From Hirudinaria manillensis (lineage: Eukaryota; Annelida; Clitellata; Hirudinida; Hirudinidae): DNA of 64,000 nt. The stretch lies in contig CM067529.1 in the NCBI GenBank assembly GCA_034509925.1, positions 9,179,501 to 9,243,500 of the forward strand, in the 5' to 3' direction. Below the pieces are notes generated by a model. That model did no database searches. It was not told the DNA's origin and saw only the letters and a program-made list of their open reading frames with translations. Both the position numbers and the translations under genes were made by a program. Shown here in pieces: positions 1-64,000 of the stretch; position 1 is the first letter of the stretch; every line of letters begins with the position of its first letter.

Positions 1-1984
1 AAAATACGCATGGCCTGGCATAAAACTAGTAAAAAAATGCAAATCAAATAAGCTAATCAAATGGGGTTGCAAACTCCCTTTGTTATTTGAAATTTGATCT
101 AGTTTATTGGAAATGTCGTCTAATGTTACCTAATAAATAAATTCATTTTTAACGGAAAATTAAATAATAAGATAAATCTGGTGTAAATTTAATAACTTCA
201 TGTGTAATTTTATGCATTTTTTTAAAGTTTTGATATTATTATTTAAATATCACATTTAAATAACTAAATAATTTGCAATGAATCAGTGTTGCAATCATAT
301 TTAGTGCCTCGAAGCTTCACATTTCACCCTATCAAGAGTTGACTAAGGCAGGCACGTCAAGCTCATGGACAACCAAAGGTCACATAGGTTGTCATGAAGG
401 ACACACAATTGTTTACAAAAGTTGCAATGGATATTGTCCAAAAATAACTTTTATTAGCTACTATTTCATGCTCTCCTGAAATTTGTCGATAGAGTCAAAT
501 ATTGACATTATCAAACGGGAAACTTTTTGAGATGTTCAAACGTCTCAGGAATATAGACGTAGAGAAATCCGGTACACCTTCGAGATATTTGGCTCTGAGT
601 AATGCACACGGGGAATTGAACCTCAATTTTCGCTTACTACGTAATATAGTTTTTGTAATGAAGAAACGGAAATTATTTTAGAATTATTCTTGATCTACTT
701 TCCAATCGCCTCGAACTTCTTCAATATGTTAAAGCACACCCTCAAGATCATACGCAGACAAAATATGACCATTATTTCGTTTCTCTTCGAAATTCCTCGA
801 AAAATAGATTGGCATTAATATTAATATTAATTCTAAATTTTGTTGTTCTTGTTTTTGAACCTATTCTTTTGCATATTTTCCTCAAAGGCATGTGCTTAGA
901 GCGGCAAAAAGAGATGCACTTTTTACCAGATCACGATTGGGGGCTTGTATGTTAAGTTTTTAATTTAAAGATTAATTCTAATCCCTCCTCGCTCCCTGCC
1001 TCTCCCTAGATCAGCTAATGAGGGCGTAAGTCACTAGAATTAAAATGGGAATCATTATTATCGCATAATAATAGAAAATATATCTTTCTTACAGTGGCTT
1101 TCTATGATGCAACAGAACTTTGGACTTTTAAGATATCTTTAAAAAAACCTAACCGCTTATGTCAGTTTCGTCGCCAGTTTTAAACTTCCCAATCTTCATT
1201 TTATTTCGTCATTGTGGAAAATGGAAAATTCCACTTGTCTCGCATCTAACCTTTCCAAAAAATGACAACCGTGGAAATGCCAAATAAAATTTTAGCATCC
1301 CTTATAATGATGTTTATTTTAGTGGGTTAATTTCCAGATTTTTTCCATGAGCTGTTTTTTACTACTGGAGGTCACCTTGTCAAACACGTCTATGTCTTCC
1401 GTCTCAATGGTGTATTTATCGAACAATTTATAAAACATAAGCAGCTATGCTTTTATAAAATAGAATTACTTATATAAAGTCTACATATGGTCGTTCGAGT
1501 TATATGTAAATAACTTTCCTGATAAATCATTCCACTCGAGCTGATCAAGAGCGAGGATTTGAGAAATAAAAGAACATTTTTTCATATTTGAGAAGAACTC
1601 TGCATGAGATTTGGATTGTTCAAAATTTAAATTTTTGCTGCGGATGTGATGATCTTCGACGTACTTTTAATGTCCCGTAGGCACCGCTTTAATGCCACAA
1701 GCAATTTCTTGCCTATGAATTGGGCGCGTGTCAATCCAAGAGGACAACATTGCAGACCTTCAACATTTACATCTCATTCGATGAAATCCAGAGACCAAAT
1801 GGGTTGCGCAAGCAGTGATTACGCCCTAACTTGGACATATTAACATATGCGTAACATAAGTCATTCGCAGGTTAATTTGTTGTTAGCGATCAGATTTTAA
1901 AACATTCTTTCTTTTAACTTGTTCCGGACACACGCGTGGATTGCGTGTGGTTGATCATCCTGTCTCCCCGGTAATTGATCGCTT
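1..1984. other. 5' flank without a recognisable gene
   Basis: AT-rich sequence with stop codons in all frames. The only open frame of note (1646-1843, +, 65 codons) has no recognisable motif, no splice partner and no family resemblance. It may hold regulatory DNA for the OVO gene downstream, but I see no specific element. Confidence 0.5.
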
Positions 1985-1985
1985 T

Positions 1986-2026
1986 GATTGGATGGTGTGA
2001 TCTTACAAATCCCACTCTATATAAAT
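1986..2026 (+). promoter_or_regulatory. CCAAT-like plus TATA box promoter of OVO copy 1
   Basis: A GATTGG (inverted CCAAT) lies near 1986 and a TATATAAA at 2018-2025. The first ATG of OVO copy 1 is at 2113, so a start about 30 bases after the TATA would give a roughly 65-base leader. The spacing fits a TATA-driven promoter and supports the single-exon 5' end chosen for the gene. Confidence 0.5.
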
Positions 2027-2112
2027 ACTGATAAGCGCGAAATAAAAAATGTAAGTGTATAGTACCGGAATAAGTCGTTTTACGTTTTAAATACGGATAT
2101 CTTGTGTGTAAT

Positions 2113-3585
<1,473 letters not shown>

Positions 3586-5539
3586 ATTTTATATGACTTT
3601 CATTACATTGTTAAAGATTTACAGTTTTTTGTTGCGGAGAACTTTTGAGTGCCTTACTCATACGAGATTTTATGCATAATATTTAATTACGTTTCAAAGC
3701 ATGATATAGTTGGATGTAGTAACAGTTCCGCAATGCTTGTAAATTAATAAATTTATTTTATTTACTCCAATAAAATAAGAAATTGTTTGGTGCGAATTTC
3801 CATATTTATCGCATTCAATTTATATGAAACAGAATTATAAAACGTTTACGATTATTGCTTTAAAGAATTAAGAAATTATTATTAGAATTTAAAAACTTTC
3901 AAGTATTTTACAATAAGACCAATAATTCAATAATAAAGTGTATAATTCCCATCCGCGTTAAATCAAATTAATCTCAAAGGGTCCTTGTTTTACAAATTAT
4001 ATCTGTCTTTCCAGACTATCTATCTATAGACTTTTGGGCGTGGAACGTATATTGAATCACCCTGTAATTACAAAATTCAGTTACTTGCTAACTCTCTCCA
4101 ATCTCCTCCAAAATCTAAAATTTACGTTTCTGAATAATCACCAATTGCCGTTAATAACTTAGAACCAAAAAAAATGACAAAATATTTTTCCTTGTTTGGT
4201 TATGCAAATGAGAAAAGAAAGTTAGTGAACGTGAGCGAGTGTCAGCATTAACAGCACATTGTCTGCCTCTTGAATGACGTCCTTGTGTCCATCCTGCTCG
4301 TTATATACTCCGGTCCCGTCTGCTATTCGTTAAATCAAATTGTAATAAAGTGAAATTGCCAAATGTTGCGCTAATTACTGAACATTCGATTTCAATGTTT
4401 TCAGCTTAGGATATGAAATAATTCACATTTATATTTAGGCATTAGCGGTTTAAGACATCCCTCTTCAGAATAGACAAAATTATTAAGGTTTATCAAATTT
4501 TCGTCTTGAAATTGTGATTGACTTCTCGTTATATCTTGCTATTACGGTGAACAGCTTTGGAGTTCCAAATCCTTTCACTGGAACTTCAAAACCTCATTGG
4601 ACGATCTCTCACCTGATGTGATGATGTGTCGGACAAATCCCCAGTGAATGTTGCTGCCTTCAAAGCATGGAATTCAATGTACAGGTGTCATAACACTCCA
4701 GCTCTAACTGGGCCCATTTAATTCCTATATTCCAGTCCTTCCTCCATGAAGTAAAAGAAAGTGTTGTAACACCTTGTTGGTAAAATCGTTGAAATCTCTG
4801 ACAAGGGGAGATGCCATCGAGTTTCTTGTCACACCTACTACAGCTTTCACTTGTTATACGTTCAAACTATTGCCAGCCAAATTATTCAGTTATAATAATT
4901 AATACTATTAAAAATTTATTGAAAAGAAACGTTTAATTTTATTTTAAACATATTTTATCAATTTAAAAAGTTATTATAAGTTAGGAGCCATAATTGGGGA
5001 GATCATATTTGAAGGGTTAATATATAACACTAAAGCTGACCATTAATAAAATTACTTATATTATATCCAAGTACACTTCTCCTGTTTCTTCCAATCAACT
5101 TTTTTGACATAATTTATGACATAATGTTTTTTTTATTTGCATTAACTCGTGAAGTACGAAATATCAAAAGCGATTTTTAGGGTTTTTTTTTTGTCTAAAA
5201 GAACGGAGCGTTACACAACATTCATAACATTGGATGTCGTAACTTGTCTTCGCATAAGTTTTGAATGGTTGTGTAATTGGCATTTTTATGGAACAGTTCA
5301 TATAAAGTAAACCTTTTTTAAAGAATTAGGACAAGTTTTTATAATTCGGTGTCACAAAAAGGAAGTCCACGGTTAGAGCTCAAGTGGCATTTATATTGCA
5401 AGCGAGTTTCTTAACTGGAGTAATGTTATCCAGGTCAGTGATTGGTCAGCAGAAAGGGGAGGAGTTACGCTCAAATTAAAAGCTTCCTCATTTCGCTCTC
5501 CGCTTCGATCCAAAAGAACATCTTGTATGGTTTAGCAAA
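3586..5539. other. Intergenic DNA between the two OVO copies
   Basis: Holds the poly(A) signals of copy 1 and then about 1.9 kb with no coding signal. A TATA-like TATATA near 4301 is followed by GC-richer sequence. Nearer copy 2, a CCAAT-like GATTGG lies near 5440. No repeat family was recognised. Confidence 0.4.
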
Positions 5540-5621
5540 GTGAGTTTTGAAATCAAAATTTTCAAGGGGAATTAGTTACAGAAACTGCAATGATTTATTT
5601 ATTTTAGTTAAACTCCAAGAA

Positions 5622-6872
<1,251 letters not shown>

Positions 6873-9646
6873 CCAAACAATGAAATACTTGAATTATTAA
6901 TGATTAGTTATATTGTTTTATTTGTAAATAAATTAGTAAAATTGTTTAATGACTTTTCTGATCCATTTTAATCAAAAGTTATACACGTAATAGTTAGACG
7001 GCTATCCTCTCCCCTCTCGGAGAGTTGTGGTTGAATAAATCTCTCGTAAAGTTATGCGAAATGTTTATTTAATTTATTTATTCATTTATTATCGGCACAT
7101 GCGCACTCCTCCTACAAGTTAAGTAATGAAATAATTACCAATCACATTAGATTAATAATAATCGATAAAACCGATTCACTTGAACCCTTCAATAACGTTC
7201 TTAACGGCAATGTTGATTCACGCAAGGAGCCTATGACGTAAAGTCCCAGAATAATATCTTTTATAAGCTTTTGAATAATTGTTTATATAAACGAACTACT
7301 TGGACGTCTATCTAAATTATAAACGTTTATAAAAAAAATAATCGACAAATTATTTGAAATTACTTGACAATAAACAAAGTATCGCGTGGTTAATTATAAA
7401 TTCCTATTAATTTCACGTGGACTTTGGTTATTCCACCAAAGCTGCAGAAATAAAAGGTCGAATTTTAATGTATTCTCCGCATTCGGTCTCAATTGGTCCA
7501 TTGCAAATTGGAGAAATCTGCAAATTATTGACTCGCAACTGGTGATCGACTCGAGTGGCTTCAAAGATTTTCGCTGAATATGACAGGATATGCGAGCCAT
7601 TTATTGATGGTTTCCAAACTGGCAAAGAAACGGAGAATGCTTGTAATTGATCGTGTGTCACTTGCCGGAGACAATACATCCTCTTCCTTGATTAATTCAA
7701 CCCGTGACAACTTGGATCCCCGCGAAGGTTGGAATGCGTTACTGCATCTTTAATTCGGATTTATTCTCAAAATAATAAAAAAATTTTATATTCCAATATG
7801 CCTTTGTAGGCCTCAAATATCAATTGGCGAGTTATATTTAACAATTTCAAAATAGGGTTGGACGTTTGATCAAAAGGAGCAAAAGAGAACGTTGCGTAAT
7901 TGACAAATCAGGTAATTTCACCTCGAGGAAAATTGAACGCATTCTATAAAGCCATTTATAGATCTCTTGTCGTCTGAAGATCTCCAGCTGGAGACGTGGA
8001 TTGCTTCCAGGAAGGTGTTTGGTCTCCCGCGGATTAAATTCGGCTCCAAACCATATGACGTGAGAAGCTGTCAAACACCTCCTGTAGATCTTAGCTCTTC
8101 TTTGGACACGTTCCTTCCTTGAAAGACTTCCGATTTTTAAAGATAAGGAAAATGCTTTAAGTGACTTTCTCTGCTTTTGATGTCTTTTATGTTTCGATTT
8201 ATCATGGATTTGACCATTATTCGATAATGGAGCAGGTTATGTTTTTTTTTCATTTTAACAATTAACGAACGATGACACGCGCTTCCGTTTTATTTTCATT
8301 ATAACTTCTTTCTAAACGGTTTCAGCTCCACATAAAATCATCCGTTAGGACTGAAATTAAATTGATCAAATTCAATGTTAGAAATTCCTCACTCAGCTTC
8401 CATTTCCTTAAAATAAATTAAGTTTTCCTAAACGTAATGGAATTTGTGAAATTGAGGAAGTTGACCATCAAGATCGATGGTTCATCTTAGATCTGTGACG
8501 ACCAATCAAAATGTGTTCAATGAAAATATGGGTGTGGCAATCGTAGAGATCACTGACCAATGGTCAATGAGGATGTCAATGGATCGATAGAGTACCGAAG
8601 CGACAATTATTAATTGAAACGTTAAGATTAATTACACGTAAAATAAAAGTATATTATTTATAAATGTTTTCAATAAGGTCTTAAACTGAAGAGACGAGAG
8701 AAGAGACGCACAAATAAAAAGTAGAATTATATCTGGCATATGGGTAATTTTATTATGTCAGTTAATGGCACTTCTCAGAGAATAAGAAGAAACTAGGAAT
8801 GTTCTTTATAACTTATAACAAATATCTCTCACGCCCCATACTTTATAAGGTGGGCGTCCAGTGACGAATTTCAAGAAGATCATAGTATTCTACATTTACA
8901 TTGTCCAAAATTGAGTAATCACATGTTTGAATAAAGGAGGAAAAGATTAGTCAACTGCTTCTTAGCTTGAAGTTTATGAAAGCATTGCGAATTCCATATG
9001 TCAACTCAGACAATTTAATGAAAGTCTAACTTTTAAACTTTTATTATTAGAATTATTAATTTCAGTACATTTTGCTGTTGAAATTTCTTTTTGATTTGAA
9101 GAACATTTTCGAAGTTACAACCGCCCTGAAAACAAATGATATCTTTGAACCCAAAGCACTGACTTAAATTTTATTCCAGATAATATTTCCCTTTTCATTC
9201 AAGGACTTTGACTTTTGTATAAGTTTAACATTTACCTTTCTGCAATGATACCAGTGTGTCTTGTTCGAAACTCAGCTCATACAGAGTTGTGGCTCTTCAA
9301 TGGTCTTAAGAGGCTAAAGGGAGCGTTATATCAAAGCACCAATCATTACTATCATCATTATTAGCCTTTTGTTTAATCATTACCTTATAACTCTTATTCT
9401 AGCCTCAGCTCCTATCTTATAGGTAATAGCAATAAAGAGAGTTTATATGTGCTGCTTATATTGGTATTTGAATAGCTTTAAACTTCCGCAAACTATTTTT
9501 AATCTTCTCAACAATGGCTGGCCGAGTCGATGATGGCAGTAAATGATTAGCTATCATTTTCGTGTATTGTTATGTTTCCATAGCCAGCAGTATACGAGTT
9601 TGTTAAAAGCGTCCTATGCTCCATAAACTCGAATAATTTTTTCAAA
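6873..9646. other. Intergenic DNA, no gene seen
   Basis: About 2.8 kb between OVO copy 2 and the DED kinase. An AATAAA at about 6926 serves copy 2. Open frames at 7394-7679 and 7847-8074 (minus) show no family resemblance or splice partners and look like chance. No repeat or RNA gene recognised. Confidence 0.4.
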
Positions 9647-12600
9647 ATGAACAACAAAACTGATCAGTGGAGGTTTTTATGGAATTTGTCAAGACGACTC
9701 AAGAAATTTGAAGTTAGGAGCCTTCAGGATTTCTGTCAGCCACTTTTTGGTGTACAAGTATACAAGTGGTCGTGTTTTGAATTGTTCGAAAATTTCGTTG
9801 AAACGAGGAAAATAAAATTCACGTCTGAGAAGAAACCCTTCAATTGGTGCATTCTCAAAGAGTTGCTAGAGAAAATACAGAGGAAAGATTTGGCGAAAGA
9901 ATTGGATGATTTTGGTTTGTATTTGATTAATACTTTAAGGCTGATCGGTTTTTTATAGAGTTATAAGTTTTCAAACAACTTCTAGGAAATAATTTCGAAG
10001 ATGCTACAGTTCTTTTCAAAGGTAGATTAAATTTCATATTTGTTTGACTAACGTATTAGCATCCATTGCATTATTTTAATTTTTACAAAGTTGAAAATTA
10101 AGGTTACCTTAATTTAAAAATCTGAAAAACTAGAGTCAAAGAACAAGCTCCAAACAGGACCTCTGCTATCCGAAAACAACAGCAGGATTTACAAAGGCAA
10201 GAGTTAAAGTTACATGTTCATTATGAATGAATTATATGGAAAAAGCATCTGCTTATTGATTTTCAACTCACTTATCGTTAATTAATATATTGATATATTC
10301 TTTACAAGGAACCTTCTCAGGACATTACGACGTGGTCATCAAAGAATTTTACTTGCAGCAAAAGCTGAGTCGCGAGGAAGAAATTGTGGAGAAAAATTTA
10401 TTTTGTGACCACTTGGATCTTGTCATGAGTTTTAAGCATGAAAATGTTTTGGGTATTTATTAATGCATATATTATAACACTCAGAACTACTTCTGAATCA
10501 ATAAAGATGTGTTTGTCAGGTTTCAAGGACATTTTCTTGGCGGTGAAAGAACATTCACCTCCATTCCTTGTTTTCGAATATTTCCAAGACATGGATTTGG
10601 CTCAGTATTTGAGGAGCGACAAAGGAAAGTACATGGACACAAACATATCCATTAGATACGCCAAACAGGTTAATTTTCATTAGGGTTTGAATTCGGGCTG
10701 CTACGTTATAGATATTTCCTTCGTGATTCAAGATAATCGACGGTTTGAAGTATTTGCACGACAATAAAGTCCTCCATTGCAATCTGAGAGCTGACAACAT
10801 CCTTCTGCAAGATGTAAATAAGATCAAAATCAGTGGTCTTTTATCAGCCAGAAAGCTAAAGGATGGTGAAGAAATTTTAGAATTAGATGAAGGTTAATCA
10901 TATAAATCAGAATGTCGAAATGTTTCATTTTTATATGGACGAGGATTATTCAATTTTGGATTTAAAAGACGCCAAGTTGGCGATGAAATGGATGCCATTG
11001 GAAGTTGTGCTTCACCGAAGGTTCTGCAAAGCTTCAGATATTTGGTCTTTTGGAGTTGTTATCGTGGAGATGTTCAGTTTCGGAAAAATTCCTTATTCTG
11101 GTAAAAGTTTCAAGTATCTATTCTTATTTTATTGGTCGGCTACATTTTGTTTTAACTTTTTTTCAGAGCTATCGAATGAGGAAACAATAAAATTTATCAG
11201 CGAGGGTAAACGCCATCGTAAACCCGAAAAGTGTCCGGACTCAATTTATAACGGCTTGATGTTAAAATGCTGGCAAATCGATGCCAACAAAAGACCAACT
11301 CCTGAGACGATTTTAAATATCTTGAATAACAACTCCACCAATCAAAGTAATTTAGACTGGCTTACGTTTTATTCTGTGCTTGATTTAGCTTTATTTAAAT
11401 CTTCATTTGTAGAAATAAGAGACATTCAAATCACAGACATTGTTTCGAATCTGCAGAACAGGAGAACCATATATATCAGAAAATCGAAAACGAAATCCAC
11501 CTTTCCGCAAACAAGGGTCTCCTTTCAGGACGATATTTCCCCTGAACAAATAACCATCACTAGAGAGGTTCTGGGGGAAGGTATACATGGAGTGGTCTCA
11601 AAAGGTTGTGGTCGTGATTTTATAAAGACGAAAACTTTGAATAAATGCAATTCGCGTTATGATCAGGCATTCTGAAATGTGGCGGCAAAACCATAGAAGT
11701 TGCCATGAAGACAATTAATCCACATACGGCCACACGCGAAGAATTTCAGCGAGAAATAAACATCATGAAGAAATTACATCATCCGAATATAGTTTTTATG
11801 ATTGGAGTTTGTGAACATTCTGACAAAAACATTTACCTCGTTACCGAGTTGATGTCTAACGGCTCGCTTCTTCAGCTTTTAAGAGAAATGCCAGAAGCTC
11901 TGCCAACACCTGGACATCTCTTGAATGCCGCCATGCAGGTATATAATAAAGGTTTACAAATTCTTAACGTGTTCACAATGAACTAGTTAGAGCAAGAAGT
12001 TATCTAATTCCAAACCCTCCAAGCTAAAGCAGCTGCTCCCTTACGAATAAATCGAAGAAGTTCATTAGATGAAGTCAGTGGTAAAGTCTGCATCCAGTTG
12101 GGTGTATGAGTTTCTCGGTCAATAACAATCCGCACTCAGTAATAAATATTTGCATAAATCACTTGAATTAAATCCTTCAGGTTTGCAATGGAATGTCTTA
12201 CCTTGAAGACATGAACATTATCCATCGAGATTTGGCTGCAAGAAACGTCCTAATAGGAGATGATTATGAAGTTTTCAAGATATCTGATTTCGGGATGTCG
12301 ACAATAACGAATGGAACAAATCAACCCGAAAAAGGTTCTCAAATTTTCGTAATAACGGTCAAATCTTTTTATAGTCGGAGACTTAAAACTGTATTCATGC
12401 CAACCACGTTTATAAGTGACGCAATATCTGGAAAGACTGCTATAATTTTGAGACGATATTTGCACTTATATATATATTAAAACTTCCAACTATTTGAATT
12501 TGTTTATTTTCTAAATTCCAGTTTTTGAAGTCTTTAGTATCTAATTGTATCTAAATATTTCGACATTGTCCTGGATATTTCAACAATGAATCAGCATAGC

Positions 12601-13370
12601 AATTGGCCAATAAATTTAGTCAAATCAACTGATAAAGTTTCTTGGATAACTTATGTAAACGTAGCAAATTTCGATTGATATATTTGTAGATAAAGAGACA
12701 GCTTTCTAATATTTTGCACGTATTTTTATACCCTTATTGACTTGTCATTAGCATCGTTTTCGTTTTTATTAGTTATTTAGTAAAATAATATATTAGCTTT
12801 ATATATTTGAAATTATATATAAATATATACATCCTTATATATATAATATATATATATAAGCTGAGGATGTCTGTATATATGCATATATATATATATATAT
12901 ATATATTTGTTTTCTTTTTGCAGTGGACAAAATCTCTCTTAGATGGTCGGCTCCAGAAGTGCTGGAAAGCCAAACTTACGGGATGAAAGCAGATGTTTGG
13001 TCATATGGGATATTGCTGGTGGAACTCTTTGCACGAGGAGATTGTCCTTATAAAGGTCTGGCGAATAAAATGTTGTCATATTTGACCTCCTCAACCATTG
13101 TTTCTTAGAATGAAATAATGTGCGAGATTGTACTAATATATTTCAATCAACTATTTAGAATGGAATATGAAGGAAATAACGCCTAAAATACTAAGTGGCT
13201 TTAGACATTGCCAACCCCACGATTGTCCCGACGAAGTTTATATGCTGATGACCAAGTGTTGGTGCAGAAATCCTGATAACAGACCCTCGTTCCAATCCAT
13301 TATGGAAGAACTTAAAAACATTGCTTCTCGATTTTCCGTGGTTTATTTGAATCCTGTGTCAACAGTATAA
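9647..13370 (+). CDS. DED - pseudokinase - tyrosine kinase fusion protein
   Basis: Exons: 9647-9914, 9986-10021, 10134-10196, 10309-10452, 10520-10668, 10733-10892, 10969-11100, 11167-11346, 11413-11604, 11667-11938, 12181-12334, 12924-13055, 13159-13370; 697 residues, all phases consistent. Residues 1-90 resemble a death-effector domain: LFENF helix, then [21 protein letters not shown], with the RxDL motif at 79-82, very like the FADD DED. About 110-365 is a pseudokinase: Lys134 kept, but HRD is HCN (235-237) and DFG is GLL (255-257). About 426-690 is an intact tyrosine kinase: LGEGIHG loop, VAMK Lys456, Glu471, HRDLAARN (547 on), DFG 568-570, WSAPE. No SH2, FERM or membrane segment is seen, so it is probably cytoplasmic. 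The tandem kinase pair recalls JAK JH2-JH1. Exon 3 probably ends at a GC donor. Function is inferred: DED-recruited signalling kinase. Confidence 0.85.
12776..12907. repeat. TA-rich microsatellite in a kinase intron
   Basis: Several runs of TATATA, the longest just before the acceptor at 12923, inside the 589-base intron that separates the DFG exon from the APE exon. This is the longest intron of the gene. The minus-strand open frame here is only a product of the repeat. Confidence 0.8.
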
Positions 13371-15439
13371 TTAAAATTAAATATTTTTTTGATCATTTGA
13401 TTGCATTTTATTACAAGCTCGAATTTAATAAAGACATTTCTTTTGAGTCAAACGTCTGACGTCTGAATTTGCTATTTAAAAAATTTCTTCACCACATCTT
13501 TTGATCATGACCAGCGAACATTTTGAGGTATTGATGTTTATGAGGATAGTGAAGTGATAAAAAATCGAATTCTTTTAGTTTTGTAATAAATCTGTTTTTT
13601 TTTTTTTGCATTTGATGGTGTCTTCATATTAACCCTTGGATGTTCAAGGTAAAAAAAACCTTCCACTTTCAGCCAAGGGGGGTACGAGTGTTCCCCAACA
13701 TATTAGTTGTTACTAAGCGTCAACCGAAAGTTTGTTATTAAAAATATGTTATTAGATTCAGGGAATATAAAATATATAATTTTTATTAAACAATTATTAA
13801 ACAGTGCCATGTGCCCAAAGCAGTTCCACAGGGAGTCGTGGATAAACACGTGGATTATACAGGAAATCAACTCTGAAAACCAAATATTTCAGTACAGGAG
13901 TAGTTGCCTTATTGAATAAGTTAGATGAGGAAAACGAGTTTTCAGCTTCAGTAGACATATTTAAAAGTAGCACTTTAAAAATACGTCAGCTGAATTGAAA
14001 AAGAGTGATTTATTAGATACGCTTTAGTCTGCTTAAGCCATAACTAATAAATAAATTGTAATTAAATTAAGTTAATTAAGTTATAAGTCTAACTAGATAG
14101 ATCTGTATACTCTGAAGAAATCTTGGCAAATAGGATTTCTTAGATAATTTATTTTTTAATGTTTTAATGGGCTTTGAATCAAGACATATTTTCCTGAACA
14201 GGTAAATTATTTGATTCTGAGTTGGTATTTGATACAATCCAATCCCCCGAAACTTATGAAATGCCCCCGAATCAGTCTAAAAGAAAGTGTGGCAGTAACC
14301 GGTAGTAATCATATCTTTGATAACAGCCTTGAAGTCATACCGAACTTAATTTCTAAAGCAAAAGAACAAGAAAAAATTATTAGTGATTTGTAATTTAATG
14401 ATTCGAAATCTGTAAACGTTGCGAATCTTAGAATGTAAGTATCCAAACCAGAAAGTGAAGCTAAACAAAGGAAAAATGCTTCTAGGGAAAAGAAAGATTG
14501 TCTCGAAGACTTAAATAATACGCTAAATATATACAGCAATGCTAAATATGTCTTATTGGGAACTTGTTGGGAACGGTGTTCTCCTAGATTGAGAACTACG
14601 CTCAACAAAAAAATACAAAAGCAAATCCATGGATAAAGTGAAAGCCCTTCTGAAGCTGTAAATAGATTCAGCATCCTAATCTTAAATTCGATGCCTGCTT
14701 GCGATGTGACCTTAAAAAGTAGCAATTTCTACTTTCAGTAATGCAAATTCCAGCTTTAAATTACATACTCATTCAAATAAATACAGATTCATTAAAGTAT
14801 TGGATAATATTTAAGGCACATATAAAGTAATCCAAAACTTTATATTTAAGAAATGTAGACTTTACATAATGATTTAGTGAGTACATGTTTTCAGTCACAT
14901 TAAAGCCAATTTCAATAATAACATATATTTTAATATTATACTTTTTTTAGAAACTTGCCTTAACAGTTTTTGTAAAAACGAAACATAATAAAGAAATAAT
15001 CGACCGAGGCCCATACTTAAGGTAATCGATCAAAAATCGTAAACACGATTCGTTATTTCCGCGACGGCTATGGAGTTGATTTGTAGATTTTGAGCAGCTT
15101 GGGCTCATCGGGCGATATTCAACGCTTATATGTGAATTTTCCAAATAGTTTCTAGAATATGTTAATAGAACATTGAAATTGCTTGAATCCACTGAAGCCA
15201 GACTCGAAGGTAAATTGATGAACCGCTTCTGAGAATCCGTCACCCATTAGAAGCTTTCATTTTATTAAGGTTCTTGAGGAATACTGATATTCAACTTAAT
15301 CAAATTTTTGTCTTGTGAGATATTAGAGAAATCTTACATAATTTGGGGTTCCTCTTTTCTGATGTCAAAAGATGGGTTTTATTATTTTTATTAATGGGTT
15401 TTATATTTTATTAATTCTATTCACAGAGAGATCAGTAAT
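13371..15439. other. Intergenic DNA between the DED kinase and PDK1
   Basis: An AATAAA near 13427 serves the DED kinase. The rest is AT-rich with short open frames (for example 14309-14725 minus, 14947-15243 minus) that show no domain or splice structure. Nothing recognisable as a gene or mobile element. Confidence 0.4.
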
Positions 15440-18400
15440 ATGGATAACAAAAGTGCAATAAAAAATTTGAGTATTAGTATTGAATTAGTTTCTGCTTAAA
15501 AAGAATATTTTGTTTTGAAATATTTGGCCATAAAAATTATGTGAAGATTTAAGAATTAGAACATCAATTGCTCTATTTTAATTTACAATTCATTTTTTTT
15601 TTATCTTGGTATCTTACATGTTGTAGTTACATATTTCTAATTCTCTGATTAAAAATCTCCTTTATTTATTATTGTTTCTTATGTCACGGCTTTATTGTTA
15701 GAGGATTTTATAATAAAGTATACTATATACTAATCTAAGATTGGTTTTCAGCATTTCCTAAAATGTCATTGCAATTGAAGAAAAAAACATCTGACTTCAG
15801 ATTTGGTAAATGCATAGGTGAAGGTTCCTTCTCTGAGGTAGGTTCTTGAACACTTGAAGAGATTGTTATTAAAATATAAAATTGTTAAAATTCCAATTGA
15901 GTTGGTTAATGACAATATGTTAATATTTGGAAAGATTATCGTTTTGATTGGTTACTGCAGGTTTTTCTAGCTAGAGAAATCAGTACAAATCAAGAATATG
16001 CAAGTGAGTCCCATATCTTTATTCATAGCTACTTGGATAAGAGAAATGTAATGATTAAAAAATGGTTTAATAAATCATGATTTGAAAAGGCCATATTTTG
16101 GCAATTTGAATAAATTAAGAACTGCTGTTAAAAATATTTAATGTAAATACTAGTTAAGTATTGAAGTTGTAAAATTTGAATTAAGTTGCATATTTTATCC
16201 AGTCAAAGTATTGGTGAAAAGACAAATTTTGAGAGAGAAAAAAGAGAAGTATGTTCGTTTGGAGAAGGAAGTCTTGTTGAAGTTGGACCATCCATTCTTC
16301 ATTAAACTTCACTTTACTTTCCAAGACGAAGAGAAATTATGTGCGCATCAATTCTCAATGCATCGCATTCAAAATTGGTTTTCAATAACCTATTGCACTT
16401 TCTTTTGCAGATTTTGGCTTAAGTTATGCCTGTAATGGAGAATTGCTTGACCACATAAAACACCTTGGGAAGTTTGATTTGGAATGTGCAACATTTTATT
16501 CTGCAGAGATTATTATAGCCTTGGAGTACCTCCACTCCCTCAACATCATACACAGGTAACAAGATTTTCGCTTTTGTCTTCTTGTAATGTTTCAAATAAT
16601 GGACATTTTTACAGGGATATGAAGCCAGAAAATATACTTTTGGATGCAAACATGCACATTCAAATTACTGATTTCGGTTCTGCAAAGATCTTGACATCAG
16701 AAGAAATCAATTGTTCAGGTTGTTCAGTCAGTGATTATTTTAAGTTTGCCTGGAAATCCAATGTGCACAAAAGTCAATAAGTCATGCCATTTCATAGAAC
16801 CGGTCCCCGACGAGGCAGACCAACGCAAACCCTCTCGTAGGCATTCTTTTGTCGGAACTGCTCAGTATGTGTCACCTGAAGTTCTCAACAGCAACTATTC
16901 TTGTTTCAGGTTTGAAAGATTTTAACAAAGATTTATCGTTTAACAAGTTATTGTTGGGAATTTGGCTTGAATTGTATTTGCAACTAAGTACTTTTCATTT
17001 TAATACCTGAATTTGTTTATGTTAAATTGGTTAATTTAAACTCAGAGAGTTGAAGAAGTCAATGAATCGTGAGCCTTAATTGATGCATTTAATTATTAAT
17101 GAGATTAGAGAACTCGATTTGAAGCTCCATTTATGAATGTAATCACATTTCAGTTCTGATCTTTGGGCCCTTGGCTGCATTATTTATCAGTTCTTGACTG
17201 GAAATCACCCATTCACTGGAAGGTTATTTTAATTAAATGTTCAAGTACATGCATGATAGACTAACTTACAACATACTAAATAAAACATTTATTATAAATA
17301 TTTATTAACATTACATTTACAGCAACGAATACCAGATTTTTAACAAAATCATAAAACTTGACTACGAACTTCCTCTAGACCTCGATGACGTTTCAAAGGA
17401 CCTCATTAAGAATTTAATTGTCAGTTCCTGGTTCTTAAAGATTAAATAGTACTTGCATGCACTAATTTATTTCTTAATATCAGGTTTTGCAACCAAACAA
17501 GAGACTTGGATGCAAGGAGATGGGTGGCTATGAATCTCTCAGATCTCACTCTTTTTTCTCATCCACAACATGGGACTCTTTGGAAAAGCAGTGTCCCCCT
17601 CTAAAGCCATTGGCAGGACAAATGAAGAAAGGATCGTCGACAGACCCGATCACAGTATGGCCTCCTGTCTTTTGTTGCTCAATCAGCTTGCTTTATCATG
17701 AATAATTATGGAGGTCTTGATGTTGATGCTGGCAATAATGCTATTTGTGATTCTTAATTTTGGTATAATTATGCTAAGATGTAATTTGCACAATTTTTTC
17801 AATTTATTTTGATGCAATAAAGTCCATCAAAGCTATGTTTCATTATAAGCCACTATCATAACTGCACTATTTTTGTACTATCAATGTTGCTATATTTATT
17901 AATACACTTCATAAGTTACAAGTTTACTCAGGTGGTTGGGCAAACAAACAAATGAAGTATATTTGTATTTTTAAATTAAAAGGTCATGACAAAATCCCTT
18001 GACTTGAAAGATGCAGTTCCCATCTCTCAACCAAGTGATCTGAACATTGATTTCATGAGAAGAGACTCATTAAGGAGGCCTGGAAGTAAATGGTAATTAA
18101 GAGGCCACAATCGTAGGACTCGATAAATTTGAAATCTTTGTTTTGCTCGTTTACAATTTGGTGCGGCGGTTTTTGGAGTTTTGATCGTTTTTTTGAAAAT
18201 AAAACTATCCTAGGTTCACAAAAGAAGAAAGGAATGAACTTCTGAAAAAACAGTCAGCAAATAACATTTACCACAAGTTTGTGGAAGGCAATCTTATCAT
18301 CAAACAAGGATACCTCTATAAGAAGAAGGTTTTATCACATTGCATGATTTGATGCTCATTATCTTTACTCCTTGTTCTGTGTCTTAACTATTTCCAAGTG

Positions 18401-18852
18401 AAGATATCATTCTTTTGCCAGGGTTTGATTCCCAGGAGACGTATGTTCTTATTAACTGAGGGACCTCGACTTTTCTACGTTGATCCTGCAAATCTCATCT
18501 TGAAAGGGGAAGTTCCATGGTATTACGTCACATCACATTACTAATATCAAAATATTGGTTACATGACGACATAATTGTTTAAAATTGGAACTTGTAATTT
18601 TCTCAGGTCAAGGGATTTGAAACCGGAGGCAAAGGATTTCCGAATCTTTCATATTCACACAGTGAGTAGTCATTGATGCCATTGCCCCGGGAGGCCTGAA
18701 CGATATTTTGTGTGCAAAGTCATATCTATAAATCAATTGTTATTTCTCCACAGCCAAATAGAATATATTTCCTGGAAGACCCAGATGGAAATGCCCTAAA
18801 GTGGTGTGCCCAGATAGAAGACGTTTCTAGGCATTATTTTGACAGTAGTTAA
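15440..18852 (+). CDS. PDPK1: 3-phosphoinositide-dependent protein kinase 1 (PDK1)
   Basis: Exons: 15440-15470 (probable), 15752-15837, 15961-16003, 16203-16340, 16411-16555, 16615-16718, 16798-16909, 17154-17222, 17323-17419, 17484-17654, 17983-18092, 18214-18328, 18422-18519, 18607-18661, 18754-18852; 490 residues. The AGC-kinase domain (about 28-310) has GEGSFSE, AIK Lys55, HRDMKPEN (147 on), DFG 167-169 and the PDK1-type T-loop [12 protein letters not shown] with Ser199 as the autophosphorylation site. The C-terminal part (about 380-490) is the PDK1 PH domain ([18 protein letters not shown]), which binds PIP3. The enzyme phosphorylates the activation loops of AKT, S6K, SGK and PKC at the membrane and in the cytosol. 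Human PDK1 is 556 residues; the difference lies in a short N-terminus and linker. If exon 1 is wrong, the start is the in-frame ATG at 15763. AATAAA follows near 18914. Confidence 0.95.
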
Positions 18853-19687
18853 ATTTTCTTATATGCAATCATCGGTCTTGTTGAGGAATATCCGAAGACA
18901 GTCTAGGTAGTTGAATAAAGTTTGAGATTCCTCGCCACGTCGATGCAATGTTGTTTGTGGATTTTTGTTGACAACGAGACATTGTTTTTATTTATTATTG
19001 GTGTTTGCATGACTGCAGTTAGTGGATCTATAATTAAATTGCAAAATATGAAGTGGACTTTAATTTGCTAGTCATTGCTAAAAACATTCCAAGCTTTTAT
19101 TATATCTGTTGTAAGGGTTCTAACTTGCTGTTCAGCTCCTGAGTATTAAGATTCTGTTGAAAGCAACTCACTTATGTATGTATTTGGTAAAAGGTTGTGA
19201 GTATAGTGCCAAAGGAATGTAGAATGTGGTGGATTCAGAGCCCACACGCAAAACTAAGATCACAAAGTCCCAGGAAACACGTAGTACTAGAATCCTCATG
19301 GCAGAAAGTTATGTTTTATTAAGAAAATAGGATTTGCAGCATTATTGCAATTTTAGAGTCAGTTTTCACCTCAAGGTCAGTAAATTTTCACTAGCAGATA
19401 ATTACCTACCCCAGATACGCGTGGTTGCATTTCAAATAACCTTTTATGTCTGATTATCTCTCTGCCTTAGGTCAATTGGTTTAGTAGTCAATGCACAATG
19501 TTTGCTTTTGTATTGTAATGTAATGTAAGTTTCTATATTTTATTGAATTCCATGGTCTAATAAGGGGTCCGAAAGGTGCAGGAGCATGCGGAATAAGTCA
19601 ACACAAGAAACCATCACCAAAATGCAGAATATAAAATGCTTTGAGTATCCATCTCTAGCCATCCAAGTTTAAAAGCATGACAACGAG
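18853..19687. other. Convergent intergenic DNA between PDK1 and ARL6IP1
   Basis: The two genes point at each other. Apart from the PDK1 AATAAA near 18914 I see no gene or recognisable repeat in these 0.8 kb. Confidence 0.45.
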
Positions 19688-19693
19688 TTTATT
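19688..19693 (-). promoter_or_regulatory. Poly(A) signal overlapping the ARL6IP1 stop codon
   Basis: On the minus strand the end reads GAA TAA A, so AATAAA covers the last two bases of the Glu codon, the whole stop codon and the next base. If used, it gives a 3' UTR of only a few tens of bases. Confidence 0.5.
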
Positions 19694-22291
19694 CCTGCTT
19701 GGGATGTTCTATTTTGTCAGGGCTTGTACCGGTCATATACTTTCGAAAGCCAGGCAACAGAAGAACCACAACAGCTGCAGAGAAAATAATTGTTATTTTT
19801 GGTTGATATATCTTATCATCACTTTTAACTAACAGAAAGCATATGAGACAAGAAATGAATTTATGTTCAGGCCCAGCCACATGAAAATGGAAAAGAGAAC
19901 AACCATCAGGGGATAGTACTGGAATCAAAATATAGTCTGCCTTAGTATGCAAAGTGCATTATTTAAAAAAAACTTAACCTCTTACAAGTTTTGGATTTGA
20001 CTCTTCCAACTGCAACAGTCCATTTCTGATTGATAGAAAGTGTTTCTTTCCATGTAGAATGCGTGTGCATATACTATGGAATCGAGATTCTTTCTGAGAA
20101 TCCCTGTGGCAAAAGTTGATCAGACTTTATTTCAAAATGAGAAGACTAAAATAAGAATAGCATATGCAGATTGTCATGTTTTGACTGAGTTTATTTACAA
20201 AAGAGTGAATGATGATGAACCTAAAAACGAGTGCAAAAACATTAGTTGCCCCATGTCGGTCTCTAGTATGTGACATCTCCCTCCTGAGTATTGACCCTAG
20301 TCAAACCCCTATCTATTGGGAGGCTTGATTTGTCTTCCACATTGGGGAATTAATGGGTCCTTCACTGCTGGAGGCTGAATGGATGCCAAGGGTCCTGTCT
20401 TAAGTGGCAACGTACCTTCTGCTCAGGCAGAAAATTGGCTCCAGCACAACAATTACATTTTGTCCATAAATGTAGCTCTCAAATTTGCTACAGGCAAAGA
20501 CAATAGCTAGCAACTCTTTTTTATCTGTGCAAAGTTTATCTCATAATCTGTGAGGAAGCGACTGCTGTAAGCAACCAGCCCTTCTCCCTGAACAAGACAA
20601 GCACCTAGGTCATAACTAGAAGCATCTGCCTGAAGCACAATATCTTGCTTTGGACCAAAAAATTTAAATTGTGGCAAGTTTGCAACAACATCTTTATTTT
20701 TTCCAGAGAAAATGTATGAGTTGCTGACCATCAAAAAACTGAGTTTTTCTTTAGCAAGGACCTCAATGGCTCGGTGTATTTCACTATCTTTGGAACAAAC
20801 TTCATAACATAGGCAGGTATGTCCATTAATTGCCTGAAGTCAGCTAAGCATGTAGGTGGAGGCATGCCAGTGATTGCTTTTACTTTTTCTGTATCAGCTT
20901 TCACACCTGCTTGCGAGATGATGTGACCCCACGAACGGAGTTGGCTCGGAATCTTAATAATGTTGGAACAGACACCATTAAGAGAAGTCCTTCCAAATTG
21001 GCCTTTGGTATATGATGGCATATGGTTTGTATAAATTCTCAAATAAATTATGATTGATATAAATTTATCTGCCTTTTATTAAAATTATTATTTTACTTTC
21101 CATTTTTTGTCATTTTGCCATTGTTTGACTTAGAAATCTAAGCAGAATATCATAAAAAAGGAAAATAAAAAATAATTTATTGGCATATGTTTGAGTTTTG
21201 TGAACAAGTCTAATAAAAAAACACTAGAAATACAAAAGTACAAGTGATTTAATAGAAATCTACAAATAAGTAAAGAGATAAAAATTAACAAATCCCACTT
21301 ACCACTCAGAAAATTTGTATAGCACTGGAAGAAATTTGGGCCCAAGAAAATCCAATGAGAAATACAGAATCCCACAGAGACTAAAGATTGTTAAAAAGGA
21401 TGGACTGAGGAGCCAAGCAAGACTATAAATCAAATAATTGAACAGGTTAGTAAATAAAATAATTTCTCGATTAAGTTCAAGAAAAACCCCTCACAAATAT
21501 ATAGCGGATACCGAAAGAGTTAGTATGACTGGATAAATACTCTGTTTCCATTCTAGCACGTTATTAAACTTGATGATCAGCTCTCGATAAACACATAAGT
21601 CCTCCTTGAGGCGGAATAACTCAGCTTCAAACTACAAAAGTTTGAGTAACAAGTACATTTAGACCTAATTAAGCCCATTTGCAACAATATTTTGCTATTC
21701 AATCAAATTAGCTTATTTGGCATCGAGGTGTTAACGAATCAATCTTTCATTTTTGATCACTGATGTCGTCCAAATTAAATCCAAATTTATTAAATAACAT
21801 TAAATAACCTCGTCCCCTAATGATTCAGCCTCCATGTGAACAATCAGTCAGCAGGCCCTGTTTTGTTTTGATGTGAAACTTGAGTTAAAAATAGGCGTTG
21901 CCAATTATAAAAAGCGACATCTTGGGGGAAACAGATTGCAAAAACTACAACGAATATAATTTGATTAACATCAATATTATAATAAAAATTACTTGTACAA
22001 AATTAGATATAATGAAACTTACCCCAAAAACGAGTTAGTATGATTATGTGCATTGTCCGTAGGTAAAAGTTTACTCATATTGCAGGGGTCGCTGGCAGAC
22101 AATTTGAAGCTGAGCCAGTAATGAAATAAGTAAGAATCTCTTGGAAAGAGAAAATGTAACAAGATCTAACCTAGTCTCACAGATATTAGTAGATTAAAGG
22201 CGATTCTCTAGCGAAAATATTTTCCTTAATTCGACGGCCTTACCCCAGATAGCAGATCTGTGGACAGCAACGAGCTGTCGATTTCAGTCAT
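19689..22291 (-). CDS. ARL6IP1: ARL6IP1, ER-shaping reticulon-homology protein
   Basis: Minus-strand exons: 22291-22244, 21631-21495, 21422-21303, 20103-19986, 19918-19834, 19774-19689; phases fit throughout, giving 197 residues (human protein 203). Family landmarks seen in order: a short acidic N-terminus, VLEWKQSIYPVIL entering the first hairpin, AWLLSPSFLTIF and FLGPKFLPVL for the second membrane segment, a soluble loop with SRFHSIC and LEESNPKL, then YYPLMVVLFSIFMWLG and SYAFSVVVLLLPGF for the second hairpin. This two-hairpin topology bends tubular ER membrane and supports ER-phagy and ARL6-linked trafficking in vertebrates. The C-terminus lacks the Lys-rich tail of the human protein. The 1.2-kb third intron contains a Gypsy fragment in the same orientation. 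Confidence 0.93.
20507..21042 (-). mobile_element. Ty3/Gypsy pol fragment inside an ARL6IP1 intron
   Basis: Two minus-strand frames, separated by a frame break near 20732, encode the end of a Ty3/Gypsy reverse transcriptase (region with WGHIIS, VKAI, DFRQLM, KYTEPLRSLL) and the start of its RNase H (VLQADASSYDLGACLVQ, VAYSSRFL, NFAQIKKSC). No LTRs, gag, protease or integrase are seen nearby. It is a broken internal piece, inserted in the same orientation as the host gene, and cannot be autonomous. Confidence 0.85.
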
Positions 22292-22545
22292 CTCAAATGG
22301 TGATGGCTTAAATAATTTATTCCACACTTTGTCTTTTTATTACAAATAAATTTGTTTGAGTATATTTATCGTACCAGCATCTGTAATTCCTTCCCAAGGA
22401 ATTTTGATAAACTAAATGAAGAGAAACAGTAAGCCTACAGATCTGAACCTAGCCTCACAGATATTACTATGTTGAGGGAGATTCTTCCAACGAAAGGATT
22501 TTCTTTAATTCAACAGATAGCAGATCTGCACGTTAGGGCAGGCAA
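22141..22545. repeat. Imperfect tandem duplication around ARL6IP1 exon 1
   Basis: About 110 bases at 22141-22260 recur at about 22435-22540. Shared landmarks are CTCACAGATATTA, ATTTTC.TTAATTC and the block AGATAGCAGATCTG. The block is the coding sequence for TDLLS at the end of exon 1. The outer copy lacks the bases that carry the splice donor, so it is a duplicate without an exon function as far as I can see. Confidence 0.7.
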
Positions 22546-22915
22546 ATCTATCAAATTATGTGGGCACTCAAACTAGATAGATCTCAAAGCAATTACTTTA
22601 CAGTTAAATTCTGTATCATCACATCCTGAAGCCTAAAAAATATATAATGAAACACTCCTAACATCAAGAAAGCTTAAACACGACTTTTGGATTGCACCTG
22701 TATTATTGATGAAATGTTTGAGAACAATTGATATAAGAAAGCAATAAACAATTTGGATAAAACATTCTATGCCATCTCATGCAAAAACAAATAAACTTCA
22801 AACTTTCATCGTGAAAAATGCCAATTCACTCCAAACACACGACTCCAAACAGAAGGTAAATTCAAATAGGATTGATAAAATCATCCACAGTTCACAACCA
22901 AATCAGACAAACTCT

Positions 22916-24924
22916 TCAGCCATGTTGATCAGAATCTTTTTCAACAGACAAGTTCTGGTTTTTCCTGTCATTCTCAAACTCAACAAACTCATCAAAAAGG
23001 TTAGGCCATGCTTCAGCATCAGTGTAGTTGGAAAGTTCCTGAGTTTTGAAAGTTTCCACAAAATTCAAAAACAAATCCCACGTGTCCTGCTTTATAGAAG
23101 AGACGCTCGTCTGCTTCTCGAGGAAGTTAATCCAGCGAGGAAGGAGAGGAGGGGATGGGTTGGAGTATTGAAAGACCAATTTCCACAGGGCTGTGGCCAT
23201 CTGAAGAGGCAAATAGCGCTGGGGAGGATCCAAACCGAACTTGAAAGTCCATCTGTAAAAATCCTTGAAGTTGTGCTTCGTCTCCTCAACGACCGCAGGT
23301 AACTTCGACTGCAGGTCGTTCATCGAATAGGCTTTCAACTCTTGGCATCCTTTGATGAAGTTCTGCCTGAAGATCGGATAAAATTGTGTCTCATGTCGAT
23401 TGATTGATCGATCGGTAATAGGTTCGAGAATAAGGATGCTACGTTCTTAAATTACGTTTACTGTGTTACCAAGGAAACCAAGGCAGAATGTAACCTTGTA
23501 AAGCAGCACATTGTTTCTGCATTAAACTTCCAGGCAAGAGCTAGCATCTCAAATTGGTCAGGATTCAAGCCCAAATCTTGGCAAAACCTTTCCATGCCTT
23601 GAGCAAGGATCAGGTCAGGTTTTAGAATGTCCTTGTAATTGTCAAACACTGACTCGATTCTTGTGTCCAAGGAATCTAACCGGAAAATTAACGTTAATTG
23701 ATCAGGCATTAATTGTGTAATAAATAATCAATCTTTGTAATAAATATTATCATTTGCAACTTAATTTACAGAAATATGACAATTTTAATTAACTAATTTT
23801 AGAACTTTGCTTTGAGATTTTAAAATTTTGAATCAGAATGAAATATAAATGCGATATGACTGAGAGGTTGGTGCTTGTGCTACATCTTTATAATTCTGAA
23901 TTTTGTTGAGGCTGCTAATTTCTCTTTTTGGAACTTTTTTCCAACAATTGACTTCAATGCCATCATATGACATGTCAAATGTTTTCCTCAATGGTATAAT
24001 GTGCAATGTATAATGCTGGGAAGCAACCATCTATATCTATGATTCCCAAAGCAGATAGCACTAATAGTTTTGGAAGCAAAGTCAAACATTATGCTGGATC
24101 ACAACTGATCCTGTCTCAGTGGGAATCTATGAAAAACTTTTATTTCTTTTTTGTTATTGTATTTAGAAAATCTGGAATTTGCTGGAAGCATCTCTTGAAC
24201 TTTCTTACGATCAGAGACACTTTTTGTCAGTTGTTTCAATTTCATATTATAAAATTGATTATTATTTTATCGCACACATTGTGACATTTTACCGCGTGCA
24301 TAATCTTGTTTTCTTTTGCCTTTGGCTATTTTGGACATTTTGTTAGGGATATTTTCTCGGGTCACTTTTATTTATTATTACTACTTAATTATAATTAATT
24401 AATTAATAATAAAATGTCAACACAACCGATGAATTTTTGCCTTAACTTTTTTTTTATATTTATAAAACATATATATGAACATCGAAATTGGATTTGTGAA
24501 AACCTGTAATAATTCATCTACCTGATGCATTTGATACAGAACTTTTTGATAGCTTTGAGCTGATATAAATGTTGTTGCCGATAGATTCATCATGCAATAC
24601 TTGACCATCAGACGATGAAAGACTTTTCTGCGCAACAGACTTAGGCTTCTGCATTGAAGTTTAGGTGATTAGCAAGAAATTATCAGTCCAACTAGAATGA
24701 CTTCCATTTCAACTTATTTATTTTTAACACATTAACTTGACTTAATAAAATAAAATACAAAGTGAAGTACTAACTGTAACATTTGAATCCTTATCAAAAC
24801 CAACAACAATGTTGTACATCTCGAGTTGATGAGGCGGCGTATGGCAGTTTTTGTTGCAGGATGAGGAATTCTGATTTTTGAATGTCGGTTGAACCTTCAA
24901 ACAAGATGACAAGCAGTGACCCAT
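22916..24924 (-). CDS. DCUN1D3: DCN1-like protein 3, cullin neddylation factor
   Basis: Minus-strand exons: 24924-24775, 24648-24522, 23675-23495, 23366-22916; phases fit, giving 302 residues (human DCUN1D3 is 304). The N-terminus MGHCLSSC has Gly2 and nearby Cys residues, as expected for the myristoylated (and probably palmitoylated) DCUN1D3 subtype that sits at the plasma membrane. The DCN1/PONY domain starts near residue 93: FDNYKD, EGMERFCQDLGL-like string, ALAWKFNAETMCCFTR, KDFYRWTFKFGL, ATALWKLVF and the closing AWPNLFDEFVEFE. The family binds cullins through this C-terminal patch and UBE2M, promoting NEDD8 transfer. A variable Ser-rich linker separates anchor and domain, as in the human protein. 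It lies head-to-tail, about 0.6 kb upstream of ARL6IP1, both minus. Confidence 0.95.
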
Positions 24925-27900
24925 GTTATCTTTGGAAGGTCAATGGAGAACATAATATGTTCAGATGGCCAAACAGGTCCTCATGACAAGAAGCCTAGAA
25001 TTAACATATAGTTTTTTTTAAGTCATGAGTTTTGAAAGCTCAACATTATTTGCATGGCAGGAAAAATTACAGAAACAGTAAAAGTGAAAATGTCATCTGG
25101 TAATATGTTCATGACAAAAATATTCTATCAACTAAGAATGTTTGGTTGTACTGGTCCTATTTTGTAACTATGACCATAATAAGTGGTTGGGTGGATATTT
25201 TATATTACTAGCAAAGCTAAAGTCTAAAATCATTCTCTTGTGCTCAAGAGTCTGAAGGCAAAAAAGTTTTAAATATAAATCTGCTCTCGGCATCGCTACT
25301 TGAGGTTGAGGTTTCTTATGAAACACATTGGGACTGTAGCCAATTCTGTCCTATGAAGAAATGAAATCACCTAAAATAACTTGATCTGAGACGTTTCTCT
25401 AGATTTATTCTAATAAAAGACGCTGTAAGACTTATGAATAATATATAACTTCGTTCCTAGTTTAGATATGAAATTAAGAAAAACAATGTAACTTAAATGA
25501 AATTTAAATGAGAAAATGTAGTAATTCATCCAAAAAATATTTCGCTTCAAAAGAAAATAATTTCTTGACCTATAAATTGTTGATCCACTGCGATTGTTTC
25601 TTTCAATTCAATGAGAATCCCACATCCCAAACGAAATTCGAAAGTTAAAATCCAAGGCAAAAATATAATGTCAACCAAGATGCCCACAACACAGAAGAAC
25701 AACAAAAGACATTTTAATACTTGTAGCAGACGTGATTTGTTTGTGATTTATTTAAAAAACAAGTAAAATCATTTTTAGCTTTTAAATTAAGTGATGATTA
25801 ATAATTTTGTCAATAATAGATTTAATTACAATGCCGACATCTGTTGGTAACAACAAAACACTCCATAGCACACCAGTAAGTTTTCAAATATCCAATTAGT
25901 TACATGATCCAATTTCATTGGGCAGTATAATGCTTATAAGTAAGAACCCTTGAAATGGAGTAAGACACTATGTAACTAGAGCATCTTCGTTTAGAAAGAC
26001 ATTACAAATTATAAAGGTTACTTTGTTCGGTTCTATTTTATTTTGCTTAACGCTATGCAGTGGCGTAGCGAGGATATTTGTCGCCCAGGGCAAAATGCCC
26101 AAATGTTCGTCCCTGCTCCAGCAGCATCAATCGCAAATATCAGTGAACAGTTTTTCTCCGTTATAGCAGCGATATAAAAGTTTCCAAAGTCCAAACACTT
26201 TCGACGGAGAGCATGCCGGTCATGCAGACCTTCACTCCCAAGAAGAGATTGTGTGGAAGTTTAATTAAATCGTTTAACTACTGGATCTCACGCTCGACCG
26301 TAATTCCGTCTAGCTATAAAGCAGACGTTGGCCAAAATAGCATCGTTTGTATTAATAAATAAAATAAGTTACTAAAATAAATGTGCATTCCCGTTTTCAT
26401 TAAAGGACTCAATATATAATCCAACAAATCCACAGCTGGCACTCTGAGCCCCTTTCGCGCCATCCAGTCAACTGCGTCCGGAGATTATATCCCGACTGCC
26501 CCCCATTATTTTGCATGATAATTTAACAGTTGGTTGCCTAAGATCAAATACTTACATTATATGTTAATAAACACTTATATTATATATTTCACTTTAGGTA
26601 GAACTCCATAAAATAGTTGGAAAATTAAGATCTAATTCTCAATTTACCTACGCACAATATAATAAATATTTCGAAAAAAAGAATGATTTACTGTATTTAT
26701 ATGAGCAACTTCTTGCTTACAAAATTAAGTTATGTCTAAAAATTTAAATGTAACAAATAAGGAATTCCAACACTAATCTCAAAGAGAAGTCCTTTTATAT
26801 TGAACATTTGTTTGTTAAGGAAACTCTTCTGACATATTTTACTTAGCAGTGTTAAGAAAAGTATTGATGCTGAATTTCTAAGTACCAGTAATTTACTTAC
26901 AAAATAACTAGAAGCATTTCCAAGCAACCTTTGACTGTGGAAGGCTCTCGTAGGCCTCCTCGACGAGAAGTCCTCGTGTCGTTCATGTCCGCCCATTGTC
27001 TGCAGCGGTCGTGAAATCTCTCGACAGCTTTCTCACGCTGAACCTTAATATATGCAAATTATAATTTTTACCTTTATTATATTTTCTTTGCAATTTTCAG
27101 AACTCGTCTACGGGCTTTTTATTTATTTTTTTTTACATTTTAGCCCATAATCCATAAATAAACCTAGGGGCCAAACAATTTCTTAAGGTCCGACCGACCC
27201 TCAACTATTATAATCAGCTATGAGAAGTTTATAATGTAAATAATACTATTATTGCCATGCAATAATGGTTAAATTATAGTAAATATCTAAAAAGAATGCT
27301 AAAAAGGTCCGTGGATTTTAATGAATACCTCTCAGAAGGTCCATTTTTACAGCTTTAGCACTTAAAGAATTTCGCTATGATTTTGATTAAGATCTTTTAT
27401 TAAATAAGTACAACTGAGTAATACGCTACATGCGGCCATTACAAATTACAAGTGACTGCTAAGCTTAAATAATAGTTAATAATAGGAGTATCCCACAACA
27501 TTTATTAAGAATCTTAAAATCCCTGTGATCCAAGTAATAAAAAGTGAAAATTGGCATGTCTACAAAGCAGATGTTAAAAGATCAAAAATCGCCATCTGCA
27601 CAAGAATACACTAGAAACAAGAAAGAAAGATTTACCATCTGACTCACTTTTCCAAGCTGACTAAAATGATCAGGCACACCTTGTCTTAAACGATTGTTTT
27701 AAAATATTAAATGCTCTTTTTTATGGAAGTATTAATTTAATTAATTTTTAAAAGCTTTTATTTTCCTGTAAAAGTACAATCTAACAGTGAATTATTCTCG
27801 ACTAAATTTATCGAAGGTGTATCCATTCAAATTACCTTGTCATCGTATTGAAAAGAATAAGTCGAAATACTTTGCGTGTAACGTTCAACAAAAGAAACAT

Positions 27901-29193
27901 CCTTCAATCAACTTAGAAAAATAAACGCCGTACAATGCCAGATAAAATAGCAGATGTTTTCATGATTTCTCGTTAAATTGTAGAAAGTGAAATAAAGTAT
28001 TTAGTAATTAAATAAAAAAAATATAAAAACCATTAAGATGTATGAAAGTAAATTAAAAGGAAAGAAACTTGTGAATCTTGGAATTAAAGGTAAGTAAAAA
28101 ATCTTGTCAGGACATCCACTGCGGAGAGGTTGAGAGGATTTCTTTTGCAACTTAATGCGATAATAAAAATAAACAAATCAATTAAACATTTAATGCATTC
28201 GAAGGAAGTTGTTCATTGCAAGCTTCATTTAGAGATTCTAGACTCTTGAAAGGGGACCCAAAGATCTAATTGGATTCGCTCTTGTCGGCTGGTTGGAGCT
28301 TATCTGAGTTCTAAAGGGGGAAATGTGATCACAATGCATCCAGCTCCAAAACTGGCTCAATTCGACGCGCTAACAGAAAATATTTTCTGAATCGCCGTGT
28401 GAATGCGTAATCAATTTCGTATCACGTTTTCATGTTAGCTTTGTAATGTTTGCACGCTTTCACACACACCCGTCCTGCGCCGACCCACACACATTTCACG
28501 ATCGGAGTTTTAGAATAATCCAGATAACTCATTCTCGGGTGATATTTTCGTTTAAGAGATTTGCACTGTTTATGTATTTTTGAGAAAAAAAATGCATTTT
28601 CACATTTTTAGGTGAGAATGAACAACATGTGTTAAGCAGATACTACTTGAGGAGAATGTAATTTCGATCTAATTCATTCGTTTGAGAGCAACAAAAATTG
28701 AAGATACGATGAAATATGCTAAAATTCCATAAAAACCAACTAAAATATAACAAATCAAGACTCGTTACATGGATCCTTCACCTGAGTAGGAGGAGCCAAA
28801 GAGCCGATATTTCGTCGAATTCATAAATCATCAATTCGAACTTCAGTGTTTTTAGAGTCACCAAGTCGGCGTAAATTAAACCCATGAAGTGCGAACTGAA
28901 GTGAAAAGAGGTCGAGGAATCATTCTAACTTATGAATTCTCTGATCCATCAAAAGCATAGAATAACGAATTCGAAGAGGTTTACATTAGGATGAGAGTGA
29001 TGATGGGCAACAGCTCTATACACCTCTGAGCGAAAACATTCTTGAAATGGTCGGTGTGCGCGCGACAGTGTTGTTGTAGTGGAGTGCTTTGTCTCACTCA
29101 GCGACAGGCGCGTATTCCGGTGTGAGTAGATAAGTTTGGAAGGTTCGTGTATCGGGTTTATAGTTTAGTCAATACAATTTTTATGCCTTCGTG
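24925..29193. other. 4.3 kb without a recognisable gene
   Basis: This lies between the 5' ends of DCUN1D3 (minus) and the 604-residue gene (plus), so it should hold both promoters. The part nearest 29.0-29.19 kb is GC-richer and could be a TATA-less promoter. Around 26.06-26.48 kb is a repeat-like block described separately. The open frame at 26736-26996 (minus) has no recognisable motif. No RNA gene seen. Confidence 0.4.
26058..26480. repeat. Possible hAT-like nonautonomous repeat
   Basis: The string CAGTGGCGTAGCGAGG at 26058 looks like the terminal inverted repeats seen in many hAT elements. From about 26331 to 26470 the sequence shares ordered blocks (GACGTTGGCCAAAA, then CTGAGCCCCT) with 48911-49020. 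I did not find the matching inverted end, so borders are uncertain. Confidence 0.35.
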
Positions 29194-31720
29194 ATGGGGA
29201 ATAGAGGGTCGCACAAAGAAATTGATCGATATGATGTAAATGCCAAGGGGCTCTATAAGAGGAGCAAGAAGTCAATAAACTCCAAAAGCGTTGACAATAT
29301 TTTTAATTCCAACGAACCCAGTGTCTCAGACGAAGCTAATACATCGCAAAACAGAAGTGCCTCGAAGTTAGAGGTAAAGATCTTCAGATCCTACACGAAT
29401 CTGAACGATTTTGGATCGAAGAGACTCATTCCTAGCGACAAATCGACAAATATTAGGATTTACAAGAAAAGTTCGCAGAAAATCGACTCCAGTACACTTC
29501 AGTACAATGATGAGAATCTACTTCGACCTATTCCGAGATCAAATTCCCTTCCTAAGAACTTCGGAAAATCCAGAGTAATGCGACATTCGGCAGCGTCAAT
29601 TTCGTCGAGCGACAATCCGAACTCCTTGAGGGAAGGTCGACTTTCTCGTCTCAGCCTCCCGGATCGAACCTCGAATGGACACAAAGGTAACTTTGTTGCT
29701 GCATTCCACACAAATCGCGAATGTAAACGCGTTCACTAGCGATGGCTCTAGATATCGATTTTTGCAGGTGTGTCAAAATACCTGGATATTTTCGTAAATT
29801 AAAACGTCTATATACCAAATTCATCTTATATAGCTGTCTTTTTTTTTAGAAAGTAAAGCTCACATTTCTTGTATGATACTTCATTTCTCAGACCATTTCA
29901 TCCCATTCAGAATAAATACTTTATCCACTTAATTTATAGTTACAGTCACAAAAGTGGACTATCCAAAGATTCAAGTCCTTCAAGAAAGAATACAATTTTT
30001 TGAAAAGAATCTTGTTGAAGCAATTTGGTCCAAACTTACAAAATTTTCTTTGCCCTTTCAAACTTCTCTCATCCCACTTGCGCTGTTCCCACCAAGTGAT
30101 GAAGGAATTCTTAAAGCCCATACCTTGTTAACATTAAAAAGGTACATTGAGGACAAATTATACCACAAATTCAATCCAGCTGAGGCTATTCGAGATGGCA
30201 AGTGCGCATTGTTTGTTCGACCTTCTCTGTTCCAAGGAATTACTTCCATAAAGGAAAATCCAAGCGATGAAAACATTTCAAATTTTGCGTCGTCGATATT
30301 TATGTCCATGTGCCAAGAGGCAGCAACAGATCTAAGCAAAATGTATGAGTATCAGATTGGCCTCCTTATTAGTGATCTTTCCATATCTCTCCTCACAAAT
30401 TTTGTTGCAGATCGAATGGTGTCTTATATCACCAAGGACATGAAGGTATTGTAGAATGTTAAACACCCAGAGATTTAACTTACCTCATTTGAAATTAAAA
30501 TAATAGGTTCCATTGGTGGATAGAAATTCATTAATTCTGGGGGCTTTAAAAGGAAGAGTTGACAAGAGTTCCCTACGTCCAGCTGTTGTATCTGTTATTC
30601 TAGGTAAACATTTCAAGATGCAAAGTGGATATTATCTTGTGTCACATCAGTAAAGTATCAATTTTTTCTTTTAAATGGCCTTGCAGGACTGAAGGAATTG
30701 AAATGGGATGTCTATGAAATAATGGACAAGCCAGGTCTGAGGAAAAGCTATTTTCTTGATCAGGATGGCTATATGCTCGACAATGGACCATTTCAATTCT
30801 TTTCCTCTTTGTCATCCGATCACATGACTTACGGCTACAGAGGTCAGCTGCTTGAATTAGACTTCAGTCGAGGTGTGTACAGACATCAGAGAACAGAAGT
30901 GGATGACTTTCCAGATGAGGTACTATGGAGATATGATGACATTCATCGTAATTATCCACCTTATTTCCATCTTGTTGGAGAAAAGTTCTTCAAACAGTGA
31001 GATGTCTTGCACTTATTCATACTCATTTTCCTTATTAACCTATCATTTAATTGTGTTTGGTGATTTATGTGACTCTTTAATTCTCTTAGCAGAAGCCAAA
31101 TTAATTGTAAATAATAAATCGAATTAATTTATACTGATTTCTCAGTATAAATCTTCATGAATCTTGAATCTTCATCACAAATTGATTTCTCAAAAAATAA
31201 TATTGAAATTATTATTCAAATTAATTCCTTAGCATCAACCACATTTCATTTTCTTAATTCTTGAAACACTGAATTAAACAGGTTTCTAATTACCAAATTT
31301 GTTTGTTGCAGGTTTATGTTGGACAAAGATCATGGTCAAATACAGCAGGCAGACTTAAATAGTTACACTAAGAAAATCTTGGATGCTACTTACAGCAGAG
31401 ATGATATCATGACAGTTTTTAAGCCAATGAGTAGGATGAATATTTCTGATGAATTGCTTCATAACTTCGCGGGATCTGACTGGCTCTCCGAGAGAGTGCC
31501 TGAGTGTTTACTGGATAGATCAAACACATCCATCAATCGCGCAACTTCCCCGATTCTTTCCACAAAGTTTCTGCAATCACAATCCGATATTGATTCGCCA
31601 TCCCAATCGAGATGTTTGCTTACTTCCACTCCAGCCAGAGTCCAGAATGGATCTGACTTTTTCCCAGCATTTAATCACAACCAATCTCCGGTCTCAAACA
31701 TCGACAATTCTCTTACGTAA
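29194..31720 (+). CDS. Unrecognised 604-residue protein with MGNRGS start
   Basis: Exons 29194-29686, 29940-30445, 30507-30603, 30687-30996, 31312-31720; phases fit and donors are canonical. I do not recognise the family. Residues 1-165 are basic and Ser/Asn-rich and look disordered, with many S/T sites (RSNSLPKN, RLSRLSLPD). Residues 165-470 look folded and mostly helical, with strings such as VLQERIQFFEKNLVEAIW and, in exon 4, YFLDQDGYMLDNGPFQFF and WRYDDIHRNYPPYFHLVGEKFF. The C-terminal 100 residues are again Ser/Pro-rich. The N-terminus MGNRGSHK has Gly2 with Ser6 and a following Lys, a pattern accepted by N-myristoyltransferase, so membrane attachment is possible. No membrane segment or signal peptide is seen. 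It stands alone, divergent from DCUN1D3. Confidence 0.75.
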
Positions 31721-33811
31721 AAGTCCACGCAAAAAATATCAATCAAAATTCTTGTGGTGCTGAAATTTCTGCGTTATTTTTTTACATCTGTTTTTACTCT
31801 TGCTGCCTTCGCTCTTGCTTTGTTTTATTTATTTGTCAACAAGCCCGGTTTGAGTCTGGAGGTTTAATTAAACTCCGTCCGCGTCGTTTCAGTCCGAGGT
31901 TAATCAATAATCATTTTGGTCAGAATGCTTAGGTCTGCCGAAAATGGTTTTAAAATAAGATTGGAAGATTAATGTAATATTATCTTTGTTCGTCGACTCC
32001 CAACTTTATTCTCGCTTGCAATACTTCGATAGTTCGCGTAAAACCAAATAGAATTTGATATTCTCCAGTCTCAAATTTCCATTGCTTCGTTGAATGTTTT
32101 TAATCTTCACTGTGCTAGGGGCCTCATAATTCAGCTCGCGCTTTCAGCGTATCAAATTCAGCAGAGGGTATTTAAAGAATCGATTGGTTACGCTGTTGCC
32201 ATTTTTGTTCGTATATTTGGTAATTACCGGCACGATAATATCCTGAAAGCCCGTTAAGGCATAATTTGATTTGTTATAAAGGATCATGTAAAGGATGTTA
32301 AAGATCCTCCCGTGGGCTGACTAAGAATCATCATGAAGGGGCTTTAAAAAAATGCATCACTTAATTGTTGATAGTTAACAATCGCAAATAAAGCCAAGTA
32401 AAGGGAAATACTGTTCAGCTTCAGAAGCGAACATTTGCGATCCTGTTTGTCCTGTGCGTTTGGCCGACTTTTCTCATATTCTTTGGGGTTCCAGAAACAT
32501 CACTTCAGTTTTTCCCGGGCGCAAACCAACCCCGTGGTCTGACAATGCCTTTATTTGCTTATCATCGATAGTCAGGGGAAAATGAACTTGTACGGCGAAT
32601 GTTCCGATTGCATAATTTCTTGCGATGAATTTGTCAGATACCAGCCATTGTCTTTCCCTGCCCCCAAAATTGCATTTCTGCGAAAAGACATTTCAATTTG
32701 ACCAAAGTCACAGCCAGGATTGTTAATGATACTTTTAAAAACTATTGGCGATACCGATACTATGCTTTAGAACTATCGGTAACAGTGATACCCAAGTGGA
32801 GTGAAAAAACTAACTTTAAAACTAAGAAGTAGAAGAGTGTGTATTGGTTGCTCTATGATCATGGTAATTATTGTGCAAAGTTAATGGATTTTGGAGTTCG
32901 TTATGTGATGACCCAATTTCAACGGAGAGCGCGAAATCGACTACAAACCCAGGCATTCCACCAACAAATGAAAGAACTCTATTGAGTTCTGATATTGTTT
33001 ACCTTAAGAATTCAATAGAGTTATTTCGAAGGCTGCAAATATAAGACCAAAGTGCATACTAGAAAATGTAACAAAAACGATGGATCCATTCTGCATCCAC
33101 AGAAGGGAGGTCATCAAATTTTACAGCTTCGAAAAGAATAGTTGTTAAACCTTACAATAGATAATTCTCAGTAGGTTGGTAATAACCTTCCAACCCAGAG
33201 AACTGTGTTCTCGACTCTTTCACTTGAAGGTGTAATGTGGCCCAGACACTGAATTCAAGATGTGACAGGGACGAATTTATAATGATTAAACTATTACAAA
33301 GGCTATTGGTATCGCTAGCGTCAAAAAAGCATCGGCAACACTATCGCTTGATACTCCAATAATGGCAGCCCTGCTGCCTACTCATCTCAGCAAACGTTTC
33401 ATTATGGATGAGACATTACTTTATACTAGTAATCTCAGATCAAAAAACATTATACAGTTTTCCCAAAACTTTCAAACCCAGGACTGTGTGAACAAACCTC
33501 GCATAGTTTAGCAGTTATTTGGTAGCCTAAGGTGAATCTGCGATATGTACAACATAAAAAAAAACATGAGAATTTAATGGGGAATATCTAATGAAAACAA
33601 CTATATGAAATTAATTAGGAGTCCCTCAACCAATTATAATTTGCTTCAACAACACGTTGATTCCAAAACATCCTAGTAATTACTTGTTGTAATAATTGAT
33701 GGAATACCACTCAAGAATACTAACAAAATATTTTTTGTTTCACATTTTTTATTCAAAGGAAAATCATTCTGCCAATGTTTGTAAGCATCATGATAGCGGG
33801 CTAAATCAAAG
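31721..33811. other. Intergenic DNA, convergent side of STX6
   Basis: About 2.1 kb with no coding signal. The STX6 poly(A) signal (TTTATT on the plus strand, near 33747) lies close to its stop. No known repeat recognised, though the GC content changes near 31.8-32.7 kb. Confidence 0.4.
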
Positions 33812-36270
33812 TCAAAGTACTACAAAGAGAAGAATGACTATGATCAGGATCAGAATCAGCACACCTATTGCTATCCATTGCCTTCGATCTAAAAATGTAA
33901 AATGCAGATTCAAATATATCATTTCTAAAAACAAATGACTCAAGCAGCTATGTCATAATGTCTAGGCTAATTAAGTGATGCAATTTCATTAGACGAGCTT
34001 ATTTGCAACAATACATTAATTTTAAATTGTTTATACGAAATAAATAATAACTGGGGAGGGTAGAGATAAATTAGTGAAGTTCCCGTAATCAATCCTCAGT
34101 TAAAAATGCTTAACGATGATCATTTTAAAAACATTATTCAATCCGGAAATTAGACTTGTTAGAACAGAAACAAGGTCAAAGCAATTAAATTGAAACAATA
34201 CATCAAAGAATGTTGACGAATAATATATATATATATATACAGTGCTCTTGTTTTTTCAGAATAGCACCCATGACACCTTTTTAAGGCAAACATTTTTTAT
34301 ATTGTCAGAATAAAATTTCTAAGGCATTTTTACTTTTTATAATAAAGTGCAATAATCTATCTTTAACTTAAACTCTGAATTGCAACACAATAAAAGCAGT
34401 ATTTGTTCTATAATTTTATTACCATGCAATCTTTTAGTTCTAGGCTTTTATTTGTTACAAGGCATGCCAATGAAAAAGCATTTTAATAGAATACATATGC
34501 TATACTTTTCAATTTTGGGACTTAAAAGTTTATTTACTTAAAAGTTTAAAAGTAAACCTATTATAAATATATTATTATATATTTAACAGTCTGCAATGTT
34601 AAACTTCATGTCAATGCATTTATATAAAGATAGAATTGGCACTTTTTTTCTAGTAAGAAAAGCACTGCATATAAGATGATGATGATGAAGAATGTTAAGG
34701 AATGAAAATGCAAAATAACAAAAAAAATTTATTCAATTAGCAACAACCAACCATTAGACATGTGCAACACTTTGGCCATTTTCTTCATTACTCCATCAAG
34801 TTTTGTGTCAGTTGTATCCATTTCATGTGCAAATTCATCAAGCATCCTAACCAATTACATAAGATCAATTACAGGATCAAAGTGACTAAATTGATAATCA
34901 AATCGAACAATTTTAAGGTTCATCATCTCATCAGAACTAAAAATCCTCCAATGCTACCAAAAGTGAAATCAACCAAGACAAATAGCTCATTTCACCATAG
35001 AAGTTGATCAATTAACCAACTAACATAGATGACTAAAAAAGGAAGCTTACACAGACTGTTCATCCAATTCCAAACCAATCTGGTTACTCATGTTCTTCAG
35101 AGCCTGGACACTCGTCCCAATGGTGCTCAGTTGTTCATCTTGTGACTTTATGATCATCTTCAACAATTATTTCACATATTTACACACAAATATTTCTATT
35201 CCAGCACCATAAAATTAAAGATTTTGGATGAGTTGCTATGTATAGAGAGAATGAACAAAGGCATAAACAGCTTTGGTACTGGCACTTCCAATATATTTTT
35301 AAAAATTGTTAATATCCTTGAGAACTCTGTATGCATGATTGATAAGACCTCTCTGGGTTACATACTGTGTATTAAACAAGCCAGATAATTAAAAGAAGCG
35401 AGAAACCTTCTGTTTACTGATTGTGTCTTCAAATAGGTTTTCAGGATCATCAGAAGCAAGTCTTGTGTAGCTGACTTTTTGTGCCAATCCAGGCACAAGT
35501 TTGTTTAATGTCTTTAAAATATTTAAAATATTCTCAATGAAAAAAATAAAGTTTATGGAGCAGCAAAATCTAAGATTTTTTTCTGTTAAACTTAGGAAAA
35601 TGAACAATTTTATGTTATTCCTCCTGAATCCTGAAAACCAAAAAAATAACTAACTGGTTTTAAGGATTTTGATTCTGAATGCTGAGGAGGATTGGAACTT
35701 TCCATATTTTGCTTAATTTTCTACAAATGTTCAAATAAATAAAACCATGGTTTCAAAATGTAAAGTTTACCAAAACAGACATCAAATTGCCTCTGTTATG
35801 TTCCTTGTTGTTGAAACAAATTCCTTTCTGTTGTTGATTTCATTGACATCTAAACTGAACTTGGTAGGGTTTTTCTCAGACACTCCTAGAGAACAATGCA
35901 ACAAATTCCACTTCGACTATATATAAGTAATTTATTTCTAATATTTGTATCAATTAACACACGTATAGTCTCTTCAAGGTCCTCTAAATCCCATTCAATA
36001 TTTTTAAGATTATTCCTCAGTTCATCACCAAGCCTCATAAATTCATCTCGTGAGCCGGGTCTGCCTCTGGCAAGTAACCACTGAGTTTGTAATCCGTTTA
36101 CTATGTCAATCGTCTTTTCAACTTCTCTGCATTGAAATTACGAATTAATTGTCACTGACCAACATTAATACAACGCATAGACAATAATTTTATTAAATAA
36201 AACCAATAAGTATAAAATGAATCACTATACATCTAGAAATTTACCTCTTTACGGCAAAGAATGGATCCAT
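33812..36270 (-). CDS. STX6: Syntaxin-6, Qc-SNARE of TGN and endosomes
   Basis: Minus-strand exons: 36270-36245, 36126-35963, 35885-35791, 35720-35655, 35511-35407, 35157-35051, 34846-34752, 33888-33812; 244 residues (human 255). The start MDPFFAVKREV matches the syntaxin-6 N-terminus; the three-helix domain shows LRNNLKNIEWDLEDLEETI. The SNARE motif (about 155-215) has QDEQLSTIGTSVQALKNM and IGLELDEQSVML, with Gln186 as the likely zero-layer residue, then DRRQW and a 20-residue hydrophobic anchor ending the protein. It should drive fusion at the trans-Golgi network and endosomes. Exon 3 ends at a GC donor (GAG|GCAATT): only this join gives a gapless match to the family and avoids a stop. The acceptor of exon 5 is ambiguous (35532 also works), and part of the linker before the SNARE motif was not located. 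Confidence 0.93.
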
Positions 36271-36877
36271 CTCGATCCACCAGAACGACCCAAATTTACA
36301 CTTCCACGTTTATTATGGTGAAAGAAAAACAACTTTAATAATTATAACAACTGATATAAATGACTTTACAGAAATCTTGCATTTTAAATAATTTGGAAAA
36401 TTTAAATATTTTTAATAACAAATGTTATCAAAATAAGGAAATCCCTATTTGTGTCTTGATATTTGCTTAGATGTTTGCAAACAAATGGTTTTGAGGAGTA
36501 TCTGTTTTACTTTTAGGGGTGAAAAAAATAATTTTTGGGTACGGAAGATTTTATTCCTAGTGGCTAGTGCAGTATTATTTTTTTGTGTGTTCTGAATCTC
36601 CGGAATATCCATGGGGATGTGGGTAAAGCTTTTTTGGTTTTATAAATATGTTCTTTTTGTAGTTCATTATTTTATAGACTGAACTAGCGTAATTTCGATA
36701 GGTCGTCGTTGTATACATTATTTGTAAGTCTTGAAGTTCGAACTTTTTCACGTGAGGGCTTCACATTACACGCCCACAAATAACAGACGAAATTATCACT
36801 GCCGAAAAAATCGCACTGGCTTTAGTAAATAAAATTAGAGATCCACTTATAAAATTCGCTTAAAGCACTTTTTATAT
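36271..36877. other. 5' flank of STX6
   Basis: AT-rich, no coding signal and no clear TATA element. It separates the STX6 start from a repeat-like block at 36.9 kb. Confidence 0.35.
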
Positions 36878-36889
36878 TTGAATAGATTT

Positions 36890-37265
36890 TGTTTATATTT
36901 TCGTGACAGACCTAAACCAAAAATATCAAATCAGGGTGAGTGGACGGATACTCAGTGCGATGTCGTCGGCCTAGGGAATAGACTGGATCCCACAGTCCCA
37001 CTGGCGACCTCCGACCCAGCAGGCTTCCACTCCGCCCTGAGGACCTTCCTCTTCAGGAAGTCAACCTCGCTCCCCTCTGGTCTTGAAGTCCACCGGACAT
37101 ACGCCAGTTTAATTAACTGAATTATTATTATTAATGGGAGAAACTGTTTTGTCAGTCTTTTCCAGACCGAAACACGCTGAAAAGTGAGGGCGCTTCTTGC
37201 ATTAGACATTGGTGTAGCGCCTTCGACTCCTGGCTCAGTGCGTCTGGTGAAGAGATTAACCATAG
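36890..37265. repeat. GC-rich repeat-like block, possible retroelement tail
   Basis: Base composition jumps above the surroundings. One plus frame reads FHSALRTFLFRKSTSLPSG, which loosely resembles the C-terminus of LINE-encoded polymerases (FxxxLKxxLF). No poly(A) tail or target duplication was found, so this is a composition-based suspicion only. Confidence 0.25.
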
Positions 37266-37449
37266 GGATGTCAGGAGCATTATAGCTTATATTTGCAAAG
37301 GTTTAGTTTATGTTTTATTGGTTTATAATTTCATGTTACAGACTTGAACCAAAAAATGCTCATATAGATTTCTGTTTTCAGCATCTAAGCATACTTTTAT
37401 AACAATTGTGAATGTGATAAGTAAAGCCAACAATGTTTTATTTACAATG

Positions 37450-37608
37450 AACATTTACTGCAAAGCCAATTTTCTGGTTTGGTTCTGATATTTGTATACA
37501 ATCAAAATGAAACCATTTGAGACATCTGTCCATTGAAGTGTTTCTTTGGCAGCTTGGGCATATCCAAATGTTCATTTTCTTGTGCTGTGCTATGGCGAGC
37601 AAAAGGTT
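37450..37608 (-). pseudogene. PHD-like finger downstream of an in-frame stop
   Basis: On the minus strand, right after the TAG that closes the ZSWIM-like frame, the same frame stays open for about 50 codons and encodes KMNIWICPSC followed by CLKWFHFDC, a CxxC...C-x4-H-x2-C pattern with the KWFH core typical of PHD fingers. SWIM transposase-like proteins often end in such a finger. It may be a lost C-terminus, a readthrough extension or a base error in this allele. Confidence 0.5.
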
Positions 37609-40414
37609 CTACCATGCCTGCTTTAACAAGAATGGATTCAAAATATCTGCCTCCAGCCTGAGGTCTTTCAGTTCAGCAGGCATTTCCATCAACGTTACCA
37701 CTTCTTCCCGATTATAACCTCAATTGCTGACTGATGATACCTATTTTATTTATTTACAAACTACTCATCCACTTTTAAAAAGTATAGAAAAACCTGTACC
37801 TTTTATTACTGGTTCTCCAGCTTCTTCAATGACTTCGCTGGTCTCAATAGGTCTTACCAGCGCCTCACGATTAGCACTCCAAATGCTGGCCAGCTCATCC
37901 AATACCTGTTAAAGATAAAACCTCCAAATGTTATTGTATTGCCATAGAAATTAGCACATTTATTTTCTTAAAACTTAGAACAGAGTAAAGCAATAACCAA
38001 AATGTTTTGGTGGAGGGGGGGGGGGAATATCCTAACCTGCATCCTGTAATCAAACTGAGATCTATCACTGTCAGCTACCAGTGAGGCTAATTGTTGCACA
38101 AGTCTATTAGCTTGCTGGTACTTGTCTTTGTTTGTCAATGGCCTCTCATTCCTGTCCAAATATTAGCAATTATGCAATTGGATGTTAAATGAATAAACAA
38201 AAACAAACATTGCCATTGATGCCACTCCCACATTTGCCTTTTCTCCACCCAGACCTTTAAATATTTTCTGGGTCTCATCGACCTCTTTCCTCATCCATCT
38301 TGTGGCAATCCCAACAGGAGAGAATAATGGCATATCTTTTAATCTCCTGGTTGCTAGCATGTGCTTGCATGGCAAAACCATAGACTTGTAAAACAAACAC
38401 ATACAGTCATTTTCGTTAAGTATTTTCCCAGCAATCTCTGCTACCACAAAATCATTTTCCAAGCATGCTTCCAAATTTGTGGACTCGTCCAGCTGCCGCT
38501 TAACAAAAGAAAATGCAAAATTTGTCAGCACCTCTCTGTAGCTTAGTTCCACTGGACTGTAGCCAATTATATTGACTGGTATGCATTCTGTTGCGTTAAC
38601 GAAGGTATGGTCCCTCTCACGTCGCATGCATTCAATAAGTGACATTAAATCTTTGAAAAAGACAGGCAGGGGACTTGAGAGAGCAGCGACGGCCTTAATT
38701 TTCTCGTTTATAGATTCCAGACAATTTGTCGTCCTTTTGTCGTGTGTTACATTTTGTTGTTGCCAGCAGTGCACCCACTCGTGTCTGCATGTATGCCAAT
38801 TTGCATCTACATATTTAACAACAGGTGAGGGCATGCCTCCTTGGAAATCTCGATGGAGTTCCTCATATTCTCTTTCAGAAGTTGCATATGCCATCTTTTG
38901 AAGAGCTTTCAGTGCAGACAATTGTTGATCCTCAGTGATGCCCATTTTTGAGGCAGTTATTTCTCTGCTCATAGTGTGCAAAACGTGGAATAGGCATAAC
39001 AGCAGAGTAGCCTATTTATTTAAAATTCATTAATTTAATTACATAACTTCAGGAGATATTAAGGCATTCAAAATATTGGACAAATACTCAAACCTGGGGG
39101 AAAGACTGTTGGACACTTCTGTGCTTGGCCGTATCTTTTTCAGTAAAAACTGTCACAATTTTGTTCCAGTTTTCGTTTTTCTCTTTGAAGACCTCTAACA
39201 TGCTGGTGAGGTTATGGAGATCTTCAGAGGCCATCAAAAACAGGGCAGCAATCTCACTCTCGCCATTTGGCCCAACAGCAAGCATAATATGAAGTGGCAT
39301 TCTCAAATTGGTCAACTTGTATGTTGCATCCATTAGAACCAACTCAGGAAACAATCCGAAGAACCTCTTCATCTCAGAGTCTTGGAAGAAAATGGCATTC
39401 ACAAGACCATTGACATCAGTTCTTAATTCAAGATCAGCACCTATTAAAAGTAATACAAACTAGTAAGAACTTAACCTAATTTTGAAGGTACATTTTCATC
39501 AAACAGCAAAAATAAAATTAATTACCATTGTACCCCTTTAAGATATCTAAAAGCAATTCCATGTCTGCAGTCATATTTGGTTTGGATGCCAAGTCATTTA
39601 GAGTTACTCTCTTACCTTGAAAATACATATTCAAATGTTACGGTATATTTATTATGGATTCAAGTAGTGATTAAAAAATGATTGTGAATATCTTGCCTGT
39701 CTCCTTCAGAACCTGTTCTTTTATTAGTGATTTGTTTCTACGTATGCCCAACATTTGACAAACACTCTTTTCTTCACTTTCATTTGGTTTTCTGCATTTT
39801 TGATAGTTCTCAACCTGCACTTAAATATAGTTACATTTAAATTTGTGAAAGCATTACATCTGTAAAAATGTAAAAAATTATGGCTGCACATTACCTTCTC
39901 AATAGGATGGTTATGTTCTTCAACCATTTTTTCTATGCATAACCGGCTACCATCATCTGATGCTTTTATCCATATTCCATATGGACAATTCATCTTGAAC
40001 GTGCTTAAATCAAATTAATTATATTAGGACTGAATGCCCCCTTGGGCTAAGCTTTGAATGGAATTTTGTTAAAATTTAAAGCCCACTCGCTTTCTGAAAT
40101 CGAACACGAGACTTGTTCTATCGCATTAACCAGGAGCAAGAGCTGGGTTAGGATTAGGGCAAGTTTTACCTTTGATTTGGTCTCTTCCCCGTAGATCGGC
40201 TCTGGAAATTTTTCCCGCCATGGTAACAAGCATAACGAACGGTATAGTAAACAAGTTCGTCTCTCAGTTCTCTTTTAATGCCTTTTCTTTCCGCAGCCGC
40301 AATTTTTCTGCTATCTCTCTTATACAATGCAACCGACGACTCTTTTTCGTAACTTGAAATCTTGCTCTGTAATTCTACAAAAGAATCAAATCGATCGCCA
40401 ACCTTCAAAGACAT
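37609..40414 (-). CDS. ZSWIM-like: Domesticated MULE transposase-like SWIM-domain protein
   Basis: Minus-strand exons: 40414-40170, 40003-39895, 39814-39697, 39615-39526, 39440-39094, 39011-38209, 38151-38037, 37905-37800, 37718-37609; 680 residues. The order matches ZSWIM1/3-type genes derived from Mutator-like elements: an N-terminal FAR1-like region (FDSFVELQSKI, then MNCPYGIWIKA), a MULE DDE-like core (LVLMDATYKLT with Asp225, and FTEKDTAK), TTNCLESINEKIKA, and a SWIM finger with CMC ... CKH near residue 525. Multiple introns and an intact frame argue for a host gene rather than an active transposon. The exon 3 donor is GC (ACAG|GCAAGA), needed to keep phase. Role is unknown; SWIM proteins commonly bind DNA or protein partners in the nucleus. 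Confidence 0.8.
38013..38025. repeat. G homopolymer beside a ZSWIM-like exon
   Basis: A run of about 10 or more G just inside the intron that follows the exon ending at 38037. A slippage-prone tract; length may be unreliable. Confidence 0.7.
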
Positions 40415-42480
40415 GTCCAGTCTCGATCAAATGTCTGATTGCAGATGACCAGCGTCATACAAGTCCGTAGACAAAGTGCATGAGCCCAGACTCAGAAAAT
40501 AAACAAAAATAATGACCAGTCATGGGGTCATCCAGCCAACCATAGGGAGTTTAGTGAGGTTATTTTCATAGAATTAGGACCTATCTAATGTAATGAAGTA
40601 AAATAATAAGACTAATGAAGTAATCCCGCTTCAATAATGGTCGCTCCAGGTGATTCCATCTATAAGTATTGTAAGCCTATTAGCTAACCGTGAAAGTTAA
40701 TTTTAATGAAGTTGTTTGATTGTTAACGTTACAATTTCAACAGGCTAGCGATTTTCTTGATAGTCTTTTAATAATGCGTTTTTTTCTGCCGGCTGGATGG
40801 AGATTAGAGTTCCGTCTGCAAAATCTTGTGTACGAGTTTTAATTTCATATTAGCATAGTTTTAGTCTGTGTTTTATACTCGCTTATACTTCTGTCTGGAC
40901 GGAACAGGTACAATGCGAGGAGCCACACTTACCATATTTAAAAAATTCCGAATTCAAATATCATTCGATAAAAGACATCGTCAAAGTAAGCCTTTTTATT
41001 GCCTAGCAAGTCGCGTCATTTATTTTCACTCTAATATTAGAGTTTATGTTTACATATGTAAACAATCGAAGTTCTTGCTCACTTCAACGTCAGAGACAAA
41101 TGGCATTGAGGAACTTGTTACGCAAAATCTGTGGATCATGTACAGATGATATCATTGAGAAATCCACTAAGAGACCTCCAGAGCATGCAAATAACATTAT
41201 GCAAATGAAGACTATAGCGCACACGCAGACAGCCATTGGCCTCGAACCAATCTGGATGAAAGCATTGTGACTCAGTTGAAACTGTCACATATGATTTCCT
41301 CAAGCACCAGAATGTTTTTTGGGGGACAATGACTAAAACAGATTTTCTTCAATGCGATCCTTCCAGACGTGGGGCATTAACAAGCATCACGACATTACTC
41401 GCCACCATCTTCAGCAACCTTCAGTCGCTAATGATGCCGCAGAACATGGCATATTACTGATAAAAGGCTTTAATTCAGTCATAACAAATCAAGAGGAGCA
41501 GTAACAGTACCTGCTCTATTTCCATCGTCAACTCAATGTCACCTTCGTGGGCGCGCCTTCCGGTTTTGCGCTCATGAGTTCGTCGTCGCTCGCCCTTTTC
41601 GTGAACAAACTCGGTTGAAACACGACACGAGGCTTCTATCACTGCTCACGGATCACCCGAGATCTCCTACTAATAGTCTTGTTGGGAATTCGCACAACAA
41701 TCAAATGAGACCTGCAATGCTCACCATCTAAGCATGCATGGAATGTCGTTGGAATTACCAGGAGAGCTCACAACAGCAAACCGATCCGATCACACAATCG
41801 GATACCCATAATTCGTAGAGCGCCTCCAGAAACAGATGAGGGAGCTCAAACCACAACAACCAGGCAGCAACATTCAGGAACACCATCGTATACCTCGAAA
41901 AAGCACAAGTACTCCACCTCATGAAGGGCCATACAAAGTTCTTGAGCGACATCAGTTTTTCGTATAAGAGAGGCTAAAGCCGGCATCCCACAGGCAATCC
42001 TACCGCAGACAGTAATCTGTTCTGACAGCAGTTTAATATCACCAACGAGAACGACTGCCGCTAGCAAATCGGGAACCAATGACTTAGTACCAAGATCAAC
42101 CTAGATTGAAACCCGTTCTTGGAGAAGGATATGTTGGCCTAGAAAGCTTCAGGAGAACGACCTCGGACAATTTCATTTTTATTCACCACATTTTATTAAC
42201 AAGCTTTCCAACCTGACCAACTTTATTTGTTTTATATTTTTTTCTCGTTCGCTGTTTACTCTATTGTGGGTAGTATTGTAGCGCAAGCAATGAACATTAT
42301 GTAAATGAGCGCTGCAGAGGCCCGTTTGTTCTCAGTCTGTTCGGTTGCAGGTCGGGTTTTCAGGAGTAATCATCTCTTATTTTGTTACCGCTACACTGTC
42401 ATATTTAACTCATTAAAATTAGTTTTGTTACCGCTACAAACTCAAGGACCAAATAAAACACCTGAAAAAAAAAACTGATC
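40415..42480. other. Repeat-suspect DNA without an intact gene
   Basis: Starts as the 5' flank of the ZSWIM-like gene and becomes GC-richer from 41.2 kb. Two copies of a TTTTGTTACCGCTACA string (about 42377 and 42423) suggest duplicated repeat sequence. Open frames here (41046-41270, 41755-42079) show no recognisable domain. Confidence 0.35.
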
Positions 42481-42572
42481 AGGAGATGGAAGACAAGGAA
42501 CCGGCGAAGAAGAAATTTCGCTGAGAAATATATAGTCTTCGTGAGAGACTACAATGATCAAAATCGTCCAGA

Positions 42573-43200
42573 TTGTTGCAAGAGTGGATCAAAAGTCGAC
42601 TGGGATGTCAAGTCTACTATTCTAGAGTTAGGTCGCTTCTCCATATTCTTTTCACGCAAACGAGAACCGCGCCGTTGCAGGCACATTTCGATCAATTCTG
42701 CGATGTGCCACTAGACGATTGCTTGATTCCTAGCTCTGATGAAGCAGGGTCTCGCGCAACACTTAAACTTGAAGAGGATGGTACTATATATAAAAAAAAG
42801 CCCATTCTACATCAGGTACAAGTTTTTTGCTCATGGTATCTGAACATACAGGATTGACGAACGATCCCAGAAATGATTATTATGAGCCAGGTCTGGCCGA
42901 TGAGATTATAAAAAAAAACATCTACCTTACTTGCCTCTTTGGGCCTCATTCCTCTCGCCGACTGGTAGGCAAGTTTCTAATGCCATCATCGAGAACTCGT
43001 TCAGGAACCTCAAGTGTGAATGGATGAGGAATGAATCTCACATGAAACCTGGACGAGTAGTGGATTTGCTGATGACCAGGACGAGAGGAATGGTTAGTAA
43101 AGTTTCCTGCAATGTCGTCCCTCCTAAGTCTTGTAAAATTAAGATACCTACGAGTAGGTGGGAGAAAATAAATATAAAAATTTTAATAACCAGATTATAA
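42573..43200 (+). mobile_element. Broken transposase-like remnant
   Basis: Open frames in different phases (42573-42857 and 42931-43200) seem to be pieces of one protein. The second ends with VSNAIIENSFRNLKCEW and a basic tail, a pattern (S/TN-x-x-IEN-x-F-x-x-LK) seen near the C-terminus of several transposase-derived families. Frame breaks and stops between pieces show decay. Superfamily not determined. Confidence 0.4.
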
Positions 43201-43254
43201 TTTTTACATATTCCAATTGTTTATTCTATTACCTTTCCGAAAATGTATAATTCA

Positions 43255-43945
43255 TATCATGTCAATGTCGCTAGATGACCTACTCAAGGCGATGTGTGAA
43301 GCATTGAACTGCCATTCCTTCCATCAAGTAGGACACCCCAGGTAATAGCGGAAAAAGCAAACACACCTGAACTATAAGAAGTGCAAGAGAGCAAAGAGAA
43401 GTATACTATTGGAGGTTGGTTCTTCAAAAGTTCAAGTGATTTTGTAAGCCCTTTCTATGCTCCTTAAATTGATGAGTACTTCAACTTCCTTGAAAACATG
43501 ATCAATCCGTATAACAAATTCTGCATTGTGATGATACTACAGGATATGACAAGGAGAAGGAAGATGAGAGATTTGAAAAAGGTACTACAGAACAAATGTC
43601 ATTACTATTGCAATTGCCTGAAAATAACATAAATCTCACAAAATTATAGGATGCATTATAGGAAAATCTTGAATTCAAGGAATATCTTATCAGACAAACA
43701 GAGGAGATAGATTTAATCACACCTGGTAAGTAATAGTAAGTTTAAAAGTTCCTAGAAATACTCAAAAAAGATTTCATTTCTCTTGCATTGATTTTGAGGC
43801 AGATGTTACTGGGTTTGTCTATGCTTTGATATATTATGGGGGATATTTGAGAAATTATTGCATTTTCAGGAGATCTGAGGAGGCATGATGCAGCACCACT
43901 TTATAAGCAACTAAGCCAACAAAACTAGTCACTAAATAAAGCTAC
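43255..43945 (+). pseudogene. Decayed multi-exon gene of unknown family
   Basis: Exon-like pieces with good splice edges are visible: one from the ATG near 43264 (SLDDLLKAMCEALN, donor GTAATA near 43342), one around 43465-43560 (IDEYFNFLENMINPYNKF), one ending at 43727 (ENLEFKEYLIRQTEEIDL, donor GTAAGT) and one ending near 43949 (LYKQLSQQ). In-frame TAG codons interrupt the last two. The pattern is of an intron-bearing host-like gene that has lost function, or of a gene in which I chose the wrong frame. Family not recognised. Confidence 0.3.
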
Positions 43946-44368
43946 CCAGGTGACAATCACTTTCTTCTTTTGACATTTATTAGTCATTTATTAATTTATG
44001 GAAAATTAAATGAAAGTAGTATTTAAATTTCAGCATAAATTATGCCTTTTCACCAAAACATAATTAGAGACTATAAAACACAAGGTAACTCATTGCAATA
44101 GTTTGAATGTTTCTTCAAGCAAAGTTGATATTAGAAATATTTCTTTTCTTTGTAAGAAGTTGAATGCTTAATAAATTACTTATTAGCCATTTGGGGCAAC
44201 AACAAATGGGTCTTACTGAGGTGATATGACCCTAGAATTTGCTTTTACATTGGCCTGGAGCTTTGACCCATCTTTGTATTGATTGAAACTCTTGCACGAA
44301 CATTCTGGTAGGTATCTTCAGAGGATTTGCCTCCTTGACAAGTGTTTTGGCCCTGAATCCTGAACCTC

Positions 44369-44385
44369 GGGGGGGGGGGGGGGGG
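44369..44385. repeat. 17-base G homopolymer
   Basis: An uninterrupted run of 17 G, followed by ACTGGG. The minus-strand frame through it encodes a polyproline run and is not considered a gene. Confidence 0.9.
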
Positions 44386-45068
44386 ACTGGGCCACATCCC
44401 GTGTTCAAGCGGATATCCCTGCCAGCTTCTTTCTTTCAATAACCAAACATCAACAACTTCTGCCAAACTAATACTCGCACCGCCATTTCAAGAAAAATTC
44501 CGCGAGGGCTCCGCCGTCTGAAAGAACCGTCAAAGTCACCATTGCAGCGCTTCTTCAATCACTTTGGTGTTAATGTATTCATATGACCAATATAGAGTAA
44601 GGTAATGGAGACAGGAAAAAGAGTTAGAAGCAAGTCAAAACTCTTAAACATATAACTTTTTTGTACATACTCAGTTATGTTAAAAATGTGGTTGATAAGG
44701 AATGTTTAATTATGATATGTTTTCAAAGTGGCACAACAGAAGTTGTGGCAGGCTCCCTGATGTGGCTTTTATAGTATAAAAATATATTTGTTTGAAATGT
44801 TGGTCAACAATGTAACAGTAAAGGAGCTATTCTTTCTTTAAACTTTCTGACTTTATCTATAATCAGGTTGTTCATCCATGTTCTCTCATTGTTGATCTTA
44901 GGTAGCCTGCACCAGTTAACCATGGTGGGCATAAAGGTTTTTCATAATATTTTCATTATCGCCATACATTGGAGTCGTCCAGCTTAAGTAGTTGCATAAG
45001 TTTGCTTTAGTAGTTAGATTAGCTTAAGTAGTTGGATAAGTTGTCTTTTTCTATATATTCTGCAAGAC

Positions 45069-47180
45069 CTAACATTGCTTGTTGATATATTGCCCATATT
45101 TCAAGGAGTCTTCTACCATAATCTTTCCTTTAATGTATAATCTCTGTACATTAGCACTGGGGTGGTGCATTCTGTAGACTGTCAGAATCTTTTTTGTCTT
45201 CCTATCTTTCTCAATTTCCATTTTAAACCAACAGATTATTCCAAAGCCATAGGTGAGTGTTGGTATTGCCCAACTGTTGATGGCAGTGATCTTATTTCTT
45301 GAGTTCAGTTGGGTTTTCAAAATTGTTCTTATTCTCCTAAAGTAATCTTGTTTGGTGTTCTGTTTTATCAATTTGTCATTTAATCCACTTTTTTCATCCA
45401 TTCTGAGGTATTTGTAGTATTCATCAATTTCAAGTGATCTAATTTGTAGGGGGGTTGACAGTTGGATGATTCTTCCTTGTGTAATTTATTCAATGCCATA
45501 TTCATTTGGATATCCATACTGAAGTTCTCTACAATTTTTAAACTTTTTTTCCATGAGACTGTGATTTGTTGCAAATAATTTTAAGTCATTCTATGTATAG
45601 CAGACGGCTTATCTGCTGTTCATGTGTTGAGTATCCTGCTCCCATTTTTCTAAGAATTTGACAGCAGTATCAAAGTCATGCAAAACAATAATGGTGACAA
45701 TGAAGCTCCCTGGAATATTTCTCTTTTGATGGATATTTTTCTACTTTTTGTGTTTCTCTTCTTAATTGTTAGATTCATATTGGTTTTCCATGTCAGCATC
45801 ACCTGATGGTTAAAATTCTGATGACATCATTTACTTTATAAATTTCTAGAATTTGTTGAATCAACGAGTGGGGAACACTATCAAATGCTTTTTTGTAATC
45901 TTTTCATATGATGCACAAAATCTGAAAAAGATTTGTGCATGTTGCATCACCATCTGACTTATCAACAATTGATTTTTTGCATCCTCTACTTTTTTTGTAA
46001 ACATCCTTTCTGTTCTTCTGGGAAGACGTTATTGTTTTTAAGATGGCCGTAAATTCTTTCTGCTATTAGTGACGTCAAGATTTTATACAATATTGGTAGA
46101 CAGGTTATTGGTCTTTAATTTTTTGAGTATGTGTAGCATCTTTTATCTTTGGTAAGAGGAAGGTGGTTCCTTCTGTTAGCCACTCTGGTATACTTGCTGG
46201 ATTTCTTATTATCTCATTATAAATATATACTAGCCAGCCATGCAGTGTCATAAAATATTTCACCCAAAACCCATGCACTCTGTCCAAACCTGCTGACTTC
46301 CAATTCTGTACACCTGAAAGTGTTTTTGTCAATTCAAACATATCAAAGTCTCTCCATGTTGTGCCAAATAACATTGAGTTGAGTTATTTTCCTTTACTTT
46401 GACTTCAAACCTTTTGAAGCTTTTTTTTTTGCAAGTCGAAACACATTCTTTATTCAATGAAAAAAAAAGCACATAAACTTAATATAACACCAGTAGGCCA
46501 GAAGGGATTTACATCCCGCTGGGTGGCCAACCGTTTACGACATAAATTATATAATAAATGTGATATATAGTACATAAATAATATATCAAGAATAAGTCGG
46601 ATATTAAAAGGATTAATGGTGGAGTGGTGAATTGATTATGAAATTTTTTAAGTTACGTTTAAAGGCATATAAGCTAAAGGAAACCAACAATGGAAACCTC
46701 GTAGTTGATAATACTGTCCATACTGAAATTTTTCAACAACTTAGCAATAACCGGAACTCCCAAACTTGGTCTATGACTCTGGATCTTTGTTCCGCTGACT
46801 TATAAACAGGAGTTGGCCTCGCCCCTTCCTTTATGGGCTATTGGCCGTAACACTCCATGTGGCAGACTGAAGATGTTCTAGTGCTATTTCTTCTTCTAGA
46901 ATTCAATCTGCCCGACGGTTATTTCCTTTTCCAATATTTCTTTCCAGAATTCTTTCAGTTCAAAGAGATGAAGAGGTTGTTGCACCTGAATTTGACATTT
47001 ATTAATCTCCTTGGAAAATCTCTTTTGATCTTCGTTGAATAATCTTTTTTGTTGATATTGTGTGCTGCAATTGCTGCATCTTCTTAATCTCTGTGCATTG
47101 GCTTGTAATTTCATTTTTGTGTTGTTCTCAAACTCATTGATTTGTTTCAGGCTCATTGCTGACTTTTCACATAATGCCAT
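45069..47180 (-). mobile_element. Broken non-LTR retrotransposon (LINE), interrupted
   Basis: Three blocks of one LINE polymerase appear in order on the minus strand. 47180-46896 gives a basic linker ending in LFELKEFWKEILEKE. 46374-46105 gives the fingers region with NWKSAGLDRVHGFWVKYF and IPEWLTEGTTFLLPKIKD. 45574-45069 gives a late polymerase block with SRNKITAINSWAIPTLTYGFGI and MHHPSANVQRLYI. The catalytic centre is not in an open frame, frames shift between blocks, and foreign sequence separates the first two. It is dead. Confidence 0.8.
46421..46860 (-). mobile_element. Retroelement 3' end inserted into the LINE
   Basis: Read on the minus strand, the block ends with AATAAAGAATGTG, a short spacer and a run of about 10 A (T run at 46421-46430 on plus). 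That is the signature of a reverse-transcribed 3' end. It splits the LINE frames at 46374 and 46896. Its 5' border is approximate and no coding sequence is visible. Confidence 0.5.
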
Positions 47181-47459
47181 CTATTTGCTTTGGACTTTTT
47201 GCCTTTTTATTTTGGTTTATAGTAGCTATATTTTTTCTGCATTGGTTAATGACTTTATTTATTCTGAACTTCCATTTCGGTGTCTCAGATCATTGTTTTA
47301 AATTTGCATTGCTAGGTCTTTCACCTGCAATCACAGTTGCAATTGCATAAATCAATTCATTAATTTCTGTTAGATTTAAGGAATTATTAATAGTGAGGTT
47401 ATGCAATGCCTTGTTCACCAACTCTATTTCCTTGGTGATGAATTTTTTATTTTTATTTA

Positions 47460-48300
47460 TTTCTTATTTGAGACAAACGAAGGGCCGAAGCCTCTGACAC
47501 GTTCCGAAAAACAAATGTAGAACAAATAAAACATAAAAATCGCCATTCGGGTGAAAGTTAGCGTCATAAGGTGTAAGTCAGAAGGGTTTAAGAATGTAAA
47601 CTCTTAAGGTATTTGAGGTATTGATTAAAATTTAGTTTGCAAATCTCAGCATTGAAGTGGGACGTAGTTGAGGAGTTAATGACATGGGCTGGCAGGGTGT
47701 TCCATGATTTGATAATTCGATTGCAGAAAAAGTGTTTGGAAGTATCACAATGGAATTTGTTTGTCTTGAGTTTGTAGTTGTGGCCTCTGGTCCTAGTTTA
47801 TGTTGATCTGGTATAGTGGATATTTTGCTATTAGTAAAGCCTTTTAGTAGTTTAAAACACTTGGTGAGATCGGCTAGTAGTCGACTTTTTCTAGGGTGGG
47901 TAATTTAAGCATCTTTAATCTAAGCAGATAAGGATATTTGGGAATGGCCTTCGTGAACCTTTATTGAATCTGTTCTATCCTGTCGATAAGGAGTTTTTTG
48001 TGATGGTTCCACACAGGAGAGCTGTACTCGAGTAGGTACAAAATGCCCTTTTGAGGATATCATGGTCGTGTGAGGAAAATGATGCAAGAATCAGTTTGGA
48101 TATTATAGGTGCCTTTCTGGTGATGTTATCAATGTGCTTGTCAAATCAGAGTGAAGAATCTAGAAGTACTCCTAGATCACGAACCATGTTAACTCTTAAA
48201 TTTAAGATTTTTAGTTTCATCCTCTCTTCAGGCTTATATTTTCTGACTTCACTGACTTTTGCAGTAATTTGCAGTAGGTCTCCATGTTTTTAATATCTTC
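47460..48300 (-). mobile_element. CR1-like LINE 3' polymerase fragment
   Basis: The minus strand carries decayed frames that line up with the C-terminal part of CR1/L2-type polymerases: a VRDLGVLLDSSL block (about 48190-48150), then KAPIISKLI, a region like YSSPVWNHHKK and LIDRIEQIQ (about 48020-47960), and a tail region with QLQTQDKQI. Several stops interrupt it. It lies upstream of, and in the same orientation as, the first LINE, so the area is a stack of retroelement insertions. Confidence 0.6.
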
Positions 48301-48910
48301 TGCTGCAACTTGCTTTTCAGAGCCTTCTTGAGCTAAAGCCAAAATGTGAGGCTTTGATAATATATTGCCTCCATCATTATCATGGTCATCATATTGACTT
48401 TCTTCAGTTTTTGAGGCGATATCTGCTACAATTTATTTAATTTCAAGCTCCGTGAGTTTGTTTTCTTTGATAATATATCATCTTTACTCAAATTATTGGG
48501 GTTCATGCCTGGAAAAATCTCTGGGTTTCTGTCACGTTATGCGTTGTAGGTGCTCCTGGTTAATCCTTCATTGCCTTCAGCTTTTGCACAGTAATAGACC
48601 CAAATAACTTATTATTATTGATATCGTTATCATTATTATTTTTATTATTTATTTATTTATTACAATTATTCGGCACAATGGTTAAATTTGCTCTCCTTCC
48701 ACCCAGCTATGAGTTCCGATATATCTTATCACACAGCAGCACCTTACAAATAGCAATTGTGAGTGGCATACGAATTTTTGAAAAATAAGCACTTTTAACG
48801 ATGACATGTTTTGGGCATTCTTCACTTTCAAGACTGTATTTCTTTGTGTGAAGTGTGCTCAATTAAGTCATCTAATTAAGTAGCCTGTAATCCAGTCAGC
48901 AGCAACTCGA

Positions 48911-49020
48911 CAGACGTTGGCCAAAACAACGTCATGTATGTGCAGTTTTTTCATTAATAGATTCCATGTATAAAAATAAGAAATCAAAAGTTGATATTCT
49001 GAGCCCCTATGGCTATCTCA
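48911..49020. repeat. Second copy of the 26.3-kb repeat family
   Basis: Shares GACGTTGGCCAAAA and CTGAGCCCCT, in the same order and orientation, with 26331-26470. The spacing differs because the AT-rich middle varies. Two dispersed copies in one window suggest a moderately repeated element. Confidence 0.4.
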
Positions 49021-49570
49021 GCCGTCTTCGCTATGCCTTGTGTCTCCGTTTTATACATGAAGGAGTGTTTAAGTGCAGCTTTGAAATTCTTGATTTCGTT
49101 TCTTCCTATTTAAGACTATGTATTTGTACCTCGTGAGCTCAAGCATATGCATGTAAGTGGACAAAAATCCTCAAACAATCTGGAGTCAAGAAATTCAACT
49201 AGAGAAATACTTGTTTCACTGATTGTGTCATTTTACTTCTGAAACATCTGTAGTTCAATAAATTTAAAAAAATCTCTTTGCAGTTCCAGGACGAAAATTC
49301 TATTCGGAGCTGTCCTGACGAACAATGTTTTCCTATATTTTGATAATGTTTGATGTGATATTGGTTTAAACTAAACGATTAAAGTAACTCATAGAAATAA
49401 AAAGTTAGTATGCCTATTTCTTAATCATCTACTCAATGGGGTGGGAAGAGGGGAATCGGAAATACGTGGATTTTAGTCGCTGGAACTTTTTTGGAGTGTC
49501 GTATCGTGCGATCGGAAGAGACTAACCTTCTCTCCAAACAATAATTCTAGTCTCCTCAATTTCATCATAC

Positions 49571-49765
49571 TTAACTCTTTTGTTGTCTGTGCCTGTGGCC
49601 CCTGAAGAGATTGCACACTGCCATATTGAATTTCGTGACTGGTTCTGTCATCAACTGACAGTCGTGATCAATGTCTTCAAATCGCTCGATCCAAGCTGTG
49701 AATGTGTCGCCCCGTTCAGGGTCATACTTGAACGTGTGGGTCTTGATAATCAATTCCGTGATCAT
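49571..49765 (-). mobile_element. Gypsy-type gag/pol N-terminal fragment
   Basis: The minus-strand frame reads HTFKYDPERGDTFTAWIERFEDI, similar to the F-x-YDPE-x-x-x-TF-x-AW-x-x-RFED box near the gag-pol start of Ty3/Gypsy-like elements. The frame opens at ATG 49765, is only 64 codons and is not followed by protease or polymerase. A remnant. Confidence 0.5.
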
Positions 49766-50194
49766 TTCTCCCCTGGCGATTTGTGGAGTTCGATGTACAA
49801 AAACGTTGTTTCTCTTCCTAGACGCTTCATTTTTTTTCTAGAAACATCGTCTTCAACGAAACGATCCTCCGATCCCATCCTCATCGCCAAAACTGTTGTA
49901 TCGTGATATCGGGGAATATTAGTTTAGAACGATGGTTTAGTAACTTTAAGGAACTCGAATAGAGCGAGGCGGAAAGTCTCAAATGTACGACGGTGAAGTT
50001 GGCAAACTTTTTGAACGCCTATATCTCCGGAACTGAAAGAGCTAGAATCAAAATACTTTTTTTGTCTGATAGATAATGATCACAGAAATGATGGAGATAT
50101 AATAAAAAATTTTTATCTTTTAAATTTTTATATGGATTTTCTGAAAGCTAATTAAATCAGCTATTGAAATGTGGAAATAGAATTTTGGCACAAA

Positions 50195-50316
50195 TCAGTG
50201 ACATGAGGAGAGCGCGCCAAACGATAGGAAGAGAAGATGTGTGTATCTGCAACGTAAGTAGCAACATAACCTAGGATCACGTTTGGGTTTTTTTTAAATC
50301 AACTTGAGATAAAAAT
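50195..50316 (+). repeat. 122-base direct repeat, copy A
   Basis: From TCAGTGACATGAGG to GAGATAAAAAT. It matches 50765-50886 with only a handful of mismatches, same orientation and same length. Together with copy B it brackets a Tc1-like transposase piece. Confidence 0.9.
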
Positions 50317-50317
50317 A

Positions 50318-50443
50318 ATTAGAAATAACATGTACAGACCTATTGAGCTCTTTAGCAATCATCTTGCAGGAATAATTATCTTTCCTGAAGGCTGCAATCT
50401 GTCCCTTCTCATTTTCAGACAAAGCTTTACCTCTACCCATCAT
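50318..50443 (-). mobile_element. Tc1/mariner transposase N-terminus
   Basis: From the ATG pair at 50443 the minus strand encodes MGRGKALSENEKGQI and MIAKELNRSVHVISN, the first helix-turn-helix of Tc1/mariner transposases (MGRGKxLS..E/R.KI, ...IAxxLxRSxxVISN). The frame stops within copy A of the direct repeat. No DDE/D catalytic part follows. Confidence 0.7.
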
Positions 50444-50764
50444 TAAACTATAACTAATACACTAAAAAGGAATTTTTTGTCAATGTTTCATGTTTATGTA
50501 TCACTAAAACTTACTTTGAAGTTCTTATGAACCTTGTAAAATAAATTTTATGGCACATATGCGAAAACTTCCTATCATTATCAGTCAGTTTAAAAACACA
50601 TTGTTATGCAATTTGCAAGTTGTATTAGTCATAGGAAGCTCAAATTTTACAAGGTGTTTTGTGTGTGATAAAATGATGCAATGTCCAAATTTGAACAAAT
50701 TTCATTGGTTAGTTCTCGAGAAATTTGGAAAAATGGGAAATTCCTATCATTAATGTCTCCACTG

Positions 50765-50886
50765 TCAGTGACATGAGGAGAGCGCGCCAAACGATAGGAA
50801 GAGAAGATGTATGCATCTGCAACGTAAGTAGCAACATAACCTAGGATCACGTTTGGGTTTTTTAAAAATCAACTTGAGATAAAAAT
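50765..50886 (+). repeat. 122-base direct repeat, copy B
   Basis: Second copy of 50195-50316, offset by 570 bases. Differences are mainly in the GTGTGT/GTATGC stretch and in the T run. Confidence 0.9.
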
Positions 50887-52240
50887 GAACGGATTATTTT
50901 AAGAAATAGTAGACACTCTATTGAATGTTGGAATACATTTTCTAATTAACGAAAAACGATTAAGTCTGATTTTATGGCCAGTCCAGTGGGCTTCGAGGCT
51001 ATAGAGTTAGATGAATGAATTCCTCTTGAAAAGACGTTTCCAAAAATGTATAACTTATACTTTAATTCAAATGGGAAAGGTCAGAAATATCTCCTCAAAG
51101 TTGCGATTGAAACTAAAACATCAACGAGCGACGTGGGCGAAAATACAAGATAAGTCACCAAGCCATCGTCAATGGTCAGGACCTGGCAAAAATGGCATAG
51201 TAGCGAGGTGGCATAGCGCCTAGATTTGACTGTAACTAGCTATTATTTTTGTCTTTTCAAAAACTCTCAACAAACATTAACTAGGAGTTTTTGGCCGAAA
51301 AGTCAAGAATAATAGCATGTCTTCTGAATTAAATTAAGGGATGTGATTCATTTAAAATTGAAAATTAATATTTCTCGTTAGAATTTGGAGTCATTTTTAT
51401 ACATGTTGCCTAGACATGCGTCTTTTAGTTAACGTTTTTTTTTAAATTTGATGTAGTTCCGACTTAAATTGGAAATAGCTTACCGAACTCGATTTGCAAA
51501 TCGGCGTTCAAGTCGAGTAACACTTATATGTAACCTATAGGTTCTTTTTTCTCAATTTTGAAAATGAAAGAATAATTAAATTTCAAACTAGATAATAGGT
51601 TACTAATAAGCATTGTGAGTGGGAAACTCAGAGATGGATCCTGCAAAGTAAATATGATTCCTTATAATCCCGAAAATGTAAATTTGGCGCGAAAGTTGAG
51701 AAAACAAATCATGAAAAATAATTTAAATTTAAAAATTATTAAGTCATATATTTTATACTTAAAATAGGTAACGTTTTGTGAGGAATCTTATTATTTAAAA
51801 ATTATTCTTGTTAAATTCCTGTTATCAGCATTTCGAGATTTTAGAAATTTATATAAGGCCGACAAATTAAAAAAATAAGTTCTCGTCAAATTGTTCTCAT
51901 TTATTTCTTATTTCATTTCAACTTCTTTTTGCCCATTCATATCACAAGCAAGTTTCTGTTTCATCCAACAAACTCTTTTTATTGCTTAGTCGTGCTTCCT
52001 TTCCAACAAATAAATAATTCTTTACGATATCTCTCTTAAAGATGAAGACGAACAAATCGGCACCGGGGAAATTTTTCAGTGAAGTCTGCGGACCATTCAG
52101 AGGGCATATGAATATTAATTATTTCCAAACGTTCAAATTTAAGGGATATACAGAAGCTTTGTTTTGTCTTATAACTACAGTACAAATTATTTCTAAAGTA
52201 AAGCAAAATTAAATAAAAAGGAATAGATATATTTCATACT
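50887..52240. other. Intergenic DNA downstream of RPAP1
   Basis: AT-rich, without recognisable genes. The open frame 51011-51223 has a basic composition (MGKVRNISSKLRLKLK) but no family resemblance; I do not call it. Confidence 0.4.
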
Positions 52241-52246
52241 TTTATT
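52241..52246 (-). promoter_or_regulatory. Poly(A) signal overlapping the RPAP1 stop codon
   Basis: The minus strand reads TAA ATA AAA at the end of RPAP1, so AATAAA begins at the third base of the stop codon. If this signal is used, the 3' UTR is only some tens of bases. Confidence 0.5.
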
Positions 52247-55200
52247 TACAATATCAGCTTCGCGAACTGTTTCTGTCTTGAATTCGTGAGGTTTCCATAA
52301 AGTTCAAATCCGAAGTCGCGCTTTGAGTTTATTTGTTTATAGAGTAGAGCATGCGACCTTACCGGATCTTCCCAGATATTTATCTCCTTTGCAATTTGCG
52401 TTTTCACGTCTCGCTCACTTTTGGTCGTTTGCACAGATGAGAATAGGAAATGGTTAAGATGATAAATGGCGATCAAGTATGGAATTGGTGTTCTTGTTTG
52501 TGTGAACCATTTCATTCTGAGGCAATGGTAAAACATCTTGATGAAGGGAATGTTGCTCACATCTCTAGACTTTAGCAACACATCGATATTGCAAGGGAAC
52601 TGATTCAAGGGAAGGAAGATAAAGCGAGCGACTTCAACCTTTGTCAACCACATCATTTGCCACAGGGAGCCGCTGTCGTCGAACAAAAACAATGGCAGCA
52701 AAACCATGACATCAAAAACTGGAATTCCACCAAGAAATTGCAAGTAAACATCCAAAAACGATTCATAGAGCTCCTTTAAAAAGCACTGCACCGTTGTTCC
52801 GTGCTTTCTTTGGTTCCTGATGTAAACCTCTAGAAGTTGATCTAGATAAGAGTATGTCACTCCATTCTCCATCTCTCTTCCAGCTGCTATAACAGCTTGA
52901 ATCAACCTGACGAATTTCAACTGATCGGGGATCTGATGCAAAACTTCTGGTCTGCACTTTTCAAAGACCAATAGAGCTCTTATAGAATGGCAGGATAGTT
53001 GCTCTAAATTTTCCACTATGTCGATAAGTTCTGGATTTCTTTTCGATTGGTTTTTGAGGTCATAAAGATGCCTCAGAGGTTCAAGAAGCCAATCACATCG
53101 CATGATGTTTTTCTCACAAACTCCTGCCATCATGCATTTCATCCCAAGTCCATTAAGTGAATCTTTGGATAATGCAATGTCTTCTTCATTGAAGAATAGC
53201 TGAACGTAAGCATTGCCCATATTTGAGAGGTTATTTGAGATGTCGCTGTCAAAGTCAATCAAAGGAGACCTCTTAGTATCAATGATAAATCTTTGAAAGT
53301 TCTGGCCCAAATTTGTTTTGGAGACACCAAAGGCATCACTGAAGAATCCCTCATGAAAGATGACATCCGTAATAAGCTCTGAAGCCATTGCTTCATCGCC
53401 TCCATGGAGAGATGTCAACAGATTTAAGGCTACTTTGTGATAAAGCACCAAATCCAAATGGCTTTTATGTTCTGGAGAATAGACAATTTGTTTGGCCATT
53501 TTGATAAGAAAATACACAAATTGGGCCTCAAACCTTGAAAACCAATTTCTGCATAAGTCAGAATTATTATAGGCAGAAATAAACTTTGAGAGATAACTAT
53601 GAACCTCTCGATGCTTTAACACTTTTATAAGAATCTCTTCATTTCCAAAACACGGATGAGCCAATGCAAGAGCCACCCTAGTTATTCCTACCATAAAGGA
53701 AGTGGTGGAAAGAGGATCAACCACTGGGTGCCATTTAATGTTAGGAGGGGATAATGGAGAAGGTGGTGTGTGTTGTAGTGAAGTTGAAGATCTTGGAGGA
53801 ATGAGCATCACTTGTTGCACTTCCAAATGAGACGAGACCAATTTCTTTTGTGGAGGTTTTGATTCACCAACAGGTAGTGATTCCAAAACTTTGGAAGGGT
53901 CTGCCCACAATGACCCGAGTGTTTTGAATGAGGCACATGACTCTCCGAGACTTTCAAGTATTTCAGCACCTTCGGTCATACAAGAGTTAACTCTGAGGAA
54001 GCTCACAGCTCTTTCAAACGACACGGAATCCAAACAGGGAATGAAGACGAGAGTTTTAAATTCCGATGCCTCTGCAGACAATTTTCGAGGAAACTTGGCG
54101 AAACAAGTGGCAACACAGTTTAATGACGATGCTAGCGTGCCTGATGTAGTATATTTCTGCAAATAATAGTGAGACATAAAATCATCGGTGCACTTCTTGC
54201 AAATTTTAATAACGGCAGAAAGGAGTTCTGAGAGCTCAGTGTTCATTTCTTTTTCATGTTCTCCAGGTGAAACATTTATCCCAGCCTCTGCAAATGACAA
54301 GAGCAAAGCAGCTTCGGGGGTGTTATACATTTCACCAGGAGACTTGGAAAGTGCATGCAGTCTTGTGACAATGATTGCGATGCAACTTTTGAATTTCTCG
54401 TATCCCAATCCATAAATGATAAGGACAATAAAGAACCTCAGAGATTCATAATACAAGCAGGATGGCGAGACTTCTTGTTGGAGATGTTGCAAAACATTGT
54501 CAGCATATTTTTCAAAAACGTAAGTAGCAATGTTCCCATCAGAACTTGATAGAATCCTGAGAAGCCTTACAACTTTGGACTGCAAAACTACTTTACCATG
54601 TATCTGATATTCATCTTTAAGAGGTAAGAATTCCTTCACAATCGAGTCTGTGAGTTGCCGATAATTGATTGTGTAAGGAGAATCGTTATGCTCGTGATGG
54701 AGGTGATGATGTCGACAAATCCTGATGATGATATCGAGCAAGTTGTTTACTACTGCATTATGGAGACGGAACAGGTTCAACAGATAAGAGAGTCTAGGCA
54801 GAAGGGTCATCTTCAACAATCCTTCCACCATGTCCTTTCTGAAAACATCTTCAACTTTCATGAAATTGCCTCCATCGCTTTTATTTGAGTCATGGAGTTT
54901 GGCCAAGTCCTCACTGGTGGCATTCATCACAGGCTGCTCATATCCTCTGAACCAGGTAAAGACATGATCAAGTGCTGCCTCATCTTCGGAATTGACAAGC
55001 AGTGCATGAAGAAATTCCACTGCCGTGATAATGACAGTATGAGCAGATGAATCCAAAGCTGCTCTTGCCAAAAGACCTGCATCTCCGGCGACAAGCACTG
55101 GGATTATGCTGTTTGACAAACGTCCATGGAAGGATCCCAACTTAGCCTGCTTCACAATGCATGAAAGCATTTTTAAGCCAAAATCTTGTTGCTGTTTAAA

Positions 55201-56013
55201 AGAGCTTCTAACCAAGAGGAAAATCTCTTGCAATGTGTACCCTCCTCTCTCTGGTTCTTCATCATGGTGGTATAATTCTGTGGTGTAGTTCTCTTCGGTT
55301 GTTATTTCTCCATAAAGACCAAATCGAGTTGAGACTTTTGATCCCAACTTATCTGTGGATGTAAAGCCAGGTTCTTTATCTTCAGCGATGTTGTTCTCAT
55401 TTCTGCCTTCATTCAGAATCGTATCACTTCTGACTTCGTTTAGCTCTTCCTGTAAGATTTCTTGTTCCTTAATCGACTGGCTACTTATTTCCTTGGAACA
55501 TTTTGAAATGGCTGAAGTATCAAGCTCATTGTATTTGCCCTTGCTTCGATTCTTCAAGAAAGCCATTGTTTCGGTACCGAATTTACTCTGGAGCTGCTTC
55601 ATCTCATCCAAAATCTCCTCAACTGAATGCTCAGCTATGACTTTTTCAAACAAATCCATATCATCATTTCCAGGAGTTGGTTCATTCGATGCTGTTGGGA
55701 AAACTTGATGTAGAGCTTTTGGATGTGACGATTCATTGCCATCCAAGAATTTGTTTCCATTCAAATCCTGTTTGGAATGCACACAAATTTTGGATTCTCC
55801 TGAATCAAGATGTGCCCTTTCAATGCTGGAATTTAAATATTTCTGTGCAAAAATACTTGTCTTTTTAACTTTATTGATTGTCTTTGGAACGGTTTGAGAC
55901 ACTTTTTCAGTAACATTTTCGGCCTCAAATGAATTCTCAGTACCAAGGAAGTTTCGCTGCATGAGTAGCAAATCATTCTCAGAATCAGTCGTTTTAGGAC
56001 GTTTGATGAACAT
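52246..56013 (-). CDS. RPAP1: RNA polymerase II-associated protein 1, intronless
   Basis: One uninterrupted frame of 1255 residues (human RPAP1 is 1393). The N-terminus MFIKRPKTTDSENDLLLMQRNFL matches the RPAP1 start (RPKPxESExDLLxxQxxFL). Residues about 118-160 (HSVEEILDEMKQL, MAFLKNRSKGK) correspond to the RPAP1 N domain. RFGLYGEI and ERGGYTLQEIFLLVRSSFKQQ (about 230-270) correspond to the conserved C domain. The rest is a long helical-repeat-like region, ending in NLTNSRQKQFAKLIL. RPAP1 acts with RPAP3/R2TP, GPN proteins and RPAP2 in cytoplasmic assembly and nuclear import of Pol II and in Mediator-dependent transcription. The lack of introns is unusual beside intron-rich neighbours, but the frame is intact and no poly(A) tract marks a retrocopy. 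Antisense frames within it are shadows. Confidence 0.93.
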   Translation of the reverse strand: MFIKRPKTTDSENDLLLMQRNFLGTENSFEAENVTEKVSQTVPKTINKVKKTSIFAQKYLNSSIERAHLDSGESKICVHSKQDLNGNKFLDGNESSHPKALHQVFPTASNEPTPGNDDMDLFEKVIAEHSVEEILDEMKQLQSKFGTETMAFLKNRSKGKYNELDTSAISKCSKEISSQSIKEQEILQEELNEVRSDTILNEGRNENNIAEDKEPGFTSTDKLGSKVSTRFGLYGEITTEENYTTELYHHDEEPERGGYTLQEIFLLVRSSFKQQQDFGLKMLSCIVKQAKLGSFHGRLSNSIIPVLVAGDAGLLARAALDSSAHTVIITAVEFLHALLVNSEDEAALDHVFTWFRGYEQPVMNATSEDLAKLHDSNKSDGGNFMKVEDVFRKDMVEGLLKMTLLPRLSYLLNLFRLHNAVVNNLLDIIIRICRHHHLHHEHNDSPYTINYRQLTDSIVKEFLPLKDEYQIHGKVVLQSKVVRLLRILSSSDGNIATYVFEKYADNVLQHLQQEVSPSCLYYESLRFFIVLIIYGLGYEKFKSCIAIIVTRLHALSKSPGEMYNTPEAALLLSFAEAGINVSPGEHEKEMNTELSELLSAVIKICKKCTDDFMSHYYLQKYTTSGTLASSLNCVATCFAKFPRKLSAEASEFKTLVFIPCLDSVSFERAVSFLRVNSCMTEGAEILESLGESCASFKTLGSLWADPSKVLESLPVGESKPPQKKLVSSHLEVQQVMLIPPRSSTSLQHTPPSPLSPPNIKWHPVVDPLSTTSFMVGITRVALALAHPCFGNEEILIKVLKHREVHSYLSKFISAYNNSDLCRNWFSRFEAQFVYFLIKMAKQIVYSPEHKSHLDLVLYHKVALNLLTSLHGGDEAMASELITDVIFHEGFFSDAFGVSKTNLGQNFQRFIIDTKRSPLIDFDSDISNNLSNMGNAYVQLFFNEEDIALSKDSLNGLGMKCMMAGVCEKNIMRCDWLLEPLRHLYDLKNQSKRNPELIDIVENLEQLSCHSIRALLVFEKCRPEVLHQIPDQLKFVRLIQAVIAAGREMENGVTYSYLDQLLEVYIRNQRKHGTTVQCFLKELYESFLDVYLQFLGGIPVFDVMVLLPLFLFDDSGSLWQMMWLTKVEVARFIFLPLNQFPCNIDVLLKSRDVSNIPFIKMFYHCLRMKWFTQTRTPIPYLIAIYHLNHFLFSSVQTTKSERDVKTQIAKEINIWEDPVRSHALLYKQINSKRDFGFELYGNLTNSRQKQFAKLIL

Positions 56014-58608
56014 TTTGAAGAATTTCTTAACTGATTGTTATGTCAAAAAGTACCACCAAAATATTTGTATTTTGTGGTTAAAAGATGCTCGATATGCGTA
56101 TTTGCGCATTTTTAATTATATAATGTTTATTTAATTAAATTTTTATATAATTAAATTTTATTTAAATCGGTAGAAATTAGTTTATAAATTATATATTACT
56201 CGTTATATGTAAAATAAGCCTTATACAATAAAAATATCTAAAATAATTGTTTAAATATGCTTTTATTTCGAAATGAACCAACGAGAAATCGGCTCGAGCG
56301 ATACCGACGAAGTTTCTTGCGCTCCTTTAAATGCTATTATTTTGGCTTTAATAATATTTTGTTTCTAATTCTGATCAGTTTGTGTCTCCTACCATCGTTT
56401 TGTGGTTGGTGAGTATTTTTTAGAATAAAAATTCACGCAAAATAAACATTGATTTCTGCAATATATCGTGAATTTTCACGGTTAGATCACGTCTTGGGTA
56501 CATTTCTATGCTAACCGACAATCGTATATTATTCTATTTAAAAATAAAGTTATTATTTAATAATGAAGTTAATAAATGAAAATATAATTCTTTAAAATGT
56601 AATGGAGTTAAAATTCAGTGTAGTAACATTACATCGATGCTTCTTAATGACTTTGGAACAAGTATATGGTAAGGGTCAATCGAGATGCAAGTACTACAAG
56701 TCCCCACCTTAATAAAGAATATAGCAAATAGATTGAACAACTTTCTCCTTCTGTAACCATATAAAAATCTATCCAAAAGACATTGGAACGACCCACAAAA
56801 AGGAAAAACACATATGGACCTTAAAGTTCAAATCAGAGCAATGTTAACGTTGAAAGTCTGCGAAAGTAGAGACCAGACTTAGCAAAATGAGCTGAGAAAG
56901 GCAAAAATAGAGAAGATTTGTTCAAGAAGAATCCATCAGCAGAATTTGCAAGAAACTCTTCCTTGGAATTAATCGACAGGGATCCGTCCGCTTTAAAAAT
57001 TTCAAACTCCTTAAGCTTCCCGGTGTTGAGCCGCATCTCGTGATCAAACGGATAGCTATGTCTGTTTATTTTCCTTCTGGATTCACCCGTCGTCTATGAA
57101 AGACTCTCATTGGCTACTTTACGTCGCCTTACAACCTGCCTGAAGCATTTCCACCTCGCCTTTGTGGCTTTCTTCCGTCGACCCTGCCGTCAAAACTTAT
57201 GCACTTAGGCTTTGTTTTCATCAACGCGGCATTTTGGAGATAGTAACTCGAGTACTCTGGCTAAGCGGTCGTCCACATTGGTCCCAGCCAGACCATGGTC
57301 CACCGGTCCCGCGTTTGTCGGCCAATGAAGTGGCCTCTACGTTCTGCTGAGTTGTTGAAACTTAAGAAACCGAAACACGTTCAGTGTTGCCAGAGGAAGA
57401 AAATGAAAGGCAGCTCCAGACAAAGTGTTGCTTGAATATTTGGGGCGGGTCTTCCCAGAAAAATCAGTTCAAATGAGGACAATGACAGTTAGCTGAATTC
57501 TTTATGATTTGGAGTTGCAAGTCTAGGACACGAATAATTACATAAGGGACACTTAGTATAGATCGGAAGCATATACACTTCACAAGTCGCAGTGGTTGAT
57601 AGGTAGTTTGCTTCCACATTCGTTCAAAATCGGAATAGTGACAAAATGTTTCTGACGCCCCCGACATTCGATTTGCCGCCTCTTTCTTGTTGATATCACG
57701 ATGACAATATTATCTTCGACATTCAGAACTTTCGAGGACGTCTCAAAAGCGTTTGATTCGGTCTCGCATCAATCGATAATGTCTCATGATTCATCTTGTC
57801 ATTAACGAGAGTTGTTTGTTTTGCGTTCAGAATTTAGGTAAAGAAAAGAGCGGCCTAGAATCATAAATAATCCTTTGCTAGAAATACAATGTGCAGTCCA
57901 AATTGTACGTGCCAAAATAGGTAGACCAGAGTATTTGTTAGAAATTATTGTTTAAGTTGTTATTGTATGTAAAGTCGAAAACTTGCTGGACAATTATGTA
58001 AGAATAGGAAGAACATCCTGAAATAATTTGATATTGAAATGTTTTTTATAGTGCAGAGAATGGCTTTGAGATAAATTACGCTGAGTGATATTTAAGAGCT
58101 TATGTTTATGAAAATAATTCATTTGTAATAGATAATTTACAATAAGAGGAGCCTTTTTAAAAACCATTTATGTAGCGCTTTCTCCAAGGACACTTGAAGC
58201 GGTACAAACCGGGTCTCGAACATTATACGGTTACGACTATTACCAATACAGTAAGTACACCTGAGCCAACTTGATGACTAAAGAAGCATATTTGCAGCTC
58301 AGATCCACGAGTTTCACAAAACTTCTGCTTGGTTTGCAAGTGGAAGCACCGACATGGAAAAGTACAAATTGCATGTTTTTGCCTCAAAGTGCTTTCTCAG
58401 AGCCGGTGTGCACCGTGTGATGTTGTGTGTTCTGATGTACCGAGAAATGACAATAACTTTTTCATTGATAAATTCGATATTGTCAATAATGGACGTCGTC
58501 GTTAATAAAAATTTTTATTTGATTATGCAATTTATTTAAATTGATTACATTAATCGTATTGAATCATCGAAACGTGTTTTTATTTCCATTTTTATCGTTT
58601 ATTTTTAT

Positions 58609-58626
58609 TTATTATTATTATTGTTG

Positions 58627-58679
<53 letters not shown>

Positions 58680-58697
58680 CATTATTATTATTATTAT
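58609..58697. repeat. ATT microsatellite
   Basis: About 29 near-perfect ATT/TTG-type triplets, dominated by ATT, with one TTG block near 58621 and an AATC interruption near 58677. Confidence 0.95.
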
Positions 58698-58792
58698 GTT
58701 TTAATTAGCTTAATTACGTCAGTATCTTTATCTATTTACTGATTTTGCTCCCAACGTATCGTAAATTTTGAGAGAACATCAAAGATTTGCTG

Positions 58793-58837
58793 TTGATGAT
58801 GACGATGATAATGATGATGATGGTGATGATGATGGGG
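58793..58837. repeat. GAT microsatellite
   Basis: GATGATGACGATGAT-type imperfect trinucleotide repeat ending at a GGGG. Confidence 0.9.
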
Positions 58838-59809
58838 TTATTAGATCAGTTGGCTGTTAGATTTATGGTAAATCAAATACCAGTTAAAACTGTAACATAG
58901 TTCAACAAAAAAAAGGTTTTTTTTTTTTTATTCAGGTACCAAATAGGAAGCCAAAATAGGTATTTAAAGTTGATAGTTTAAACTAATTTGATAAATTTAG
59001 CATAATTGGACATTTTTACCAAGTCGGTTATGCCTCTTGTTACCAGTGGAGAACGTATTATTTAGTTACCTGAGTACTGGAATCGTATATGATATATGAT
59101 ATTGTTACGCTTCTGTCCACGAAACAAACGAACAAACAAACTGGCAACAAGCTTTCTTTATTCATGCACTCCGCTCCAACACAAAAAAATCGCATTTGAT
59201 GCGCTAATAATTCATGAGAAATGATTACATTATATTTACATTAAATAAGCATAAAACATTTGTGCAAATTAGTTTCTAAATGCGAGGATGAAGTTTATTT
59301 AATCAATATGTGCTTAATTTATCAATACGTTTGCTCTTCGTGGGTTTAAACTTCAAGTATAAACAATCAAAATTTAATTTTAAATAAGGTACTAAATATT
59401 TAATTCACTGTAAATTTTTGTAAAATTATTTTAAATTAAGATAGAATAAGTTAAATAAGGTTCTGTTAAATAATAATAATAGTGGATAATGTTTATTATA
59501 AAATAATAAAATTTAAGAAATAGTTTCAGAAATATGTTCATGCATTAACAAAAAAGTGGCGCATTTAATTAGCAAAATATCATTCGATAAGAAACACAAG
59601 CAAATAACAATTACATTCGCGCGCGCGCACAAACACACAGACTCACGTCCTCCTTGAGAATAAAATTGAAAAAGAGTATGAAAAGACAGATAATTGATAA
59701 TGTCATGGCGACACATCTGCTGTCCTGAGAGCAGGTTGCAAAATAAGGTTTGAAATGAAAATATTTTCATGTGAGCAGCACTTTGAGCGATGGGTGAGGC
59801 AAAAAGATG

Positions 59810-60800
59810 TTACAATCTACCGATGATGACCGGTTCGTTCTCGGCCGCTTCCTTCATGCTACGCGCTCTGGGTCCCTTTTTCTTGCCAGAAACCACGAAT
59901 ATGACGACCCCGGCCAAACAGTAGAGACCCACGCTGATGCAGGCCAAGTAAAACGAAAAGCCAAACTCTTTGTTCACGTATTTCATGGCGCTTCTCGGCA
60001 GATACCACTTTCCGTAATCCAGAAATCTCTTGAAAACCTCGATGCAGACGATGTCACATCCGGCTGTGGTGACCGAAGAAATGCATTTAACTCGAAACAA
60101 TGTTGTTAGCGTTGTTAATGACAACAAAGTTACCAGTAATGAAATACAGTCCGCCTGCTAATCTCTTGAAGATGTAACGGGGTTCTTTGATGGAATACCA
60201 CGAGAAGAATATCGGTAGCAGGGAGATGACGAGGGTGATGATTGAGAAGGCAGCAACTGATCTGGAATAATCTGTGGAGAGGGGGGAATAGGTTGATAAC
60301 AAAGCCAGGATGAACAGAAGATAAACACGTCCGGTTGGCTGACTAGATTAATGACTTACTGACTGACTGAATGAGTGAGTGAGTGAATGAGTGTGTGAAT
60401 GAATGAACGAGAACTTACCCAATATGGAATAGTCGGTTTCGTCGTCTATGGCGATGTTTTCATCGGTAGGAAAAAAGTTTCTTCCGAAGCATCTCCACGA
60501 AACTTTGAAACGAAACCGTTGAATTCATTTCGACTTCGATTTAATCTTAAACGTACCTTCTGCTGAACTGGAGTTTTGTATTTCCAATAGACAGTCCCTC
60601 CAGATAGACCTCCGCCATTCGATCATGACCCCTCCTGTCGACCCTACGACCGTGCTTGGGGTGGCCGGGGTGAGAAAAGCCCAACGTTCGGTCACCGAAG
60701 CGATGAAGAAAATGACGGAAGTGAGGATTCCTCCGATAAAAACACCCCAAACTACGAATTGTAGCTTCAAGTAACCTCTGCTTTGTTTTTCCACAGCCAT
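59810..60800 (-). CDS. Claudin/PMP22-superfamily tetraspan membrane protein
   Basis: Minus-strand exons: 60800-60557, 60502-60419, 60271-60134, 60090-59810; phases fit, giving 248 residues. Four membrane segments are visible: about 14-36 (FVVWGVFIGGILTSVIFF), about 115-135 (VAAFSIITLVISLLPIFF), about 148-168 (LAGGLYFITGVKCISS) and about 203-227 (FSFYLACISVGLYCLAGVVIF). The first extracellular loop has W67-RDC70 and C86, matching the W-x2-C ... C signature of the claudin superfamily, where the cysteines form a disulfide. The C-terminal tail is basic (SGKKKGPRARS) and has no clear PDZ ligand. It probably acts in the plasma membrane, in cell junctions or membrane organisation, but the subfamily (claudin, PMP22/EMP, LHFPL or clarin-like) is undecided. 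Intron 2 contains a TGAG/TGAA simple repeat. Confidence 0.8.
60356..60411. repeat. TGAG/TGAA tetranucleotide repeat
   Basis: GACTGACTGAATGAGTGAGTG-type repeat in intron 2 of the claudin-like gene, ending just before the splice donor at 60418. Confidence 0.9.
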
Positions 60801-60837
60801 CTTTCAATGAATTGTTTACAATGCACAACGTTTTAGT

Positions 60838-60897
60838 CCGCCTAGGCCGATGATAATCGATGTTAATGATGATGGTGATGATGACGATGATGATGTT
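60838..60897. repeat. GAT-rich repeat upstream of the claudin-like gene
   Basis: Imperfect GATGATGGTGATGATGAC tract about 60 bases before the ATG of the minus-strand gene, so within its 5' UTR or promoter. Confidence 0.8.
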
Positions 60898-60905
60898 CAG
60901 ACACA

Positions 60906-62512
60906 CCGACGCCCTAGAAAGCTTTGCAGGTTTTTCTCAGGATGGTGTTCAATTTATGGGGCCCAACGTGCCTAAAACTGCAACATCAGATGCACGCGCT
61001 TTTGAACGGCTGACGACAAAACATTGCAGAGATACACCGTTGTTGAATACAATGATGCAATAGTGCTTGTTGATAGTTGATCGAGAGTTAATAAGTTAGT
61101 TAATTCTAGTTTATTTCAATAGAAGGAGTCGAGTGGAAGATATCGAGAAATGTGGAAGATAAACTTTCTATGGAACTGAGGAAGTCGACTTTGTGAAGAA
61201 ATGATTAGTTAAATTATATTTAGAAATAGGGCAGATTATTGATTGTATTTGGGGAACAATTTATTTTAAAGCACACAAACAGCAAGAAACAAACAAACAA
61301 ACAAACGATTGATGTGATCCAAAAACGCGATAAAAATTCCTGTTAAAAAGTCAAACCTCCCTAAATCTCAATTTCCCTGATGTAAACAAAGCAATGTGTT
61401 AAAAAAAAACTTGAAACATTTTGAACATGGATGTTTGGAGTACATCCAAAGTACTCCAACTACAACTGTACTCATTGGCTTTAATAACAACCAATAAAAA
61501 TTCAAATTTATAAAAAAATAATTATGTAATTACTTTTACTTGTCGCCTTGGTTACCGGTCATAATTACGTCATTCGGAAAGGTCAGTAAGTGCCATTCCA
61601 GCGATAATGGTTTTATTTTGTATCATCAACCAGTCCATGAGTCCACGGAGACCAAACATCTGTTTTTGTTTCGACGTTTGGAGGGGAAGAACAAGGATTT
61701 GGGTGATAAAAAGTATTTGGATCCTGGAAACAGAATTGGATTTGTGAAGATCAACAACCTTTAACAGTTTTAATCTCTGAAATTCATTGCATACCACAGC
61801 TGAACATTGATTCTGATCAATAAAACCAATCGATCAATCAATCAATAAAATCTGCTATCATCGTCTGATGTCGTAGGACTCAACTTCAAATCAGAGACCG
61901 CCATTTTGTCGGATGAGAAGGAAACCTGACTGAAGTATAATGTGTGAATAAAACTAAATTTAAACAAAATAAGAAATAAATGACAACAAATTCTATGAGA
62001 AACTGTTATTCAAATTGGTTGCATTGAATGCATTGGTGCATTTAAAGTCACGCAAGTCAGCGTGAATTAAAAAACCAGACTAATAATGGGAATAATAATA
62101 ATAATAATAACAGTTTATTGTCATGAAATAAAAAATATAATAATAACTTAATAATGTAAACATGGCAGTGGAAAATGATATTTTTAAGAAAACATGCGCA
62201 TTTATGAATCGCACGAGATAAAAATAATAGAAAGTAGCAAATTATGTTTCAATTTTTAACCGGTTTTTATCAGTAACACCTTGAGGAGATGACTCTAACA
62301 AAAAAAAACTCAATCGAAACGTCGGGTTTTCCCAGTGCTAAAAAAAAGTCCTTTTGCAAAAATGCATATTCGAAGTGATGAATTAAAAAATTATTCTAAA
62401 CTTAGGGGTTTTTTTGTGCTTCGCTGAACTCAGGTAATATCATGGTTTCAAATCTCAACAAATTGTCGCGCACTTGATGGCGTGACTGTTACTATTATGA
62501 TGATGACGCTGA
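60906..62512. other. Intergenic DNA, no gene seen
   Basis: Upstream flank of the claudin-like gene followed by AT-rich sequence. The overlapping frames at 61540-61797 on both strands lack any recognised motif. Small CAAA and AATC repeats occur near 61.29 and 61.83 kb, and an AAT run near 62.1 kb. Confidence 0.4.
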
Positions 62513-62590
62513 TCACGATGACGATGATGATGATGATTATTATTATTATTATTAATATTATTATGATTATTATTATTATTATTATCATTA
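62513..62590. repeat. GATGAT/ATT microsatellite
   Basis: A GATGATGAT tract runs into an ATT tract with occasional interruptions. Confidence 0.9.
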
Positions 62591-62639
62591 TAAATATTTA
62601 AAATGTAATTTTTGTTATCTCGGCAAATGGCATTATAAA

Positions 62640-62956
62640 TAACTCATCAAAGCAATGCAAATTTTCTACCGACGTCGTCAAATATTCTTTTTGCAATAGG
62701 GTTGTTAAACCCTGGAACTCATTACCACCTGATTTTATTAATGCTACAACCGTTTCTAGATTCAATGCACTTATAAGAGACTTTGATCTTAGCAAATATC
62801 TTACATATAACTAACTCTCATTGTAGTCATTATCGCCACCTTGACTCATACTGTCATTGCAATTTGTCCTTGCTCGAATTGGAAATCGAAAACTGTGTTA
62901 GTGGTCCTATTGGGCCCTTCAGTTTGAATAAATAAATAAATAAAATAAATAAATAA
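62640..62956 (+). mobile_element. LINE 3' end with AATA-repeat tail
   Basis: The plus frame from about 62660 to the TAA at 62814 encodes SFCNRVVKPWNSLPPDFIN and TTVSRFNALIRDFDL, the hallmark C-terminus of CR1/jockey-like LINE polymerases (FF.NRVV..WN.LP..V..A.SV..FK..LD). About 110 bases later comes an AATAAATAAATAAA tail, typical of an element's 3' end. Only the tail end of the element is present. Confidence 0.75.
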
Positions 62957-63141
62957 CCCCTATTGTGATCATACGTTAATGTTAAGCCTTGGAAACAATA
63001 TTTTATTTTTTTATTTCCACAACGCCAAAAGAACTCTGCAAATGTTTGGAAAGCAGATCAAAACAAAAATAAAAACATAAACGGTGCATTCAAACAACAA
63101 TAAAAAAGCCATAATTTATAACTTAATAGTTACTGCTATCA

Positions 63142-63148
<7 letters not shown>

Positions 63149-63182
<34 letters not shown>

Positions 63183-63450
63183 ATTATTATTATTAATATT
63201 ATTGTAGCAATATTTATATAATAACAATAATAACACCATTATTATTAACATTGCTGCTGTTATTATTGCTATTACATAACATTATTAAATAATAATATTA
63301 TTATTAAATAACTATAATAATAATATTAATTATTATAATATTATTATTAAATAACTATAATAATAATATTAATTATTATAATATTATTATTAATATTATT
63401 ATTATAGTTATTTAATAATAATATTGTTAATATTATTGAATAATAATAGT
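63149..63450. repeat. AAT/ATT repeat block with direct and inverted copies
   Basis: After an AAT array (63149-63177) and ATT arrays, a 44-base unit (TAAATAACTATAATAATAA...) is tandemly repeated near 63304 and 63348. The 34 bases at 63337-63370 recur as an exact inverted copy at 63392-63425, so a large hairpin or cruciform is possible. Confidence 0.85.
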
Positions 63451-64000
63451 TATTGGAAATGATCAGACTGTATCTTTGTCGACATGAAGTCTTAAATCAT
63501 GAGATGATGACAATAAATCTCTTCAAGTCGAAAGAATTTATTAATTTGTTATTTTGTCAGGAATTTAGAAACAATTTTGGAGAAATGGATTTTAGACATT
63601 ATTAAAATATTTAATGAGTATAAAAAATTTAATTTATTAAATTAATCATTAGAAAATAAATAAAATTGTCTTAAAAATCAACTCTAAGAAAGGTTACTGT
63701 TTGTTGAATTCGAGGTTATTAATAGGACAAAAATACCCATGGTATGCAAGTCATTGACAGATTGTTCTAATAATAGTCAACTGGTTGTTTAGAAGTTTAG
63801 GTTAGCTCTTATCTGGCTATAACCATTGTCCCTGACTAGCTAACGAATAGCTGCCATTTGAATTTTTGTTAAATCTATTTTTGGAAGTTACCTTTTAGTT
63901 TCAAAGCTACTCAACAAGATTTGAATTTCCAATGGAACCTTTTTTTTCAAAAGTGTTGGGCGTTGATATTAGCAACGGTTACTAAGAGATGTTTGTTGAC
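63451..64000. other. 3' flank, nothing recognised
   Basis: AT-rich sequence after the repeat block. No open frame, splice structure or RNA gene recognised up to the window end. Confidence 0.4.

Follow-up and report, generated by a model that had tools for sequence, protein, structure and literature searches.

Death-fold domains are joined to kinases in RIPK1, RIPK2 and IRAK/Pelle, which are recruited to immune or cell-death assemblies; these proteins belong to the TKL group of Ser/Thr kinases and carry a death domain (DD) or a CARD. In JAKs, a pseudokinase domain (JH2) controls the kinase domain (JH1). With regard to the death-effector domain (DED), it was reported that lophotrochozoan RLRs carry a grafted N-terminal DED (available part of PMC8998645) and that the DED is combined with NACHT in amphioxus (available part of PMC2575513); the same portion of the latter source cites engineered DED-SH2/PTB adaptors (Howard 2003). 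In humans, Src-family kinases and caspase-8 are separate proteins, and the former phosphorylate the latter on Tyr380 and restrain it (PMC6320982, available part).

Here, a predicted gene of the leech Hirudinaria manillensis is described, in which a DED-like domain is followed by two tyrosine-kinase-type domains, K1 and K2. The window analysed is the whole stretch of 64,000 nucleotides at positions 9,179,501 to 9,243,500 of contig CM067529.1 (assembly GCA_034509925.1, forward strand), and it lies on contig 4 of the genome (148.4 Mb, 23 contigs).

The protein resembles each of several described systems in part. It shares with RIPK1, RIPK2 and IRAK/Pelle the union of a death-fold domain and a kinase, but here a DED-like domain stands beside a tyrosine kinase pair. 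The likeness to JAKs is that a pseudokinase directly precedes an active tyrosine kinase; however, the protein is without FERM and SH2, its introns and scores point to the Src type, and a separate JAK is present in the genome. Among single-domain PDB matches, K2 has its top scores with Src-type kinases (Src and PTK6; in this genome the loci L039/L061, L058 and L059), and four of its introns recur in L039. Compared with these kinases, the protein has no SH3-SH2, its kinase is doubled with a dead first copy, K2 lacks the activation-loop Tyr, and a DED-like domain stands in front. As far as the available part of their source describes them, the DED-RLRs, which come from the same broad group of animals, are alike in that a DED was grafted onto an immune-type protein, but they are helicase sensors and not kinases. 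The engineered adaptors, as portrayed in the available part of the citing paper, likewise combine a DED with tyrosine-kinase signalling within a single chain; they are artificial and route kinase signals to caspases, whereas in the present protein the kinase itself is attached to the DED.

Gene structure and order of domains

The features of the gene, which was rebuilt from the sequence, are as follows.

9647 to 13370, plus strand: predicted coding gene of 13 exons
9647-9914, 9986-10021, 10134-10196, 10309-10452 and 10520-10668, plus strand: exons 1 to 5
10733-10892, 10969-11100, 11167-11346, 11413-11604 and 11667-11938, plus strand: exons 6 to 10
12181-12334, 12924-13055 and 13159-13370, plus strand: exons 11 to 13
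10197 to 10308, plus strand: intron 3, the sole GC-AG intron of the gene model (donor GCAAG)
9674 to 9913, plus strand: DED-like domain, residues 10-89, all within exon 1 (Pfam PF01335)
9881 to 9892, plus strand: RKDL motif, residues 79-82
10181 to 11321, plus strand: pseudokinase K1, residues 118-369, exons 3 to 8 (Pfam PK_Tyr_Ser-Thr, 185 bits, and alignment)
11562 to 13313, plus strand: tyrosine kinase K2, residues 428-679, exons 9 to 13 (Pfam, 271 bits)
13314 to 13370, plus strand: C-terminal tail, including Tyr690 (YLNP) and ending in STV, read from the translation
13427 to 13432, plus strand: AATAAA polyadenylation-type signal, about 57 bases past the stop codon

The gene anatomy is read directly from the DNA. 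Coding starts with the ATG at 9647 and closes with a TAA stop that ends at 13370, and the spliced coding sequence of 2094 nt yields 697 amino acids and a stop. All but one of the 12 introns are GT-AG (11 of 12). The spliced frame holds no stop, the other two frames hold 43 and 41, and the GC content is 0.394 in exons versus 0.279 in introns. Spliced alignment of the 697-aa protein to the DNA with our own aligner returned identical exons, which is a consistency check and not independent evidence for them. The AATAAA signal is weak evidence of the gene end because the hexamer is also present within the gene. The initial annotation had drawn 13 exons across 9647-13370 as one continuous open model; its coordinates proved exact and its phases fit. 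The domain order that it gave, with a DED-like N-terminus, a pseudokinase and an intact tyrosine kinase, is borne out by the Pfam matches and the motif alignment.

The domain matches, too, are direct observations. Both kinase domains lie far above the Pfam cut-off (185 bits for K1, 271 for K2), and FERM, SH2 and SH3 are absent from the whole protein in Pfam at E up to 1. General kinase families alone were matched in NCBIfam, every one below cut-off, and Rfam gave no match in the window at gathering thresholds. The YLNP at Tyr690 could serve as a docking motif for SH2 proteins.

A different reading of the locus is that exon 1 forms a separate DED-only transcript, the kinases belonging to another gene or to an alternative product. 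Exon 1 runs 14 codons into intron 1 before a stop, so that a short protein is possible, and, as phase-1 introns lie on either side of exons 2 and 3, the frame survives if both are skipped. However, splice sites and phases fit across the gap between exons 1 and 2, and this gap is only 71 bases long, which would seem to leave little room for an end signal plus another promoter. We consider a separate transcript distinctly improbable.

Elsewhere in the assembly, contig 23 is the mitochondrial genome, read with the invertebrate code outside a part made up of N. Its genes run cox1-N-cox2-D-atp8-G-Y-cox3-Q-nad6-cob and, farther along, nad4-C-M-rrnS-V-rrnL-L-S-A-L-nad1-I-K-nad3-S-nad2. The tRNAs were called by ARAGORN, and atp8 and the rRNA genes were placed from their neighbours. 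We take this to be the annelid order except for two swaps of neighbouring tRNAs.

The DED-like N-terminal domain

Pfam PF01335 matched residues 10-89 in a 101-aa piece with 24.8 bits (E 2.7e-5), below the curated cut-off of 35.9; on the whole 697-aa protein the score is 18.7 bits (E 0.0021). Among death-fold families, the DED alone was matched by Pfam at E up to 1, with no DD, CARD or PYRIN. A charge triad formed by Glu and R-x-D-L is a characteristic feature of DEDs. The RKDL motif, previously annotated at residues 79-82, keeps that position in the rebuilt translation, and the triad is kept in the alignment with FADD, where Glu22 stands opposite FADD Glu19 and R79-x-D81-L82 opposite RHDL.

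The strongest argument for taking residues 10-89 as a probable DED comes from the whole-genome search. PF01335 gave five matches against the six-frame translation at E up to 10, these five candidates being all that the first pass gave, and exon 1 of the kinase gene is among them (22.4 bits, E 0.0165). The four other DEDs belong to FADD (one), to a tandem-DED gene beside caspase exons (two) and to an RLR-type helicase (L004), whose N-terminal DED scores 24.7 bits in Pfam, about the same as that of the kinase gene. Two of these four likewise fall under the Pfam cut-off, and a sub-threshold score is therefore not decisive against exon 1. A DED query match on C2 (E 0.46, one stop) was taken as chance.

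It could be argued that no working DED is present, the first 90 residues being a helical stretch that has decayed or is unrelated to DEDs, and that the protein is simply a tandem Src-type kinase. Such a reading would suit the score under the Pfam cut-off and the PDB sequence search, in which FADD DEDs came out best at E 0.41 to 0.65. It would also suit the weak similarity of the domain to a profile built from the other four DEDs (probability 6.9% and P 0.005, compared with P 0.2 for a death-domain control), and the alignment, in which Asp28 occupies a position that is Phe in all four. On the other hand, the entire genome gave five DED matches at E up to 10 with exon 1 among them, the RLR helicase DED scores about alike, and both the RxDL motif and Glu22 are retained. 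We find this alternative rather unlikely. The position of Asp28 is presumably that of FADD Phe25, a surface Phe of helix 2 that makes a hydrophobic contact, and with this Phe replaced, the canonical filament contacts may be impaired.

Lineage of the two kinase domains

K1 retains the beta3 Lys134 and has lost the Gly loop; its HRD reads HCN (Asn237 for the catalytic Asp), its DFG reads GLL (255-257) and its APE reads PLE. In K2, all of these motifs are intact (GEGIHG, Lys456, HRDLAARN with Asp549, DFG with Asp568, and APE). K2 is not a TKL-type Ser/Thr kinase, as it carries HRDLAARN and its best 60 of 2691 PDB matches are tyrosine kinases. No activation-loop Tyr is found in K2 from the DFG to the APE region, and L039 likewise has none; such a Tyr is present in 24 of the 32 tyrosine-kinase loci of the genome, the window's own counted in the 32.

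The top single-domain PDB matches of K2 are the reconstructed Src/Abl ancestor (211.1 bits) and PTK6 (199 bits), compared with 118.6 bits for JAK1 JH1, while those of K1 are Eph receptors and then BTK (best 60 of 2219). A two-kinase EGFR chain that stood first for both domains was set aside because two stretches are summed in its score (2 x 148 bits for K2, 2 x 97.5 bits for K1), and the 208 bits of the JAK1 chain with K2 also combine two stretches, of 87 and 119 bits.

Intron positions are the cleanest character for the lineage of K1 and K2. Five introns lie inside the kinase domain of K1 and four inside that of K2, and four are common in position and phase, for which the chance under uniform random placement is about 4e-10.

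Introns common to K1 and K2 (alignment column/phase): 24/1, 133/0, 195/1, 240/1

Two catalytic-loop patterns found 45 sites in the genome (44 besides the window), from which 32 loci including the window were obtained; 13 of the 44 other sites gave no locus and are outside the intron tally. The tally covers the 31 other tyrosine-kinase loci, with automatic intron models from 3 kb pieces, and an intron was counted as common when it had the same phase within one codon. A single locus of the 31, L039, has all four of the introns, and this agreement of K1, K2 and the SH2-kinase gene is itself observed. L058 has three of the three covered and L059 two of the two covered; four loci share one common intron and 24 share none. 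The JAK JH1 of the same genome (L053) has none of the four. Two loci outside the tally were modelled with K2 as a guide, L019 having one of the four introns and L015 none.

Upstream of L039, an SH2 domain was matched by Pfam. The end of an SH3 domain was seen there by eye, and SH3 was not reported there by Pfam. With the SH2 and the by-eye SH3 end upstream, the L039 gene looks Src-type. The C-terminus of L059, EGQYQPQDS, resembles what we take to be a Src tail.

A 42-row tree puts K2 into the Src-type group, though weakly (82/38), and sets K1 beside L059 (92/32) on a very long branch (2.72); in it, the genomic JH1 and JH2 pair with JAK1 JH1 and JH2 from PDB (96/85 and 99/96). Left out of this tree were L048 (the window), L053 (JAK JH1, already in), L029 (a fragment), L013, L014 and L016 (degenerate kinases), and L017 and L018 (the same genes as L030 and L050). 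With this panel, the grouping K2+JH1 was rejected narrowly (p 0.038), and K1+JH2 (p 0.466) and K1+K2 (p 0.418) were not rejected. An 18-row panel rejected none of the three (K2+JH1 p 0.107, K1+JH2 p 0.331, K1+K2 p 0.132), its tree being too small to decide the placement of K1 and K2.

Taken from these comparisons, the descent of K2 from a Src-type kinase is fairly well supported, and that of K1 is likely because its introns are common with those of K2 and of Src-type loci. By contrast, the gene could be pictured as derived from a JAK by loss of FERM-SH2 and gain of a DED, K1 being JH2 and K2 being JH1 by descent. The order of pseudokinase and kinase would be the same, neither panel rejects K1+JH2, and the small one does not reject K2+JH1 either. 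Yet K2 reaches 119 bits with JAK1 JH1 against 211 with the Src/Abl ancestor and 199 with PTK6, the genomic JAK JH1 shares none of the four introns, the larger panel rejects K2+JH1, and Pfam finds no FERM or SH2 in the protein. Moreover, the genome carries a separate JAK on contig 5, where exons of JH2 and of JH1 are present and the JAK FERM region is matched below threshold (22.2 of 26.1 bits). JAK descent of K2 is unlikely, and a JAK origin of the gene as a whole seems to us highly improbable. The term JAK-like, used when the gene was first annotated, holds for the layout of pseudokinase then kinase and is most likely wrong for the lineage.

Candidate partners in the genome, possible origin and action

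Candidates for binding the DED are present in the animal, in a FADD gene (a DED, then a death domain) and in tandem DEDs adjoining caspase-domain exons with QACQG. The tandem DEDs and the caspase exons are provisionally taken as one putative caspase gene. A counterpart of the caspase-8 Tyr380 target was sought in it and set aside: by eye, no Tyr was seen in the linker from QACQG to ADYLL of the small subunit, across one intron, so that the Src site of human caspase-8 is not seen in this caspase.

The caspase linker bears on the possibility that the protein is a dominant-negative or chain-ending regulator, which would attach to growing DED assemblies by one face of its own domain, mark the assemblies by phosphorylation and damp caspase activation. 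Asp28, at the position that is Phe in the four other DEDs, would block the other face, and restraint by Src phosphorylation is on record for human caspase-8 (PMC6320982, available part). The linker without a visible Tyr speaks against such a role, which we hold to be unlikely, though worth keeping in mind.

We lean towards the reading that this annelid gene combines a DED-like domain, a Src-type pseudokinase and a Src-type active kinase, that the DED serves for recruitment, and that the JAK-type layout is independent. Its origin may have begun with a Src-type SH3-SH2-kinase gene that lost SH3-SH2. The kinase exons would then have been duplicated in tandem, with loss of catalysis in the first copy, and a DED exon would have been joined in front of the pair, the JAK-type layout having arisen again independently. 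As for its action, the DED would bind another DED encoded in this genome, whether that of FADD, of the caspase with tandem DEDs or of the DED-RLR, the assembly would crowd several copies together, and K1 would hold or release K2. K2 could in turn phosphorylate neighbours in the assembly as well as its own tail at Tyr690, as a docking site. Since K2 is without an activation-loop Tyr, it is proposed that the switch works by contact (crowding or allostery) and not by loop phosphorylation.

That DED assemblies may trigger the kinase is a plausible idea. The action of Src-family kinases on human caspase-8, as given in the available part of PMC6320982, makes a DED-kinase plausible as its hard-wired version. 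A fuller picture, in which a DED-guided tyrosine kinase, its SH3-SH2 replaced by the DED, wires Src-type signalling to FADD/caspase-8 or DED-RLR assemblies with a JAK-type switch rebuilt from another family of kinases, is put forward tentatively, as a possibility that we do not yet favour.

The earlier statement that no protein of this layout has been described agrees with the open-licence literature (titles and abstract starts, among the matches listed), in which no DED-tyrosine kinase is named. In the available main text of a survey of holozoan tyrosine kinases (PMC8662651), the words 'death' and 'DED' occur 0 times. Among the open-licence papers matched for leeches, none concerns the gene. 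Unnamed predicted relatives may well exist in other annelids. Fusions of a death-fold domain and a kinase are already known, and the present one seems to be the first in which the kinase is a tyrosine kinase. If the DED does control it, we know of no other tyrosine kinase governed by a death-fold assembly in place of a receptor or SH2.

If true, cell-death assemblies would be linked directly to tyrosine phosphorylation. A DED fused to a Src-type kinase would show that a link of the Src-caspase-8 type can be hard-wired, and it offers a simple system for asking how death-fold assembly switches on a kinase. In addition, the JAK-type pair of pseudokinase and kinase would have evolved twice, which would allow one to ask which features are needed for the switch.

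Additional frames and mobile-element-type remnants

Besides the kinase gene, further features noted in the window are:

2074-2775 (+): open frame, first of a pair
5544-6113 (+): open frame, second of the pair
20507-20839 (-): RNase H-like reverse-transcriptase piece, a mobile-element-type remnant
38163-39011 (-): frame with a DUF5575_C match barely above the cut-off, a mobile-element-type remnant
52246-56037 (-): RPAP1 domains in one 1263-aa open frame, intronless over this interval

The two frames of the pair, each of which carries a similar 11-residue protein stretch, are perhaps a tandem duplicate, and a Pfam scan of both with E-values up to 0.01 returned no matches. ZSWIM and SWIM matches, both under the cut-off, were also obtained for the frame with the DUF5575_C match. 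Outside the window, reverse transcriptase and zf-RVT domains are encoded by an uninterrupted 1133-aa frame (L061:93-3494) immediately upstream of the SH2-kinase gene that shares four kinase introns with the window gene (L039).

Other kinase loci of the genome

Two loci of the same genome consist of uninterrupted frames in which an SH2 domain is followed by a degenerate tyrosine kinase:

L014, 831-4007: 1059 aa
L016, 3018-6599: 1194 aa, with the SH2 match slightly under the cut-off

Kinase frames also occur in repeated arrays. At L021 (G000:C8:3218658-3266690), at least 26 copies of a unit of about 1.9 kb are arranged head-to-tail, each with a 471-aa open frame and all with an equal kinase match score; the one frame scanned comprises a protein kinase domain and a TFIIB-repeat match, the latter barely above the cut-off. 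At L024 (G000:C6:8653424-8689347), four adjacent frames of 651-660 aa give two kinase matches each, and the one scanned contains a tandem pair of kinase domains.

A nuclear-contig cox1 and a DED-like domain in a helicase

A nuclear contig carries a copy of cox1 (G000:C9:3026446-3027786) whose score equals that of the mitochondrial cox1; this copy represents either a recent insertion into the nuclear genome or a mix-up in the assembly.

A DED-like domain (24.7 bits, under the cut-off) is located at the N-terminus of an RLR-type helicase (L004:472-1767). This arrangement agrees with the grafting of DEDs onto lophotrochozoan RLRs that has already been described (PMC8998645).
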